52,511 bases of DNA from positions 1-52,511 of the forward strand of contig JAFRXI010000035.1 of assembly GCA_017437755.1 (NCBI GenBank), given 5' to 3'. A model generated the notes under the pieces. It was not told the DNA's origin. It ran no database searches and saw nothing but the letters and a program-made list of their open reading frames with translations. The position numbers were made by a program, and so were the translations under genes. Source of the DNA: Bacteroidales bacterium. GTDB taxonomy: Bacteria; Bacteroidota; Bacteroidia; Bacteroidales; UBA932. The first letter of the stretch is position 1. Each line of letters starts with the position of its first letter. This document shows positions 1 to 52,511 of this stretch, in pieces.

Positions 1-2
1 CC

Positions 3-518
3 GGAATCATCAAGCGCATTCCCATGCACGAGATGAAGAGGGAGGAGTTCCAGGCAGTCATCGACGTGGACCTGGTGGCCCCCTACATCGTATCGGCCGC
101 CGTCATTCCCGAGATGATGGAGCGCCGCGAGGGCAAGATAATAAACATCTGCTCCATGATGAGCGAACTCGGCCGCGAGACCGTTTCGGCATACGCCGCC
201 GCCAAGGGCGGACTCAAGATGCTCACCCGCAACATCTGCTCCGAATACGGCGAGTACAACATCCAGTGCAACGGTATCGGCCCCGGCTATATCGCCACTC
301 CCCAGACTGCTCCGCTCCGCGAGAAGCAGCCCGACGGAAGCCGCCATCCCTTTGACAGTTTCATCTGCGCAAAGACCCCGGCCGGACGCTGGCTCGACCC
401 TTCAGAGCTCGGCGGCCCTGCCGTGTTCCTCGCCAGCCATGCTTCCGACGCCGTCAACGGCCACATCCTCTATGTGGACGGCGGTATCCTTGCCTACATC
501 GGCAAGCAGCCCAAGTAA
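3..518 (+). CDS. Gluconate 5-dehydrogenase / KduD-type short-chain dehydrogenase (5'-truncated)
   Basis: This NAD(P)-dependent oxidoreductase of the SDR superfamily is cut by the left window edge. The open frame runs from base 3 and begins Gly-Ile-Ile-Lys-Arg, which matches the segment after the conserved NNAG motif, so the Rossmann TGxxxGIG part lies outside. Visible are the catalytic Ser in NICSMMS, the YxxxK motif as YAAAK, the post-catalytic PGYIATP stretch, and the C-terminal VDGGILAYIGKQP tail typical of Bacteroides gluconate 5-dehydrogenases. In uronate degradation such enzymes reduce 2,5-diketo-3-deoxygluconate or 5-ketogluconate in the cytoplasm. Its TAA overlaps the ATG of the next gene by one base, so it is operonic with DUF4861, EIIC and kduI. 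The choice between KduD and gluconate dehydrogenase activity is an inference; the family is clear. Confidence 0.88.
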   Translation, partial: GIIKRIPMHEMKREEFQAVIDVDLVAPYIVSAAVIPEMMERREGKIINICSMMSELGRETVSAYAAAKGGLKMLTRNICSEYGEYNIQCNGIGPGYIATPQTAPLREKQPDGSRHPFDSFICAKTPAGRWLDPSELGGPAVFLASHASDAVNGHILYVDGGILAYIGKQPK

Positions 519-1687
519 TGGCCATGAAATCAATTGTTTCCGCCTGCATCCTGGGAGGGGCCCTGCTCCTTGCGGGATGCAGTGCAGCATATAGGGTGGA
601 AGTTTCAAACCCCCTCCCGGTGGACCGGATCGGGGAAATCGCCGGCTTTGATGCGGCCCTTGCCGGAGACCTTTCCGGGAAGGATTTCGTCATTGTGGGA
701 GAAGACGGCGCCGAGGTCCCCTACCAGAAGACCCATGACGGACAGATTATCTTCCCCGCAACGGTAAAAGCCTCGTCATCAGTAGTTTACACTTTAAAGA
801 AGGGAATCCCCTCCCCTGTGGACACCGTCGCCTACGGCAGGATGTTCCCTGAAAGGAAGGACGACATCGCCTGGGAGAACGACAGGTGTGCATTCCGGAC
901 CTACGGCCCGGCCCTCGTGGCCTCCGGCCAGCATGCCTTCGGATACGACGCCTTCACAAAGAGCGCCACACATCCCATCCTGGAAGACTGGTACTACACC
1001 TCCGTCTTCCAGAAGAAGAGCATCCACCACGACCACGGGACCGGGATGGACGCCTACGAGGTGGGCCCCACCCTCGGCTGCGGGGCATCCGGCTTCGTCG
1101 TCGACGGGGAAATCGTCCACCAGTGGGGTTACCAGACCTACGAAATCCTGGACCAGGGCCCGCTGCGCGTATCTTTCATGCTCAACTGCTATCCCAAACA
1201 GGTGGGCGCAGATACCGTTGTCGAACACAGGCTCATAACGCTCGACGCAGGAACCCACCTGAACCGTGCCAGGCTCTCATGGACCGGCCTTTCCGCAAAA
1301 GCGGAGATCATCGCCGGAGTTGTGGTCCACAAGGACAATCCCGACGAGTACACAATCGACACCTCCGCCGGAACCGTGGCTTATGCCGATCCGATGACCC
1401 TGCGCTGGAAGCCCGAGGGCAAGCAGTTCACCGGAGCCGTCTTCCCCGCCGGAGTCCACGTAGCATTCCGTCCGCTCACCCCTTCCGAGGATGAAGCCGT
1501 GAAGGACGGAGCCACCGGGCACATTGCAGGGACCGTGTCCGTGAATCCGGGAGACACCTTCACCTATATGTTCGGAACCGCCTGGAGCAAGGTGCATTTC
1601 AAGGACCTTGCTGAGTGGGATGCCTATCTCCACTCCGCCAGGGAAAAGGCCGACAACCCACTGGCAATAACCGTAACCAAAAAGTAA
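518..1687 (+). CDS. DUF4861 family lipoprotein
   Basis: This is a 389-residue predicted lipoprotein. Residues 1-21 form a hydrophobic signal ending in a lipobox (LLAGC, Cys21), so the mature protein is probably anchored at the outer or inner membrane facing the periplasm. The body resembles DUF4861, a family usually found in Bacteroidota loci for pectin or other uronic-acid glycans beside kduI, kduD and unsaturated-uronyl hydrolases. The biochemical role is not established. A second ATG lies two codons downstream (524) and would give a more conventional MKS start; the one-base overlap with the preceding stop favours translational coupling from 518. It is followed after three bases by the EIIC gene. 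Family assignment rests on sequence resemblance and context. Confidence 0.78.
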   Translation: MAMKSIVSACILGGALLLAGCSAAYRVEVSNPLPVDRIGEIAGFDAALAGDLSGKDFVIVGEDGAEVPYQKTHDGQIIFPATVKASSSVVYTLKKGIPSPVDTVAYGRMFPERKDDIAWENDRCAFRTYGPALVASGQHAFGYDAFTKSATHPILEDWYYTSVFQKKSIHHDHGTGMDAYEVGPTLGCGASGFVVDGEIVHQWGYQTYEILDQGPLRVSFMLNCYPKQVGADTVVEHRLITLDAGTHLNRARLSWTGLSAKAEIIAGVVVHKDNPDEYTIDTSAGTVAYADPMTLRWKPEGKQFTGAVFPAGVHVAFRPLTPSEDEAVKDGATGHIAGTVSVNPGDTFTYMFGTAWSKVHFKDLAEWDAYLHSAREKADNPLAITVTKK

Positions 1688-1690
1688 TCA

Positions 1691-3100
1691 ATGGAACAAG
1701 TATTCAGTTACATACTGGGACTGGGCGCAGCTGTGATGATGCCCATCATCTTCACCATCCTGGGCGTCTGCATCGGCATCAAGTTCGGCAAGGCCCTCAA
1801 GAGCGGCCTCATCATCGGAGTGGGCTTCGTGGGCCTGTCGGTAATCACCGGCCTGCTCACCAGCAGCCTGGGCGGACCGCTCAAGAACATGGCTGAGATA
1901 TACAACCTCCAACTCGGGATATTCGACATGGGCTGGCCCGCTGCGGCATCGGTGGCCTACAACACCACCGTGGGGGCATTCATAATCCCCGTGTGCCTTG
2001 CCATCAACATCGTGCTGCTGCTGATCAAGTGCACCAACACCATCAACATAGACCTCTGGAACTACTGGCATTATGCCTTCATCGGCGCCGTGGTCTACTT
2101 TGCCTCCGACAGCATCTGGTGGGGCTTCTTCGCCGCCGTCATCTGCTTCATCATCACCCTGATAATGGCCGACCTCACGTCAAAGCAGTTCCAGACCTAC
2201 TACAAGGACGTGGACGGGATTTCCCTTCCCCAGCCCTTCGTCCAGGGCTTCGTGCCGTTTGCGGTGGTGCTCAACAAGGGAATGGACCTCATCCCCGGAT
2301 TCAACAAGTTGGACATCGATGCCGAGGGCATGAAAAAGAAGTTCGGCGTGCTTGGGGAGCCGCTTTTCATCGGCGTGATAGTAGGCTGCGGAATCGGCCT
2401 GCTCTCCTACGGAAGCTGGAAGGAAATCGTGGCCAATATCCCCGCCATACTCAAGCTCGGAGTGAGCATGGGTGCCGTCATGGAACTCATCCCCAGGATC
2501 ACCGCCCTCTTCATAGAGGGACTCAAGCCCATTTCCGAGGCCACCCGCGACCTGGTTTCCCGCAAGTTCAAGGGCAGTGCCGGAATCAACATCGGAATGA
2601 GCCCCGCCCTGGTGATCGGACATCCCACCACCCTGGTGGTTTCCATACTCCTGATCCCCGTGCTTCTCTTCCTGTCGGTTGTCCTTCCCGGCAACCAGTT
2701 CCTGCCCCTGGCATCGCTGGCTGGCCTGTTCTACATCTTCCCCGCGGTGCTTCCCATCACCAAGGGCAATGTGGTCAAGACCTTCATAATCGGCCTGGTG
2801 GCCATGATCGTGGGCCTGTACTTCGTGACCGACCTTGCTCCCTTCTTCACCCAGGCCGCAGAGGACGTATTTGCAAGGACGCAGGACGCCGCCGTGGCCA
2901 TTCCGGAAGGCTTCCAGGGCGGTTCGCTGGACTTTGCATCCAGCCTCTTCTCATGGATAATCTTCCACTGCGTGCATAATCTCAAGTGGATAGGCTGCGG
3001 CATACTCGTGACCGGAACCACCGTAATGGCAATCATAAACCGCCGCCGCATAATCCGCGAGGCAGCCCTCGCAGCTGCGGCAGCAAATGAAAACAAATAA
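1691..3100 (+). CDS. PTS EIIC component, galactitol (GAT) family-like permease
   Basis: This 469-residue polytopic membrane protein resembles the galactitol-type EIIC family (GatC/SgcC): an N-terminal glycine-rich hydrophobic region, repeated helices, the [13 protein letters not shown] segment, and a length typical of the family. It would form the membrane channel for a sugar or sugar acid. No EIIA, EIIB, EI or HPr gene is in the window, and PTS systems are uncommon in Bacteroidota, so phosphorylation-coupled transport cannot be assumed. Its position between a DUF4861 lipoprotein and kduI points to a uronate-derived substrate rather than galactitol. Its TAA shares one base with the ATG of kduI. 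It could act as an EIIC-derived facilitator, or its partner subunits may lie upstream. Confidence 0.82.
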
Positions 3101-4020
3101 TGAAAAAGCTTATAATCACCCTCCTGGCAGCAGCTGCGGCATTTTCCGCATCCGCCCAGATCAACTACACAATGCAGACTGCCTGCAATCCCAAGGATGT
3201 AAAGGGATACGATACCGAGAGGCTCCGCGAGGCCTTCATGATGGAAAAGGTCATGGCGCCAGACGAAATCAACCTCACCTATTCCATGTACGACCGCTTC
3301 ATTTTCGGCGGTGCGATGCCCGTGGCCAAGGTCCTGGTCCTGGAGACCATCGACCCGCTCAAGGCCCCGTATTTCCTGTATTCCAGGGAACTCGGCGTCA
3401 TCAACGTCGGCGGTGACGGTATCGTAAGCGTGAACGGAAAGGACTACACCCTCAAGTTCAAGGACGCCCTTTACGTGGGCCGCGGAAACGAGAAGGTCAC
3501 CTTCCGGAGCAAGAATCCCGCCCAGCCCGCAAAGTTCTACATCAACAGCGCCTGCGCGCACAAGGCCTACAAGACCCAGCTCGTGACGGTAGAAGGCCGA
3601 AAGGGCTCCCTCAAGGCCAATTCCTTCCCTGCCGGAAAGATGGAAGACAGCAACGACCGCGTCATCAACCAGCTGATAGTGAACAACGTTCTGGAGGAAG
3701 GGCCCTGCCAGTTGCAGATGGGTCTCACCGAGCTCAAGCCGGGCAGCGTATGGAACACCATGCCGGCACACACCCACGCCAGGCGTATCGAGGCGTACTT
3801 CTATTTCAACGTCACTGAAGGCAACATGATCTGCCACCTCATGGGTGAGCCCAAGGAGGAGAGGCTGGTATGGCTCGCCAACGAGCAGGCCATAATGTCG
3901 CCCGAATGGTCCATCCACGCCGCTGCCGGAACCTCCAACTACATGTTCATCTGGGGCATGGCCGGCGAGAACCTGGACTACGGCGACATGGACAAGTTCC
4001 CTTACACCGAGATGAGGTAG
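3100..4020 (+). CDS. kduI: 5-keto-4-deoxyuronate isomerase KduI with an N-terminal signal peptide
   Basis: KduI converts 5-keto-4-deoxyuronate (from unsaturated uronates) to 3-deoxy-2,5-hexodiulosonate. The four metal ligands of the cupin are present as His224, His226 (HTH), Glu231 and His273. Each is shifted by exactly 28 residues from the E. coli ligands (196, 198, 203, 245). The ending [14 protein letters not shown] is diagnostic. Unusually, residues 1-20 form a textbook signal peptide (MKKL, Ala-rich core, SASAQ cleavage site), and the conserved enzyme begins immediately after it at INYTMQ. The product is therefore predicted to be periplasmic, whereas KduI is normally cytosolic. The start is fixed by a one-base stop/start overlap with the EIIC gene. 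Hairpins follow at 4035-4125. Confidence 0.92.
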
Positions 4021-4034
4021 CCTCCTATGCCAGA

Positions 4035-4073
4035 CCGTGCTCCCCGTCCCGCCAGAATGGACGGGCGACACGG
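4035..4073 (+). repeat. Imperfect hairpin 1 downstream of kduI
   Basis: The arms CCGTG...CCCGTCC (4035-4049) and GGACGGG...CACGG (4059-4073) pair, except for a 3x3 internal loop. It lies 15 bases after the kduI stop. It is a degenerate version of the perfect hairpin that follows, and has no T-run of its own. Confidence 0.6.
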
Positions 4074-4088
4074 CCCCCCCCCTATCAA

Positions 4089-4131
4089 CGTGTTCCCCGT
4101 CCTTATGTTAGGGACGGGGAACACGCTTTAA
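4089..4131 (+). terminator. Hairpin 2, probable terminator between convergent kduI and queF
   Basis: A perfect 14-bp inverted repeat, CGTGTTCCCCGTCC (4089-4102) and its complement (4112-4125), has a 9-nt loop. It is followed by a short CTTTA stretch rather than a long T-run. It lies between the stop codons of the convergent kduI (+) and queF (-), so it may end both transcripts. The weak U-tract makes strength uncertain. Confidence 0.6.
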
Positions 4132-4166
4132 ATCCTTGCTGGAATGACTTTTCTAAGAAGAGGCTA

Positions 4167-4625
4167 TTATTCGTGGGAGGCGAAACGCTGCTGTGCCAGA
4201 TCCTCCCATTTCGTACCCGGCCGGCCGTAGTTGGCGTAAGGGTAGATGGAGATGCCGCCGCGGGGAGTGAAGAAGCCGGTCACCTCGATGTACTTGGGAT
4301 CCATCAGGGCGATGAGGTCCTTCATGATGGTGTTGATACAGTCCTCGTGGAAGTCACCGTGGCTCCGGAAGCTGAAAAGATAGAGCTTGAGGCTCTTGGA
4401 CTCCACCATCCTGACGTCGGGTACATAGCTTATGCGGATCTCGGCAAAGTCGGGCTGACCTGTTATGGGGCAGAGAGTGGTGAACTCAGGGCAGTTGAAC
4501 CTCACCCAGTAATCGTTGTCACGATGCATGTTCTCAAAGGTCTCCAGTACCTCCGGAGCATAATCCTGACTGTATACAGTCTTGTTTCCCAATGACTTGA
4601 GGGACTCTTTATCTCTTGACGCCAT
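4167..4625 (-). CDS. queF: NADPH-dependent preQ0 reductase QueF
   Basis: QueF reduces 7-cyano-7-deazaguanine (preQ0) to preQ1 in the cytoplasm during queuosine tRNA modification. The 152-residue length fits the short, unimodular YkvM type. Visible motifs are the active-site Cys in [13 protein letters not shown], the NADPH-binding [13 protein letters not shown] segment, and the HGDFHE and RGGISIYP stretches. The ATG is separated by one base from the prfA stop, so it is the last gene of the operon GNAT-prfA-queF. No preQ1 riboswitch was seen; as an operon-internal gene it has no leader of its own. Confidence 0.95.
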
Positions 4626-4626
4626 A

Positions 4627-5721
4627 TTATTCGCCGGCCTCCTTGAGCCTTTCTGCGTTCTCCGCTATCTGGAGCTGGTCGATGCATTCCTGGATGTCGC
4701 CGTCTATGAAAACGGGAAGGTTGTACATGGTCCAGTTGATACGGTGGTCGGTGACCCTGGACTGGGGATAATTGTAGGTGCGGATCTTGGCCGAGCGATC
4801 GCCGGTGGAAACCATGGTCTTGCGTTTGGCGGCGATTCCGTCGAGGTACTTCTGGTGCTCGCGGTTGTAGAGGCGGGTACGGAGTTCCTCCATGGCGCGG
4901 TCGAGGTTCTTGAGCTGGGAACGCTCCTCCTGGCACTGGACCACTATCCCGGACGGTATGTGGGTAAGGCGGACTGCCGAATAGGTGGTGTTGACGCCCT
5001 GTCCTCCGGGGCCCGATGCGCAGAAGAGGTCCTTCCGGATATCGGCCGGATTCAGTTCGATGTCAAACTCGCCGGCCTCGGGGAAAACGGCCACGGACGC
5101 GGCGGAAGTCTGGATCCGACCCTGCGTCTCGGTCTGGGGGACCCTCTGCACGCGGTGAACGCCCGACTCGTACTTCATGACCCCGTAGACCCCGTCGGCC
5201 GAACTGGAGAGCTTGAATACCACCTGCTTAAAGCCTCCCGAGGTTCCGGGGGCCTGGTCGGTCACCTCCAGCTTCCAGCCCCTCCTCTCGGCGAACTTCG
5301 AATACATGCGGAACAGGTCGCCGGCAAAGATGGCCGCCTCATCGCCGCCGGTACCGCCGCGGATCTCCACCATGGCGTTCTTTCCGTCATCGGGATCGGC
5401 GGGAATCAGCAGGAGCTTTATCTGCTGCTCCATTTCCGGGAGCATGGGCTCTATTTCCTGGATTTCCTCACGGGCCATCTCGCGGAGATCGTCATCCTTC
5501 TCGTTCATCAGGATGTCCTTCGCCTGGGCCAATTCGTCAACCTTCTTCTTATATTCGAGCCCTGCCTTTATGATGGGCTCAAGTTCCTTGTAGTCCTTGT
5601 TGAGCTGGACGAACTTCTTCATATCCGACACCACTTCCGGAGAAGAAAGCTGCTCCTGAAGCGACCGGTATTTTTCCTGAAGGCTCAAAACCTTCTCTAT
5701 CAGCGTATTGTTCTCTGCCAT
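4627..5721 (-). CDS. prfA: Peptide chain release factor 1
   Basis: RF1 recognises UAA/UAG stop codons and triggers peptidyl-tRNA hydrolysis on the ribosome. The 364-residue protein has the N-terminal coiled domain, the tripeptide anticodon region in [10 protein letters not shown] (the PxT motif characteristic of RF1, not the SPF of RF2), and the catalytic GGQ in [11 protein letters not shown] frame extension begins two codons earlier at a TTG; the ATG at 5721 (MAENNT) is preferred. That leaves two bases between the upstream GNAT-like stop and this start. It lies in the middle of a three-gene operon with queF downstream. Confidence 0.97.
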
Positions 5722-5723
5722 AA

Positions 5724-6848
5724 TCAAAGCTGTTTAAGATAACAGCGGCGCCTCATGTAGAGGTCGTTCCCGTAGCGCGACCACACGTTCACGGCCCCGT
5801 TGGTCTCGATCTGGGGGTTGGAAAGTGCCCAAAGGGTACCGTTTGCTATGTAACGCTCCCCTATCTTGGTATGCAGCACCGCCGATATTCCGGTGTTCTG
5901 CCATTTGGGAACGGCGCCGTTGATCATAAGGTCCATGGTCTCGTAGTTCCTGAGGGCCTTCATCACGTGGTACCAGCCGAAGGGGAAAAGGTGTCCCTTG
6001 GCCTTCTGCAAGGCCTTGGATATATCGGGAATGGTGATTCCGAAAGCAACCAGGTGGTTGTCGGAGTCCAGGATCACCACGCTGTTCCGGTCATTCAGGA
6101 ACGGAAGGAAGATCCCGGCCTCCTCCTTGACCTCCTCGTCGTCGAAGGGGATGAAATTGTACACTCCCTTGGCAAAACTCTCGTTGTAGGCCTCGAAGAA
6201 CTCCTTTACCTTGGCCGGATCCTTCTTGAGGGCCTCGATGCTGCCGTCGTGAAGGTTGTAGCGCTCCATCAGGGCGGCGCTTACCCGGCGGAGTTTCTCC
6301 GGGGCGCCCTCGTGGGCATCCATCCTGAGTTCCAGCCAGTCGCACTCCTTCACGTACCCGAGTTCTGTCACAAAGTCGTTGTAATACTTGTAGTTATACA
6401 GCACGTTGAACACCGGTACATTCTCGAATCCCTCCACCAGCATTCCCTGCTTTCCGAGGGTATTGTAATAGAGAGGGCCGTGGATCTCGGTCATTCCCTC
6501 GCTGCGAGCCCAGTCCTCGGCGGTTTCCAGGAGCAGGCGGGCGACCTCTATGTCATCTATGGTGTCAAACCAGCCGAACCGCGCCCTTTTCTTGCCGTAC
6601 AGTTCGTTGTAACGCGGGTTTATCATTCCGGAAATACGTCCCACCACCGCTCCGTCCTCATTTCTGTAGGCAAGCCAGAGCTTTCTCTTGCAATACCTTA
6701 GCGGAGCACACGAGGTCAGCGACTTCATCTGGTCACCATGAAGGGCGGGGACATACTGCGGGCAGTCCCTGTACAGCCAGTCGGGAAACTCTATGAACCG
6801 ACGGATATCCTTCCGGGAACTGATCTCTATTACGCTGTATTTTGACAT
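5724..6848 (-). CDS. GNAT-like N-acetyltransferase family protein (YghO-like)
   Basis: This 374-residue predicted soluble protein resembles the large, two-lobed GNAT-superfamily proteins common in Bacteroidota and related to YghO. The first half has an acetyltransferase-like segment ([20 protein letters not shown]), followed by GRFGW-type and HGPLYYNT motifs. The second half contains another fold-like region ([20 protein letters not shown]). The substrate is unknown. No signal peptide is visible. It is the first gene of the operon with prfA and queF, with a good -7 box 29 bases upstream of the ATG (6877-6884). The superfamily is fairly clear; the activity is not. Confidence 0.7.
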
Positions 6849-6876
6849 AGACGACTGATTGCTTTAAAATAACCTG

Positions 6877-6884
6877 CAAAGATA
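6877..6884 (-). promoter_or_regulatory. -7 promoter box for GNAT-prfA-queF
   Basis: On the minus strand the sequence reads TATCTTTG, a perfect TAnnTTTG Bacteroidota -7 box. Transcription would start about 20 bases before the ATG at 6848. No clear TTG is seen at the usual -33 distance. Confidence 0.6.
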
Positions 6885-6901
6885 CAAATAATTTGTCATA
6901 T

Positions 6902-7031
6902 ACCAGCATGCCACTACTGCATTACGACCGTCAGCACCCTCGCTGCGTTAGAGGGAGGGGCCCGAAACCGAAGGTTTTGGGAGGGATAGGACCGAAGGTC
7001 CGTAGTCGTAAAGCAGTAGTGGTATGCCGGT
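6902..7031. repeat. Structured dispersed repeat, copy 1 (two TTCG hairpins in a long outer stem)
   Basis: The outer arms 6902-6928 and 7005-7031 are complementary at about 24 of 27 positions. Inside are a hairpin CCCTC/GAGGG (6937-6941 with 6951-6955) and two C(TTCG)G tetraloop hairpins on the minus strand: AAACCTTCGGTTT and GGACCTTCGGTCC. The 55-nt core 6953-7007 is identical, in reverse orientation, to 24368-24422. The element abuts the stop codon of the DUF4886 gene and sits just upstream of the next operon's promoter, so it may end or insulate transcripts. Confidence 0.85.
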
Positions 7032-7906
7032 TATTCAGTGTATGGAGCCTCGTACGTGGCGAAAGGGGCCCTTACAGCCTTGCAGGCAGCCTTCTGGCAG
7101 ATCCTGGCGGCCTTGGGAGAGAGTTCCCTGCCGGAAGCTTTCAGCAAACACTTGTTTCCCTTGACGCTTTTACCGGTAAAGGGAGCCACGAGGGCCTCGT
7201 ACCAGGTACATGCAAGGGTATAGCGGCCGTACTGGTAATTCTGATGGTATCCGTCGCGTGTAATGTCTTTTGAATCATTCAGCTTGGATGTCCTTACGAA
7301 CATGGTGGACGCCCCGTCGGGTATCACCCCGGCTATTGCAGGATTGTCTGATAGAAGCCTGCGGTTGCAGTCAAGGATGGCCTCGTACATGGTTTTCTGG
7401 TCCCTTCCGTACTTGGGAAACTCCCTATGGTCGGAGTTTCGGGAATAGGCCCAGGTCTGATGCCAGTAAATCCTGGCCCCGGTGTTGGAACAATGCTTGC
7501 GGACTATGGAGACAAGCTCTCCGAACCATGGATTATAAGTCTCGTAAATACCTGAGCTGCCGGAGTTTTGCTGCATGGTAACGATGTCCCAGGGCTCGTC
7601 CTCAATACCACGGAGGATTCCAACGCCCTCCTCCTTCACCCACTCGTTTTTCACCGACTTGGAATAGCGGTAGTTCTTCAGGTCACCCCTGTATTCGCGG
7701 CAATGCCTCTCAAGGGAACACCCGCCTATATAGAGTTTACCCACAATCACGTTATGGACGCCGGCAGCTTCCAGCAGGTCCGGCAGATACTCCAGTCCGT
7801 CCTCGGAAAAACTGTTTCCTATTGCAAGGATCCTCAGGGTGTCGGCCTGGGCATAAGACACCACGCAAACTAGCGCGGCCACAAAAAGGGCGATGATCTT
7901 TTTCAT
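7031..7906 (-). CDS. DUF4886 family SGNH-type hydrolase, exported
   Basis: This 291-residue protein has a clear signal peptide (MKKIIALFVAALVCVVSYAQ), so it acts outside the cytoplasm. It then has an SGNH-like block I, ILAIGNSFSEDG, with the presumed nucleophilic Ser, and a distal DGYHQNYQYGRY block that could supply the catalytic His. This pattern fits DUF4886, a Bacteroidota family thought to be esterases acting on glycans. The actual substrate is unknown. It is the last gene of the minus-strand run GDPD-SGNH, pgi, anSME, DUF4886, with a 4-base gap to anSME. Its stop codon coincides with the edge of the structured repeat. Confidence 0.78.
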   Translation of the reverse strand: MKKIIALFVAALVCVVSYAQADTLRILAIGNSFSEDGLEYLPDLLEAAGVHNVIVGKLYIGGCSLERHCREYRGDLKNYRYSKSVKNEWVKEEGVGILRGIEDEPWDIVTMQQNSGSSGIYETYNPWFGELVSIVRKHCSNTGARIYWHQTWAYSRNSDHREFPKYGRDQKTMYEAILDCNRRLLSDNPAIAGVIPDGASTMFVRTSKLNDSKDITRDGYHQNYQYGRYTLACTWYEALVAPFTGKSVKGNKCLLKASGRELSPKAARICQKAACKAVRAPFATYEAPYTE

Positions 7907-7910
7907 TATG

Positions 7911-9188
7911 CTATCTGTTTCTGGCCCAAGGCATTACGCCAGCGGGCGAAGTTTTGTTCAAAAGCAGTTCCTTCATGTAATCCATATACGGGGCCACGTG
8001 CGAGAAGAACATCCGGTAGCCCTCGCACAGGGCATTGAGGCCTGTCTCCCCTTTCTCCGTACGGTTGAAACGGTGCTTGGGACACTCCCCGTTGCAGGCA
8101 AAGAGCCATTTGCAGCGGCGGCACTTCGACGGGAGGGTGTTCCGCTTGTCTATCCCGAAGCGGACCTGTGCCTGGGAATCCATCATCTCCTTGATGGAAT
8201 TCTCAGCGATATTGCCCAGCCTGTACTTGGGATAAACAAAATGGTCGCACGGGTAAAGGTCGCCGTTGTGCTCGATGACCGAATTGCCGCCGCAGGTCTC
8301 GGCAAAGACGCAGATCCCAGGCCTTGCCCCGCACCAGAGGGCGAGGGTGGCGTCGAACTGCCCCACGAAGAACCGCGAAACGTCATTGCGTACCCAATAA
8401 TCGAAAATATCGCACAGGAACCTTCCGAAACCCATGTCTGACACAGACCAGAAGGCCAGCGCGGCCCCTTCCTCGGCCGGATCCACTATATGCGGCCTGG
8501 CGTTTCGCAGTGCCTTCCCGGACAGCCCCTCAGGGAACTTCACGTGCTCCACAACCGGCATGAACTGCATGAAACGGCTCCCCAGAGACTTCAGGAACTG
8601 ATACACTTCCAGACCCCGGCCCTCGGAGGCCCTGTTCACGGTGGACATCGTATTGAACTCCACTCCGGAGGTCTTCAGGAGATCCAGTCCCCTCAAAACC
8701 GAGTCGAAGGTGGGCCTCCCGCCCTTGTCCTTGCGGTATTTGTCGTGAATATCCCGCGGACCGTCGATGGAAATGCCCACCAGGAAATCGTTTTTCCGGA
8801 AGAACTCCGCCCACTCGCGGGTGATGCGCGTGCCGTTTGTCTGGATGGTGTTGTGGATTATCTTGCCGTCGGCATACTTGTGCTCCAGTTCAATTGCCTT
8901 CCGGTAGAAGTCGAGCCCCAGTATAAGCGGTTCTCCCCCGTGCCAGTTGAACATGACCTCCGGAACATCGTTTGCCGCAATATATTCACGCACAACCGTT
9001 TCCAGCATTTCCTCCGACATTATGGGCTCCTTGCCGCCATAGATTCCGGCCTTGTCGAGGTAATAGCAGTAGTTGCAGTCGAGGTTGCAGAGCGACCCGG
9101 CCGGCTTGAGCATGATATTGAATGCCATGGGGCCCGAAAGCCTCACGGCATCCTGAAGTGTGATAGTCTTGTCGAAGGCGGGGCCCAT
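7911..9188 (-). CDS. Anaerobic sulfatase-maturating enzyme (radical SAM/SPASM)
   Basis: The enzyme converts an active-site Cys or Ser of type I sulfatases to formylglycine in the cytoplasm before export. It is 425 residues long. It has the radical SAM CxxxCxxC motif (CNLDCNYC), HGGEPL, SIDGP, the QFDATLALW segment that holds the catalytic Asp in characterised homologues, and the C-terminal auxiliary-cluster cysteines (CGGNS, YPCDHF, CRRCKWLFACNGECPK). It closely resembles the Bacteroides anSME chuR family. The ATG overlaps the pgi stop by one base (TGATG). No sulfatase gene is in the window, so its clients must lie elsewhere. Confidence 0.93.
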   Translation of the reverse strand: MGPAFDKTITLQDAVRLSGPMAFNIMLKPAGSLCNLDCNYCYYLDKAGIYGGKEPIMSEEMLETVVREYIAANDVPEVMFNWHGGEPLILGLDFYRKAIELEHKYADGKIIHNTIQTNGTRITREWAEFFRKNDFLVGISIDGPRDIHDKYRKDKGGRPTFDSVLRGLDLLKTSGVEFNTMSTVNRASEGRGLEVYQFLKSLGSRFMQFMPVVEHVKFPEGLSGKALRNARPHIVDPAEEGAALAFWSVSDMGFGRFLCDIFDYWVRNDVSRFFVGQFDATLALWCGARPGICVFAETCGGNSVIEHNGDLYPCDHFVYPKYRLGNIAENSIKEMMDSQAQVRFGIDKRNTLPSKCRRCKWLFACNGECPKHRFNRTEKGETGLNALCEGYRMFFSHVAPYMDYMKELLLNKTSPAGVMPWARNR

Positions 9189-10528
9189 CAGAGCCTCTCG
9201 CGTATAGCCTTGGACGCAGCCTCGTATCCGGGCTTGTCCAGCAGGGCGAACATGTTCTTCTTGTAGGCCTCCACACCTGGCTGGTTGAACGGATTCACAC
9301 CAAGCATGTACGCGCTTATGCCGCAGGCGAACTCAAAGAAATAGAGCAAGGCTCCGATGCAAGCCTCGTCGACCCTGTCGATGCAAACCTCGATCTGAGG
9401 CACGCCTCCGTCGATATGGGCCAGCTGGGTGCCGATCTTTGCCATGGTGTTGCAGTATTCCACATGCTTGCCGGCGAGGAAGTTAAGGCCGTCGAGGTTC
9501 TGGAGGTCGGACCCAATCACCACGCTGCGGCTGCTGTTCAGGACCGTAACCACGGTTTCGAACATTATCCTCTCCCCTTCCTGGATGAACTGTCCCATGG
9601 AATGGAGGTCGGCCGTATTTGTGACGGAGGCGGGGAAGATTCCCTTCCCGTCCTTGCCCTCGGACTCTCCGTAAAGCTGCTTCCACCACTCTCCCAGATA
9701 CTGGAGCTTGGGGTTGTAGGTGACCATGATCTCGACCTTCTTCCCGAGTTCGGAATAGAGCAGGTTCCGCATTGAGGCATAAACCACCGCCGGATTCTCC
9801 GACGACCTTTCTGCGAGTGCCCTTTCCTCGGTGCATGCCCCGGCCACCAGGGCACGGATGTCAAAACCGGCTGCCGCGATGGGGATAAGCCCTACCGGAG
9901 TGAGAACCGAGAAACGACCTCCCACATCGTCAGGAACCACAAAAGTGCGGTAACCTTCCTGGGTGGAAAGGGTCTTGAGGGCGCCCTTGCGGGCATCGGT
10001 AACGGCCACAATCCTCGCGGCGGCACCGGCCTTGCCGTAGGTCTCCTCGAGGTACTGCTTCACTATCCTGAACGCCACGGCGGGCTCGGTGGTGGTACCG
10101 GACTTGGAAATGACCACGCAGGCCACGTTCCTCTCCCTGACCAGGTCCATCAGTTCGCTTATGTATTCCTCTGAAAGGTTGTTCCCGGCGAACACCACCT
10201 CAGCGGCATCCTTGCGGGAAAGCTGTTTTGCAAAACAGTGCGAGAGGGCCTCGATGACGCATTTTGCACCAAGATAGGAGCCTCCGATGCCGATTGCAAC
10301 CACGAGGTCCACGCCCATCGCCTTCCAGCCGTCCCTTACGGCCTCGCAACCTGAGAGGATTTCCTCCGGCATTTCCGAAGGAAGATGCCTCCAGCCGAGG
10401 AAATCGTTCCCCGCGCCGTTTCCTGAAACCAGGACGTCAAAAGCCTCGAGGGCCTTTTCACCGACATACTTGCAGTACTTTCCTCCGTCCACGAAGGAAG
10501 CGCAACCTTTCACATTGATGTTTACCAT
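9188..10528 (-). CDS. pgi: Glucose-6-phosphate isomerase
   Basis: Pgi interconverts glucose 6-phosphate and fructose 6-phosphate in glycolysis and gluconeogenesis. The 446-residue length fits the short bacterial type. Motifs seen: GIGGSYLGAK, the phosphate-binding SKSGTTTEPA, GGRFSVLTPVG, and the ESEGKDGKG region near the active site. It sits 54 bases downstream of the GDPD-SGNH stop, with no clear TAnnTTTG box in the gap. It shares one base with the anSME start downstream. Confidence 0.97.
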   Translation of the reverse strand: MVNINVKGCASFVDGGKYCKYVGEKALEAFDVLVSGNGAGNDFLGWRHLPSEMPEEILSGCEAVRDGWKAMGVDLVVAIGIGGSYLGAKCVIEALSHCFAKQLSRKDAAEVVFAGNNLSEEYISELMDLVRERNVACVVISKSGTTTEPAVAFRIVKQYLEETYGKAGAAARIVAVTDARKGALKTLSTQEGYRTFVVPDDVGGRFSVLTPVGLIPIAAAGFDIRALVAGACTEERALAERSSENPAVVYASMRNLLYSELGKKVEIMVTYNPKLQYLGEWWKQLYGESEGKDGKGIFPASVTNTADLHSMGQFIQEGERIMFETVVTVLNSSRSVVIGSDLQNLDGLNFLAGKHVEYCNTMAKIGTQLAHIDGGVPQIEVCIDRVDEACIGALLYFFEFACGISAYMLGVNPFNQPGVEAYKKNMFALLDKPGYEAASKAIRERL

Positions 10529-10556
10529 ATTATTGTTTGTTTAATGTTCCTAAAAC

Positions 10557-12383
10557 TTATTTAATACCGTATTTTTTGAGTATATTCAGTATGGGTTTTT
10601 CTATGGAATGGGCCCAAAGGACGTATCCATAGTCGTTGGGATGGGTTCCGTCGGAGGTGGTGTCATGGTCGGGAGTGCTGGCGTCCGGGTATACAAGATA
10701 GATGTTCCTGTATTTCTTCTGGGCCTCCTTGACAAGTTCCACGCTGCGGTTGTAACGGGCCTCCTCAAAAGCCATGAAGCGGGTATTGAAGTTCCTCCAT
10801 TCGCGGTAGATGGTGGTCTGGAAGATTATGGGAATGTCGGGGTGTGCGGCCTGGACCGTCTCAATGAACGGGAAAAGACGTTCTTCAATGGTTTCCACCG
10901 ACGGATTGGAGAATGCGTCAAGCACCAGGGCATCCATCTCGGCACCGGCCAGGGCCTTTGCAAAGCCCATCTGGAGCTTGGACTGGCCGCTTACGCCCAG
11001 GCTCAGAATCTGGATTCCGGTGTCCCTGGAAAAGATTGCCGGATAAGCCATTCCGGGGCGAGTGGTACCCGCCCCGTGGGTGAAGCTGGACCCGAAAACA
11101 GCCACCTTGTGGCGGAAAGGATTCTCCATGGCGCTTATCTCTGCACCGCCGTCTATTCCTATTTTCACCGATTCCAGTATGCTGTAAAGAGGCAGATAAA
11201 GCAGGCATTCGTGCATTGTGCCGTCCATTGCCTTGATTATTTCCACCGGTGCCTCCGGATCGCTGTTGGAGCCCACTCCGGAGCCGGCCCAGACCCACTC
11301 ACCGTCCTTCCTGATGAAGAGATCGTACCCGGCATAGGCCTGTGGGGCGGATTTCAGGGCCTCGCCCCTCTCCTTGTAGACCGTCTGGACGGTTATTCGC
11401 CTGGAGTCGGTCTTGAAAGCCACCGAAATGCCGGATGCCATCAGGGCACGCTTGATTTCCTTTTGGGCCAGTCCGCCGTAGACGAGGGTGTCCAGGCGCT
11501 CATAGGGATTTGGAGTGTCGGGGAAGAGTTTTCCCACAAGGGTCAGTTCCGATGCTTCCACCTGGAAGTCCCCCCTCTTGTCCAGTATCTTCTTGACCCT
11601 CAGGGGCTCGTCGGTGGTGATATAATCCACGCCAAGGTCCAGCATAGCCTCAATGTCTTCCGGCTTGTTAGCCGTCCAGGCATTTACGCTCATCCCCAGG
11701 TCATGGGCCTCCCGTACCCAGGACGGATTCTTCCGGAACACATTGAAATGATAGTCTATACCATTGATGCCCAGGGCATTGACTTCTGCCGGAGAAAGGT
11801 CGCCCGACAGATACTGGTTTGTAAATCCGGGATACTTCCTGGCTATCTGCTCGCAGAGATACAGGCTGAATGAGATGAAGACCGTCCTGTCGGGAGTGAA
11901 AATGCCGTGCTTCCTGAGGGCGGCCACGGTCTGCTCCAGCAGGAGGTCCTCCCTTTCATGGCTGCCGGGGGCTTCCTTCTGCTTCTTGAGTTCCACCACC
12001 ATCCTGGTGTCCGGCCCCTGCGCCCCAAGTGCGGCATATTCGTCCATCGAGGGCCTTCTCTCGCCGTTTTCCAGGGTGAGCTTGCGCATCTGCTTCCATT
12101 GCCTGGAATCGATGCGGAAAGTGTCGGAAGGTGTGGCTATTACCGGGTCATGATTGATCAGCGCCACCCCGTCTGAAGTGAGCTGGACGTCGAACTCGCT
12201 CCCCCACAAGCAGTTGTCCTGGGCTGCCTTCAGCGATGCGGAAGAATTCCTGGCGCCCCCGGCCGATTCAGCCTTCCAGAAGCCCCTGTGCGCTACTATG
12301 TGCACCTTCTGGGCTCCCAGCCGCACAGGAAAAACAGCTGCAAGAAGTAAAATGACGGCCGCTTTTGCAAGCATTCTCTTCAT
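10557..12383 (-). CDS. Exported GDPD-SGNH hydrolase fusion
   Basis: This is a 608-residue two-domain protein. After a signal peptide (MKRMLAKAAV... GAQ) comes a glycerophosphodiester phosphodiesterase domain (about residues 26-265). It has HRG (VAHRGFW), the Glu/Asp pair in GSEFDV, and a later His (NHDP), and would split glycerophosphodiesters to glycerol 3-phosphate and alcohol. The second half (about 270-608) is an SGNH hydrolase with the Ser block VFGSSFTHGAG and the Asp/His block DGTHPNDYGY. The frame is open up to 12422, but a TACTTTTG box at 12401-12408 and the signal peptide favour the start at 12383. The C-terminal half is a close paralogue of the divergent gene at 12482. Confidence 0.85.
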   Translation of the reverse strand: MKRMLAKAAVILLLAAVFPVRLGAQKVHIVAHRGFWKAESAGGARNSSASLKAAQDNCLWGSEFDVQLTSDGVALINHDPVIATPSDTFRIDSRQWKQMRKLTLENGERRPSMDEYAALGAQGPDTRMVVELKKQKEAPGSHEREDLLLEQTVAALRKHGIFTPDRTVFISFSLYLCEQIARKYPGFTNQYLSGDLSPAEVNALGINGIDYHFNVFRKNPSWVREAHDLGMSVNAWTANKPEDIEAMLDLGVDYITTDEPLRVKKILDKRGDFQVEASELTLVGKLFPDTPNPYERLDTLVYGGLAQKEIKRALMASGISVAFKTDSRRITVQTVYKERGEALKSAPQAYAGYDLFIRKDGEWVWAGSGVGSNSDPEAPVEIIKAMDGTMHECLLYLPLYSILESVKIGIDGGAEISAMENPFRHKVAVFGSSFTHGAGTTRPGMAYPAIFSRDTGIQILSLGVSGQSKLQMGFAKALAGAEMDALVLDAFSNPSVETIEERLFPFIETVQAAHPDIPIIFQTTIYREWRNFNTRFMAFEEARYNRSVELVKEAQKKYRNIYLVYPDASTPDHDTTSDGTHPNDYGYVLWAHSIEKPILNILKKYGIK

Positions 12384-12400
12384 ACTCTGGATACCTTTTA

Positions 12401-12408
12401 CAAAAGTA
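12401..12408 (-). promoter_or_regulatory. -7 box for the GDPD-SGNH gene
   Basis: The minus strand reads TACTTTTG, matching TAnnTTTG, 18 bases before the chosen ATG at 12383. This rules out the upstream in-frame start at 12422. Confidence 0.55.
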
Positions 12409-12455
12409 TGGCAAGTTACCAATTATTCCGTATAATAACAAGCCGGTTTTTTTAC

Positions 12456-12463
12456 TAATTTTG
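12456..12463 (+). promoter_or_regulatory. -7 box for the SGNH hydrolase gene
   Basis: TAATTTTG matches TAnnTTTG and ends 18 bases before the ATG at 12482. It lies back to back with the minus-strand box at 12401, making a divergent promoter region. Confidence 0.6.
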
Positions 12464-12481
12464 CCAAAATAAAAAACGGAT

Positions 12482-13579
12482 ATGAATAAAGTATTTTTCA
12501 AGGCGGCTTGCGTACTGCTGATGTCATTTTTTTCCTGGGAATCATTTGCCCAAGGATCCGATCCCCTTTATGTGGAGGCTTCGGAACTTACCCTCGTAGG
12601 GAAACTGTTCCCCGATACCGGCAACCCCTATCACCGTCTGGACACCACTGTCTACGGAGGATTCACCAAAAGTGAAAACCTGCTTTCAAGGGAGTCGTCG
12701 GGGATTTCCGTGGCTTTCAGGACTAATTCCAAGAGCATCCGGATCCTCACCAGATACGGCCACAAGAACTTCGGCACCAACATTTCCGGAATATCCCAAA
12801 GGGGTTATGACCTCTACATCAGGAAGGACGGGAAGTGGCTCTGGGCGGCCGCAGGCGTTGCCAGGGACAAGGAACTCGACAAGCCCTTCACCCTGATCAA
12901 GAACATGGACGGTTCCATGCACGAATGCCTCCTGTACCTTCCCACGTTCAGTGAAGAGTATTCAGTCAAGATAGGAGTGGACGCCGGTTCCGAGATAAGC
13001 GCCATGGAGAATCCCTTCCGCCACCGGGTGGGAATCTTCGGTTCCAGCTTCACCCACGGGGCATCCACATCAAAGGCCGGAATGGCCTACCCTGCCATCT
13101 TCACGCGCGACACCGGAATCCAGCTTCTCAGCCTTGGAGTGAGCGGGAATTCAAAACTCCAGCCCGCATTCGCCCGCGCCCTTGCCGACGCCGACGTGGA
13201 CGCTTACATCTTTGACGCCTTCTCCAATCCCTCCCTCGAGGAAATCAGCCAGAGGCTCTTCCCCTTCATCGAGACCATCCAGGCAAAGCATCCCGACATT
13301 CCCCTCATCTTCCAGAAGACCATCTACAGGGAAAGCCGCAACTTCAACACCGGCAACGAGAAGTTCGAATCCGAAAGGATAGATCTGGTGGAGAAACTGA
13401 TGAAGGAGGCGTGCAGGAAATACAAGAACGTATACTATATCGACTGCACCAACGCAACCTCAAAGGAGCACGACACCTCCGTTGACGGCACCCATCCCGG
13501 CGACTACGGCTACTTCCTCTGGGCCCGCTCGATAGAGAAGCCTGTTCTGAAGATACTTAAGAAATACGGTATCAAATAG
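12482..13579 (+). CDS. Exported SGNH hydrolase, paralogue of the GDPD-SGNH fusion
   Basis: This 365-residue protein has a signal peptide (MNKVFFKAACVLLMS... FAQ). Its body aligns along its whole length with residues about 270-608 of the divergent fusion gene: both contain VEASELTLVGKLFPDT, GYDLFIRKDG or GYDLYIRKDG, MDG(T/S)MHECLLYLP, GSSFTHGA, DAFSNPS, and end ILKKYGIK. The SGNH catalytic Ser lies in FGSSFTHGA and the Asp/His in DGTHPGDYGY. A carbohydrate or lipid esterase role outside the cytoplasm is likely; the substrate is unknown. Its 3' end overlaps the convergent rsmD by eight bases. A local gene duplication with later domain gain or loss explains the pair. Confidence 0.85.
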   Translation: MNKVFFKAACVLLMSFFSWESFAQGSDPLYVEASELTLVGKLFPDTGNPYHRLDTTVYGGFTKSENLLSRESSGISVAFRTNSKSIRILTRYGHKNFGTNISGISQRGYDLYIRKDGKWLWAAAGVARDKELDKPFTLIKNMDGSMHECLLYLPTFSEEYSVKIGVDAGSEISAMENPFRHRVGIFGSSFTHGASTSKAGMAYPAIFTRDTGIQLLSLGVSGNSKLQPAFARALADADVDAYIFDAFSNPSLEEISQRLFPFIETIQAKHPDIPLIFQKTIYRESRNFNTGNEKFESERIDLVEKLMKEACRKYKNVYYIDCTNATSKEHDTSVDGTHPGDYGYFLWARSIEKPVLKILKKYGIK

Positions 13580-14126
13580 TTCCGTCAGCTTCCGGAACCT
13601 CGAAAATGGAGAAATGGACCTTCCCGTAGGTCTTCTCCCTGAGGAAGTACGGCTCCGACGTAAACGAATATTCCCCCGGGTGCTCCAATATGAACCAGCA
13701 TCCGGGGTTCAGTATCCCCGCCGACAGGACCTTCCGCGGAATGGTTTCCAGGCCCTCGATCGAATAGGGAGGGTCGGCGAAGACTATGTCGAACTTCTCA
13801 TGGCAGATCTCCAGGAAATCGAACACATTGGCCCTTACCATCGTTACGTTCCCGAGGCCCAGGCGGGCGGCCTCGGTCTTTATGAAGGAGGCGTTTTCCC
13901 TGGCCATCTCCACGCACCATACCCTGGAAGCCCCGCGGGAGGCGAATTCAAAGGCTATCGCCCCGGTACCGCCAAACAGGTCCAGGACCTTGAGTCCCTC
14001 AAAATCGTAGACGTTGTCCAGCACGTTGAAAAGCCCCTCCCTTGCAAAGTCGGTGGTGGGACGTGCCTTGTAGCCCCTGGGGGGCAGTATGGCCTTCCCC
14101 TTGAGAGTTCCGCCTATGATCCTCAT
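13572..14126 (-). CDS. rsmD: 16S rRNA (guanine-966-N2)-methyltransferase RsmD
   Basis: RsmD methylates G966 of 16S rRNA in the 30S subunit using S-adenosylmethionine. The 184-residue protein starts MRIIGGTLKGK, and has the RPTTDFAREGLFN motif, the SAM-binding LDLFGGTGAIAFE loop and the catalytic DPPY. It overlaps the upstream DUF3822 stop by four bases. It is the last gene of a three-gene operon, and its end overlaps the convergent SGNH gene. Confidence 0.95.
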   Translation of the reverse strand: MRIIGGTLKGKAILPPRGYKARPTTDFAREGLFNVLDNVYDFEGLKVLDLFGGTGAIAFEFASRGASRVWCVEMARENASFIKTEAARLGLGNVTMVRANVFDFLEICHEKFDIVFADPPYSIEGLETIPRKVLSAGILNPGCWFILEHPGEYSFTSEPYFLREKTYGKVHFSIFEVPEADGTI

Positions 14127-14782
14127 ATCTGTTCCACGCTCTTGAAATACCTGTAAAGCGACATTTCCTCATCAGCTTCCAACGGGGTACGGAAGCACAC
14201 CGTAGAGACTTCCGGATTCATCTGCAACTTCTTGAGTGCCAAGAATATAAAATACTCGGCTGTGGTAAAGTCAGGAGCCCTGAAAACATTGGCCAGCAAG
14301 AGGTTGCGCCCCTGGGCTATAACAAGATGGAGCCAGCCGTCGCGGTATGAGGCGAGTATCTTGTTGTAGTCGCGGCAGAGCTTGATGCTGTCCAGCAGCC
14401 AGTACATTTCCGGAAGCACCCGGCTCGGGCTCCCGTCGGAAAGGAGCACGGTCCTCGACAGCATCGCGGAAAGCGACTCCCCAATGTCCAGGGAATACAC
14501 CAGCACTGCCGAGAATTCCGGCAAGGCCACATGGGAAACCCTGTCCCCGTCCTCCAGGTCCACCACATCGGAAAGGGCCTCGCGGCATCTGGCGGGATCG
14601 AAGAAACGGTCCGGAACCAGGGCGACCTTGGGCGTCAGCAGCGAGAGTTCAACAGAATCGTACCTGCGCTGGAATTCCGGCGCCGTAAACGCCTTGTCGG
14701 GCGAATACCAGCGTGAAAACAAAGAATATCCACTCAAGGAAACCTGAATGGATATTCTTCCGGTTGCTGAAATACCGGCCAT
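14123..14782 (-). CDS. DUF3822 family protein
   Basis: This 219-residue soluble protein is of unknown function. It begins with a short beta-strand-like section (ISIQVSLSGYSLF) and contains an ASYRDGWLHLVIAQGRNLLLANVF stretch reminiscent of an actin/ASKHA-like fold. DUF3822 genes are habitually next to rsmD in Bacteroidota, as here with a 4-base overlap. No signal peptide or membrane segment is visible. The association suggests a conserved but undefined housekeeping role. Confidence 0.8.
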   Translation of the reverse strand: MAGISATGRISIQVSLSGYSLFSRWYSPDKAFTAPEFQRRYDSVELSLLTPKVALVPDRFFDPARCREALSDVVDLEDGDRVSHVALPEFSAVLVYSLDIGESLSAMLSRTVLLSDGSPSRVLPEMYWLLDSIKLCRDYNKILASYRDGWLHLVIAQGRNLLLANVFRAPDFTTAEYFIFLALKKLQMNPEVSTVCFRTPLEADEEMSLYRYFKSVEQI

Positions 14783-14791
14783 CGGGAAATC

Positions 14792-15481
14792 CTACTCCCA
14801 GTTACCGGCGTTGTTGTTAGGCGCCGTCACGCTGCCCACCTGAAGACCCTCGTACTTGTTGGAATTCTCCCTGTCCGCATCGAGGTTGATCCTGAGCTGG
14901 TTGTCCATACCCTTGAGGAGGGCCTTGTAAGGCATCTTTGCCTCGAAGAGAGGAACGTCCACGCCGGAAACCTTCTTTACGATGGCGTCCATGATAACCT
15001 CCTGTCCACCCGAGAACGGGATATACTTGAGAGAGTCGATGCAGAAATCCTCACGGCTCCTGAAGAGGGTATCCTTTACGGCAAGGGGAGTTGAGACCGA
15101 GAACACCAGCGGCTCGCCCTGACGGAAGAGTTCAAGGAGCTGCTCATTGGTGATCTTGCGGTTCTTCTTCTTGATGAGGGCGGTGTTGGCCACTGCCACG
15201 GAGTCATCCTGTGAACCGATCTGCATCACGACCTCCATCTTTCCGGTCTCATAGAAGAGCTTGAGGGAGTCGATGTCGGAGGTGAAACGGCCGGTGACGC
15301 CCTTGTAGGCGACTTCCAGGGTCCTGATATCCTTGAGCCTCTGGATGGCAACCTGCTCACGGGCTTCCTTCTCCTTGTTGAAGTTGACAGGCTTCATCAC
15401 GCTCTTGTAGATGAGATACACGAGAAGTACAGCCAGGATGGCCAGCACAATCTCGACGATGATTTTGATCGCTTTCTTCAT
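14792..15481 (-). CDS. Conserved hypothetical, single N-terminal membrane helix
   Basis: This 229-residue protein begins with a short basic start, then one strongly hydrophobic helix at about residues 7-27. A charged coiled segment (NKEKEAREQVAIQRLKDIR) follows, and then a periplasmic or cytoplasmic domain with TGRFTSDIDSLKLFY. The topology resembles pilin-like or membrane-anchored scaffold proteins, but no family with known function is recognised. It is the first gene of the operon with DUF3822 and rsmD, with a well-formed promoter at 15515-15545. Confidence 0.75.
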   Translation of the reverse strand: MKKAIKIIVEIVLAILAVLLVYLIYKSVMKPVNFNKEKEAREQVAIQRLKDIRTLEVAYKGVTGRFTSDIDSLKLFYETGKMEVVMQIGSQDDSVAVANTALIKKKNRKITNEQLLELFRQGEPLVFSVSTPLAVKDTLFRSREDFCIDSLKYIPFSGGQEVIMDAIVKKVSGVDVPLFEAKMPYKALLKGMDNQLRINLDADRENSNKYEGLQVGSVTAPNNNAGNWE

Positions 15482-15514
15482 TATAAAGGCTAGTTAATAT
15501 TTCAAAAGTTCTGA

Positions 15515-15545
15515 CAAAGTTATGAAAACGATTTATGAAATGCAA
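15515..15545 (-). promoter_or_regulatory. Promoter (-33/-7) for the 15481 gene operon
   Basis: On the minus strand TTG (15543-15545) is followed after 20 bases by TAACTTTG (15515-15522). This is the Bacteroidota -33/-7 arrangement. It sits 34 bases before the ATG at 15481. Confidence 0.65.
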
Positions 15546-15554
15546 TATTATTTG

Positions 15555-15562
15555 TAATTTTG
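15555..15562 (+). promoter_or_regulatory. -7 box for nrnA
   Basis: TAATTTTG matches TAnnTTTG. Transcription would start near 15569, so the ATG at 15535 lies upstream of the transcript and the start must be at 15577 or 15583. Confidence 0.6.
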
Positions 15563-15576
15563 CATTCCGAATCTTC

Positions 15577-16626
15577 ATGCAGATGACAGGAATCTCCGCA
15601 ACATCCGTTTCGTCCCTGGATTCCCTGATAGAAGGATGCACCAGGGCGGTGGTAACGGCACATGAACATCCCGACGGCGACGCCGTGGGGAGCACCTTTG
15701 CCATGATGCGGTACCTGAGGGACGTGAGGGGTTTGGATGCCATCGTAGTCCTTGCAGACGAAATTCCTGAAAGCCTTAAGTTCATAGTCCCTGAAGAAGA
15801 CCGGGAGCATGTGCTTTCCGGGAAGGACTCCATAAACTCCGGCATCCTGGAGATAGCTTCGGCCGACCTGGTCGTCCTCATGGACGCCAACGGGTTTTCG
15901 CGCACCGGGGCAATCGCCGGCGCGCTCAGGGAGTCCACCGCCCGCAAAGTACTGGTGGACCACCATGTGGGGCCTGAAAGCGGAGACTTTGACATAGTCT
16001 TCTCCACATCGGAAACATCCTCCACATCGGAGCTCCTGTACTGGCTTATGATGGAGATGCCGGAGACCTCGGGCGATGCGGCCCTCCTGCCCCCTGCCGC
16101 CGCCTTTGCGATGATGGCCGGGATGACCACCGACACCAACAATTTCGCCAATTCCGTATTCCCCTCCACCCTTGAGATGGCCTCCGCGCTGATCGGGGCC
16201 GGGGTCGACAGGGAGTATCTCCTGGAGATGCTCTACAACCGCTACCGCGAGAACCGGCTGAGGGCGATGGGCTGGCTCCTCGGGGAGAACATGCTCATCA
16301 CCCCGGAAGGTGCCGCCGTAATGATATTAAGGCAGGAAGACATTTCCCGGTTCGATATACGCGAGGGGGAAACCGAGGGGTTCGTAAACCTCCCGCTCGC
16401 CGTGGAAAACGTCCGGATGAGCGTTTTCATCAAGGAAGAGGACGGCCTTTTCCGGGTGTCCATCCGTTCCAAAAGGGGGACCTCAGCCCGGGAACTGGCC
16501 TCGGCCCATTTCCATGGAGGCGGGCATGAAAACGCCGCCGGTGGAAAGGTCTTCCCCGGTGACATTCCCTCGGGCGGAGACCTGGAAACCTACCTGTACA
16601 ACATCCTGAAGGAGTTTTTGATATGA
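15577..16626 (+). CDS. nrnA: DHH-family oligoribonuclease / PAP phosphatase NrnA
   Basis: This DHH-DHHA1 phosphoesterase degrades short oligoribonucleotides and may dephosphorylate pAp. It is about 349 residues long. Metal-binding motifs are visible: AHEHPDGDAVGS, VLMDANG, the namesake DHHVGPES, and the C-terminal DHHA1 substrate motif GGGHENAAGG. The open frame extends to 15535, but a -7 box at 15555 argues for translation from 15577 (MQMTG) or 15583. Its TGA overlaps the next ATG by four bases, and two FKBP lipoproteins follow in the same operon. Confidence 0.93.
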   Translation: MQMTGISATSVSSLDSLIEGCTRAVVTAHEHPDGDAVGSTFAMMRYLRDVRGLDAIVVLADEIPESLKFIVPEEDREHVLSGKDSINSGILEIASADLVVLMDANGFSRTGAIAGALRESTARKVLVDHHVGPESGDFDIVFSTSETSSTSELLYWLMMEMPETSGDAALLPPAAAFAMMAGMTTDTNNFANSVFPSTLEMASALIGAGVDREYLLEMLYNRYRENRLRAMGWLLGENMLITPEGAAVMILRQEDISRFDIREGETEGFVNLPLAVENVRMSVFIKEEDGLFRVSIRSKRGTSARELASAHFHGGGHENAAGGKVFPGDIPSGGDLETYLYNILKEFLI

Positions 16627-17165
16627 TGCGTCCCTCAGTCACAGCCTTTTCCATCATGCTTGCCGCGGCCCTTCTGTCCTGCAGCAAGCAGAGCCTCCAG
16701 AACACCTACGACGCCCAGGAAAAGAAGATCGAGTCCTTTGCCTCGGCAAGGAACGGCATCGCCACACGCTACAAAGACGGCTCGGTAAGGGTGATAATGC
16801 AGGAAGGGCACACCGCCGACACGCTCCTCTCCAACGGTGCCGTCACCTTCTATTATGCCGGATATGTCCTCAACGGAACCTCTGTATCCGCCAGGGACAT
16901 GTTCGCCACCAACCGCCAGGTGGAGGCCGAGGCGGCCGGATGGGATCCCCAGGACGAAGACGCCTTCTCCCCCGTTACCGTGGCAATGGATTCCAACGAC
17001 CTGATCGAGGGCCTCAGGAACGGGCTTCTGGGGGTCAGGGGCGGCGAGGAATGTTATATACTGTTTTCAGGAAAACATGCCTACGGCAAGAGGGCTTTAG
17101 GCACGATTCCTGCAAAGTCTGCCCTGGTCTATCACGTATGGGTGGAAAGCATGACCAACGAATAG
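16623..17165 (+). CDS. FKBP-type peptidyl-prolyl isomerase, lipoprotein
   Basis: This 180-residue predicted lipoprotein has a signal ending in a lipobox (ALLSC). An FKBP-like domain follows: GAVTFYYAGYVLNG, DSNDLIEGLRNGLLGVRGGEECYILF and a terminal IPAKSALVYHVWVESM resemble the typical FKBP strands and the IPxxxxLxFxVEL end. It would catalyse prolyl isomerisation or act as a folding chaperone in the periplasm. It is translationally coupled to nrnA (ATGA) and separated by one base from the next FKBP gene. Confidence 0.85.
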   Translation: MMRPSVTAFSIMLAAALLSCSKQSLQNTYDAQEKKIESFASARNGIATRYKDGSVRVIMQEGHTADTLLSNGAVTFYYAGYVLNGTSVSARDMFATNRQVEAEAAGWDPQDEDAFSPVTVAMDSNDLIEGLRNGLLGVRGGEECYILFSGKHAYGKRALGTIPAKSALVYHVWVESMTNE

Positions 17166-17166
17166 G

Positions 17167-18216
17167 ATGAAAAAGTTTCACTACATAACAGCATGCCTGG
17201 CCGCGGCGGCCGTCTCCGCGGGCTGCGCAAAAACCGCAGAGGAGGCCACCAACGCCTCCACAAAAATGTATCTGGACGCATGGACCGGAGCCAACTATCC
17301 TTCCGCCACAGTCTCGTCAAAAGGATTGTATATACTTGAGGACCAGGTTGTTGGAAGCGGTGACCAATGGAATTCCGACAACGGTTTCGCAAAGGTCCTC
17401 TTCACCGAGACCGACATGGAAGGCAAAATCTACGATACCACCGACGAAGATCTGGCCAAGATTGCCGGACTGTACTCCAACAACGTCACCTTCGGGCCCA
17501 GGATATGGCTCATATCGGAAGGTTCATACGGAGTTTACGCCGGACTGGAGGACGCCCTGAACGGCATGAGGGTAGGCGGGACAAGGAAAGTCCTGGTACC
17601 TTCCTGGCTGATGACATACAAGCGTTACTCATCCGACAAGGACTACTATTCCAAGCAGAGCAGCGCCACCAACACCATCTACACCATCTCCCTGCTGGAC
17701 CAGTGTTCAAATGTCTATGACTGGGAGGTGGAGGACGTGGAAGCCTTTGTGGAAGAGCACATGCACGGAGTGGATTCCACTTACTACGGAGGAGATGAAT
17801 CCGGCCTGAAATACGGTTTCTATTACGACAGGGTATCCGTGCCCGAAAAATGGGCCGACTATGAAATGCCCTCAGATACAGTTGTTTACATCAACTACAC
17901 CGGCCGACTTCTCAGCGGCAAGGTCTTCGACACCACAATCGCCCAGACCGCAAAGGAACACGGGATCTACTCCCAGAGCAAGGATTACTCCCCCGTCCAG
18001 ATAAACATAAAGGAAGACTACAACAACATCACCATGACCGCCAGCGAATCCAGCCTTATCACCGGATTCAAGGCCGCCCTGAAGATGATGCATCCCTATG
18101 AACATGGGAATGCGGCCTTCATTTCCACCCTCGGCTACGGCTATTCCGGAAGCGGATCCTCCATACGGCCCTTCACTCCCATCAGTTTTGAGATAACCCT
18201 GGTGGACAAACCATAG
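17167..18216 (+). CDS. Two-domain FKBP-like peptidyl-prolyl isomerase lipoprotein
   Basis: This 349-residue predicted lipoprotein has a signal ending in a lipobox near residue 20 (VSAGC). Two FKBP-like units follow. The first (about 55-180) has YGVYAGLEDALNGMRVGGTRKVLVPS, and the second (about 225-348) has TVVYINYTGRLLSGKVFDTT, SLITGFKAALKMMH and a terminal PFTPISFEITLVD. The second retains the FKBP core more fully. The likely role is periplasmic protein folding. It is immediately followed (four bases) by the MATE gene, so all four genes 15577-19663 may be cotranscribed. Confidence 0.83.
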   Translation: MKKFHYITACLAAAAVSAGCAKTAEEATNASTKMYLDAWTGANYPSATVSSKGLYILEDQVVGSGDQWNSDNGFAKVLFTETDMEGKIYDTTDEDLAKIAGLYSNNVTFGPRIWLISEGSYGVYAGLEDALNGMRVGGTRKVLVPSWLMTYKRYSSDKDYYSKQSSATNTIYTISLLDQCSNVYDWEVEDVEAFVEEHMHGVDSTYYGGDESGLKYGFYYDRVSVPEKWADYEMPSDTVVYINYTGRLLSGKVFDTTIAQTAKEHGIYSQSKDYSPVQINIKEDYNNITMTASESSLITGFKAALKMMHPYEHGNAAFISTLGYGYSGSGSSIRPFTPISFEITLVDKP

Positions 18217-18220
18217 GAGC

Positions 18221-19663
18221 ATGGCCGGAAGCGTTCCGACAGAGCTGGGAACCAAAAACATCAATTCCCTGATAAGAGAGTACGCCGTCCCGGGCATCAT
18301 CGCCATGACGGCGTCTTCTCTGTACAATATGGTCGACAGCATCTTCATCGGCCATATACCCGGAGCCGGCGGACTCGCGATATCCGGGCTGGCGATCACC
18401 TTTCCGCTGATGAACATTTCCGCCGCCCTGGGAACGCTGGTGGGAGTCGGCGCTTCCACCATGATCTCCGTTCTGCTGGGCCAGAAGAACTACGCTGTTG
18501 CAAGGAAGGTCCTCGCCAACGAGATAACCCTCAACACCATAGTGGGAATCTTTTTCACGGTGGTGACCCTCCTTTTCATGGACCCCATCCTGACCTTCTT
18601 CGGAGCCAGCCCCAATACCCTGCCCTACGCCCGCGACTACATGGTTGTAATCGCACTGGGCAATGTCATCACCCACATGTACTTCGGGCTCAACAGCGTC
18701 ATCCGCTCGGCGGGAAACCCCAACCTGTCCATGGTGCTTACGCTGTTCACGGTCATAACCAACGCCATACTGGACCCCATATTCATATTCACGCTGGGAA
18801 TGGGGATCCGGGGCGCGGCAATAGCCACCATCCTGTGCCAGACGGCAGCCCTGGTGTGGTCCCTCGCCTATTTCAATGACAAGGACAAGGTCCTGCACCT
18901 TGACCGCAGGAGACCGTTCCAGCTGGACTGGAGAATCGCCGAGGACTCCCTCGCCATAGGCATGGGTCCATTCCTGATGAACCTGGCCAGCTGCATAGTG
19001 GTCCTGTTCATAAACAACCGCCTCCTCCGTTACGGCGGGGACCTCTCGATCGGTGCCTACGGTATAATCAACCGCCTCACCTTCCTGTTTATAATGGTAG
19101 TGGTGGGATTCAACCACGGGATGCAGCCGATCGCAGGTTACAACTACGGCGCCAGGCTCTATTCCAGGGTGAGGGAGGTATATGTCAAGACCGCAGCCTG
19201 GGCTACCGCGGTGATGGTCCTGGGGTTCATCGTCTCGGAATTCCTGCCGGGAATCGCGGTGTCGGTATTCACCAACGACCCGGAACTGGAACGGATAGCG
19301 GCCGACGGCATCCGAAAGATGAATTTCGTCCTCCCGATCATTGGTTTCCAGATGGTTACGACCAACCTGTTCCAATGCCTGGGAATGGTGGGAAGGTCCA
19401 TTTTCCTGTCGCTCTCAAGGCAGCTCCTCATCCTTGTGCCCTGCATCTATGCCCTGCCTGCCGCCCTGAACTCGGTGGACGGCGTATGGTACAGCTTTCC
19501 CATCTCCGATTTCCTCTCCGCCCTCATCACCGGCATCTTCGCCATAAGCCTGTTGCGGAAGCTGTCGCGCCTGAAGGACGGTGAAACGGCGGTTTCCCTC
19601 GGAGGAGCCATGTCGGAAGACTATTCCCACAAACAGTATTCAAGGAAAAAGGAGGACCGATGA
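18221..19663 (+). CDS. MATE family multidrug/Na+ antiporter
   Basis: This 480-residue inner-membrane protein has about 12 hydrophobic segments. The MATE signature appears near the N-terminus (YNMVDSIFIGHIPGAGGLAISGL), with GASTMISVLLGQKNY and a second-half repeat (GMQPIAGYNYGARLYSRV). It would export drugs or metabolites in exchange for Na+ or H+. It resembles the MepA/NorM-like branch. Its TGA overlaps the ATG of the serine hydrolase by four bases. Confidence 0.92.
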   Translation: MAGSVPTELGTKNINSLIREYAVPGIIAMTASSLYNMVDSIFIGHIPGAGGLAISGLAITFPLMNISAALGTLVGVGASTMISVLLGQKNYAVARKVLANEITLNTIVGIFFTVVTLLFMDPILTFFGASPNTLPYARDYMVVIALGNVITHMYFGLNSVIRSAGNPNLSMVLTLFTVITNAILDPIFIFTLGMGIRGAAIATILCQTAALVWSLAYFNDKDKVLHLDRRRPFQLDWRIAEDSLAIGMGPFLMNLASCIVVLFINNRLLRYGGDLSIGAYGIINRLTFLFIMVVVGFNHGMQPIAGYNYGARLYSRVREVYVKTAAWATAVMVLGFIVSEFLPGIAVSVFTNDPELERIAADGIRKMNFVLPIIGFQMVTTNLFQCLGMVGRSIFLSLSRQLLILVPCIYALPAALNSVDGVWYSFPISDFLSALITGIFAISLLRKLSRLKDGETAVSLGGAMSEDYSHKQYSRKKEDR

Positions 19664-20880
19664 AAAGAATCTTCATAGCAGTCGCCCTTCTGCTGTGCAC
19701 GACAGCCGCAATGTCGCAAGGCCTGAACGACCGGTTGTACAACAGCCTCTCGGACTTCCCCGACCTCCGGCCAATGGAGTCCAAGGTCGACAGTTTCATG
19801 CGGTTCTGGGACATCCGCGGCGCCTCCCTGTCGATAGTCCGGAACGATTCCCTGGTCTACTCCAAGGGCTTCGGCTGGGCCGATAAGGAGAAAGGCCTCC
19901 CCATGCAGCCCGGAAACCTGCTCAGGCTGGCCTCAGTATCCAAGCTGATCACCGCCATAGGCATTATGGTGCTTCAGGAAAACGGCCGCCTGAACCTCCA
20001 GAGCCCCGTTTTCGGGCCATACGGGATACTCAAGGGATACGACGGTTACATAACCGACGACAACTACTACCTAATAACGGTGGAACACCTCCTCCGCCAC
20101 CAGGGCGGATTCACCAAACGGTTTGGCGACCCGATGTTCTCCACCCGCTCAGTCATGTCCAGATATGGCCTGAGGACTCCCCCCGACGCAGAGACGCTAA
20201 CCCGTTGCCTGCTTAAGGAACCGCTTGATTATGAGCCGGGCACATCGCAGTCATATTCCAATTTCGGATACCTCCTGCTCTCCATGATAATCGAGCAGGT
20301 CTCCGGCACGGACTACGAGACCTTCATCCGCCGGAACGTCATGGAGAAGGCCGGATGCCAGGATTTCCACATAGGCGGCATATACGAGAAGGACCGCCTC
20401 CCCGGCGAAGTGAAGTACTACACGCACAAGGAGGCCGAGCCGGTGAGTGAATTCAACGGCAGCGGAAACATGGTCACCCGGTGCTACGGCGGCAACAACA
20501 TAACCGCCCTTTCCGGCGCCGGGGCCTGGGTAGGTTCCACCCCGGAACTGGCCAGGCTGGTCTCCAGCATAGATGCAAAGATGCTGGTTCCCGACATCCT
20601 CACCCCGTTCAGCGTATTCCAGATGACGCAGTACTGGGACGAGGACACCTTCGGCCTGGGCTGGATTGACACCAACAAAGACGGAGAATGGACCCGTACG
20701 GGCTCATTCTCCGGAACGAACGCTATGATAAAGTATTATCCCGACGGGCAGTGCTGGATAATGGTCACCAACACCGGGACCTGGAAAGGGACGCTTCTGG
20801 CCAAGGACATCAGCGCCCTCTTCCGCTCCCTCCGTTCCCGCTACGGGAAAAATCTTCCCAAACAGGACCTGTTCCAGTAG
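19660..20880 (+). CDS. Exported serine hydrolase, class C beta-lactamase/esterase family
   Basis: This 406-residue protein has a signal peptide (MKRIFIAVALLLCTTAAMSQ), so it acts outside the cytoplasm. The fold is the penicillin-binding-protein-like serine hydrolase: SxxK as SVSK within NLLRLASVSKLITAIG, YxN as YSN (SQSYSNFGYLLL), and a third-motif candidate RTGSFSG. Members are peptidases, esterases or beta-lactam-interacting proteins; sequence alone does not decide. It is the last gene of the plus-strand run from nrnA and ends five bases before the convergent CE15 gene. Confidence 0.88.
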   Translation: MKRIFIAVALLLCTTAAMSQGLNDRLYNSLSDFPDLRPMESKVDSFMRFWDIRGASLSIVRNDSLVYSKGFGWADKEKGLPMQPGNLLRLASVSKLITAIGIMVLQENGRLNLQSPVFGPYGILKGYDGYITDDNYYLITVEHLLRHQGGFTKRFGDPMFSTRSVMSRYGLRTPPDAETLTRCLLKEPLDYEPGTSQSYSNFGYLLLSMIIEQVSGTDYETFIRRNVMEKAGCQDFHIGGIYEKDRLPGEVKYYTHKEAEPVSEFNGSGNMVTRCYGGNNITALSGAGAWVGSTPELARLVSSIDAKMLVPDILTPFSVFQMTQYWDEDTFGLGWIDTNKDGEWTRTGSFSGTNAMIKYYPDGQCWIMVTNTGTWKGTLLAKDISALFRSLRSRYGKNLPKQDLFQ

Positions 20881-20885
20881 GCCGC

Positions 20886-22151
20886 CTATTTCAGGAACCT
20901 GTCCGCAAAATCCAGGTAGCGCAGCCAGTCGTACAGGGCGATATCGTGCTTTCCGCGCCGGATATGGTATCCCATCCTGCCAGCCACCACCGGCTGTTCT
21001 ATCCCCGGAGGAACATATGACGTAAAGCCCTCGTATCCGTAAAGGGCATATACCGGCGATGCCCCCACCAGCGAAAGATACTCTCCCTTGGGGTCGGCCC
21101 AGTTGTCTTCAGAGGCGCTGGCGACATATACCGGACGCGGGGCAGCCAGGGCGATGAGTTCATGCTCGTCGAACGGAAGGTCCCATTCGCGGCAGTTGTA
21201 TTTCCTGTAATTGGTGCAGAACCAATGGGGGAACTTGTAGTTGATGATATCCACGGTCTCGCCTATCCTACGCCTGGAAATCGCGGCCCCGGAACAACCT
21301 GAACAGTTGGAAATCACCATGGCAAAACGGCGATCGGTGGCACCGGCCCAGAGGGCGGTCTTGCCAAGCCTGGAATGGCCGAACACTGCAACCTTCCCTT
21401 CATCTATGTCCGGATCCTTTTCAAGGTAATCCAGGCAGAGCCTGAGGCCCCAGGCCCAGGCCGCCACGGTTCCCCAGGACTCGGCATCGCGCTCCTTCCC
21501 CTTGTCCAGCACGCCGTGCACCCCGTTTTTGAAGCCATCGTCAAAATCCGGATCAATGTCGCCACGGTAGAAAGTGGCTACCGCATATCCCCTGGAAATG
21601 ATCTCCTCCAGGGGCCAGCGGCTCTGGGAGGCTCCCCTGTCGGGCCTAATCTGCTTGGTCCCGTATCCCTGCAGCCTGGCGGCCGAAGGCTTGAGGATGG
21701 CCGGATCGGTTGAAACCGTCCAGTTTCCCCAGAAATTCACTCCCAGGAAACATGGGGCCGGTTCATCCAGGCCGTTTGGCGTATAGATGAGCAGGACCAG
21801 CGAATCGGTCCACTCGCCGTCGAACGAGATGCTCACCTGGCGCCTGGTGGCCTTTGAGCCAAGGGCTGAGGAACTCTCCTCCAGCACATGGAAGAGTGTC
21901 CTTCTGGGAAGTTTCGGGCTTTCGCCGAACATCTCACGGGTGAACTGCTCCAGAATCTCCGGCCTGCGCCTGCGCGCCCACCTCCGGACTGTCCTGACAG
22001 GTCTTCCGGAAAGGGTCAGAAGGGGGTCAGGAAGTGAATACGGCTTGATGGCGGCCTCGTCATAAGAGGCTTTCTCAGGGCTTCCCGCCGAGGGGGCCGC
22101 AATTGAAAAAACGGCGGACAATGCCGCCGTCAAAATGGTTAAACCAATCAT
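20886..22151 (-). CDS. CE15-like glucuronoyl esterase
   Basis: This roughly 421-residue exported alpha/beta-hydrolase resembles CE15 glucuronoyl methylesterases, which cut ester links between glucuronoxylan and lignin or related uronate esters. Key motifs are GHSRLGKTALWAG (nucleophile Ser), the acid-residue region ASASEDNWADPKGE, and the His in GYHIRRGKHDI, all in the CE15 order. FRGDIDPD-like and WGTVAAWAWGLRLCLDYL segments also fit. An N-terminal hydrophobic signal is present. The start is taken at the ATG 22151 rather than the TTG at 22157. It follows the ptb stop by six bases and could be cotranscribed with ackA-ptb. Confidence 0.87.
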   Translation of the reverse strand: MIGLTILTAALSAVFSIAAPSAGSPEKASYDEAAIKPYSLPDPLLTLSGRPVRTVRRWARRRRPEILEQFTREMFGESPKLPRRTLFHVLEESSSALGSKATRRQVSISFDGEWTDSLVLLIYTPNGLDEPAPCFLGVNFWGNWTVSTDPAILKPSAARLQGYGTKQIRPDRGASQSRWPLEEIISRGYAVATFYRGDIDPDFDDGFKNGVHGVLDKGKERDAESWGTVAAWAWGLRLCLDYLEKDPDIDEGKVAVFGHSRLGKTALWAGATDRRFAMVISNCSGCSGAAISRRRIGETVDIINYKFPHWFCTNYRKYNCREWDLPFDEHELIALAAPRPVYVASASEDNWADPKGEYLSLVGASPVYALYGYEGFTSYVPPGIEQPVVAGRMGYHIRRGKHDIALYDWLRYLDFADRFLK

Positions 22152-22157
22152 AATCAA

Positions 22158-23066
22158 TTACTTGACAAACATCGCAGCTTCTGCAATGGAATTGAGTTTG
22201 GTATCAACGGTATCGGCCCGGCTGGCAAGTACGCAGGGTGCCGTGGTTCCAACCAGCATTCCGGCCTGACGTACGCCGGTGGCAAGCTTGGAGTTGGTCT
22301 TCCAGAACACGTTGGCACTCTCTATGTTGGGGAACAGGAGGCAGTCGGCGTCTCCGGCGACAGGGCTCTGGAGTTTCTTGATCTGCACCGATTCAGGGTC
22401 GATGGCAACGTCTAGGGCCAGGGGGCCGTCACCTATGCAGCCGGCGATCTGGCCGCGGTCGGCCATCTTGGCGAGCATTGCGGCCTCGATGCAGGCGGGC
22501 ATGGAATCCAGCATCTGCTCGGAAGCTGCCACGAACGCGATCTTGGGCTTTGCGATACCGAACGACTTGGCAACCTTCACCACGTAACCGGCGAGTTTCA
22601 CCTTCTGACGGAAATCCGGAAGCGGAATCACGGCCATGTCGGTGATGAAGATGAGCTTGGGGTAGTTGGGGTTCTCGATCACGCCAACGTGGCTCAGGAC
22701 GCCCTTGGGAGGGAGCAGGCCGGTTTCCTTGTTCAGGATTGCACGGAGGAACTTGTCGGTGGAGCAGAGGCCCTTCATGAGGATGTCGCCCTCGCCGTCA
22801 TGGACCATCTTGACGGCCTTTGCAACGGCGGTGAGTTCCACCTTCTCGTCAACGATGGTGAATTTGGATGCATCGAGTCCGTTCTTGACACAGACGTCGC
22901 TGACCATGTCGGCGTCGCCCACGATCGTCACCTCCACGAAACCCATTTCCACAGCCTTGTAGCAAGCCTCGATACTGTGCTCATCGACAGCCCACGCTGC
23001 CACCATCTTCTTGCAGATGCCCTTTGCCTTGAGCTCGGCATAAAGGTCGTTGAATGTCTTGATCAT
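22158..23066 (-). CDS. ptb: Phosphate acyltransferase, butyryl type (Ptb-like)
   Basis: This 302-residue protein of the phosphate acetyl/butyryltransferase family exchanges CoA for phosphate on a short-chain acyl-CoA in the cytoplasm. The length (about 300) and motifs such as ILMKGLCSTDKFLRAIL, LLFPNIESANVFWK and the end VLASRADTVDTKLNSIAEA fit Ptb rather than the longer Pta. It is directly downstream of ackA (30-base gap), so together they would convert acyl-CoA to acyl phosphate and then acid plus ATP. The actual acyl chain (acetyl, propionyl, butyryl) cannot be read from the sequence. Confidence 0.9.
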   Translation of the reverse strand: MIKTFNDLYAELKAKGICKKMVAAWAVDEHSIEACYKAVEMGFVEVTIVGDADMVSDVCVKNGLDASKFTIVDEKVELTAVAKAVKMVHDGEGDILMKGLCSTDKFLRAILNKETGLLPPKGVLSHVGVIENPNYPKLIFITDMAVIPLPDFRQKVKLAGYVVKVAKSFGIAKPKIAFVAASEQMLDSMPACIEAAMLAKMADRGQIAGCIGDGPLALDVAIDPESVQIKKLQSPVAGDADCLLFPNIESANVFWKTNSKLATGVRQAGMLVGTTAPCVLASRADTVDTKLNSIAEAAMFVK

Positions 23067-23096
23067 ATCTGTTGAAAATTGTTTTCAGGGGTTATG

Positions 23097-24308
23097 TCAA
23101 TCGGCCTGTTCCATTACCAGGTGCATGGTGTCGCGGGCGATGACGAGTTCCTCGTCGGTGCACACGAGAGCGGCCTTGACCTTTGAATCGGCCGTGGTGA
23201 TTATGGCATCCTCACCGCTGGCGAGGTTGGCCTCGTAATCCACCTTGAGCCCGAGGTACGAGAAGTTCTCCAGGACCCTTCTGCGAAGCCGGCTGTTGTG
23301 CTCGCCGATTCCGCCGGTGAAGCAGATGAGGTCCACTCCGTTCATCGCCGCAACGTACATGCCGATGTTCTTTATGAGGTCATACGACAGCTTCTTGAAC
23401 ACAAGCTTAGCCTTGGGATCACCGCCGGTGGCGAGGTCGTTCATCTCGCGGGCGTCGGATGTCTTGCCGGAAAGGCCCAGGAAGCCGCTCTTGCGGTTGA
23501 GGATGGTGCTCATCTCGTCCGGGGTGCAGCCCAGCTTCTTCATGAGGTAGAGGACGGCGTTGGCGTCGATGTTGCCCACGCGGGTTCCCATGATCATGCC
23601 CTCGAGCGGGGTGAATCCCATGGAGGTATCCACACACTTGCCGTTCTGGATGGCGCAAACGGAACTGCCGGCGCCAATGTGGCAAGTAATTATCTTTGAC
23701 TCGTTTATGTCCAATCCGGCGAGCGCGGCACCCTTTGCCGACACAAACTGGTGGCTGGTGCCGTGGGCGCCGTAGCGGCGTACGCGGAACTTGTCGTAAT
23801 ACTCGTATGGAAGGGCGTACATGTAGGCGTACGGCGGCATGGTCTGATGGAAGGCGGTATCGAAGGTCACCACCTGGGGGACCGAAGGCAGGGCGTCCAT
23901 GATGGCATGGATGCCAAGGAGATGGGCCGGGTTGTGGAGAGGGGCAAAGTCGCAGCAGAACTCGATCTTGGAGAGGACGTCGTCGTTGACGATAGCGCTG
24001 GACGAGAAGAACTCGCCGCCCTGGACTATCCTGTGGCCAACGGCCTCTATGTCTTCAAGCGATTCAAGGACACCGTTCTCACCGGTCAGGGCATCGAGGA
24101 TGAGACGCATTCCCTCCTTGTGGTCAGGGATAGGTATCTCCTTGACAATCTTATCCTTGCCGGAAGGGGCATATTGCAGGATCCCCATAGGAAGGCCTAT
24201 CTTCTCGGCCACGCCCTTTGCGATGATGTCATAGACGGTGTCGCTTTTCATGTCCAGCAGCTGATACTTGATTGACGAGCTGCCGCAGTTGATTACCAGA
24301 ATTATCAT
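23097..24308 (-). CDS. ackA: Acetate kinase
   Basis: Acetate kinase makes ATP from acetyl phosphate and ADP in mixed-acid fermentation. The 403-residue protein starts MIILVINCGSSSIKYQLL (the nucleotide-binding N-terminus). It has the signature VTFDTAFHQTMPP, RRYGAHGTSH, IGAGSSVCAI, GTRVGNIDAN and the C-terminal FTGGIGEHNSRLRRRV. The frame stays open upstream to 24398, but that stretch is translated from the structured repeat and is not conserved sequence, so ATG 24308 is used. It is the first gene of ackA-ptb, possibly extending to CE15. Confidence 0.95.
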   Translation of the reverse strand: MIILVINCGSSSIKYQLLDMKSDTVYDIIAKGVAEKIGLPMGILQYAPSGKDKIVKEIPIPDHKEGMRLILDALTGENGVLESLEDIEAVGHRIVQGGEFFSSSAIVNDDVLSKIEFCCDFAPLHNPAHLLGIHAIMDALPSVPQVVTFDTAFHQTMPPYAYMYALPYEYYDKFRVRRYGAHGTSHQFVSAKGAALAGLDINESKIITCHIGAGSSVCAIQNGKCVDTSMGFTPLEGMIMGTRVGNIDANAVLYLMKKLGCTPDEMSTILNRKSGFLGLSGKTSDAREMNDLATGGDPKAKLVFKKLSYDLIKNIGMYVAAMNGVDLICFTGGIGEHNSRLRRRVLENFSYLGLKVDYEANLASGEDAIITTADSKVKAALVCTDEELVIARDTMHLVMEQAD

Positions 24309-24348
24309 ATTACAAGGTTTCAGTTTCAGTATTGTTAAACCAAAAAAA

Positions 24349-24467
24349 TAACCTGTCTCGGTTCTCAGACTACGGACCTTCGGTCCTATCCCTCCCAAAA
24401 CCTTCGGTTTCGGGCCCCTCCCACTTACGCTGCGTGGGTGCAGACGGTCTTCGAACCGAACAGGTTA
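24349..24467. repeat. Structured dispersed repeat, copy 2
   Basis: The outer stem TAACCTGT (24349-24356) pairs with ACAGGTTA (24460-24467). It continues as TCGGTTC with GAACCGA after a one-base bulge. The core 24368-24422 is identical to the reverse complement of 6953-7007 and holds two C(TTCG)G hairpins. A third hairpin CCCAC/GTGGG (24420-24424 with 24434-24438) replaces the CCCTC/GAGGG of copy 1 by a compensated change. It lies between the divergent ackA and comEC genes, flanked by an A-run on the left and a T-run on the right. Confidence 0.85.
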
Positions 24468-24506
24468 CTTTTTATCAAAAGCATACAAAGTTAGATATTT
24501 TTTATC

Positions 24507-24514
24507 TAATTTAG
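24507..24514 (+). promoter_or_regulatory. Weak -7-like box before comEC
   Basis: TAATTTAG differs by one base from TAnnTTTG and lies 17 bases before the ATG at 24532, in an AT-rich patch. It is plausible but weak. Confidence 0.35.
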
Positions 24515-24531
24515 CAGCAAATCGGTGTAAA

Positions 24532-25605
24532 ATGGATGAGGGGTGGAAATTTGGAGGGCTTGCACTCGCTTTCGCTTCGGGGACAGCCCTCGGAGCGGGG
24601 CTTACAAGGGCAGGCATGCCGCCCTCGGCCATAACCCTTTTCCCGGAGGTTCCGTTCGTCTTTCTGGCCTGCCTGCTGCTATTTCTGATCCTAGTGTTGA
24701 ATAAAAGGGGCACAGCTCCTTACGTATTGCTGTGCCTTGCATTCGCCGCGGCCGGAGCAAGCGGAGGTGCGATAGCATCTGCAACGGTCGGGACGTCTTC
24801 TCCGGCAATTGTCACCAGGGCAGGGACGGTTTTCCGGAGCCATATCGACCGGCTGCCGTTCAATGAGGCCGGACCGTTGGTGAAAGCCTTCCTTTCAGGC
24901 GACAGGAGCAGCCTCTCCAGTCAGACCGTCAAGGCGTTCCGCAGCAGCGGGGCATCACACCTGCTGGCACTTTCAGGCATGCACCTGGGGATAATCTACC
25001 TGATTGTTTCAAAAGCCGGGACGGTGCTAGGCAACAGCCCGGTTTCCAGGAAGTCAAGGTCGCTCTCGGCCATTGTGCTGTCAGGGATTTTCACCCTGGT
25101 GACCGGTGCTTCGCCCTCCATTACAAGGGCCTTCCTGTTCATCCTGCTCAGGGAAACGGCAATCATGACGGGACGGTCCCGGAGCGGAGCGGGCCTGTTG
25201 TCAGGCGCCCTGACTATCCAGCTTGTGATAATGCCGGAGGCTATACTTTCGGTTGGATTCCAGATGTCCTATGCCGCAGTTGCCGGTATAGTCCTTCTAT
25301 ACGGTCCGCTGTCAGGGCTCTATCCGGGGAAAGGGCCCATAAAACGTATTTGGGACGCTGCCGTGCTCGCCATTTCATGCCAGGCCACAACCGCGCCAAT
25401 AGCGTGGCTCTATTTCCATACCTTTCCGCGCTACTTCCTGATTACCAATTTAATGGCTATACCGCTCACCACCGCGCTGATGACGGTTTCAATAGTGGCC
25501 GTGATCCTCTCCGCCGCCGGACTGCATCCGCCGCTGCTGTTCCACGCCGCAGACTTCCTCGCCCGAATCCTCATCTCAGTCCTGGAGACCGTAAGCTCAA
25601 TGTGA
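24532..25605 (+). CDS. Short ComEC/Rec2-like membrane protein (competence domain only)
   Basis: This 357-residue polytopic membrane protein corresponds to the central channel domain of ComEC/Rec2, which moves single-stranded DNA across the inner membrane. The diagnostic segment is AFLSGDRSSLSSQ... SGASHLLALSGMHLGI, followed by SPSITRAFLF and GFQMSYAAVAGIVLLYGP. Usual ComEC proteins are about twice as long, with an N-terminal DUF4131 region and often a C-terminal metallo-beta-lactamase-like domain. Here the N-terminal part is short and the C-terminal domain is absent. The gene overlaps the convergent apbE by nine bases, so it ends naturally rather than by an obvious frameshift. Confidence 0.82.
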   Translation: MDEGWKFGGLALAFASGTALGAGLTRAGMPPSAITLFPEVPFVFLACLLLFLILVLNKRGTAPYVLLCLAFAAAGASGGAIASATVGTSSPAIVTRAGTVFRSHIDRLPFNEAGPLVKAFLSGDRSSLSSQTVKAFRSSGASHLLALSGMHLGIIYLIVSKAGTVLGNSPVSRKSRSLSAIVLSGIFTLVTGASPSITRAFLFILLRETAIMTGRSRSGAGLLSGALTIQLVIMPEAILSVGFQMSYAAVAGIVLLYGPLSGLYPGKGPIKRIWDAAVLAISCQATTAPIAWLYFHTFPRYFLITNLMAIPLTTALMTVSIVAVILSAAGLHPPLLFHAADFLARILISVLETVSSM

Positions 25606-26655
25606 CACCTTGAATCCCGGGCTGGCCCATTCCTTCATGGTACCGGCACTGTCGTAGATGAGGTAACCCTCAAGGGTGCTGTCGGATAGGATCAGCGACT
25701 GCGCCCCGCTGTAGCCGAGCACCATGCAAAGGGTTGCCAGGGCGTCGGCCGTTGCCGCGTCCGGGGCCACGACGGTGGCGCTCAGGAGACTGTCGGTGAC
25801 GGGGTACCCCGTGCGGGGGTCGATGGTATGGGAATACTTCCTGCCGTCTTTCACATAGAACTTGCGGTAATTGCCGGAAGTAACTATCCCTACGGGTGTT
25901 ACAGGCGCTTCCCATATCCCGTCAAGGTCTTTGCCGGGGCTGTCGTTGCCGTCGTAGGGACGGTCCACGCCAACGTTCCACGGCTTTCCCGAAGGGTTCA
26001 CCCCCTCGCAGAAAATCTCTCCGATGTCAACCAGCATGTCCTTCACCCCAATCGAATGAAGATACGAGGCAACCAGGTCGCAGGTATAGCCCTGGGCCAC
26101 AGCGTTGTAATTGAGCCGTGGCGGTGTATCGCCATTCCCTGGGAGGACAAGGTCGGCCCCTGAAAGCGTCCCGTCCGGAGCGACTGCCTCATCCATTGAA
26201 TCCTTCAGCCGCCGCATCCCGCAGGTGAGGAGTATCTTTCCAACCGCCTCGGCAGAAGGCAGCGAATCAGTGGTAAAGCCAAAGCCCCAGGCATCGAAAA
26301 GGGGGCCTGCAGCCACGTCCAACGCTCCTTCCGACCTCCGCGCCCAGTCCTTGGAAAACGAATACATGTCCTTGAACAGGGCGTTGGGGACCACCTTCTC
26401 CCCGCGGTTGAAACGCGACAGCATGGAGCCCTTGTTATATCCCGAGAGGGTGGTGTCTACAAGCGTGAGTATGGAGTCGACGGCGTCACGGATGGCCTCC
26501 GGAGACTCCTTTACTCCGGCTACATTCATCTTGACCGAATAAGTCCCGCCCTGGGCATATCCAGAGATCTGTATGTAACGGGGCCTTTCCGAGCAGGCGG
26601 CCAACACGCAGAGAACTGCCGTAATTGCATAAAAATACCTTGGAAATCGCTTCAT
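25597..26655 (-). CDS. apbE: FAD:protein FMN transferase ApbE, lipoprotein
   Basis: ApbE attaches FMN to Ser/Thr of extracytoplasmic flavoproteins such as NQR or RNF subunits. The 352-residue protein has a lipobox (VLAACS) and hence a periplasm-facing location. ApbE motifs are present: SMLSRFN, LDVAAGPLFDAWGFG, LNYNAVAQGYTCDLVA, MLVDIGEIFCEG, and the substrate/Mg region TSGNYRKFYVKDGRKYSHTIDPRTGYP. The NQR or RNF target is not in the window. It overlaps comEC by nine bases at the 3' end. Confidence 0.93.
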   Translation of the reverse strand: MKRFPRYFYAITAVLCVLAACSERPRYIQISGYAQGGTYSVKMNVAGVKESPEAIRDAVDSILTLVDTTLSGYNKGSMLSRFNRGEKVVPNALFKDMYSFSKDWARRSEGALDVAAGPLFDAWGFGFTTDSLPSAEAVGKILLTCGMRRLKDSMDEAVAPDGTLSGADLVLPGNGDTPPRLNYNAVAQGYTCDLVASYLHSIGVKDMLVDIGEIFCEGVNPSGKPWNVGVDRPYDGNDSPGKDLDGIWEAPVTPVGIVTSGNYRKFYVKDGRKYSHTIDPRTGYPVTDSLLSATVVAPDAATADALATLCMVLGYSGAQSLILSDSTLEGYLIYDSAGTMKEWASPGFKVSH

Positions 26656-26701
26656 CTGGCAAAGAGTTTGCGTAAAGATAGGAGTTTTCCGCGAAAATCA
26701 C

Positions 26702-26709
26702 CATATTTG
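26702..26709 (+). promoter_or_regulatory. -7-like box for the FISUMP lipoprotein gene
   Basis: CATATTTG differs by one base from TAnnTTTG. Transcription from it would start after base 26711, supporting the ATG at 26732 over the one at 26711. Confidence 0.4.
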
Positions 26710-26731
26710 CATGATTGCGTCATACAAAGAC

Positions 26732-27763
26732 ATGAGAATATTCAAGAAATACATCCTGCTGGCGGTGGCCCTGATGGCCACGGCCGCAATTTCCTGCAAG
26801 AAAGACAAAGAGACCGAGGCCCTGCCGTCGCTCGACGGTTCCGTATACTTCTCGCTCCCCAAATACGTCCGCGCATCCCAGAAGATCACCTGCAGACCCC
26901 ATGGTGCCATCCATCCCGACGGGAAAGGGATCGGCTACTACTGGAGGGTTCCCGTGATTTCCCAGAAGGCCGACACCGTCAAGAAAGAGAACCAGGACGT
27001 GGAACCCGCATTCGCGTTTTCCGCCCCCATCGACACCGTAGGTTCATTCACGGTAACCTGCACGGCCTTCGCCACAGGATATTCCTCCATTTCCACCTCC
27101 GAGACGTTCACGGTAGTGAATCCGACCATGGGCACGAGCCTCTCTGATACAGGAATCAGCATGGGCGATCCGCATTTTACCGACACCCGCACATCCTCAC
27201 CCCCCAACGAGAACGTTTATTTCACGGCCACTGCCGGCGGCAGGACATGGATGCGCAACAACCTGGCATGGACCGGTGCCGGAATCCCCTTGGAAGGGTG
27301 CATGGTAATGTCTTACCCGATGGGACGGTTCTACACCTGGGAGGAGGCCATGTCGGCCTGTCCAGACGGCTGGGACCTGCCCTCGGACCAGGACTGGGCG
27401 GCACTTGCCGGAGAGGCGGCCGCAAAGGAATACGGCACCCTGACCACCTTTGAAGGGGCTGCCGGCCCGCTCATGGTCTCAGCATGCTTCAACGGTGATC
27501 CCATGTGGGAATTCTGGCCTGAAGTAAAGAAGACCGACAAGGTCGGATTTGCGGCCATCCCCGCCGGATACGCCACTTTAAGCGGTGAAAGGGCCACTTT
27601 CAGCGGCCTCAACAACTACGCCGCCTTCTGGACCTCGACCGAGGATCCGTCCGACTCCGGAAAGGCTGTCTACCGATACATCAACGTCAACCGGAACGAC
27701 ATCTACGTGGGCAAGGGCGACAAGACCTCCTTTGCCGCCTCGGTCCGCTGTGTAAAGAAATAG
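26732..27763 (+). CDS. FISUMP-domain lipoprotein
   Basis: This is a roughly 343-residue predicted surface lipoprotein. The signal MRIFKKYILLAVALMATAAISC ends in a lipobox. An Ig/PKD-like region follows (about 35-130; a TVGSFTVTCTAFATGYSSIS pattern). The C-terminal part is a Fibrobacter-succinogenes-major-paralogous (FISUMP) domain: TWMRNNLAWTGAG, CPDGWDLPSDQDWAAL, FWTSTED and the terminal SVRCVKK. FISUMP proteins are outer-surface proteins of uncertain role in Bacteroidota and Fibrobacteres. The upstream in-frame ATG at 26711 is rejected on promoter position. A strong terminator follows inside the convergent gene. Confidence 0.85.
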   Translation: MRIFKKYILLAVALMATAAISCKKDKETEALPSLDGSVYFSLPKYVRASQKITCRPHGAIHPDGKGIGYYWRVPVISQKADTVKKENQDVEPAFAFSAPIDTVGSFTVTCTAFATGYSSISTSETFTVVNPTMGTSLSDTGISMGDPHFTDTRTSSPPNENVYFTATAGGRTWMRNNLAWTGAGIPLEGCMVMSYPMGRFYTWEEAMSACPDGWDLPSDQDWAALAGEAAAKEYGTLTTFEGAAGPLMVSACFNGDPMWEFWPEVKKTDKVGFAAIPAGYATLSGERATFSGLNNYAAFWTSTEDPSDSGKAVYRYINVNRNDIYVGKGDKTSFAASVRCVKK

Positions 27764-27780
27764 GGAAGCTTTCCGCTCCC

Positions 27781-28311
27781 CTATCTCAGATCCGTGATTA
27801 CGAATGATTTACTCAAGGACTTCACGTCAAGCGTGAAGTCTTTTTTGTCTCCGGAAGCATCCTTGAAGACAATCCCCGAGATGGAAAAGACGGCATAGGT
27901 CTTCTCGTCGAAGGTCACCTTCAGTTTCAGGCTGTCCCTGCCCTGCGAGAGTACCTCCAGGGAAGACGAAAGTTCCTTGTACGAGGAGATTAGAAGGGCC
28001 GGATTCGCTATGATATCGTCCGCCTCCACTGTCTCTATCAGGACTTCCTCCGCCTCGCGGTCGACGGACCAGCGGGTCTGCCCGTCGCTGTATATCTCTA
28101 TTCCGAGGCCGGACAGGTTGTAGGCGTTGTCCTCGACGGTCATTTTCCCTGAAGTGACCTCACTGAGGGGTTTCCCGTCCTTGGAAAGGGAATAGGTATA
28201 GTCGAAAACCACCCTGTGCCCCGGAACCTTGTCCAGAAGCGGAATGCTTATCTGTGCCGAGGCTCCCATGGCGGGGAGCAGCATTGCAGCTATGACGGAA
28301 AACAGTTTCAT
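27781..28311 (-). CDS. LolA-like outer-membrane lipoprotein carrier protein
   Basis: This 176-residue protein has a signal peptide (MKLFSVIAAMLLPAMGASAQ). Its beta-rich body resembles LolA-type periplasmic carriers: FDYTYSLSKDG, GKMTVEDNAYNLSGLGIEIYSDGQTRW and LKVTFDEKTYAVFSISGIVFKD. It would shuttle lipoproteins from the inner to the outer membrane. Its place directly downstream of ftsK (12-base gap) is a common Bacteroidota arrangement. The codons for KKDFTLDVK near the end also form a plus-strand terminator for the FISUMP gene. Confidence 0.8.
   Translation of the reverse strand: MKLFSVIAAMLLPAMGASAQISIPLLDKVPGHRVVFDYTYSLSKDGKPLSEVTSGKMTVEDNAYNLSGLGIEIYSDGQTRWSVDREAEEVLIETVEADDIIANPALLISSYKELSSSLEVLSQGRDSLKLKVTFDEKTYAVFSISGIVFKDASGDKKDFTLDVKSLSKSFVITDLR
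27818..27846 (+). terminator. Intrinsic terminator for the FISUMP gene, inside the LolA-like coding sequence
   Basis: GACTTCACG (27818-27826), loop TCAAG, CGTGAAGTC (27832-27840), then TTTTTT. This is a perfect 9-bp stem with a T-run on the plus strand, 55 bases after the FISUMP stop. It is antisense to the last part of the LolA-like gene. Confidence 0.8.
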
Positions 28312-28323
28312 CTTTCTTCCTCC

Positions 28324-30750
28324 TTACTTTCCGAGGAAGGCCTTCAGGATGCCGTCAAGTTCGGCAAAATCCCTCACCAGCACTTCCCTGGGCTTGGATC
28401 CGGCCTGGGGACCTACGATTCCCGCGGCCTCAAGCTGGTCCATTACCCTTCCTGCCTTTGCATAACCCATGCCAAGACGGCGCTGAAGGTCGGAGGTGGA
28501 GCCTCTCTGGGTGGAAACTATCAGCCTGGCAGCCTCCTCGAAGCGCTCGTCCAGCTGCTTCATGTCAATCATGCCGCCACCTCCTTCATCCCCGGCATCG
28601 GGCTCGGGTTCGGGAAGGTAATAAGGTGTATTGTAACTGCGTTTGTAGCCTTTCTGGCATCCGACGCTCTCCGTGAGTTCGATTATCTCGTCGTTGCTGA
28701 TGAAGCCGCACTGGACCCTTTCCATCTCGATGCCGCTGTACAGCAGCATGTCGCCCTTGCCGATGAGCTTGTCGGCTCCCGGGGCGTCGAGTATTGTAGC
28801 GGAATCCACCCTGGAAGTGACCCTGAAGGCGATCCTCATGGGGAAGTTGGTCTTGATGAGACCGGTGACCACATCCACCGTAGGCCTCTGGGTGGCCAGT
28901 ATCACGTGGAGGCCGGCGGCACGGCCCTTCTGGGCAAGACGTATCACGGAAGTGGTTATGCTGCGGGCCAGGGCCTTGGATTCGGGTCCGGCGCCCACCG
29001 ACATTGTAAGGTCGGCATACTCGTCAACGACAACCACTATGTAAGGCAGGAACCGGTGTCCCTCGGAAGGAAGGAGATGACGGTCCTTGTACTTCTCGTT
29101 ATAGAGCTTTATGTTGTTCACCGTGGCACGGCTGAGCAGTTCATAGCGCTGGTCCATCTCCAAGCAGAGCGACTTTAGGACCTCGGCCGCGGCCTTGGCG
29201 TTCTTCACGATGGCGCTGTCCTTCTCGTCCTGCTCGCTGGCCGCCGACGGCAGTACGGCAAGGTAATGGTTGAGCAGCTTGCCGTAGGCCGAGAACTCCA
29301 CCATCTTGGGGTCGATGAACACAAATTTCAACTCCGACGGATGCTTGGAGTACAGCAGCGAAGCCACTATCACATTGAGGCCCACAGACTTACCCTGCTT
29401 TGTGGCACCGGCTACCAGAAGGTGCGGGGCATCGGCCAGGTCAAAGACCTTGACCTTCTGCGTGATGGTATAGCCTATGGCTACGGGCAGTTCGGCCTTG
29501 CTCTCGCGGAAGGCGGGATCGTTCAGGAGCGCCTTCAGCGGCACTATCGACGGAGAGTCATTGGCCACCTCGATACCCACCGAGTCGGAGAGGGTAACCA
29601 CCCTCACTCCCCTGGCATTCAGCGACATGGCTATATCGTCCTGAAGGTTCTTTATGGCCGAAATCTTCACTCCGGGGGCCGGATAGACCTTGTACAGGGT
29701 TACCGTGGGGCCCACTATGGCCTTCACGTCCACCACCTGGATCTTGTAGTTGGCGAGGGTAGCCCGTATCTTGTTGTTGTTGCGGACCAGTTCCTCCTGT
29801 GATACCTCCCTGCGGGAAGACTCGTAGTCACCGAGTATATCCAGCGACGGGAAACGGTACTGAGGAAGTTCGTCACGGTTGTCGATACGCGGAAGGTCCT
29901 TCTTGACCTCGGCGCTGAGGGTATCGTCGGTAATGACCTCAAGGCCCTCGTTTTCAGATTGTTCCGGATTGGACGGAGTTTCATCCTCCCGCGATGACAC
30001 CACGATATCGGGCTCCGGCTCCGGCTCGGGATCGGGGTAGGACGGGATTGCATAATCCTGCCATGCCGGCTCCGGATCATTCTCCTCATCAACCGTCTGG
30101 GCCACCTCCTCGACGCCATCCATATCAATCTCCTGTCCGTAGGAAGGATCCTTCTGCATGGTTATCATAAGATAGAACCTCCTGCTGAGCAGCATCAGGA
30201 AAAGGCAAATCAGCACCAGGATGGCGAGTGCGGTAAGGATAGGACCCACAAGATTGGCCGACCAAAGCACCACCGTCGAGCCAAAACGGCCTCCCAGGCC
30301 ACTGCCGAAGGCATTCGCTGCCCCCACGAGGGGCGACAGGAAAGCCAGCACCAGCGAAGCCAGGAAGGTACCGGAAAGGGCTATCACCAACGGTTTGAGG
30401 ACTGGAATCGAAGATTTCCGGGAAAGCATCTTGACGCACCAGAAAACCAGCAGCGCCACCAGTCCGAGAGCAGCCAGGCCGAAGCCTTTCCCCACCAGGA
30501 AATTACCCCAGCGGACTCCCAGCTTGCCTCCGGAATTGCCGGCCTTGAGGGTCTGGCTCATCATCTCGGGATCGCCCAGGAGGCTCTGGTCGGTTTTCCA
30601 GGAAAAGAAATACGACACCACCGAAACCAGAGTGAACACCGTAAAGGCAACCAGGACAAGACCGCACGCGAATACGATCTTCTCCTTCCTTTCCTCGGAT
30701 ATCTCGGGAATCAGGGACTTGAAGTCCGGTTTCTTGAAGAACTTTCCCAT
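28324..30750 (-). CDS. ftsK: DNA translocase FtsK
   Basis: FtsK anchors at the division septum and pumps chromosome ends toward dif for XerCD resolution. The 808-residue protein has four N-terminal membrane helices (about 25-195), an acidic/proline linker (about 225-300), and the RecA-like motor. The motor has Walker A (VAGATKQGKSVGLN) and Walker B (YIVVVVDEYADL). A C-terminal gamma winged-helix that reads polar DNA motifs (STSDLQRRLGMGYAKAGR) completes it. The start shares one base with the DUF4290 stop, and a LolA-like gene follows. Confidence 0.96.
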   Translation of the reverse strand: MGKFFKKPDFKSLIPEISEERKEKIVFACGLVLVAFTVFTLVSVVSYFFSWKTDQSLLGDPEMMSQTLKAGNSGGKLGVRWGNFLVGKGFGLAALGLVALLVFWCVKMLSRKSSIPVLKPLVIALSGTFLASLVLAFLSPLVGAANAFGSGLGGRFGSTVVLWSANLVGPILTALAILVLICLFLMLLSRRFYLMITMQKDPSYGQEIDMDGVEEVAQTVDEENDPEPAWQDYAIPSYPDPEPEPEPDIVVSSREDETPSNPEQSENEGLEVITDDTLSAEVKKDLPRIDNRDELPQYRFPSLDILGDYESSRREVSQEELVRNNNKIRATLANYKIQVVDVKAIVGPTVTLYKVYPAPGVKISAIKNLQDDIAMSLNARGVRVVTLSDSVGIEVANDSPSIVPLKALLNDPAFRESKAELPVAIGYTITQKVKVFDLADAPHLLVAGATKQGKSVGLNVIVASLLYSKHPSELKFVFIDPKMVEFSAYGKLLNHYLAVLPSAASEQDEKDSAIVKNAKAAAEVLKSLCLEMDQRYELLSRATVNNIKLYNEKYKDRHLLPSEGHRFLPYIVVVVDEYADLTMSVGAGPESKALARSITTSVIRLAQKGRAAGLHVILATQRPTVDVVTGLIKTNFPMRIAFRVTSRVDSATILDAPGADKLIGKGDMLLYSGIEMERVQCGFISNDEIIELTESVGCQKGYKRSYNTPYYLPEPEPDAGDEGGGGMIDMKQLDERFEEAARLIVSTQRGSTSDLQRRLGMGYAKAGRVMDQLEAAGIVGPQAGSKPREVLVRDFAELDGILKAFLGK

Positions 30751-31421
30751 CAGCCCTGCTTGTTCTTTTTACGGTTACGGTTATTGCGGTTCCTGCCGTT
30801 GCGGTTCCCGCCCATCCCCAGGTTCATGCCCGGACGGGAGAAATCCTTGTCGGAAGATATCTTGCTCAGTTCCAGACCTTCAGGTACGGTCACGCGACCG
30901 CCGGACATTCTTTCAATGTCGTCGAATATGGTCTTGTCGGCCACGCTGTCCTTGTTCCATATCAGGTACTGCTGCCTCATGTAGATAGCCAGCGAACGGA
31001 TCATCGCGGTCTTGACTTCGCCGTCGGGCTCGGTTGCGATAAGGTCGATTATGCTCTCTATGTTACGGCCGTAATGGCGGGCACGGATGGGGCGTCCCTT
31101 CAGGGGTATGGGCTCCGGACGGGTGTTCCTCTCCTCTTTGACGGGGGCTGGATAAGGCGAATCGATGTCCAGGTCGTAACCGGCTATCATATGCAGATGG
31201 TCCCAGAGCTTCTGCTCGTAATTATCCTGCTGATGTACCTGAGGATTAAGTATTTCCATTGCCTTAACCACGGCCGCCGCCTGTTCGGTGCGCTTAGCCT
31301 TGTCGGGAATGGACTTCACCCTCTCCACCATCTTGAGTATAATCCTGCCGTACTCCGGCATGTCCAGTTTCTCGACCTCGGTATTGTAATAGAGCTTTAC
31401 TGTATTTTCGTTTCCTTCCAT
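30750..31421 (-). CDS. DUF4290 family protein
   Basis: This 223-residue cytoplasmic protein has no assigned function. It has an alpha-helical N-terminal two-thirds with YNTEVEKLDMPEYGR and ARHYGRNIESIIDLI, typical of DUF4290 from Bacteroidota. The C-terminal tail is basic and Gly/Asn/Arg-rich (GGNRNGRNRNNRNRKKNKQG) and could bind nucleic acid or stay disordered. The frame is open to 31709, but a -7 box at 31441-31448 and the family N-terminus (MEGNENTVKLYYN) set the start at 31421. It is coupled to ftsK by a TGATG overlap. Confidence 0.82.
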   Translation of the reverse strand: MEGNENTVKLYYNTEVEKLDMPEYGRIILKMVERVKSIPDKAKRTEQAAAVVKAMEILNPQVHQQDNYEQKLWDHLHMIAGYDLDIDSPYPAPVKEERNTRPEPIPLKGRPIRARHYGRNIESIIDLIATEPDGEVKTAMIRSLAIYMRQQYLIWNKDSVADKTIFDDIERMSGGRVTVPEGLELSKISSDKDFSRPGMNLGMGGNRNGRNRNNRNRKKNKQG

Positions 31422-31440
31422 GATATTTGTCCTTAACTTA

Positions 31441-31448
31441 CAAATATA
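31441..31448 (-). promoter_or_regulatory. -7 box for DUF4290-ftsK-lolA
   Basis: TATATTTG on the minus strand matches TAnnTTTG, 20 bases before the ATG at 31421. The -33 region would fall inside the 3' end of addA. Confidence 0.6.
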
Positions 31449-31453
31449 CGAAT

Positions 31454-34400
31454 TTATTCGATAATATCGTCTGAATCGGGGCGTATATACCAAAGACGGG
31501 CCTCGACCCCGGGGTAACCGCAACGGCGGAGTATGGATGCGTAACGTTCCACCTGGCGGCGGTACCGGGCCTCCTTCCCGCCGAACTTGTAGTCTATGAC
31601 TATGGTCCTGGAGGGAAGGGTCACGACTCGGTCCGGGCGGTGTACCGAACCGTCGGTATCTATCCAGGAAACCTCGTTCATCACGGCGGAAGGGTCGTCT
31701 GGGAACCATCCCAGGCTGCTTACCGACCGGATTTCAGCCTCAAGGAAGTCCTCCACGCCGCTGCGCATGGACTCCGGGAGGTCTCCGTCCGAGCATGCCC
31801 TCCCCACCGCGGCGTGAAGATCCCCGGGCACCTTCACGGATGAGAGTATGTCGTGAAGGACGATTCCGCGGATCCTGTTGGACGACTCCACTCCGGTCCT
31901 GCCGTCGTCGGAGAAAAAGTCCGAAGCATCGGTGCTGAAAGCAAGCCTTCCGGTGCCGCAGGGCCATGACTCCCACAGAAGCGGGATGGTCTCCTGGACC
32001 TGGCCTCCTTTCCTGACCGGCGGGACCATTTCCCCGATGTGGATATCGTTTCCGCGGGAATAGGCCCAGAGTATGTCGGCCATGTTCCTGAGCTTCTCCC
32101 CATCAGGCCGTTTTGATATGATTTTCAGGACGTTGCGCGGCCTTGTCAGAGCCACGTAAAAGACATTTACCGCGTCCACCGCCTGAAGTTTCAGCTCGGT
32201 GGAATAGTCCTTCCCGAACAGCGTAGACTCCGATTTTCCGGAAAGCAGAACGTTGAAGATGCCTCCGGAGAGGCTCTCCAGGGCTGTCCCGTCCGCCTTG
32301 GGACGGCACCACTGCCTGGTGGCCTTGTAAAGGTCGGTTTTCTCGACAAAGGGGACTATCACGCACGGAAACTCCAGCCCCTTTGACTTGTGGACCGTCA
32401 TCACCCTCACGGCGCTGCCTGAAGGAGGCGAACTTATCTTGAGTTCCTTCTTTTCCCAGGCCTGGAGGAAAGATCGGAGATTGTTTCCGTTTACCGAAGA
32501 CCAGTCCTGCACGAAGTCCATAAATGACTGTATATAAGGAAGTTCCCCATCAAACACAGGGCCATCTGCCCCTTTCAGCGACCGCAGTATCCCCTCGCAA
32601 AGGTCCAGGAGCGAATAATACTCGGAAGGGACCTCCAGCGACATTTCCCTGGCCAGGAAACCGCCTACTCCCGGGGTCTCCCCATCAGGGGAATCCAGCA
32701 GTGAGAGCTGCGACACCAGACGCCTTACCGTCACCGAGGAGTTTATGTCCAGGGAATCGTCGGAAACAACGGATATACCCTCGTCCACGAACCTTCTGGC
32801 AATCTCCCCGCCTTCCTTGTTCCCCCTGACAAGTACGGCGATGTCGCCGGGGGCGAACCCCTTGCCGAGGACCTCCCTGACCGATGCCACCACCTCGTCC
32901 ATCTCATCCTCTTCACTGTCCACGAAAACCGCGTCCACGCATCCTGGAAGGTCTATTTCCCGGGTTTTCACAAACTGTTCCACCTCTGAATAGATGGAAG
33001 CGACGCTCTCGGCCGAAGCCGGGTCCTCACCCAGGAGTTCCGACAGTTTTTCCGCCGCATATGTGAAGAAGCCGTTGTTGAACTCCACTATCTCCCCGCG
33101 GGTCCGGTAGTTTCCCCTCAGGGGCGACACCTCGGCTCCGGGGAACTCTTCCTCGAGCACCCTGTCCAGCAGATGCCAGTCCGACCCCCTCCAGCGGTAG
33201 ATCGACTGCTTCACGTCACCCACTACCAGGTTCCGGAAACCTCCGGCCTCGCTGTTCTGAAGGAGAGGGCGGAAGTTGTCCCACTGTATCGTGGAAGTAT
33301 CCTGGAACTCGTCCAGCAGGAAATGCTCGTACCGCACTCCCAGCTTCTCATATACGAACGGGGCGTCCGAACCGTCGATTATATCCTTGAGGATGGTATT
33401 TGAATCGTCGAGGCTGAAGACGTTCTTCTCTTTCTGGAGAGCCTCGAACTCCTTTTCCAGTTCGGCGGCGATACCCAGCGAATAAAGCTGGCCGCGCACA
33501 GTAAGGGCGGTATTGTAAACCTTGAAAGATGTGCCGAAAAGGGACAGGAAGGCTGCAAATGCGTCGTCCAGCGGCCCCTCAAGCTGCAGGCGGAGCCCGT
33601 CCCTGGAGGCGGCGAACCACTTGGAACTGTCCGATGCCCTCTGCACAAAGGCCGGCGTAGGTTCCGATACCAGGTCACCTTCCTTAAGGGAGGCGTAATC
33701 ATACAGTTTCTTTGCAAAGCCCTTGAAAGTATCCTTGGGTTCTATCCCTTTGGCCGTGAACACCTTGAGGACGTCAGAGGCAGCCTTGGCCACCTCCGCC
33801 GGGAAACTCTTAGCAACCTTGTCGCATTCCCTCCTCAACGCCCTCAGGTTCTCCCTGGAAAAGACCTTTCCAATGTCCAGGCCGCCCTCCCGCACCGCCT
33901 GCGAGAACCGCTCGGACTTTATCTGCACGGCCATTTCGGTAAGGGGGGCCTCCAGACGCAGTCTCTCCCCGCGTCCCACCTGCTCCATCACGCTGTCGGT
34001 AAGCCATTCCAGAAGGGCCTTGCTGTCTTCAGTGATCGAATCCAGGATCCGGTCGACACTCTCCGACACGAGGGATTGCTTGTCGAGTTCCACCTGATAT
34101 GATGAGAACTGGCCGATCTCCCTGGAGAACGCCTTGAGGGTCTGCTGGAAAAACCGGTCGATGGTACTTACGGAAAAGGCGCCGTAGTCGTGAAGGATGC
34201 CGCTGAGCATGGCCGAGGCCTTCTTGCGGAGTGCCTCCCCGCCGGGCAGGAGGGCGGGGACGAAACGTCCGTAATAATCCGACTCCTCCGGCGAGGTGGA
34301 AAGGATGTGGAGTTCCTTCAGGATCCTCATCTTCATCTCGTCGGTGGCCTTGTTGGTGAAGGTTACCGCAAGGATGTGGCGCCACGGGAAAGGCTCCGTG

Positions 34401-34483
34401 TCGGAAAGCAGCATCTCTATGTATGTCCCCGCCAGGGCAAAGGTCTTTCCGCTTCCTGCCGAGGCTTTCAGTATCTTCATCAT
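31454..34483 (-). CDS. addA: AddA-type UvrD-like helicase/nuclease
   Basis: This 1009-residue subunit of a RecBCD-like double-strand-break repair complex has full superfamily-1 helicase motifs: Walker A ASAGSGKT near the N-terminus, motif II LLDEFQDTS, motif III VVGDVKQSIYRWRGSDW, and late motifs VMTVHKSKGLEFPCVIVP and FYVALTRPRNVLKI. The C-terminus carries a PD-(D/E)xK nuclease core (TIVIDYKFGGKE). It would unwind and degrade DNA ends until a Chi-like site. The start overlaps the addB stop by four bases. Bacteroidota AddA is usually in this length range. Confidence 0.92.
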   Translation of the reverse strand: MMKILKASAGSGKTFALAGTYIEMLLSDTEPFPWRHILAVTFTNKATDEMKMRILKELHILSTSPEESDYYGRFVPALLPGGEALRKKASAMLSGILHDYGAFSVSTIDRFFQQTLKAFSREIGQFSSYQVELDKQSLVSESVDRILDSITEDSKALLEWLTDSVMEQVGRGERLRLEAPLTEMAVQIKSERFSQAVREGGLDIGKVFSRENLRALRRECDKVAKSFPAEVAKAASDVLKVFTAKGIEPKDTFKGFAKKLYDYASLKEGDLVSEPTPAFVQRASDSSKWFAASRDGLRLQLEGPLDDAFAAFLSLFGTSFKVYNTALTVRGQLYSLGIAAELEKEFEALQKEKNVFSLDDSNTILKDIIDGSDAPFVYEKLGVRYEHFLLDEFQDTSTIQWDNFRPLLQNSEAGGFRNLVVGDVKQSIYRWRGSDWHLLDRVLEEEFPGAEVSPLRGNYRTRGEIVEFNNGFFTYAAEKLSELLGEDPASAESVASIYSEVEQFVKTREIDLPGCVDAVFVDSEEDEMDEVVASVREVLGKGFAPGDIAVLVRGNKEGGEIARRFVDEGISVVSDDSLDINSSVTVRRLVSQLSLLDSPDGETPGVGGFLAREMSLEVPSEYYSLLDLCEGILRSLKGADGPVFDGELPYIQSFMDFVQDWSSVNGNNLRSFLQAWEKKELKISSPPSGSAVRVMTVHKSKGLEFPCVIVPFVEKTDLYKATRQWCRPKADGTALESLSGGIFNVLLSGKSESTLFGKDYSTELKLQAVDAVNVFYVALTRPRNVLKIISKRPDGEKLRNMADILWAYSRGNDIHIGEMVPPVRKGGQVQETIPLLWESWPCGTGRLAFSTDASDFFSDDGRTGVESSNRIRGIVLHDILSSVKVPGDLHAAVGRACSDGDLPESMRSGVEDFLEAEIRSVSSLGWFPDDPSAVMNEVSWIDTDGSVHRPDRVVTLPSRTIVIDYKFGGKEARYRRQVERYASILRRCGYPGVEARLWYIRPDSDDIIE

Positions 34484-37395
34484 CGCCCGCAGATCATTTT
34501 GAAATCACAGTTGCGGCAGGTTGCGGAGTCGTCGGTCCTGCGGAACGGCACCGAGGGATCGGTCATCTCGTCAAGCAGGTCGCCCAGCCGCTCCCTGACC
34601 AGGGAACTGAACTGATGGTTCAGCGGAACGCTCCTTACCGGAGAGACGAACAGCCCCGGTGCGTGGTAGATGGAATTGAGCACTGCAGCGTCTCTGCCGC
34701 CGCCCACGAACATGTCATACAGGAAGAGCTGGAGCGCTATCTTGGGTCGCGCCCTGTTCTCCGGCGAGAACAGCCTTTCGGCCACTGCGGAGGCATTTGA
34801 ATCATTGATTACCAGTTCATTATCCTCGACCTTGCCGGTCTTGTAGTCCACCACGCGGATCTCGCCCTCCCGGAAGGAGTCCATCCTGTCCACAAAGCCC
34901 ATGAATCGGAACCCGCGGTACTCCCAGGACAGGTATTTCTCCAGTCCCAGCACCTTGAAACGCCCGGTACCATAGTTACCCATAAGTTCCCGGTCCCTCT
35001 CCAGGGTCTTTATCACGTACCTCAGTATCACATCCTCCAGCACCAGGTTCCTTCCCGTGACCTCCACGGTCTTGAGCTGCTCGGTGATGAGGAACCGGAT
35101 CCGCCTGCGCATCTGTTCCTTGCGGCCAAGCCAGAAGTCGATGTACGAAGCCTCCACATATTCCAGGGGATGCTTTACATTGTCTTCCACCCACTTGCGG
35201 TCTTCCATGGGGAAGTTCTCCTCCATGGCCTCGCCTCCAAGGTAGAGTGCCTGCATCATATGGTGATAGACATTTCCCACCATTCCCGCCGACAGCGAGC
35301 CGGAAAGGTCGTCTTCACGGCGGAGTTTCTCCACTGTCCGGTAATAGAACCTGGCCGGACAGTCGAGGTAAGATGCGAGCGACGTTGCCGACAGGGAACT
35401 TCCCCGTATGGCCTCGATGTGAGCGGGTGTCTTTGGAATATCGGAGGGAACCGGAGGCCGGCGGATTTCGGAAATCGCCGGGAAACGATTGATTTTCACC
35501 GGGAAATGATATTCCAGCTGCTTTATGTACCGGCTTTCCTCACCGGTCTTGAGGCCCTCGGTCCGGTTGTCGCAAACCAGCCATACCTTTGATGCACGCT
35601 GGATCAGCCGGTAGAAATAATAGGCCCATACGGCGTCCTGGAACTCGTATGTGGGAAGGCCGAAGCATCGCCTGAGCTCCGGAGGGATGAATGACGAACT
35701 GACATTCCGCCTGGGGAAAGTCCCCTCGTTGGCGGAGAGTATCACCACTGTGTCGAAGTCCAGCGAACGGGTTTCCAGCGGCCCCATCACCTGGAGCCCG
35801 CGGAGGGGTTCGCCCCGGAACGGCACCGATATGGATGTAAGGAGCTGGTCCAGAAGCCGGAAGAAAGTCCTGGGGACAACCGGAAGTTCCATGCCCGAGA
35901 GCATGTTCAGCACCGAATGGTACCGCTTGGCAAAATCCAGTTCCAGGATGGTCCCGCCGGCTTTCCTGAGCCTTGGGCCAAGCGCCTCCACTATATCCCT
36001 CAGGTAGCCTGCAAGCTGCCGGATAACCAGGTCGTCGGCCGACGCGGCGTCGGTCACCATGGGTTTGAAGACGACCTCCATCACCCCGCCGGCGCAAAGG
36101 TCCGAAGCCGGAATATAATACTTGCCTGCCGCGAGCACTTCCGCCACCTTTTCCTTCTCCTGGTCGGAAAGGCAGCTGCGGAAAACGCTGTTGGAGAAAA
36201 TATCCCTTACCTGGGCGTGGTAGAAGAACCATTCCCCGCCCTTTTTCCTCAGATGGAGCTGCATGGCGGCCACCGTCCCCATGAGCGAATACAGCGAACT
36301 CCCCTTCATGGGATAGCCCATGGTGACGTTTATGTCACTCACCTCCGGGGGGATGGAATTCAGGACCGGTACCAGCAGGGTCTCGTCAGGAAGGACTATC
36401 GCCGTACGCTCCCAGTTGCCGCTCCGTCCCGACAGGATATGCGGGATGAGCTTTGCCTGGGCGGTTGACGATGCCACCGGCACCACGTTGATTTCCGGCT
36501 CAGGAAGCCCGTCGGGATCGGTCTCGAAAGCCTGGGGAAAGTCCCTGAAGTTCTCCTTCATGAAAAGCGACGACCGGTTGGCGGGATCCCTTACCATGTC
36601 GCTCCGCCAGTCCCAGCAGAACTCGGCCAGACCGGCGTCCTTCATCCTTTTAAGGACAGCCTTCTCGCATCCGTTGAGGGCGTTGAGCCCCACGAACACA
36701 TATTTGTCCACGTCGGTGAACACGCCGCTGAGGACATCCGGGACGGGAGTCTCGCGAAGTTTGTCCACAAGGTCCCGGAAAACCATGCCCTCATAGGCCA
36801 TTCCCTTATCCCTAAGCGACTTGCGGAAGTTCTTATACAAAGGAAGAAGCAGGTTCCAGATCTGCAGGAACCGCCCTTTGAAATCCTTTCCTGAAGAGCC
36901 CAGGCTAACCGTGAGCCGGCCGGACTCCTTCCTGAAATGCCCCACGAAGCGCCTCAACGCCTCAACCTGGTTCTCCGACAGGTAAGAGTAAGTATCCTGG
37001 ATGGCCTTGTAGTCCGAGACGTTTGCATACAGGGCCGACGGATCGCAGAGATACTTGTCCACGTCATCAAAGTCGGAGATGAGCACGTCGCCCCAGAAAA
37101 TGAAATCGTCAAGGGGCTCATGCCCGGGATAAAGGTCCGAGTAGCAGTCGTACAGGGCAAGTATAAGGCGGACCCGGTCGGTCACTTCCCCGCCGTACAT
37201 CCGGCAGAAGAAATCGTTGATCGTGAGCAGGCAGGGCATCCTCATGGGAGAGGCGCCCGGATCGGAAGCCACCGCTCCGGAAAGGTACTTCCGGAAAAAC
37301 ACCATGCTGCGGCGGTTTGGGAAAACCATGCACAACCGGTCCATTCCGCCCAGGGCGTAATAGTGCCGGGCTACCTGCTCCAGGAAAGGCGTCAT
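34480..37395 (-). CDS. addB: AddB-type nuclease subunit with iron-sulfur cluster
   Basis: This 971-residue partner of AddA has an N-terminal inactivated helicase-like region (VFPNRRSMVFFRKYL) without a canonical Walker A GxxGxGK(S/T). The C-terminal nuclease domain has SLASYLDCPARFYYR, GEIRVVDYKTGK, and a terminal CRNCDFKMIC. The first Cys plus the C-x2-C-x5-C spacing reproduces the 4Fe-4S ligands of AddB nucleases. It overlaps hslR by four bases upstream and addA by four bases downstream. Confidence 0.9.
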   Translation of the reverse strand: MTPFLEQVARHYYALGGMDRLCMVFPNRRSMVFFRKYLSGAVASDPGASPMRMPCLLTINDFFCRMYGGEVTDRVRLILALYDCYSDLYPGHEPLDDFIFWGDVLISDFDDVDKYLCDPSALYANVSDYKAIQDTYSYLSENQVEALRRFVGHFRKESGRLTVSLGSSGKDFKGRFLQIWNLLLPLYKNFRKSLRDKGMAYEGMVFRDLVDKLRETPVPDVLSGVFTDVDKYVFVGLNALNGCEKAVLKRMKDAGLAEFCWDWRSDMVRDPANRSSLFMKENFRDFPQAFETDPDGLPEPEINVVPVASSTAQAKLIPHILSGRSGNWERTAIVLPDETLLVPVLNSIPPEVSDINVTMGYPMKGSSLYSLMGTVAAMQLHLRKKGGEWFFYHAQVRDIFSNSVFRSCLSDQEKEKVAEVLAAGKYYIPASDLCAGGVMEVVFKPMVTDAASADDLVIRQLAGYLRDIVEALGPRLRKAGGTILELDFAKRYHSVLNMLSGMELPVVPRTFFRLLDQLLTSISVPFRGEPLRGLQVMGPLETRSLDFDTVVILSANEGTFPRRNVSSSFIPPELRRCFGLPTYEFQDAVWAYYFYRLIQRASKVWLVCDNRTEGLKTGEESRYIKQLEYHFPVKINRFPAISEIRRPPVPSDIPKTPAHIEAIRGSSLSATSLASYLDCPARFYYRTVEKLRREDDLSGSLSAGMVGNVYHHMMQALYLGGEAMEENFPMEDRKWVEDNVKHPLEYVEASYIDFWLGRKEQMRRRIRFLITEQLKTVEVTGRNLVLEDVILRYVIKTLERDRELMGNYGTGRFKVLGLEKYLSWEYRGFRFMGFVDRMDSFREGEIRVVDYKTGKVEDNELVINDSNASAVAERLFSPENRARPKIALQLFLYDMFVGGGRDAAVLNSIYHAPGLFVSPVRSVPLNHQFSSLVRERLGDLLDEMTDPSVPFRRTDDSATCRNCDFKMICGR

Positions 37396-37772
37396 ATCAG
37401 CTGGTCCCAGATTTCCTCCAGTTCGCGGCGGTCCTTCTTGGTGGGCCGGCCGGCACCCCTTTCCCTCTTGACGAAGAAGGTCTCCACGGGAGCATGCAGC
37501 TTCTGAAGTTCCTCCTCAGGGGTGAGATTCTCCGCATAATCGGCCACCAGGGGCGCCCCGACGCGGTTTTCAAGTGCCTTTATCACCTTGTACGTATAAA
37601 AGACAGACCCCTTGTGCACCTGGATGACCTCACCGGGTTTAACTTCCCTCGAGGGTTTTGCATTCACCCCGGCCACCTTAACCTTACCGCCCTTGCAGGC
37701 GTCGGTGGCGTCGGTCCTTGTCTTGTAGACCCTTATGGCCCACAGATACTTGTCTATCCTTACCGAGTCCAT
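37392..37772 (-). CDS. S4-domain RNA-binding protein, Hsp15 (HslR)-like
   Basis: This is a 126-residue cytoplasmic protein. The S4 fold is near the N-terminus (VRIDKYLWAIRVYKTRTDATDACKGGKV), and a basic tail follows (RERGAGRPTKKDRRELEE). Hsp15 binds the 50S subunit carrying a stalled nascent chain and aids its recycling. The GRPTKKDRR tail is typical of this group. It overlaps the end of the ManA-like gene by 13 bases and the start of addB by four. Confidence 0.9.
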   Translation of the reverse strand: MDSVRIDKYLWAIRVYKTRTDATDACKGGKVKVAGVNAKPSREVKPGEVIQVHKGSVFYTYKVIKALENRVGAPLVADYAENLTPEEELQKLHAPVETFFVKRERGAGRPTKKDRRELEEIWDQLI

Positions 37773-38725
37773 GTGATGTTCCTTTCAGAATGATTGTCCT
37801 GTTGTGATTCGTATTCGTCCCGAACCGGAGGGATTTCCCCGGGAAGGATTTCCAGCAGCATGGATTCCGGCGATGTTCCCGCCAGCAGGAACTCCCCGGT
37901 GTCGGACGGAACCAGTACGCATTCGCCGCACCTGAGCCGGGTCTGGCCGGCGACGCCTTCAAAATCCTTCCACTGCACCACGGCACCGCCCCGGACCGGA
38001 ACATATAGGGAGAAGCCGTCCCTGTCGCCAGGCGATATCCTCAACGGATTGTCCAAAACAAGCTCCGACACCTTGAAATGCGGTGTTGAGCAGAGCTCCC
38101 TGGCGGGGCCTCCCCCATTCGAGGTATGAAGCACGCCGGTCCCGGTTTTACCGTAATCTATGAAATCAAAGGCCTCCATCAGGTCCTCACCGTGCAGGCT
38201 GAACTGTAGAGCCGACGCTTCGGCCACCTCCACAAGTACAGCCTTACCCTCCACTGCATACACCGTCCCGGGCCGGACCACCACGCTGTCGCCCTTTGAG
38301 AGCGGCTCACTGTCAAGCAGTTCCGATAAACGTCCTTCCTCCGCGGCAAGGTACACCCCGGCAGAAGCCACCGTTTCCCGGAAGCCCAGCCTCAGCATTG
38401 CTCCCGGAGCGGCATCCACGACATAAAGGAAAGTGGTGCGGCCGAGGGAATCGTACCGGCTTTCGGCAGTGACATCGTCAGGACTCACCGTGGGGGCGAT
38501 GCCGTCGTCGGCATGAAGGATACGGACTGTTACGGGAAACTGAGTCCCGTAATACTCGAAGCACGGGTCGCCCACGATTTTCTCCATGTAGGTCTGCATG
38601 AGTTCCCCGAGGGTATTTCCCCCCAGCCAGCCCTCGCCCACCATTGAATCTACGATTCCCAGGTCGGCAACCAGATACCCCTCCGCCGGGATGAAGCGAA
38701 GCGGGTGGATTTTCCTCTCTTCCAT
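37760..38725 (-). CDS. Mannose-6-phosphate isomerase-like protein lacking metal ligands
   Basis: This 321-residue protein is of the type I phosphomannose isomerase (ManA) family by length and layout: IHPLRFIP start, FPVTVRILHADD, SPDD, GRTTFLYVVDAAPGA, RPGTVYAV, and FDFIDYGKTGTG... ELCSTPHFKVSELVLD. The four zinc ligands expected from QVHPDD, GKTE and GTVHAI are all replaced, by Thr79, Ser81, Thr98 and Tyr156. It is therefore unlikely to be a normal zinc-dependent isomerase. It may bind sugars or regulate, or use another chemistry. It heads the operon with hslR, addB and addA and has a good promoter. Confidence 0.75.
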   Translation of the reverse strand: MEERKIHPLRFIPAEGYLVADLGIVDSMVGEGWLGGNTLGELMQTYMEKIVGDPCFEYYGTQFPVTVRILHADDGIAPTVSPDDVTAESRYDSLGRTTFLYVVDAAPGAMLRLGFRETVASAGVYLAAEEGRLSELLDSEPLSKGDSVVVRPGTVYAVEGKAVLVEVAEASALQFSLHGEDLMEAFDFIDYGKTGTGVLHTSNGGGPARELCSTPHFKVSELVLDNPLRISPGDRDGFSLYVPVRGGAVVQWKDFEGVAGQTRLRCGECVLVPSDTGEFLLAGTSPESMLLEILPGEIPPVRDEYESQQDNHSERNITWTR

Positions 38726-38732
38726 AACAATG

Positions 38733-38763
38733 CAAATATAACCATCACCGTCAATATTTGCAA
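38733..38763 (-). promoter_or_regulatory. Promoter (-33/-7) for the ManA-like/hslR/addBA operon
   Basis: On the minus strand TTG (38761-38763) is followed after 20 bases by TATATTTG (38733-38740). The box ends seven bases before the ATG, so the transcript would be nearly leaderless. Confidence 0.62.
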
Positions 38764-38816
38764 CCCGGAATGCACCCCTTGCCGCAGCTTTTCCGCCGTC
38801 TTACCCGGCAACGACA

Positions 38817-38950
38817 AAAACATTGTCCACCACGGATGGCACAACAATGCATCTCAGCGTGTGCCAAGATGGACAATACCCTCTTCAAGGCCGTATTGTC
38901 CATACCAATCGGCCATAGAAGCCGTCCACAGCCACTTTGCTTGGACAATG
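38817..38950 (+). repeat. 134-bp direct repeat, left copy
   Basis: It is identical base for base to 40041-40174. The 8-mer family CATTGTCC, GGACAATA, TATTGTCC, GGACAATG occurs in order, giving two adjacent hairpins closed by ATTGTCC/GGACAAT. The first contains an inner GGCAC/GTGCC stem. Confidence 0.92.
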
Positions 38951-38959
38951 AAATTCATG

Positions 38960-38990
38960 TTGCACAATGGATGGCGATTTATTAATTTTG
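38960..38990 (+). promoter_or_regulatory. Promoter (-33/-7) for the transposase gene
   Basis: TTG (38960-38962), 20 bases, then TAATTTTG (38983-38990), matching the Bacteroidota consensus. It begins just after the left 134-bp repeat and gives a leader of about 30 bases before ATG 39027. Confidence 0.65.
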
Positions 38991-39026
38991 CAATCGGACT
39001 GCCACTACAGGCAGTTATAACCTACT

Positions 39027-39989
39027 ATGATTCTGCATGAAGAACTTCTGGGACAGATGATGTCCGACCTTGGACTCAATACACCATTCGTTAAAGGGCA
39101 GTCTATAACCATTAAGAATTGCTGGCATTTCAGTACCGACGGCAACCATGTGGACCAATTGTTTTATGACGGCAACGACTTCATCGCAGGTATGAACAGG
39201 GTGTACATTCTTGCAAAGAAATATAGCATAATCATTCTGGCATTTTCCCTTATGGACACACACGTTCATTTTGTATTATATGGCAAACTGGAAGATTGCC
39301 AAGGTTTTATGCACGAATTCGTCAGACTCACATCACGACACATCGCAACGGTTCATCACGACAATAACAAAATGCTGGGCGTACCTGTAAACTACCAGAC
39401 TGTCGACTCTGACAGATACCTTAAAACTGTCATCTGCTACACCGTGAAGAATGCGCCAACCGGCGGCATTCCGTTCATGGGGTGGGACTACCCCTGGTCC
39501 AGCGGTCCCCTATACTTCCGCAAGCCCGGCATGTGGTCCTCACCCCTCTGGACAACTGATGGAATCAAGCATAATCTTGACGATAGAATAACTGTCCAAA
39601 GAAAGATGCTCAATACAAGGAAAAGGCAGGATAAATCTGTAATCATGATGGGGCCACTGGTTTTTCCCGGAGAATACGTAGCCTATGAAACTGTTGAAGA
39701 TGTATTCAAAACATGTAAGAGTTACAATTATTTCATGTCTTCCACCAGGGATGACATGGTTGATTCAAGAGACGGTATAATATCACATCTATGTATTCCC
39801 ATGCAGGAGATGCGACAGCACAAAAATGAATTGTGCGCGGCAATGTTCGGGGTCCGCACAGTCAAAGCGTTGGACACATCTAAAAGAATCCGGCTGGCAA
39901 GAGCGCTTCACTCAAGATACAACAGTTCAGTTAAACAGATAGCACGCCTGTGCGGCCTGCTGTATGACGAGGTCAAGAACATGGTTTAG
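39027..39989 (+). CDS. Y1/HUH transposase, REP-associated (RAYT)-like
   Basis: This 320-residue protein resembles the IS200-like Y1 transposase superfamily. It has the HUH motif as HVH in SLMDTHVHFVLYG, and a presumed catalytic Tyr in the YLKTVICYTVKNA segment, as in RAYT proteins. Such enzymes nick and rejoin single-stranded DNA at hairpins. The C-terminal region (ARALHSRYNSSVKQIARLCGL) looks like a helix-turn-helix DNA-binding extension. The gene has its own promoter and sits between identical hairpin-forming repeats. Codon usage and base composition differ from surrounding genes. Separation into RAYT versus IS200 proper is uncertain. Confidence 0.82.
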   Translation: MILHEELLGQMMSDLGLNTPFVKGQSITIKNCWHFSTDGNHVDQLFYDGNDFIAGMNRVYILAKKYSIIILAFSLMDTHVHFVLYGKLEDCQGFMHEFVRLTSRHIATVHHDNNKMLGVPVNYQTVDSDRYLKTVICYTVKNAPTGGIPFMGWDYPWSSGPLYFRKPGMWSSPLWTTDGIKHNLDDRITVQRKMLNTRKRQDKSVIMMGPLVFPGEYVAYETVEDVFKTCKSYNYFMSSTRDDMVDSRDGIISHLCIPMQEMRQHKNELCAAMFGVRTVKALDTSKRIRLARALHSRYNSSVKQIARLCGLLYDEVKNMV

Positions 39990-40040
39990 TATTTTCAGTG
40001 CTGAATCCGGAGCGGTCCTTTCCACACAATCCGCAACAGC

Positions 40041-40174
40041 AAAACATTGTCCACCACGGATGGCACAACAATGCATCTCAGCGTGTGCCAAGATGGACAA
40101 TACCCTCTTCAAGGCCGTATTGTCCATACCAATCGGCCATAGAAGCCGTCCACAGCCACTTTGCTTGGACAATG
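40041..40174 (+). repeat. 134-bp direct repeat, right copy
   Basis: It is identical to 38817-38950, with the same orientation and the same four ATTGTCC/GGACAAT half-sites. It begins 51 bases after the transposase stop codon and ends 15 bases before the T-run of the next operon's terminator. Confidence 0.92.
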
Positions 40175-40189
40175 TTTTTGCAGTTGCAC

Positions 40190-40232
40190 AAAAAAGCCGG
40201 TCGTGAAGGGCTTTTCCGCCCCTTCACGACCG
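40190..40232 (-). terminator. Intrinsic terminator of the ABC-permease-GntR operon
   Basis: A 13-bp perfect stem CGGTCGTGAAGGG (40198-40210) pairs with CCCTTCACGACCG (40220-40232). On the minus strand it is followed by six T (40190-40195). It lies 95 bases after the GntR stop. Confidence 0.8.
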
Positions 40233-40327
40233 CAAAAAGGAATAAGCGCGGGCGATAAGGTGTTCCCCATATGGGATGACAGGTCCTCCAAAGGGAATCA
40301 CGTCTGACATGTCCCCCAAAAACGGGA

Positions 40328-40666
40328 CTATTTGAGAAGTTCGGAGGGCGAAAGACCCAGAAGTTCCATCCGGCGCCTGATCTGGGGCAGTTCCACCTCG
40401 ATGAATTCCTTCCGTTGGGCCTGGAGCACCTTTTCCCGGGCATCCGGACTCACGAAATAGCCTATTCCCCTCTTGTTGAAGATGATGCCGTCAGCCGTGA
40501 GCTTTTCGTAGGTCCGCATCATCGTGTTGGGGTTCACTCCCAGCGACGCCCCGTACTCCCTGACCGAGGGTATCCGGTCATCTCCGCCAAGCTCCCCCGA
40601 GAGGATCCTCTCTGAGATTGCATCGGCAATCTGGAGATAAATGGGTCTGTTGTTGTCGAAGTTCAT
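40328..40666 (-). CDS. GntR-family (YtrA-type) transcriptional regulator
   Basis: This 112-residue repressor-like protein is almost only a winged helix-turn-helix. Motifs are PIYLQIADAISERILSGEL, RIPSVREYGASLGVNPNTMMRTYEKL and RGIGYFV, followed by a short helical tail (about 75-112) and no ligand domain, as in the YtrA subfamily. Such regulators usually control the ABC transporter gene next to them. Here it is the last gene after an ABC ATPase and a permease. A palindrome near the operon's start site (42372-42393) is a good autoregulatory operator, and a near-identical site precedes the MacAB-TolC operon. Confidence 0.92.
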   Translation of the reverse strand: MNFDNNRPIYLQIADAISERILSGELGGDDRIPSVREYGASLGVNPNTMMRTYEKLTADGIIFNKRGIGYFVSPDAREKVLQAQRKEFIEVELPQIRRRMELLGLSPSELLK

Positions 40667-40678
40667 AGCATAAGTTGC

Positions 40679-41497
40679 TTAATGTTTCAAAGTCTTGACC
40701 CTGAAATAGATAGCTATCAACAGGGCGATTATCACCACACCGTTTACGACTGAAGCCCAAACCATGGATCCGTCCACGACTGCCTGGGGACCGAGATTCT
40801 GCACCCATCCGGCAAATCTCTCGGCATTGTCGCCGGTCTTGAACACAAGGCCCACCACGTTGGTGACCAGAAGGTCAAGAGCAAGTATGATTCCGAATCC
40901 GCCCAGGATCTTCCACTTCTTGAAAATAAGTCCGCACAGGAGGAAGAAAAGCAGGTTGAGGATCATCTGCAGTACCAGCGGGAACCATATCTTTCCGAGC
41001 GACACGTTCATCTCTTCGCCTGTGGAGGCTATGAGTTCATTGAACTTGGCGAGTACGGTGCCGATTCCGGTTGCCAGGGGATCACCCACCGAGGGGTCCA
41101 CAAGGGCGAGTATCGCATCGGTTGAAAGGTACACCGCAGCAAAGGCGAGGGGAAGAACGAAAACCCCGATAATCACCATCGACACAGTCTTTTCCAGGGC
41201 GGAGGCAGGTATCATAAGGTATGCCGAACCATCGTCCTTGGCGGTCAGATGGCCGTATGCCCTTGTCTCATAGAGTACCAGCACTAAATAGGCCAGGAAG
41301 AAGGTTATGGCCCTGGGAACGATACCCGGCCCCTGCCAGTGGAAGGAGAACACCAGGCTGATGGTGACAACAGCCAGGTAGAGTATAAGTCCGCAGAGTC
41401 CCAGCATGAGGGAGGTCTTGCCGTTGCGGTGCCACATCTGCTTGAGGTCGAAGGCAAAATACTTTCCGAACCTCGATATGTTGAATGTCTCGTTCAT
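40679..41497 (-). CDS. ABC transporter membrane subunit
   Basis: This 272-residue inner-membrane protein has about six hydrophobic segments (starting near 30, 60, 105, 170, 200 and 245). A short cytoplasmic N-terminus precedes them (FGKYFAFDLKQMWHRNGKTS). It lies 19 bases downstream of an ABC ATPase and 12 bases before a YtrA-type regulator, so it is very likely the permease of that ABC system. The transported substrate is unknown; YtrA-linked systems in Firmicutes respond to cell-envelope antibiotics. No closer family is recognised. Confidence 0.75.
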   Translation of the reverse strand: MNETFNISRFGKYFAFDLKQMWHRNGKTSLMLGLCGLILYLAVVTISLVFSFHWQGPGIVPRAITFFLAYLVLVLYETRAYGHLTAKDDGSAYLMIPASALEKTVSMVIIGVFVLPLAFAAVYLSTDAILALVDPSVGDPLATGIGTVLAKFNELIASTGEEMNVSLGKIWFPLVLQMILNLLFFLLCGLIFKKWKILGGFGIILALDLLVTNVVGLVFKTGDNAERFAGWVQNLGPQAVVDGSMVWASVVNGVVIIALLIAIYFRVKTLKH

Positions 41498-41516
41498 GAC
41501 TATAGCGTATTAAAGG

Positions 41517-42350
41517 TTAAGCATTCTGGGAAAGCATTGATTTCACAAGGTCCCTGTGAGCATGCACGGTGTTGAAGAAGGCCTCCAGATTCACCTTGCT
41601 TTCCGCACCTGTGGTGTTTGGATAGACCTGGATAGTGCCGCCGGGAGTCTGCTCCATGTACAGTGCGCCCGGGTGAAGTTCGTTGCCGTAATCGAAGAAC
41701 AGCCTTGAGGAAATGTCCTGCAATGAGGCATTTACCAGCACGTCCCTGTGGTCCAGGATGATTATCGGGTCGATGATGTTCTCCAGGTCCCTAACCTGAT
41801 GGGTTGAGATCACTATGGAGGAATCCTCCCTGGTGTAGCGGGTGATGGCGCTGCGGAACTGCGATTTTGACGGGATGTCCAGACCGTTGGTGGGCTCGTC
41901 GAGGTAGTAATTCCGGGCCTGGCAGGCAAGGGCGAAGGCGATATAGGTCTTCTTGAGCATACCGGCCGACATGGAGTTCATCTTCAGCGAAGGATCCACC
42001 TCGAACTCCGCCATGAGCTTTTTGAACATGTCCATTGAGAAACGGGGCCAGAACACTCCCCTCTCGGCGGCGAATACCGAAGCCTTCAAGGCTACGGGAG
42101 CCACCTCGTCGGGCAGATAGAACTGTTCGCACAGGAGGGAAGGCTGACGGCGGTAAGGATTGCGCCCGTCCACAGTTATGGAACCGCTGTCCGGAGCCTT
42201 GAGCCCGCATAGAAGCGTAAGCAGCGTGGTCTTTCCAACGCCGTTCTCGCCAAGAAGGCCGTAGATATTGCCTTCCGCTATTGTCATTGTAATGTTCTTC
42301 AGGACGGGAGTCTTGCCGTAACTGAAGCAGAGGTCATTTACTTGGATCAT
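41517..42350 (-). CDS. ABC transporter ATP-binding protein
   Basis: This 277-residue nucleotide-binding subunit has Walker A GENGVGKTT and Walker B YYLDEPTNGLD, with a His in the switch region (VISTHQV). The signature motif is degenerate (MSAGMLKK instead of LSGGQ), a variation seen in YtrB-like ATPases. It would energise the adjacent permease. It is the first gene of the operon with the permease and GntR regulator. The promoter and overlapping palindromic operator lie 22-76 bases upstream. Confidence 0.93.
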   Translation of the reverse strand: MIQVNDLCFSYGKTPVLKNITMTIAEGNIYGLLGENGVGKTTLLTLLCGLKAPDSGSITVDGRNPYRRQPSLLCEQFYLPDEVAPVALKASVFAAERGVFWPRFSMDMFKKLMAEFEVDPSLKMNSMSAGMLKKTYIAFALACQARNYYLDEPTNGLDIPSKSQFRSAITRYTREDSSIVISTHQVRDLENIIDPIIILDHRDVLVNASLQDISSRLFFDYGNELHPGALYMEQTPGGTIQVYPNTTGAESKVNLEAFFNTVHAHRDLVKSMLSQNA

Positions 42351-42371
42351 ATTATCTGAGGTTTATTTATC

Positions 42372-42393
42372 GTGTATTAGTTTAATAGTACAC
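42372..42393 (-). promoter_or_regulatory. Candidate GntR/YtrA operator, site 1
   Basis: GTGTATTAGTTTAATAGTACAC is an imperfect palindrome with GTGTA...TACAC ends (first 20 bases: GTGTATTAGTTTAATAGTAC). It lies two bases downstream of the -7 box, over the expected transcription start. Eighteen of 21 bases match site 2 at 49357-49377. Confidence 0.75.
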
Positions 42394-42395
42394 TG

Positions 42396-42426
42396 CAAAT
42401 GTAGTAACAATTTTCATATCTGCAAA
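42396..42426 (-). promoter_or_regulatory. Promoter (-33/-7) of the ABC-GntR operon
   Basis: On the minus strand TTTG (42423-42426) is followed after 19 bases by TACATTTG (42396-42403). The operator begins two bases downstream. Confidence 0.75.
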
Positions 42427-42445
42427 TTATTTTTCGATTTTTTTG

Positions 42446-42479
42446 TACTTTTATAGCAAGAAAATCGACAGGTCGATTT
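42446..42479 (+). promoter_or_regulatory. Weak -7 box and palindrome upstream of the epimerase gene
   Basis: TACTTTTA (42446-42453) is one base off TAnnTTTG. Nine bases later comes a perfect inverted repeat AAATCGAC-AG-GTCGATTT (42462-42479), which ends 16 bases before the preferred ATG. The palindrome covers the presumed start of the transcript. It could be an operator for an unknown regulator. Confidence 0.5.
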
Positions 42480-42495
42480 CTAAACTGATATGTAT

Positions 42496-43644
42496 ATGAG
42501 ACGAAGAGAATTCCTAAGGGATGCGGCGGTGGGTGCCGCAGCCATGGCACTGGCAGGATGCGGGCAAGGGATTGCAGGCAGGGCCGGCAAGGGGCCCAAG
42601 GCCTACAAGGTGGGCGGGAAAGAGCGGATGAAACTGTCGTTCTATCCGTATGAGCTGGAACTGCGCCATGTTTTCACGGTTGCCTCCTACTCCAGGAAAA
42701 CCACTCCCGGAGTCCAGGTAACAATTGACTATGACGGGTTTACGGGATACGGAGAGGCCTCCATGCCGCCCTACCTCGGGCAGACGGTGGAAAGCGTCAC
42801 CTCCTTTCTGGCAAAGGTGGACCTGGGCCAGTTCCCAGACCCCTTCATGATGGAAGACATCCTCGCCTACGTAGACAGCCTCTCCCCCGGCGACTCGGCC
42901 GCGAAGGCCGCAGTGGACATAGCCCTTCACGACCTGGTGGGGAAACTCCTCGGCCAGCCGTGGTACCGGATCTGGGGGCTGGACCCCTCCAAGGCGCCGT
43001 CCACCACCTTCACCATAGGAATCGACACCCCGGAGGTGGTAAGGGAGAAAACCCTTGAATGTGCCGGCCGGTTCAACATATTAAAGGTAAAGGTTGGCCT
43101 GGACACCGATGAGGAGATGATCCGGACCATCCGGTCGGTCACCGGCCTGCCCCTTGCCGTAGATGCCAACCAGGGTTGGAAAGACCGCGAAAAAGCCCTT
43201 GACGAGATATTCTGGCTGAAGGAACAGGGCGTGGTTATGGTGGAGCAGCCGATGGCCAGGGAAAGACTCGACGACAACGCCTGGCTGACCGAGCATTCCC
43301 CCCTACCGGTCTATGCCGATGAGGCCATACAGCGTCTGGCCGACCTTCCGTCGATCAAGGGAGCATACTCCGGCATAAACATCAAACTGATGAAGTGCAC
43401 CGGCATGCGGGAAGCCTGGAAAATGGCCGCGTACGCCCGTGCCGAGGGCATGAAGGTAATGCTAGGCTGCATGACGGAGACCTCCTGCGCCGTGAGCGCC
43501 GCCGCCCAGCTATCGCCCATCGCCGACTTTGCCGACCTGGACGGTAACCTGTTGATTTCCAACGACCTGTTCACAGGGATGACGGTCAAGAAGGGCCTCA
43601 TCACCCTCCCCGACCGTCCCGGTATAGGTATAATCAAAAAATAA
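42496..43644 (+). CDS. Dipeptide epimerase (enolase superfamily) with Tat lipoprotein signal
   Basis: This roughly 382-residue enolase-superfamily member is like L-Ala-D/L-Glu epimerases, which recycle or modify peptidoglycan-derived dipeptides. Catalytic features are the KxK lysine (KVKVGLD), metal ligands Asp (VDANQGW), Glu (MVEQP) and Asp (YADEA), and the second lysine in INIKLMKC. The N-terminus has a twin-arginine motif RRREFLR, a hydrophobic stretch and a lipobox (MALAGC), so it is predicted to be exported folded and lipid-anchored. The ATG at 42496 is preferred over 42490 because it places the basic signal directly at the start. It converges with the TolC gene 12 bases on. Confidence 0.86.
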   Translation: MRRREFLRDAAVGAAAMALAGCGQGIAGRAGKGPKAYKVGGKERMKLSFYPYELELRHVFTVASYSRKTTPGVQVTIDYDGFTGYGEASMPPYLGQTVESVTSFLAKVDLGQFPDPFMMEDILAYVDSLSPGDSAAKAAVDIALHDLVGKLLGQPWYRIWGLDPSKAPSTTFTIGIDTPEVVREKTLECAGRFNILKVKVGLDTDEEMIRTIRSVTGLPLAVDANQGWKDREKALDEIFWLKEQGVVMVEQPMARERLDDNAWLTEHSPLPVYADEAIQRLADLPSIKGAYSGINIKLMKCTGMREAWKMAAYARAEGMKVMLGCMTETSCAVSAAAQLSPIADFADLDGNLLISNDLFTGMTVKKGLITLPDRPGIGIIKK

Positions 43645-43656
43645 CCTGCCCGGTTT

Positions 43657-44991
43657 TCAGAGTGCGCCGCCGCGGTAGAAGTCCAGCAGGCGGGTCTGGA
43701 AAAGGTATTCATAGGAGGCCTGGACCAGGTCGGAAGCAGCCTTCAGGTACTGGTTCTTGGACTCGTTGAACTCGGTGATGGTGGCCTTGCCGTTCTCATA
43801 GCGGGCGGTCACCAGGTTGAAGGCCTCCTCATAACTTGCCGACGCCGTGAGCGAAGACGTATACTTCTCCCTTGCGGCCAGCGCATTGTAATAGGCCTGC
43901 TGTATTTCCTTGTAGAGAGACTTCTTCACGCTTTCCAGCCGGAGTGCCTGGCTCTCCTTCCCGAGTTTGGCGCTCCGGATTCCGTTTCTGGTTGCGAACT
44001 TATTGAAAATGGGAATGTTAAGGCTGATTCCAACGTATTGGCTGAAGTTGTTGGACAACTGGTCCCAGAAGCCCGACTGGGGGATATTCTGCGAGGTTGT
44101 ATAGTAGTTTGAGCCGATTCCGCCGCTCAGCGAAAGCGAAGGATACAGGCTGCTCTTTGCAAGGGCGATGGTGGCGTCGGAACTCTGCAGGCGAAGCTGC
44201 TCGGCCCGGACGGACGACTTGTTCTCCACCGCCGAGGCGAAAATGCTCTCGGGGCTGGGAAGAAGCCTTTCCTCCAGGGATCCCGCTCCTTCGGGCGAAG
44301 CGATCGTGAACCCCTCGGGCGAAGGCAGTTCCAGCAACTGCGCCAGTTCCAGGAGCGAGAGCGAGAGCTCGTTCCCGGCCTGCACGAGGGTAACCCGGCT
44401 CTGGGTCAGGGAGGCCTTCTGCTGGGCGACCTCGGCCTGGGTGGCCTTGCCGGCGAGGAGCATCTCCGCAAGACGGTTCACCTGGGCCGAATCAATCTGG
44501 ATCTGCCTCTCTGCAACGCCCAGGATCTCCTGGTTATAAAGTATTTGGAAGAACGACCTTGCCACTGCGACCCGGATGTCGTCGCGGGCTTTCTCAAGGT
44601 CCTGCACCGCCGCTTCCAGGTTCAGGCTGCCGATCTTGATATTGTTCCTGGCCCTGAAACCGTTGAAAAGACTTACCCCCGAACCGATTGAGAAACTGGT
44701 CGAAGTGGTATTGGTATTGGCATAGGTGTTGTCGGCGGTAAGCCCGCGCCCGAACGACAGGTTCTCCGATGCCGAAGCTGAAAGCGACGGCAGCCTGTCC
44801 AGCTTGGTGGTACTGAGTTCGATGGAATCGCGGTCGATCGTATTCTGCCGGGAAAGGAGGTCGATATTGTGTTCCAGGGCCCAGTCGATGCACTCGGACA
44901 GAGTCCAGGCGTGCGAGAGGTCCTGTGAGTTCGCCTCCACTCCCCACATCAACGCAACAGCCACGGCTGCAAGCAAATGACACTTTTTCAT
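43657..44991 (-). CDS. TolC-family outer-membrane efflux protein
   Basis: This 444-residue protein has a signal peptide (MKKCHLLAAVAVALMWG). Two OEP repeats follow, with long helical hairpins (about 45-240 and 255-440). Examples are SLSASASENLSFGRGL, ARSFFQILYNQEILGVAERQI, LSLSGGIGSNYYTTS and VGISLNIPIFNKFATRNGIRSAK. It forms the outer-membrane exit duct of a tripartite exporter. It is the last gene of the five-gene efflux operon starting at 49336, six bases after the adaptor stop. Confidence 0.92.
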   Translation of the reverse strand: MKKCHLLAAVAVALMWGVEANSQDLSHAWTLSECIDWALEHNIDLLSRQNTIDRDSIELSTTKLDRLPSLSASASENLSFGRGLTADNTYANTNTTSTSFSIGSGVSLFNGFRARNNIKIGSLNLEAAVQDLEKARDDIRVAVARSFFQILYNQEILGVAERQIQIDSAQVNRLAEMLLAGKATQAEVAQQKASLTQSRVTLVQAGNELSLSLLELAQLLELPSPEGFTIASPEGAGSLEERLLPSPESIFASAVENKSSVRAEQLRLQSSDATIALAKSSLYPSLSLSGGIGSNYYTTSQNIPQSGFWDQLSNNFSQYVGISLNIPIFNKFATRNGIRSAKLGKESQALRLESVKKSLYKEIQQAYYNALAAREKYTSSLTASASYEEAFNLVTARYENGKATITEFNESKNQYLKAASDLVQASYEYLFQTRLLDFYRGGAL

Positions 44992-44997
44992 GGCAGG

Positions 44998-46089
44998 TTA
45001 CTTAACGTTGATTATCTTGTTTCCCCTGAGGGTCTCCCCTCCTTCCAGGCCTCCGGTTATCTGGATATTGATTCCGTCACTCACACCGGTGGTGACGCTG
45101 CGCTTGACGTAGGAACCAGCCTCGGAGATGTATACGAAGGTGCTGTCGCCCTCGAACGAAAGGGTGCTTTCCGGGATTGAAAGAACCTGCAGGGCCTGCT
45201 GGAGCACTATCTGTGCGTTGGCGCTGTATCCGGAACGGATGGTAACCCCTTCCGGCACCTTGACTGAAGCCTTGATCTCGAACTGGTTGGTTCCGTTGTT
45301 CTCGGTTGCCTTGGGCGAAATATACTCGAGCACCGCATCCAGTGAGACATCGGGAAGGGCACCCACGGTAATCTTCACCGGCATCCCCACTGAAAGGCGC
45401 CCCACCTCGGTCTCGTCGATATTGCCGTCGAAGATGAGGTCGTCCATGTCGGCCACCGTGGCGATGGTGGTACCGTCGTTGAAGGTATTGGAGTTGATGA
45501 CCGAGTTCCCCACCTTCACCGGGATGTCCAGGATAAGGCCGGAAATGGTGGACCTTACCAGGGTGGAACTACCTGATTTATTGGAAGATGACACTCCGTC
45601 GCGGATAATCTCCAGGGATTCCTTGGCCGAGGCAAGTTCCTCCTTCGCCTGGTTGTAGGCCTGCAGCACCCTGTCGTATTCCTCGGCCGAGACCAGGCCC
45701 TTCTCATGGAGGGGCTTCTCGCGGTCGTAGTCGGTCTTGGCCTGCTTCAGGTTCAGTTCCGCAAGGCGGACCCGGCTCTGAGCCGAGCTGAGCGACGACA
45801 TGTCGGGAATCACCTTCACCTTGGCGATGATCTCATTCTGCTTGACTGTCTGGCCGGCCTCCTTGTACAGTTCGGCTATGATGCCGCTTATCTGGGGCTT
45901 GATGTTGACCTCGTCCCGGGGCTGGATCTTGCCGGTCACTATGGTGGACTTCACGATGTCAGTAACCGCGGGAGTTATTTCCTGATACAGCTCCGGCTTG
46001 GGACGGGACCTCTTGAAAAGATAGTAGAAGGTCCCCAGGAACAGAAGGCTTACCAAAATGATAATCAGGTACTTGAAAAACTTTTTCAT
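44998..46089 (-). CDS. MacA/HlyD-type periplasmic adaptor
   Basis: This 363-residue membrane-fusion protein has one N-terminal membrane anchor (about 7-25). A biotinyl-lipoyl-like half (GKIQPRDEVNIKPQISGIIAEL) is followed by a helical hairpin (about 95-150) and a second lipoyl half (STISGLILDIPVKVGNSV). A beta-barrel with GMPVKITVGALPD comes next. It connects the inner-membrane permease to TolC. Order and spacing place it in the MacAB-like operon with two permeases upstream and tolC downstream. Confidence 0.92.
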   Translation of the reverse strand: MKKFFKYLIIILVSLLFLGTFYYLFKRSRPKPELYQEITPAVTDIVKSTIVTGKIQPRDEVNIKPQISGIIAELYKEAGQTVKQNEIIAKVKVIPDMSSLSSAQSRVRLAELNLKQAKTDYDREKPLHEKGLVSAEEYDRVLQAYNQAKEELASAKESLEIIRDGVSSSNKSGSSTLVRSTISGLILDIPVKVGNSVINSNTFNDGTTIATVADMDDLIFDGNIDETEVGRLSVGMPVKITVGALPDVSLDAVLEYISPKATENNGTNQFEIKASVKVPEGVTIRSGYSANAQIVLQQALQVLSIPESTLSFEGDSTFVYISEAGSYVKRSVTTGVSDGINIQITGGLEGGETLRGNKIINVK

Positions 46090-46104
46090 ATAGCGTTACG
46101 TTTT

Positions 46105-47349
46105 TTATTCATCTCTCATTGCATCAACCGGCTTTATTTCCATGGCGCGGAGCGAGGGGGCCAGCCCGGCCAGTACGCCCAGGACCGTCAGCAGCATGGC
46201 CGACAGCAGCGCCATGGAGAACCCCACCTGGAATTCGGCCTTCAGGATTCCGTCGGTGGTCATGGCCAGTTCCACCACCGACAGCACTCCCACCCCGAAC
46301 ACGATTCCGGCCAGACCGGATGCCAGGGTAAGGATGATGCTCTCCGATATGATTTGGGAAAGGATCATCCCGGGAGTGGCCCCGATGGCCCGGCGGATTC
46401 CTATTTCAACCGTCCTCTCCCGCACCGACACCATCATGATGTTGGAAACCCCTATCGCCCCGGCCAGTATGGTTCCAAGGCCGATCAGCCATATAAGGAA
46501 GTTGATACCCTTGAAAAGGCTGTCCACGATTCCGAAAATGAGCTGGGTGTTCATCATCTCGATGGCCCTTTCGTCGGAAGGGTCGATGAAGTGCTGCCGG
46601 GCGATGATTTCCCTCACACGCGGGACGATATCGCTTACGGTCACCCCTTCTTGAGCCGTGAAACACAGAAGATCGATAACTTCACCGGTATTATAAGCCC
46701 TTCTGACAAGGGATATAGGCATTGTCACTGTCTCGTCGGCACTGCCGTTGATGCTTATGTTGCCGTTGTTGAAATCTACGCCCACCACCGTGTAGTACAT
46801 ACCGTCCACCCGGATGGTCTCGCCGCAGGGGTCGCCCCCCTGCGGGAAAAGGTTGTTGTATATCTTCTTCCCTATCACGCAGACTTTCCGCTCGGCGGAT
46901 ACGTCCATGTCGTTGATATAGCGTCCGTAAGCCAGCTGGGGCGACTCTATGGAGGAATAATTGGAATACACACCCTTGATGGAACAGCTGGCGGTAAACT
47001 CTCCCAGCTCGGCAGTCTTGCCCCAGAACGATACTATGGGGCTCACCACGTCCACCTCCGGGACAAGGGCCTTGACGCGGGAAGCGTCGGTGTAGGTCAT
47101 ATCCCAGGAACGGCCTTTCTTGAACCCCTTGTACGGCTTGGTGGTATTCTCCGCGAAGGCCAGGCACGTATTGGTTGCAAAGCCCTCGAAGTTCTTCTCC
47201 ATCAGTTGCTTAAGGCCCTTTCCGCCGCCCGCCAGGAGAATGAGCATGAACACGCCCCAGAACACCCCGAAGCCCGTAAGCAGGCTCCGGCTCCGGTTCC
47301 TGGTGATGGAGTCCATCACTTCCGCAAAACTGTCACGATCGAATCTCAT
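46105..47349 (-). CDS. MacB-type ABC permease, second subunit
   Basis: This 414-residue FtsX/MacB-like permease has an N-terminal membrane helix (about 20-42), a large periplasmic MacB_PCD domain (about 45-265), and three C-terminal helices. The conserved cytoplasmic loop is VRERTVEIGIRRAIGATPGMIL, and the terminal AMEIKPVDAMRDE is typical. It shares four bases with the upstream permease gene. The two paralogues probably form a heterodimer driven by the ATPase at 48614. Confidence 0.92.
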   Translation of the reverse strand: MRFDRDSFAEVMDSITRNRSRSLLTGFGVFWGVFMLILLAGGGKGLKQLMEKNFEGFATNTCLAFAENTTKPYKGFKKGRSWDMTYTDASRVKALVPEVDVVSPIVSFWGKTAELGEFTASCSIKGVYSNYSSIESPQLAYGRYINDMDVSAERKVCVIGKKIYNNLFPQGGDPCGETIRVDGMYYTVVGVDFNNGNISINGSADETVTMPISLVRRAYNTGEVIDLLCFTAQEGVTVSDIVPRVREIIARQHFIDPSDERAIEMMNTQLIFGIVDSLFKGINFLIWLIGLGTILAGAIGVSNIMMVSVRERTVEIGIRRAIGATPGMILSQIISESIILTLASGLAGIVFGVGVLSVVELAMTTDGILKAEFQVGFSMALLSAMLLTVLGVLAGLAPSLRAMEIKPVDAMRDE

Positions 47350-48617
47350 TCCGCCCTCAACGCTTCAATAGGTTTGACCCGTGAGGCCTTCCGCGCCGGA
47401 GCAAGACCGGCGATGGTCCCCGCAACTATCAGCAGCAGAGTAGCTTCCAGCGCCACGGAAAGTCCCACGGTGGGATTCTCCAGTATATGGATCTCCGTAA
47501 AGCCGACGTTCACGGAATTCTGCCCGATGGTCCTGTCCATCACCTCGCATGCCAACATTCCCAGCAGCATGCCTATATATCCGAACACGGCCGTAATGGT
47601 AACACTCTCAGCCACAATGAGTTTAAGGATTGCTCCGGGCTTTGCCCCGATAGCCTTCCGGATTCCGAACTCGTGGGTCCGTTCCTTCACCGAGATGAGC
47701 ATGATGTTGGACACGCCCACGATTCCGCTTACCAGCGTCAGCACGCCCAGGATCCAAAGGAAGGTGGCAAGGATGTTCTGGGCCTTGGTCATCCTAAGGT
47801 TCCCCAGTTTCCGGTTCCAAATCCAGAGAGCCCGTTCGTCGGTGGGGTCGGCGTCGTGCCGGGACTTGATCCGGGAGCCGAAGGCCTGATTGAAGTCTTC
47901 GTTTTCCTTTTCGGTTTCGAGCCCCCTGGTGGTGAACACGATGGTTCCCAGGTTGTCGCCGTTTCCCTCGATCACCTGCATGGTGCTGAACGGGGCAAAC
48001 GCCTCGCCGCCCATGCGGCTCTCGTCGGTATGGAAGAGCCCCGTCACGACAAACGCCTGGTCACCGGCCTTCAACCACTTCCCTATCAGGTCCTTAGGCT
48101 GCATCCTGGTGCCCTCCAGAAGAGCTTTGGCCGTATTTGTACCAATCACTATCCCTTTCCTCCTCTCGGATATGTCAATGGGGTTGATGAAACGGCCCTC
48201 GCTCATGTTCACCTTATTTATATTGCTGAATCCGGGATTGACCCCGACGAGGGAAACACGTACCGAATTGGTCCCGTAAACGAGGTTCACGTTTCGGCCC
48301 GAGGTCGTGGGAGACACATCCACTATGTTCTCGCTGAACTCAGCGCCGGAAAGGAGAGAGGCGTCTCCCTTGTCAAGCCGGATCCAGCGGCCCTGCTTGT
48401 ATCCGGCATAGGGCTTTGAAGTGAATCCGCCCCAAACCTGGACCGAGTTCTTCACAAAGTCGTCGCTGTTGCCCATGAAGGCGTTCATGAGGCCGTTTCC
48501 GGCCCCAAGGAGGCAGATGAGAAGGAATATCCCCCAGCTTACCGCAAAACCCGTGAGGGCCGTGCGGAGCTTGTTGCCAGAGACGGTACTCCATATTTCA
48601 TTAATAAGGTCTCTCAT
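47346..48617 (-). CDS. MacB-type ABC permease, first subunit
   Basis: This 423-residue paralogue of the next gene has the same layout: N-terminal helix, periplasmic domain (about 45-290), three C-terminal helices, the coupling loop VKERTHEFGIRKAIGAKPGAIL, and the ending ASRVKPIEALRAE. It overlaps the ATPase stop and the next permease start by four bases each. Unlike MacB of E. coli, the ATPase is a separate polypeptide. Confidence 0.92.
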   Translation of the reverse strand: MRDLINEIWSTVSGNKLRTALTGFAVSWGIFLLICLLGAGNGLMNAFMGNSDDFVKNSVQVWGGFTSKPYAGYKQGRWIRLDKGDASLLSGAEFSENIVDVSPTTSGRNVNLVYGTNSVRVSLVGVNPGFSNINKVNMSEGRFINPIDISERRKGIVIGTNTAKALLEGTRMQPKDLIGKWLKAGDQAFVVTGLFHTDESRMGGEAFAPFSTMQVIEGNGDNLGTIVFTTRGLETEKENEDFNQAFGSRIKSRHDADPTDERALWIWNRKLGNLRMTKAQNILATFLWILGVLTLVSGIVGVSNIMLISVKERTHEFGIRKAIGAKPGAILKLIVAESVTITAVFGYIGMLLGMLACEVMDRTIGQNSVNVGFTEIHILENPTVGLSVALEATLLLIVAGTIAGLAPARKASRVKPIEALRAE

Positions 48618-49336
48618 TTCATTATGCCGCCAGCGCCGAAAGGAGAGGCATCATGCCTTGCATTGGCCTCGATCTCCCCTATCATGCCATCCTTTATATG
48701 GACTATCTTGTTTGTGAAATTTGCCACGCCGCTCTCGTGGGTAACCACTATCACCGTCATGTTTTCGGTGCGGTTGAGTTCGGACAGAAGCTCCATTATC
48801 TCAACCGAGGTCCTGGAGTCAAGGGCACCGGTAGGCTCGTCTGCCAGGATAATGCTGGGCTTTGTGATAAGGGCCCGGGCTATGGCGACCCTCTGCTTCT
48901 GGCCGCCAGACATCTCGGAAGGGTAATGCCCGGCCCATTCTTTCAGTCCAAGCCTTTCCAGATAATCCATGGCCATCTGGCGGCGCTTCTTCCGTGGCAC
49001 GCCCTGGTACAGAAGGGGCAGTTCAACGTTCTCCACCGCGGTCTTGAACCCAATCAGGTTGTAGGACTGGAAAATAAAGCCTATCAATCGGTTACGATAA
49101 TTGGCAGCCTCTTTCTCAGAGAGGTTCCAGATGAGTTTCCCGTCAATCCGGTACTCCCCGGAATCGTAATTGTCAAGTATGCCGAGTATGTTGAGAAGGG
49201 TTGATTTTCCCGATCCTGACGCCCCCATTATGGATACGAATTCCCCCCTTTCGATCCCGAGGGTCACTCCCTTGAGTACATGCAGGGGCTGGGCTCCGTA
49301 GTAAGTCTTGTTTATATCCTTCAGCTCGATAAGCAT
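48614..49336 (-). CDS. ABC ATPase of the MacAB/LolD type
   Basis: This 240-residue ATPase has Walker A GASGSGKSTLLN, the Q-loop region LIGFIFQSYNLIG, a full signature MSGGQKQRVAIARAL, Walker B IILADEPTGALD and the switch His (VVTHE). It belongs to the group that drives MacB/LolCE-type mechanotransmission permeases. It is the first gene of the five-gene operon. The promoter and GntR-like operator lie 21-75 bases upstream. Confidence 0.94.
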   Translation of the reverse strand: MLIELKDINKTYYGAQPLHVLKGVTLGIERGEFVSIMGASGSGKSTLLNILGILDNYDSGEYRIDGKLIWNLSEKEAANYRNRLIGFIFQSYNLIGFKTAVENVELPLLYQGVPRKKRRQMAMDYLERLGLKEWAGHYPSEMSGGQKQRVAIARALITKPSIILADEPTGALDSRTSVEIMELLSELNRTENMTVIVVTHESGVANFTNKIVHIKDGMIGEIEANARHDASPFGAGGIMK

Positions 49337-49356
49337 AAGGCCAGGTTCTTTGATAC

Positions 49357-49377
49357 TGTATTAGTCTACTATTACAC
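49357..49377 (-). promoter_or_regulatory. Candidate GntR/YtrA operator, site 2
   Basis: TGTATTAGTCTACTATTACAC matches site 1 (42373-42393) at 18 of 21 positions (core TGTATTAGT...TACAC). It lies two bases downstream of the -7 box, exactly as at site 1, and 20 bases before the ATPase ATG at 49336. Confidence 0.72.
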
Positions 49378-49379
49378 TG

Positions 49380-49411
49380 CAAAGATATATGCAATTTTTT
49401 TATTATGCAAA
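49380..49411 (-). promoter_or_regulatory. Promoter (-33/-7) of the MacAB-TolC operon
   Basis: On the minus strand TTTG (49408-49411) is followed after 20 bases by TATCTTTG (49380-49387). The TGCAAA next to the operator is also shared with the ABC-GntR promoter. Confidence 0.72.
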
Positions 49412-49444
49412 TATCAGGCTGAAAAATTTGCAAATCCGATATAT

Positions 49445-49480
49445 AAAAAAGACAGCCCCCCGGGCGCACCGGGAGGCTGT
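49445..49480 (-). terminator. Intrinsic terminator of the small protein-phosphatase operon
   Basis: ACAGCCCCCCGG (49452-49463) pairs with CCGGGAGGCTGT (49469-49480), with one mismatch. On the minus strand it is followed by six T (49445-49450). It is 24 bases after the lipoprotein stop. Confidence 0.78.
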
Positions 49481-49504
49481 TACTGAATGGATCGTTGCCC
49501 CAGG

Positions 49505-51457
49505 CTATTCCAGAAGAAGTGCCTTGAGGGTGGAGATTTCGTCGGAGGTAAGGGGCTTGACTTCTGGCATTTCAGGGTCCTGGGTCATTGCCCAGGCGGT
49601 GACTTTCTCCTGCATGTCGCTTCCCGTGAATGAAGGATGCAGATAGTTTGTCACAAACTTTTTGAAAGCGTACTCGGAACTGGATTCAGAACGTACGCGA
49701 CGGTTGCCGCAGAATGTCGTAAGCTCATAGTCCTGCGACAAGTCGCTCTCTGCCACACCCAGCAGGGCCTCGATCAGGAAAGCCAGGGTTCCGGTACGGT
49801 CGGCGCCCCCATAGCAATGGAAATAGACCACCCTCCCCTCGGAAAGCTTGTGGATGATAAAACGTATTGCAACCTGATAAAGTCCGGCAGTAACTCCATG
49901 TTCCCCATCCTGGTACATCAGTTGCTGAACCGGCAGGTTAAGGTAGCAAGTCACATTCTGTGATGCCTGCTGGACGGGCGCATAATAGGATCCGGCATTC
50001 TCCACCGGGAAACGAGCCGGATTGGTGGGATCATTGTTGTTGGTGGCGGCAGCACTGTAACGTCCGCGAAGGTCCAGGTCAACCTGGAAGCCTATGGAGT
50101 CACGCAGGCTCTGGCACTGGTTGCCGTCATCAAGCCTGTATCCGCGGTAGATCCTGGCATAAGCCACATGCCTGCCGCCTTCGGCCTGCCAGCCGCCCAG
50201 GTCGCGGACATTTACGATGCCTCCTCCGTCAATCATCCTGAGCGGGCCGAACGGGGTGAAGCACCCTTCACGGACAATGGCAGAACCTCGGACAAGTTTA
50301 TAGAAATACCGCCTGCCTGGAATCATGTTATACAATTCGGCCTTTCCATTGGAAGTCTTTTTGACCTTTGCAACGTCCTTATACAACGGGTCGAAGGAAA
50401 GGACCACGGCGGAAGCATTTGTCCCGCTCAAGACAACAGGGTCACAGCCAATCTGCCTGACATAACTTGGCACTACCGTACGGGTATAGCCGTTTTGGCC
50501 GCAATCGGACGGGTAGGTTGCCGAAGCATTGTTGAGATAACTCCTTACCGAAGAAGGAACGATATCCAGGTCGCCACTGGAGATGAAGAACGTGTTCCCG
50601 TTGGAGGTAAGGCTGACCGTGCGGAACTTGCCGCGGTTGAAGGAGACTGACTTTGAGTAGCGGAACGAGCCCTGGTCGCCGTTGGAACAGTGCAGGTGAA
50701 GCGTAAAACCCTGTTCCAAAACCCCGGGAAGGGTAACCAGATAGTACTGTTCCCCTTTCCTGAAGTTGCCCCCAACGGGGGCGAATGTCAGTTCGGATGC
50801 CCCGGAAGACACGCTCTGCACCGCCGGAAAACCGTCCTCGCCGAACACCGCCGAGAAGGTCCCGGCAACTGCCTCGCCTCCGTTGGCTATAAAATCGATG
50901 GAGGCGACATCGTCCCTGTCTACGGTGAACTTAAGTCCGGAGCAGACGTTGTAAAAATACAGGAAACTGCTCTTTGACCGGGCGATAGTGATGAACAGGT
51001 CGTCGGCAAAGGTGCCGGCTACAGCCGTCTGCGATGAAGGGAGCGTAGTGGTATAGACTCCGTCCTGGCAGGTTGCATCCGCATCATAGGGATAGATTGC
51101 ACGAAGCGGCCATTCATCGCCGGATGAACCCTCGCCTCCGCCTATCACCGACGGCAGGTTGCCGGTGAATTCAGCCTTGTCGGCATACTCGGTATTGGTG
51201 GAAGTGTACTTGGCCGAGGCTGTTCCGCTGAAAAGCACAATCTCATCCTGCGGGGCCCATAGGACCTTGGTAGCATCGTCGGGCGAGACCATGGTCTTGT
51301 CCTGGACATCGCCGAAGGTGGCGGTCACGACAAGCGGCTCGAAGGGAGCATCCTGAGTTTCCGGGGTCTGCGGTTCCGCAATGCAGCCGGCAAAAAGGAG
51401 ACAGAAGGCAGACAGGACAGACAGCCTTCCTGCAGAAAAGTTCCGAATCTTTCTCAT
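49505..51457 (-). CDS. Surface lipoprotein with fimbrillin-like N-terminus and tyrosine-phosphatase domain
   Basis: This is a roughly 650-residue predicted lipoprotein. The signal (MRKIRNFSAGRLSVLSAFC) ends in a lipobox FAGC, followed by a threonine/proline-rich linker. Residues about 40-290 look like the beta-sandwich of fimbrillin/Mfa-like proteins (TKVLWAPQDEIVLFSG, WPLRAIYPYDADA, FYNVCSGLKFTV). The C-terminal half (about 390-600) is a protein-tyrosine-phosphatase domain of the Y_phosphatase3 type. It has NVRDLGGW, DLRGR, and the P-loop HCYGGADRTGT (Cx5R intact). It may dephosphorylate extracellular substrates. The start at 51457 is preferred over 51484, which overlaps the preceding small gene. 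Confidence 0.82.
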   Translation of the reverse strand: MRKIRNFSAGRLSVLSAFCLLFAGCIAEPQTPETQDAPFEPLVVTATFGDVQDKTMVSPDDATKVLWAPQDEIVLFSGTASAKYTSTNTEYADKAEFTGNLPSVIGGGEGSSGDEWPLRAIYPYDADATCQDGVYTTTLPSSQTAVAGTFADDLFITIARSKSSFLYFYNVCSGLKFTVDRDDVASIDFIANGGEAVAGTFSAVFGEDGFPAVQSVSSGASELTFAPVGGNFRKGEQYYLVTLPGVLEQGFTLHLHCSNGDQGSFRYSKSVSFNRGKFRTVSLTSNGNTFFISSGDLDIVPSSVRSYLNNASATYPSDCGQNGYTRTVVPSYVRQIGCDPVVLSGTNASAVVLSFDPLYKDVAKVKKTSNGKAELYNMIPGRRYFYKLVRGSAIVREGCFTPFGPLRMIDGGGIVNVRDLGGWQAEGGRHVAYARIYRGYRLDDGNQCQSLRDSIGFQVDLDLRGRYSAAATNNNDPTNPARFPVENAGSYYAPVQQASQNVTCYLNLPVQQLMYQDGEHGVTAGLYQVAIRFIIHKLSEGRVVYFHCYGGADRTGTLAFLIEALLGVAESDLSQDYELTTFCGNRRVRSESSSEYAFKKFVTNYLHPSFTGSDMQEKVTAWAMTQDPEMPEVKPLTSDEISTLKALLLE

Positions 51458-51464
51458 CGCATTA

Positions 51465-51581
51465 TTACTCAAGGGGTTCTTCACCTATAGGCTCGGTGCT
51501 CTCCCCTCCGGAGAGGATGTTCTTTTCCTGGATTATTTCCAGGAGCTCAGATGAAGGTTCAGTGTATGTGATTGTTTTCAT
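51465..51581 (-). CDS. 38-residue small protein, first gene before the phosphatase lipoprotein
   Basis: The frame begins MKTITYTEPSSELLEIIQEK and continues NILSGGESTEPIGEEPLE before TAA. The stop lies seven bases upstream of the lipoprotein ATG. A strong promoter (51636-51667) points at this ATG, which makes it the first translated frame of the transcript. It has a basic/polar start, an amphipathic LLEIIQEK helix, a Ser-Gly-Gly motif at about 25-27 and an acidic tail. It has no signal peptide. It resembles in general style the small SGG/SSG-motif proteins often found before Bacteroidales surface-protein genes. The function is unknown; it could be a leader peptide or a peptide precursor. Confidence 0.55.
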   Translation of the reverse strand: MKTITYTEPSSELLEIIQEKNILSGGESTEPIGEEPLE

Positions 51582-51635
51582 GACGGTGGTTATACCTTGT
51601 GTCTTCTATTTTGAAATGCATTACACTTAAAAAGT

Positions 51636-51667
51636 CAAAGATAAATAATTGTTTACAGTATTCCAAA
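51636..51667 (-). promoter_or_regulatory. Promoter (-33/-7) of the small protein-phosphatase operon
   Basis: On the minus strand TTTG (51664-51667) is followed after 20 bases by TATCTTTG (51636-51643). The leader to the small gene is about 48 bases. Confidence 0.7.
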
Positions 51668-52059
51668 GGTAGCCCGTAACCCAGTGACATCCTGGACCGG
51701 CGGAATCAATGCATGCAAATCTGAGTGCCCATCAAATGGGCCCCCAGGCGCGTGCAGGGCCTGTTCCGGGGCATTACGTTTACACGAGGTCCACCTTTCA
51801 ATTCTGCAGGGCCGACCGACGGGGCTGGTATGGAAAGCGGGGCCCGGGGACGAAACCGGCACGGTGAGATGATCAAGACTCTTGGGTATGCCGACAAGGA
51901 AAAGCAAGTCGAGCGAAGCGGACGATAATGGCTCTTCAGAACGGAGGTCTGACAATTCTTCGGAGCTGGGCACCGCCGCCGGAATATACCCCCTCCGGCG
52001 GCTGGACGCTCCGGGGAGCCCGATCCTGACGGCTCTCCTCGCGCCCTGCCCCCTGTTTC
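51668..52059. other. Non-coding stretch without a recognised gene
   Basis: GC-rich sequence follows the phosphatase promoter. Open frames exist on both strands but show no recognisable protein features. A perfect 9-bp hairpin GCCGCCGGA/TCCGGCGGC (51975-51983 with 51994-52002) is the only clear structure. No tRNA, tmRNA or RNase P signature was seen. Confidence 0.5.
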
Positions 52060-52187
52060 GTACACCAGAAGCCATTCTCATGAACAAAAGCCTCGTCGAC
52101 CGTCGTTTGGTACACCAAAAGGCCTTCTCATGTACAACTGCGCCGTCGGCCACCCTCCCGTACATCAGAAGGCCGTTTCCTGTACAA
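52060..52187. repeat. Three tandem 28-nt palindromic repeats at 50-nt spacing
   Basis: The copies are at 52060-52087, 52110-52137 and 52160-52187. Each begins GTACA and ends (T/A)ACAA. Copy 2 reads GTACACCAAAAGGCCTTCTC then ATGTACAA, a near-palindrome with GTACA/TGTAC ends and an AAGGCCTT centre. Copies differ at 4-6 positions. The spacers are 22 nt and unrelated except for a shared CGTCG. Confidence 0.75.
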
Positions 52188-52511
52188 ACCGTATCTTTCT
52201 TCCGGCTTTTTCGAGCAGAGGAACAGAGATACACGATGATACGGAGAGGCCTGTGCACGGGCGGGCTCGATTTGCCTGCTTTTCAGTCCCGTCCGTGGTA
52301 ACGCTGACACGGACAGGCCCGATTTGCTGCGTTTACAGGCCCGACCGTGCGGAGCAACGCCTCCAGACAGCGGCGAAGGCGAACGCGGACGCGGAGGCGA
52401 AGGCAAAGACGGACGCAGTGGCGGAGGAGAGGGCGGAGGCGAAGGCGGAGGGAGCCTCCGCAGGCCGAGGCGGGATTCCCGGCCCGACCGGGAATTCCGC
52501 CAAGAGCCGAG
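52130..52511 (+). CDS. Possible partial gene running off the right edge (Ala/charged-rich)
   Basis: From the ATG at 52130 the frame stays open for 127 codons to the window end. The first half has no recognisable feature. From about 52368 it encodes an alternating Ala-charged stretch (AAKANADAEAKAKTDAVAEE, then RAEAKAEGAS), which could form a helix or coiled coil. A GTG at 52295 is another possible start. Long chance frames are common in this GC-rich DNA, so this is only a candidate. Confidence 0.22.
   Translation, partial: MYNCAVGHPPVHQKAVSCTNRIFLPAFSSRGTEIHDDTERPVHGRARFACFSVPSVVTLTRTGPICCVYRPDRAEQRLQTAAKANADAEAKAKTDAVAEERAEAKAEGASAGRGGIPGPTGNSAKSR
52264..52349. repeat. Two imperfect direct repeats of about 34 nt
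   Basis: 52264-52297 and 52316-52349 share the pattern GGC(T/C)CGATTTGC, TGC, CCCG(T/A)CCGTG. Between them a 7-bp hairpin GTCCGTG/CACGGAC (52291-52297 with 52308-52314) is present. Confidence 0.55.

Follow-up and report, generated by a model that had tools for sequence, protein, structure and literature searches.

Few regulators of envelope stress are, to our knowledge, known in gut and rumen Bacteroidales, and the locus described here raises the question of whether one small GntR-family protein controls both its own ABC transporter operon and a separate exporter operon. The window, the whole stretch of DNA analysed, comprises 52,511 nt from a Bacteroidales bacterium (UBA932; GCA_017437755.1, contig JAFRXI010000035.1), whose assembly is 85% complete. 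Shared control had been proposed in an earlier note on this DNA, and our comparative sequence analysis supports it as a prediction. Both gene sets lie on the minus strand. Same-strand gene order suggests that an ABC ATPase of 277 aa (41517..42350; PF00005), a permease-like membrane protein of 272 aa (40679..41497) and the 112-aa GntR regulator (40328..40666; PF00392) form one operon headed by the ATPase, which was matched in 37 of 61 genomes, the window's own included (E ≤ 1e-40). The 272-aa protein matched no Pfam family and is assigned as an ABC permease by its position, in a gene order kept in relatives. The exporter operon encodes a MacB/LolD-type ABC ATPase (48614..49336; PF00005), two MacB_PCD/FtsX permeases (47346..48617 and 46105..47349; PF12704 and PF02687 in each), a MacA-like periplasmic adaptor (44998..46089; TIGR01730 above cut-off, PF16576, PF13437) and a TolC-family (OEP) outer-membrane channel (43657..44991; PF02321). 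A Pfam check of the ATPase, permease, GntR and exporter genes found the gene calls of both operons correct.

The two operons are preceded by the same promoter elements in the same order on the minus strand (42426 to 42372 and 49411 to 49356), as the earlier note had stated. Promoter A, in front of the regulator's operon, consists of a −33 box TTTG (42423..42426), a −7 box TACATTTG (42396..42403) and predicted operator A, a 22-base partial palindrome GTGTACTATTAAACTAATACAC (42372..42393) that is conserved before orthologous operons. Promoter B, in front of the exporter, has its TTTG at 49408..49411, a −7 box TATCTTTG at 49380..49387 and predicted operator B, the 22-base partial palindrome GTGTAATAGTAGACTAATACAG, at 49356..49377, assigned by its score with an operator A matrix and kept in relatives. 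The boxes are 19 nt apart in promoter A and 20 nt in promoter B, and both promoters agree with the main Bacteroidota promoter consensus as given in PMC7366714 (TAnnTTTG at −7, TTTG near −33). A CA dinucleotide separates the −7 box from the palindrome in each case, in accordance with the two-base offset noted before, and would presumably place both operators over the transcription start. The earlier count of 18 agreeing positions in 21-base palindromes held for the first 21 bases, but the best frame is 22 bases long, with 18 of 22 positions identical; within each palindrome, 8 of 11 pairs match.

Allowing up to three mismatches, the shared pattern occurs in the window just at sites A and B (4 strand matches; 0.01 expected from 100 shuffles), a count flattered by the derivation of the pattern from these two sites themselves. 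Judged from base composition, 18/22 agreement at the position fixed by the boxes has a chance of 5e-7. When a matrix is trained solely on operator A copies, from the regulator's own operon, operator B scores 24.3 bits and the next unrelated position in the window 3.4 bits. A first scan of the whole assembly at ≤3 mismatches yielded five strand matches for the pattern and five for its backward-read control, and match numbers at this tolerance therefore cannot by themselves separate signal from background; the 22-mer pattern gave five against none. A candidate third site in the assembly (C37:86849, 2 mismatches) was rejected for lack of a TAnnTTTG box in the preceding 60 bases, and no third promoter-linked copy was seen in this 85%-complete assembly. 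Among 36 same-genus relatives, the 22-mer pattern (≤3 mismatches) produced 131 strand matches versus 22 for the backward control, and all 29 relatives with the GntR gene hold at least one match genome-wide; nine three-mismatch places were left out of the site-by-site reading. Across 24 genomes outside the genus the pattern was no commoner than the control (65 versus 115), and a stricter pattern was therefore relied on there.

The regulator itself has the features of the YtrA subfamily. Its N-terminus is a GntR winged helix (PF00392, residues 10-72, 45.8 bits against a cut-off of 27), and an AF2 monomer model (pLDDT 93.8) places two C-terminal helices (76-103 and 107-110) behind the winged helix-turn-helix, corresponding to the reduced, two-helix C-terminal part of about 50 residues described for the subfamily (PMC4494728). 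Its gene shares a predicted operon with ABC transporter genes, and the 22-mer ends in GTGTA...TACAC, where YtrA sites are described as long palindromes with GT and AC far from the centre (PMC4494728). The top match by E-value is 3ic7, a GntR-family protein of Bacteroides thetaiotaomicron; profile and fold also match C. glutamicum 2du9/2ek5 and YtrASa (6sbs).

Relatives connect the palindrome with the regulator's own operon in many families. Upstream DNA is visible at 75 named loci; in 72 of them the site lies no more than 350 bases before the ATPase-permease-GntR operon, and in two of the other three it lies ~3 kb upstream. In a search across the order, 41 of the 50 loci read have a homologue of this operon's ATPase downstream of the site; of 20 longer stretches, 15 have this ATPase, and 14 of these continue with a GntR homologue. 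Such counts speak against the palindrome being the operator of another regulator with the adjoining GntR a bystander, which we consider improbable. That explanation draws on the five GntR-domain matches in the window's own assembly and on a genome-wide regulator survey that covered the GntR domain, but the other four fall within open frames 251-403 codons long, leaving this regulator as the only short one. Moreover, five of the seven same-genus relatives lacking GntR hold no 22-mer match at ≤3 mismatches, and in G029 a GntR paralogue that has diverged (48% identity) goes with another palindrome, TGTACCACCGTAGTGGTACA, in the corresponding promoter position.

Control by this GntR is also favoured at the exporter, where, within the genus, 78 of 88 genomes with GntR and 2 of 16 without it (G104 and G248; 78% and 76% complete) have the site upstream of the MacAB-type ATPase. 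The other ten GntR-bearing genomes showed no site before this ATPase within the stretch inspected, which was 1 kb at most. Loss of the palindrome before both operons in relatives that retain the genes, which the earlier note had named as evidence against its proposal, is thus not the pattern found. The association of exporter site and GntR across the 104 genomes gives a Fisher p of 2e-9 with kinship ignored, which overstates the co-loss because three independent losses cannot reach significance; on a 45-row tree, site loss accompanies two of the three independent GntR losses, and the kinship-corrected contrast in site presence between genomes with and without GntR is weak. The 104 are the same-genus genomes with a visible MacAB-type ATPase start, i.e. 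103 of the 157 found by search besides the window's own, plus G003, which entered through another contig (the entries for G003 and G002 come from L196 and L197). One site (G025), 724 bases upstream and outside the first 400-base scan, was counted from a later, wider scan. GntR presence was assigned by hand from the match listing, and absence denotes no match at E ≤ 1e-20 in incomplete assemblies. As only 158 of the 300 genomes of the genus gave a match to the MacAB-type ATPase (E ≤ 1e-90), the exporter is an accessory target.

Where present, the exporter site is sharply delimited. Best matrix scores before the exporter are all ≥17.6 or ≤−2.6 with none between (one relatives' set, 68 site-bearing rows), and TTTG stands exactly two bases before the site in 68/68 of these rows, as part of TAnnTTTG in 67. 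In exporter promoters the −7 box is conserved at 1.60 bits per column, and the stretch between −50 and −10 at 0.56-0.86. Both promoters share core boxes, and their likeness could in principle stem from a promoter-region duplication or a shared core-promoter constraint without shared regulation; we hold this to be very unlikely, since the palindrome lies outside the known boxes yet carries 1.38 bits per column versus 0.11 further upstream (−100 to −50), and the site is retained in front of the exporter across the genus and also in G039, a member of another family. There is likewise very little to recommend a role in mRNA as a 5′ hairpin (stability or attenuation), a reading we rejected for its weak folds: the palindrome falls within the presumed 5′ leader of both transcripts and leader A folds somewhat better than shuffles (z −1.9), but the predicted hairpins are weak (A, −3.8 kcal/mol; B, −2.9 kcal/mol), that of B being no improvement on its shuffles (z +0.9), and at least 23 of 47 distinct A-site sequences set a non-pairing C opposite A, given a C at position 6 in 29 of them and an A at the partner position 17 in 41.

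Shared control by the YtrA-type regulator gains further support from gene order in other families. G613 has one site followed by ATPase, permease, gntR, MacAB-type ATPase and MacB on one strand, an arrangement seen once; in G060, gntR lies upstream of an exporter run on the same strand. The G060 ATPase-permease pair and gntR-exporter run sit at two contig ends, and the visible DNA of the exporter run contains no palindrome. These same-strand runs, like the palindrome before the regulator's operon in many families, support the assignment of both operons to this GntR. No genus relative was seen to carry the exporter operon next to the regulator. None of the 80 named loci has MacAB-type permease or adaptor genes near GntR (in flanks of at most 10 kb, some of them cut off by the end of the contig); among 39 relatives' loci, one has such genes (L052/G060). 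We accordingly rejected physical linkage as evidence of co-regulation, and the 7-kb closeness in the window, being unusual, is not used as an argument.

A regulon of two operons, as first proposed, fits the window's own assembly, but relatives add further kinds of target. The site also precedes a PF14905 outer-membrane barrel in nine relatives' genomes and S41 peptidases in three. The one-query PF14905 search scored no more than 16 candidates per genome, and for that reason its failure to pick up the barrels present in G012, G022 and G031 does not count as absence. No site was recognised by eye in ~260 bases before each of the close barrel homologues in G011 and G019 or the distant ones in L214-L218; the gene starts of G005 and G027 were left out of this reading.

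Taken together, these observations make it likely that a YtrA-type autorepressor controls its own operon and the exporter through matching operators, as an envelope-export regulon whose inducer is probably membrane-active or cell-wall-targeting. By analogy with the named relatives, from which dimeric binding, repression and the kind of inducer are inferred, a GntR dimer would cover the transcription start by occupying the 22-base palindrome, set two bases past the −7 box, and so block the main promoters of both the ATPase-permease-gntR and the ATPase-MacB-MacB-MacA-TolC operon. GntR would be released by an envelope signal, for which a peptide or antibiotic that acts on the membrane or the cell wall is the most likely candidate, and the inner-membrane ABC transporter and the tripartite trans-envelope exporter would then switch on together; in relatives, the same predicted switch also fronts the PF14905 barrel and some peptidases. 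More tentatively, and with somewhat less than even confidence, one may envisage a Bacteroidales-wide YtrA envelope-defence regulon in which membrane or lipid II damage, sensed by the one small repressor, co-induces functions in all envelope layers, namely ABC transporter, MacAB-like exporter, PF14905 barrel and peptidases (S41, M16, M13), together handling antimicrobial or self-made peptides. The analysis thus offers a Bacteroidales YtrA-type factor with a sharply defined candidate operator, fixed promoter geometry and conserved extra targets spanning the envelope, and with it a searchable motif and a hypothesis for coupling envelope damage to efflux in gut and rumen Bacteroidales.

Compared with known systems, the exporter resembles MacAB-TolC efflux in its MacB_PCD/FtsX permeases with adjacent MacA-like adaptor and TolC-family channel genes. 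Unlike MacB, a single ATPase-permease polypeptide, the ATPase (48614-49336) is encoded apart from two permeases, for which reason we call the exporter MacAB-like; scores stay below the equivalog cut-offs for MacB and MacA (ATPase 244 bits against 966 for the NCBIfam MacB model). The open-licence papers searched contained none on a YtrA-MacAB link in Bacteroidota, and the survey of 229 YtrA-type factors in PMC4494728 includes, in the sections available, none from Bacteroidetes. There, YtrA regulons are mostly single operons, a habit of most known cases and not a defining feature; it is not matched by the two operons here and the further kinds in relatives. S. aureus PmtR is likewise a YtrA-type repressor of an ABC operon (pmtABCD) whose footprint overlaps the start site and which PSM peptides release, but its host has no outer membrane and the microarray effect given is confined to the pmt genes and one downstream gene (PMC5080381). 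YtrASa of S. acidocaldarius represses two membrane-protein loci through a motif covering the start site; it differs in being archaeal, in its 14-bp motif and in that its abstract names no ABC exporter (PMC6746942). The second target of B. subtilis YtrA, ywoBCD, encodes a membrane protein, a hydrolase and an MFS transporter instead of a tripartite exporter, and the host is Gram-positive; as predicted here, however, a GntR repressor encoded within an ABC operon (ytrGABCDEF), induced in that case by lipid II-cycle inhibitors, also governs a second operon (PMC12772383).

The two minus-strand ABC operons identified by gene calls and a domain scan, ATPase-permease-gntR (42350-40328) and ATPase-MacB-MacB-MacA-TolC (49336-43657), share one operator/promoter design, as the earlier note had claimed. 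Each is preceded, in like order, by TTTG, 19 or 20 bases, TAnnTTTG, CA and a 22-base partial palindrome (site A, 42372-42393; site B, 49356-49377; both minus strand), which ends 21 (A) or 19 bases (B) before the start codon. The two boxes are those of the Bacteroides main-sigma promoter as published (excerpts of PMC7366714), and with them at both operons the palindrome should, judging from sequence, cover the presumed transcription start. The 112-residue GntR (40328-40666, minus strand), described previously as the only regulator nearby, was indeed the sole protein with a recognised DNA-binding regulator domain among the 20 proteins scanned from the 26.7 to 52.3 kb part of the window, a scan in whose second batch five of ten proteins had no family over the cut-off or no family at all. 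Between the operons sits an L-Ala-D/L-Glu epimerase-like gene (42490-43644, plus strand; PF13378, PF02746; same calls and scan), divergent from the gntR operon and with the intergenic region common to both. The inverted repeat ACAGCCCCCCGG/CCGGGAGGCTGT at 49452-49480, followed by T-rich DNA and downstream of a tyrosine-phosphatase-like gene, is a probable terminator insulating promoter B.

Sites A and B are identical at 18 of 22 palindrome positions. A matrix trained on 47 distinct copies that precede ATPase genes orthologous to that of the gntR operon, with site B excluded, scored site A (a training-set member) at 35.7 bits and site B at 24.3 bits; the maximum at any unrelated place in the window was 3.4 bits. 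A 21-letter pattern with up to three mismatches gave five strand matches, as did its backward control, so the case rests on the matrix and the relatives rather than on counts. At up to two mismatches, the whole assembly held one further place, lacking the promoter box.

At E ≤ 1e-20, 234 of 300 genomes of the genus gave a GntR match. When relatives were checked for the palindrome upstream of the gntR operon, the ATPase and DNA upstream of it were available at 75 of 80 named loci (for the most part bins of rumen and gut Bacteroidales, with one Candidatus Cryptobacteroides among them). The site was present within 350 bases at 72 of the 75, and at two of the remaining three a site lies roughly 3 kb upstream. 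Across the order, a stricter pattern of box plus palindrome (up to two mismatches) was present in 80 of 393 genomes, with one control match noticed across the whole table. Fifty loci were read, of which the search supplied 30 and 20 were hand-picked with second sites first; a homologue of the operon's ATPase lay downstream of the site in 41 of them, and among 20 longer stretches a GntR homologue was also present in 14 of the 15 loci having that ATPase. At L053 (G029:C48), a GntR paralogue sharing 48% identity sits with an ABC ATPase of its own; the promoter there has another palindrome, TGTACCACCGTAGTGGTACA, in the same position, a natural case for specificity residues.

The corresponding check of the MacAB-like exporter covered 104 same-genus genomes with a visible ATPase start. 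The site preceded the exporter in 78 of 88 GntR-bearing versus 2 of 16 GntR-lacking genomes (Fisher p = 2e-9, the genomes being kin and not independent), directly after TAnnTTTGCA or a near form; exporter genes beside gntR were not found in the genus relatives examined. Best matrix scores over up to 1000 upstream bases fell either at 17.6 and above or at -2.6 and below; shuffled sequences, of 400 bases, had a 99th percentile of 3.8 and a maximum of 17.5, reached once. G001, counted as GntR-lacking, has a site followed by an ATPase-like start at one of its contig ends, so its gntR may be only unassembled. A 45-row tree contains three independent GntR losses, two of them accompanied by loss of the site and the third showing no difference; given kinship and so few independent losses, the co-loss is by itself not significant. 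Footprint conservation is the stronger argument: across 67 distinct exporter-upstream sequences, the -7 box holds 1.60 and the palindrome 1.38 bits per column, compared with 0.56 to 0.86 at -50 to -10 and 0.11 further upstream. Among five exporters with visible starts outside the genus, that of G039 (GntR E 7.5e-35) carries the site; those of G041, G050, G054 and G055 have none, and their best GntR match is no better than 1.8e-6.

Gene order links regulator and exporter in other genomes. In G613, from another family, a single site is followed on one strand by ATPase, permease, gntR, a MacAB-type ATPase and finally MacB, at which point the available DNA stops. In G060 (L203, contig C56), an ATPase-MacB-MacB-MacA-TolC run has gntR about 1 kb upstream on the same strand, with an intervening open frame that was identified by eye. 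The DNA seen there showed no palindrome, and a perfect site accompanies the ATPase-permease pair on another contig end. The gene after gntR encodes a plug-domain outer-membrane protein in G638 and, at L073, a protein we take to be DUF2807-like.

That the regulon comprises two operons held for the window's own assembly (85% complete), where the site was linked to these two only and no further target operon was seen; relatives extend it with barrel and peptidase targets. In a genus survey (G000-G036), 17 further palindrome places were read. At nine of them an outer-membrane beta-barrel of family PF14905 comes next, identified by Pfam at eight and, at the ninth, as a fragment with BLAST similarity; S41 peptidases come next at three (Pfam at two, BLAST at the third), and the remaining five lie before an M16 peptidase (one), a CarboxypepD-domain protein (one) and proteins without family (three). 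At four barrel loci (L180, L183, L193, L194) the longest called frame begins before the site, and the first ATG after it was taken as the start. In G025 the site heads a DUF975 gene, with the exporter operon next. Outside the genus it stands before an M13 peptidase (G418), outer-membrane barrel or plug-domain proteins (G362, G499, G647) and an unrelated ABC ATPase (G595, G659). Upstream of an S41 peptidase in G017 (L181, 4300-4321), TTTGCG-type boxes point inward on both palindrome flanks, which resembles a pair of promoters facing each other across a single site. Read by eye, PF14905 barrel homologues in G011 and G019 (L205, L206) show no palindrome and have GTCCA-type repeats before a TTTGCAG box; another regulator may have taken over there.

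In the predicted structure, GntR has a C-terminal part of two helices, and the protein resembles C. glutamicum 2du9 and YtrASa 6sbs; it leaves scant space for a ligand pocket, a trait described for the YtrA subfamily in excerpts of PMC4494728. According to the portions of the sources cited, known YtrA-type relatives act as repressors at operators that cover the start site (PMC6746942, PMC5080381) and respond to cell-wall stress or amphipathic peptides (PMC5080381, PMC12772383). By analogy with them, this small GntR would act as an autorepressor, blocking transcription start from the palindrome. Our best guess, reasoned from the targets (exporters, outer-membrane barrel, peptidases), is that a peptide or envelope stress would be the release signal.

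GntR shows all sequence-level YtrA features tested. The exporter is MacAB-like and not strict MacAB, because its ATPase and permeases are split. Two-operon YtrA regulons are already known (excerpts of PMC6746942, PMC12772383); what appears new, within the open-licence literature searched, is the occurrence in Bacteroidales and the presence of a MacAB-like exporter, outer-membrane proteins and peptidases among the targets.
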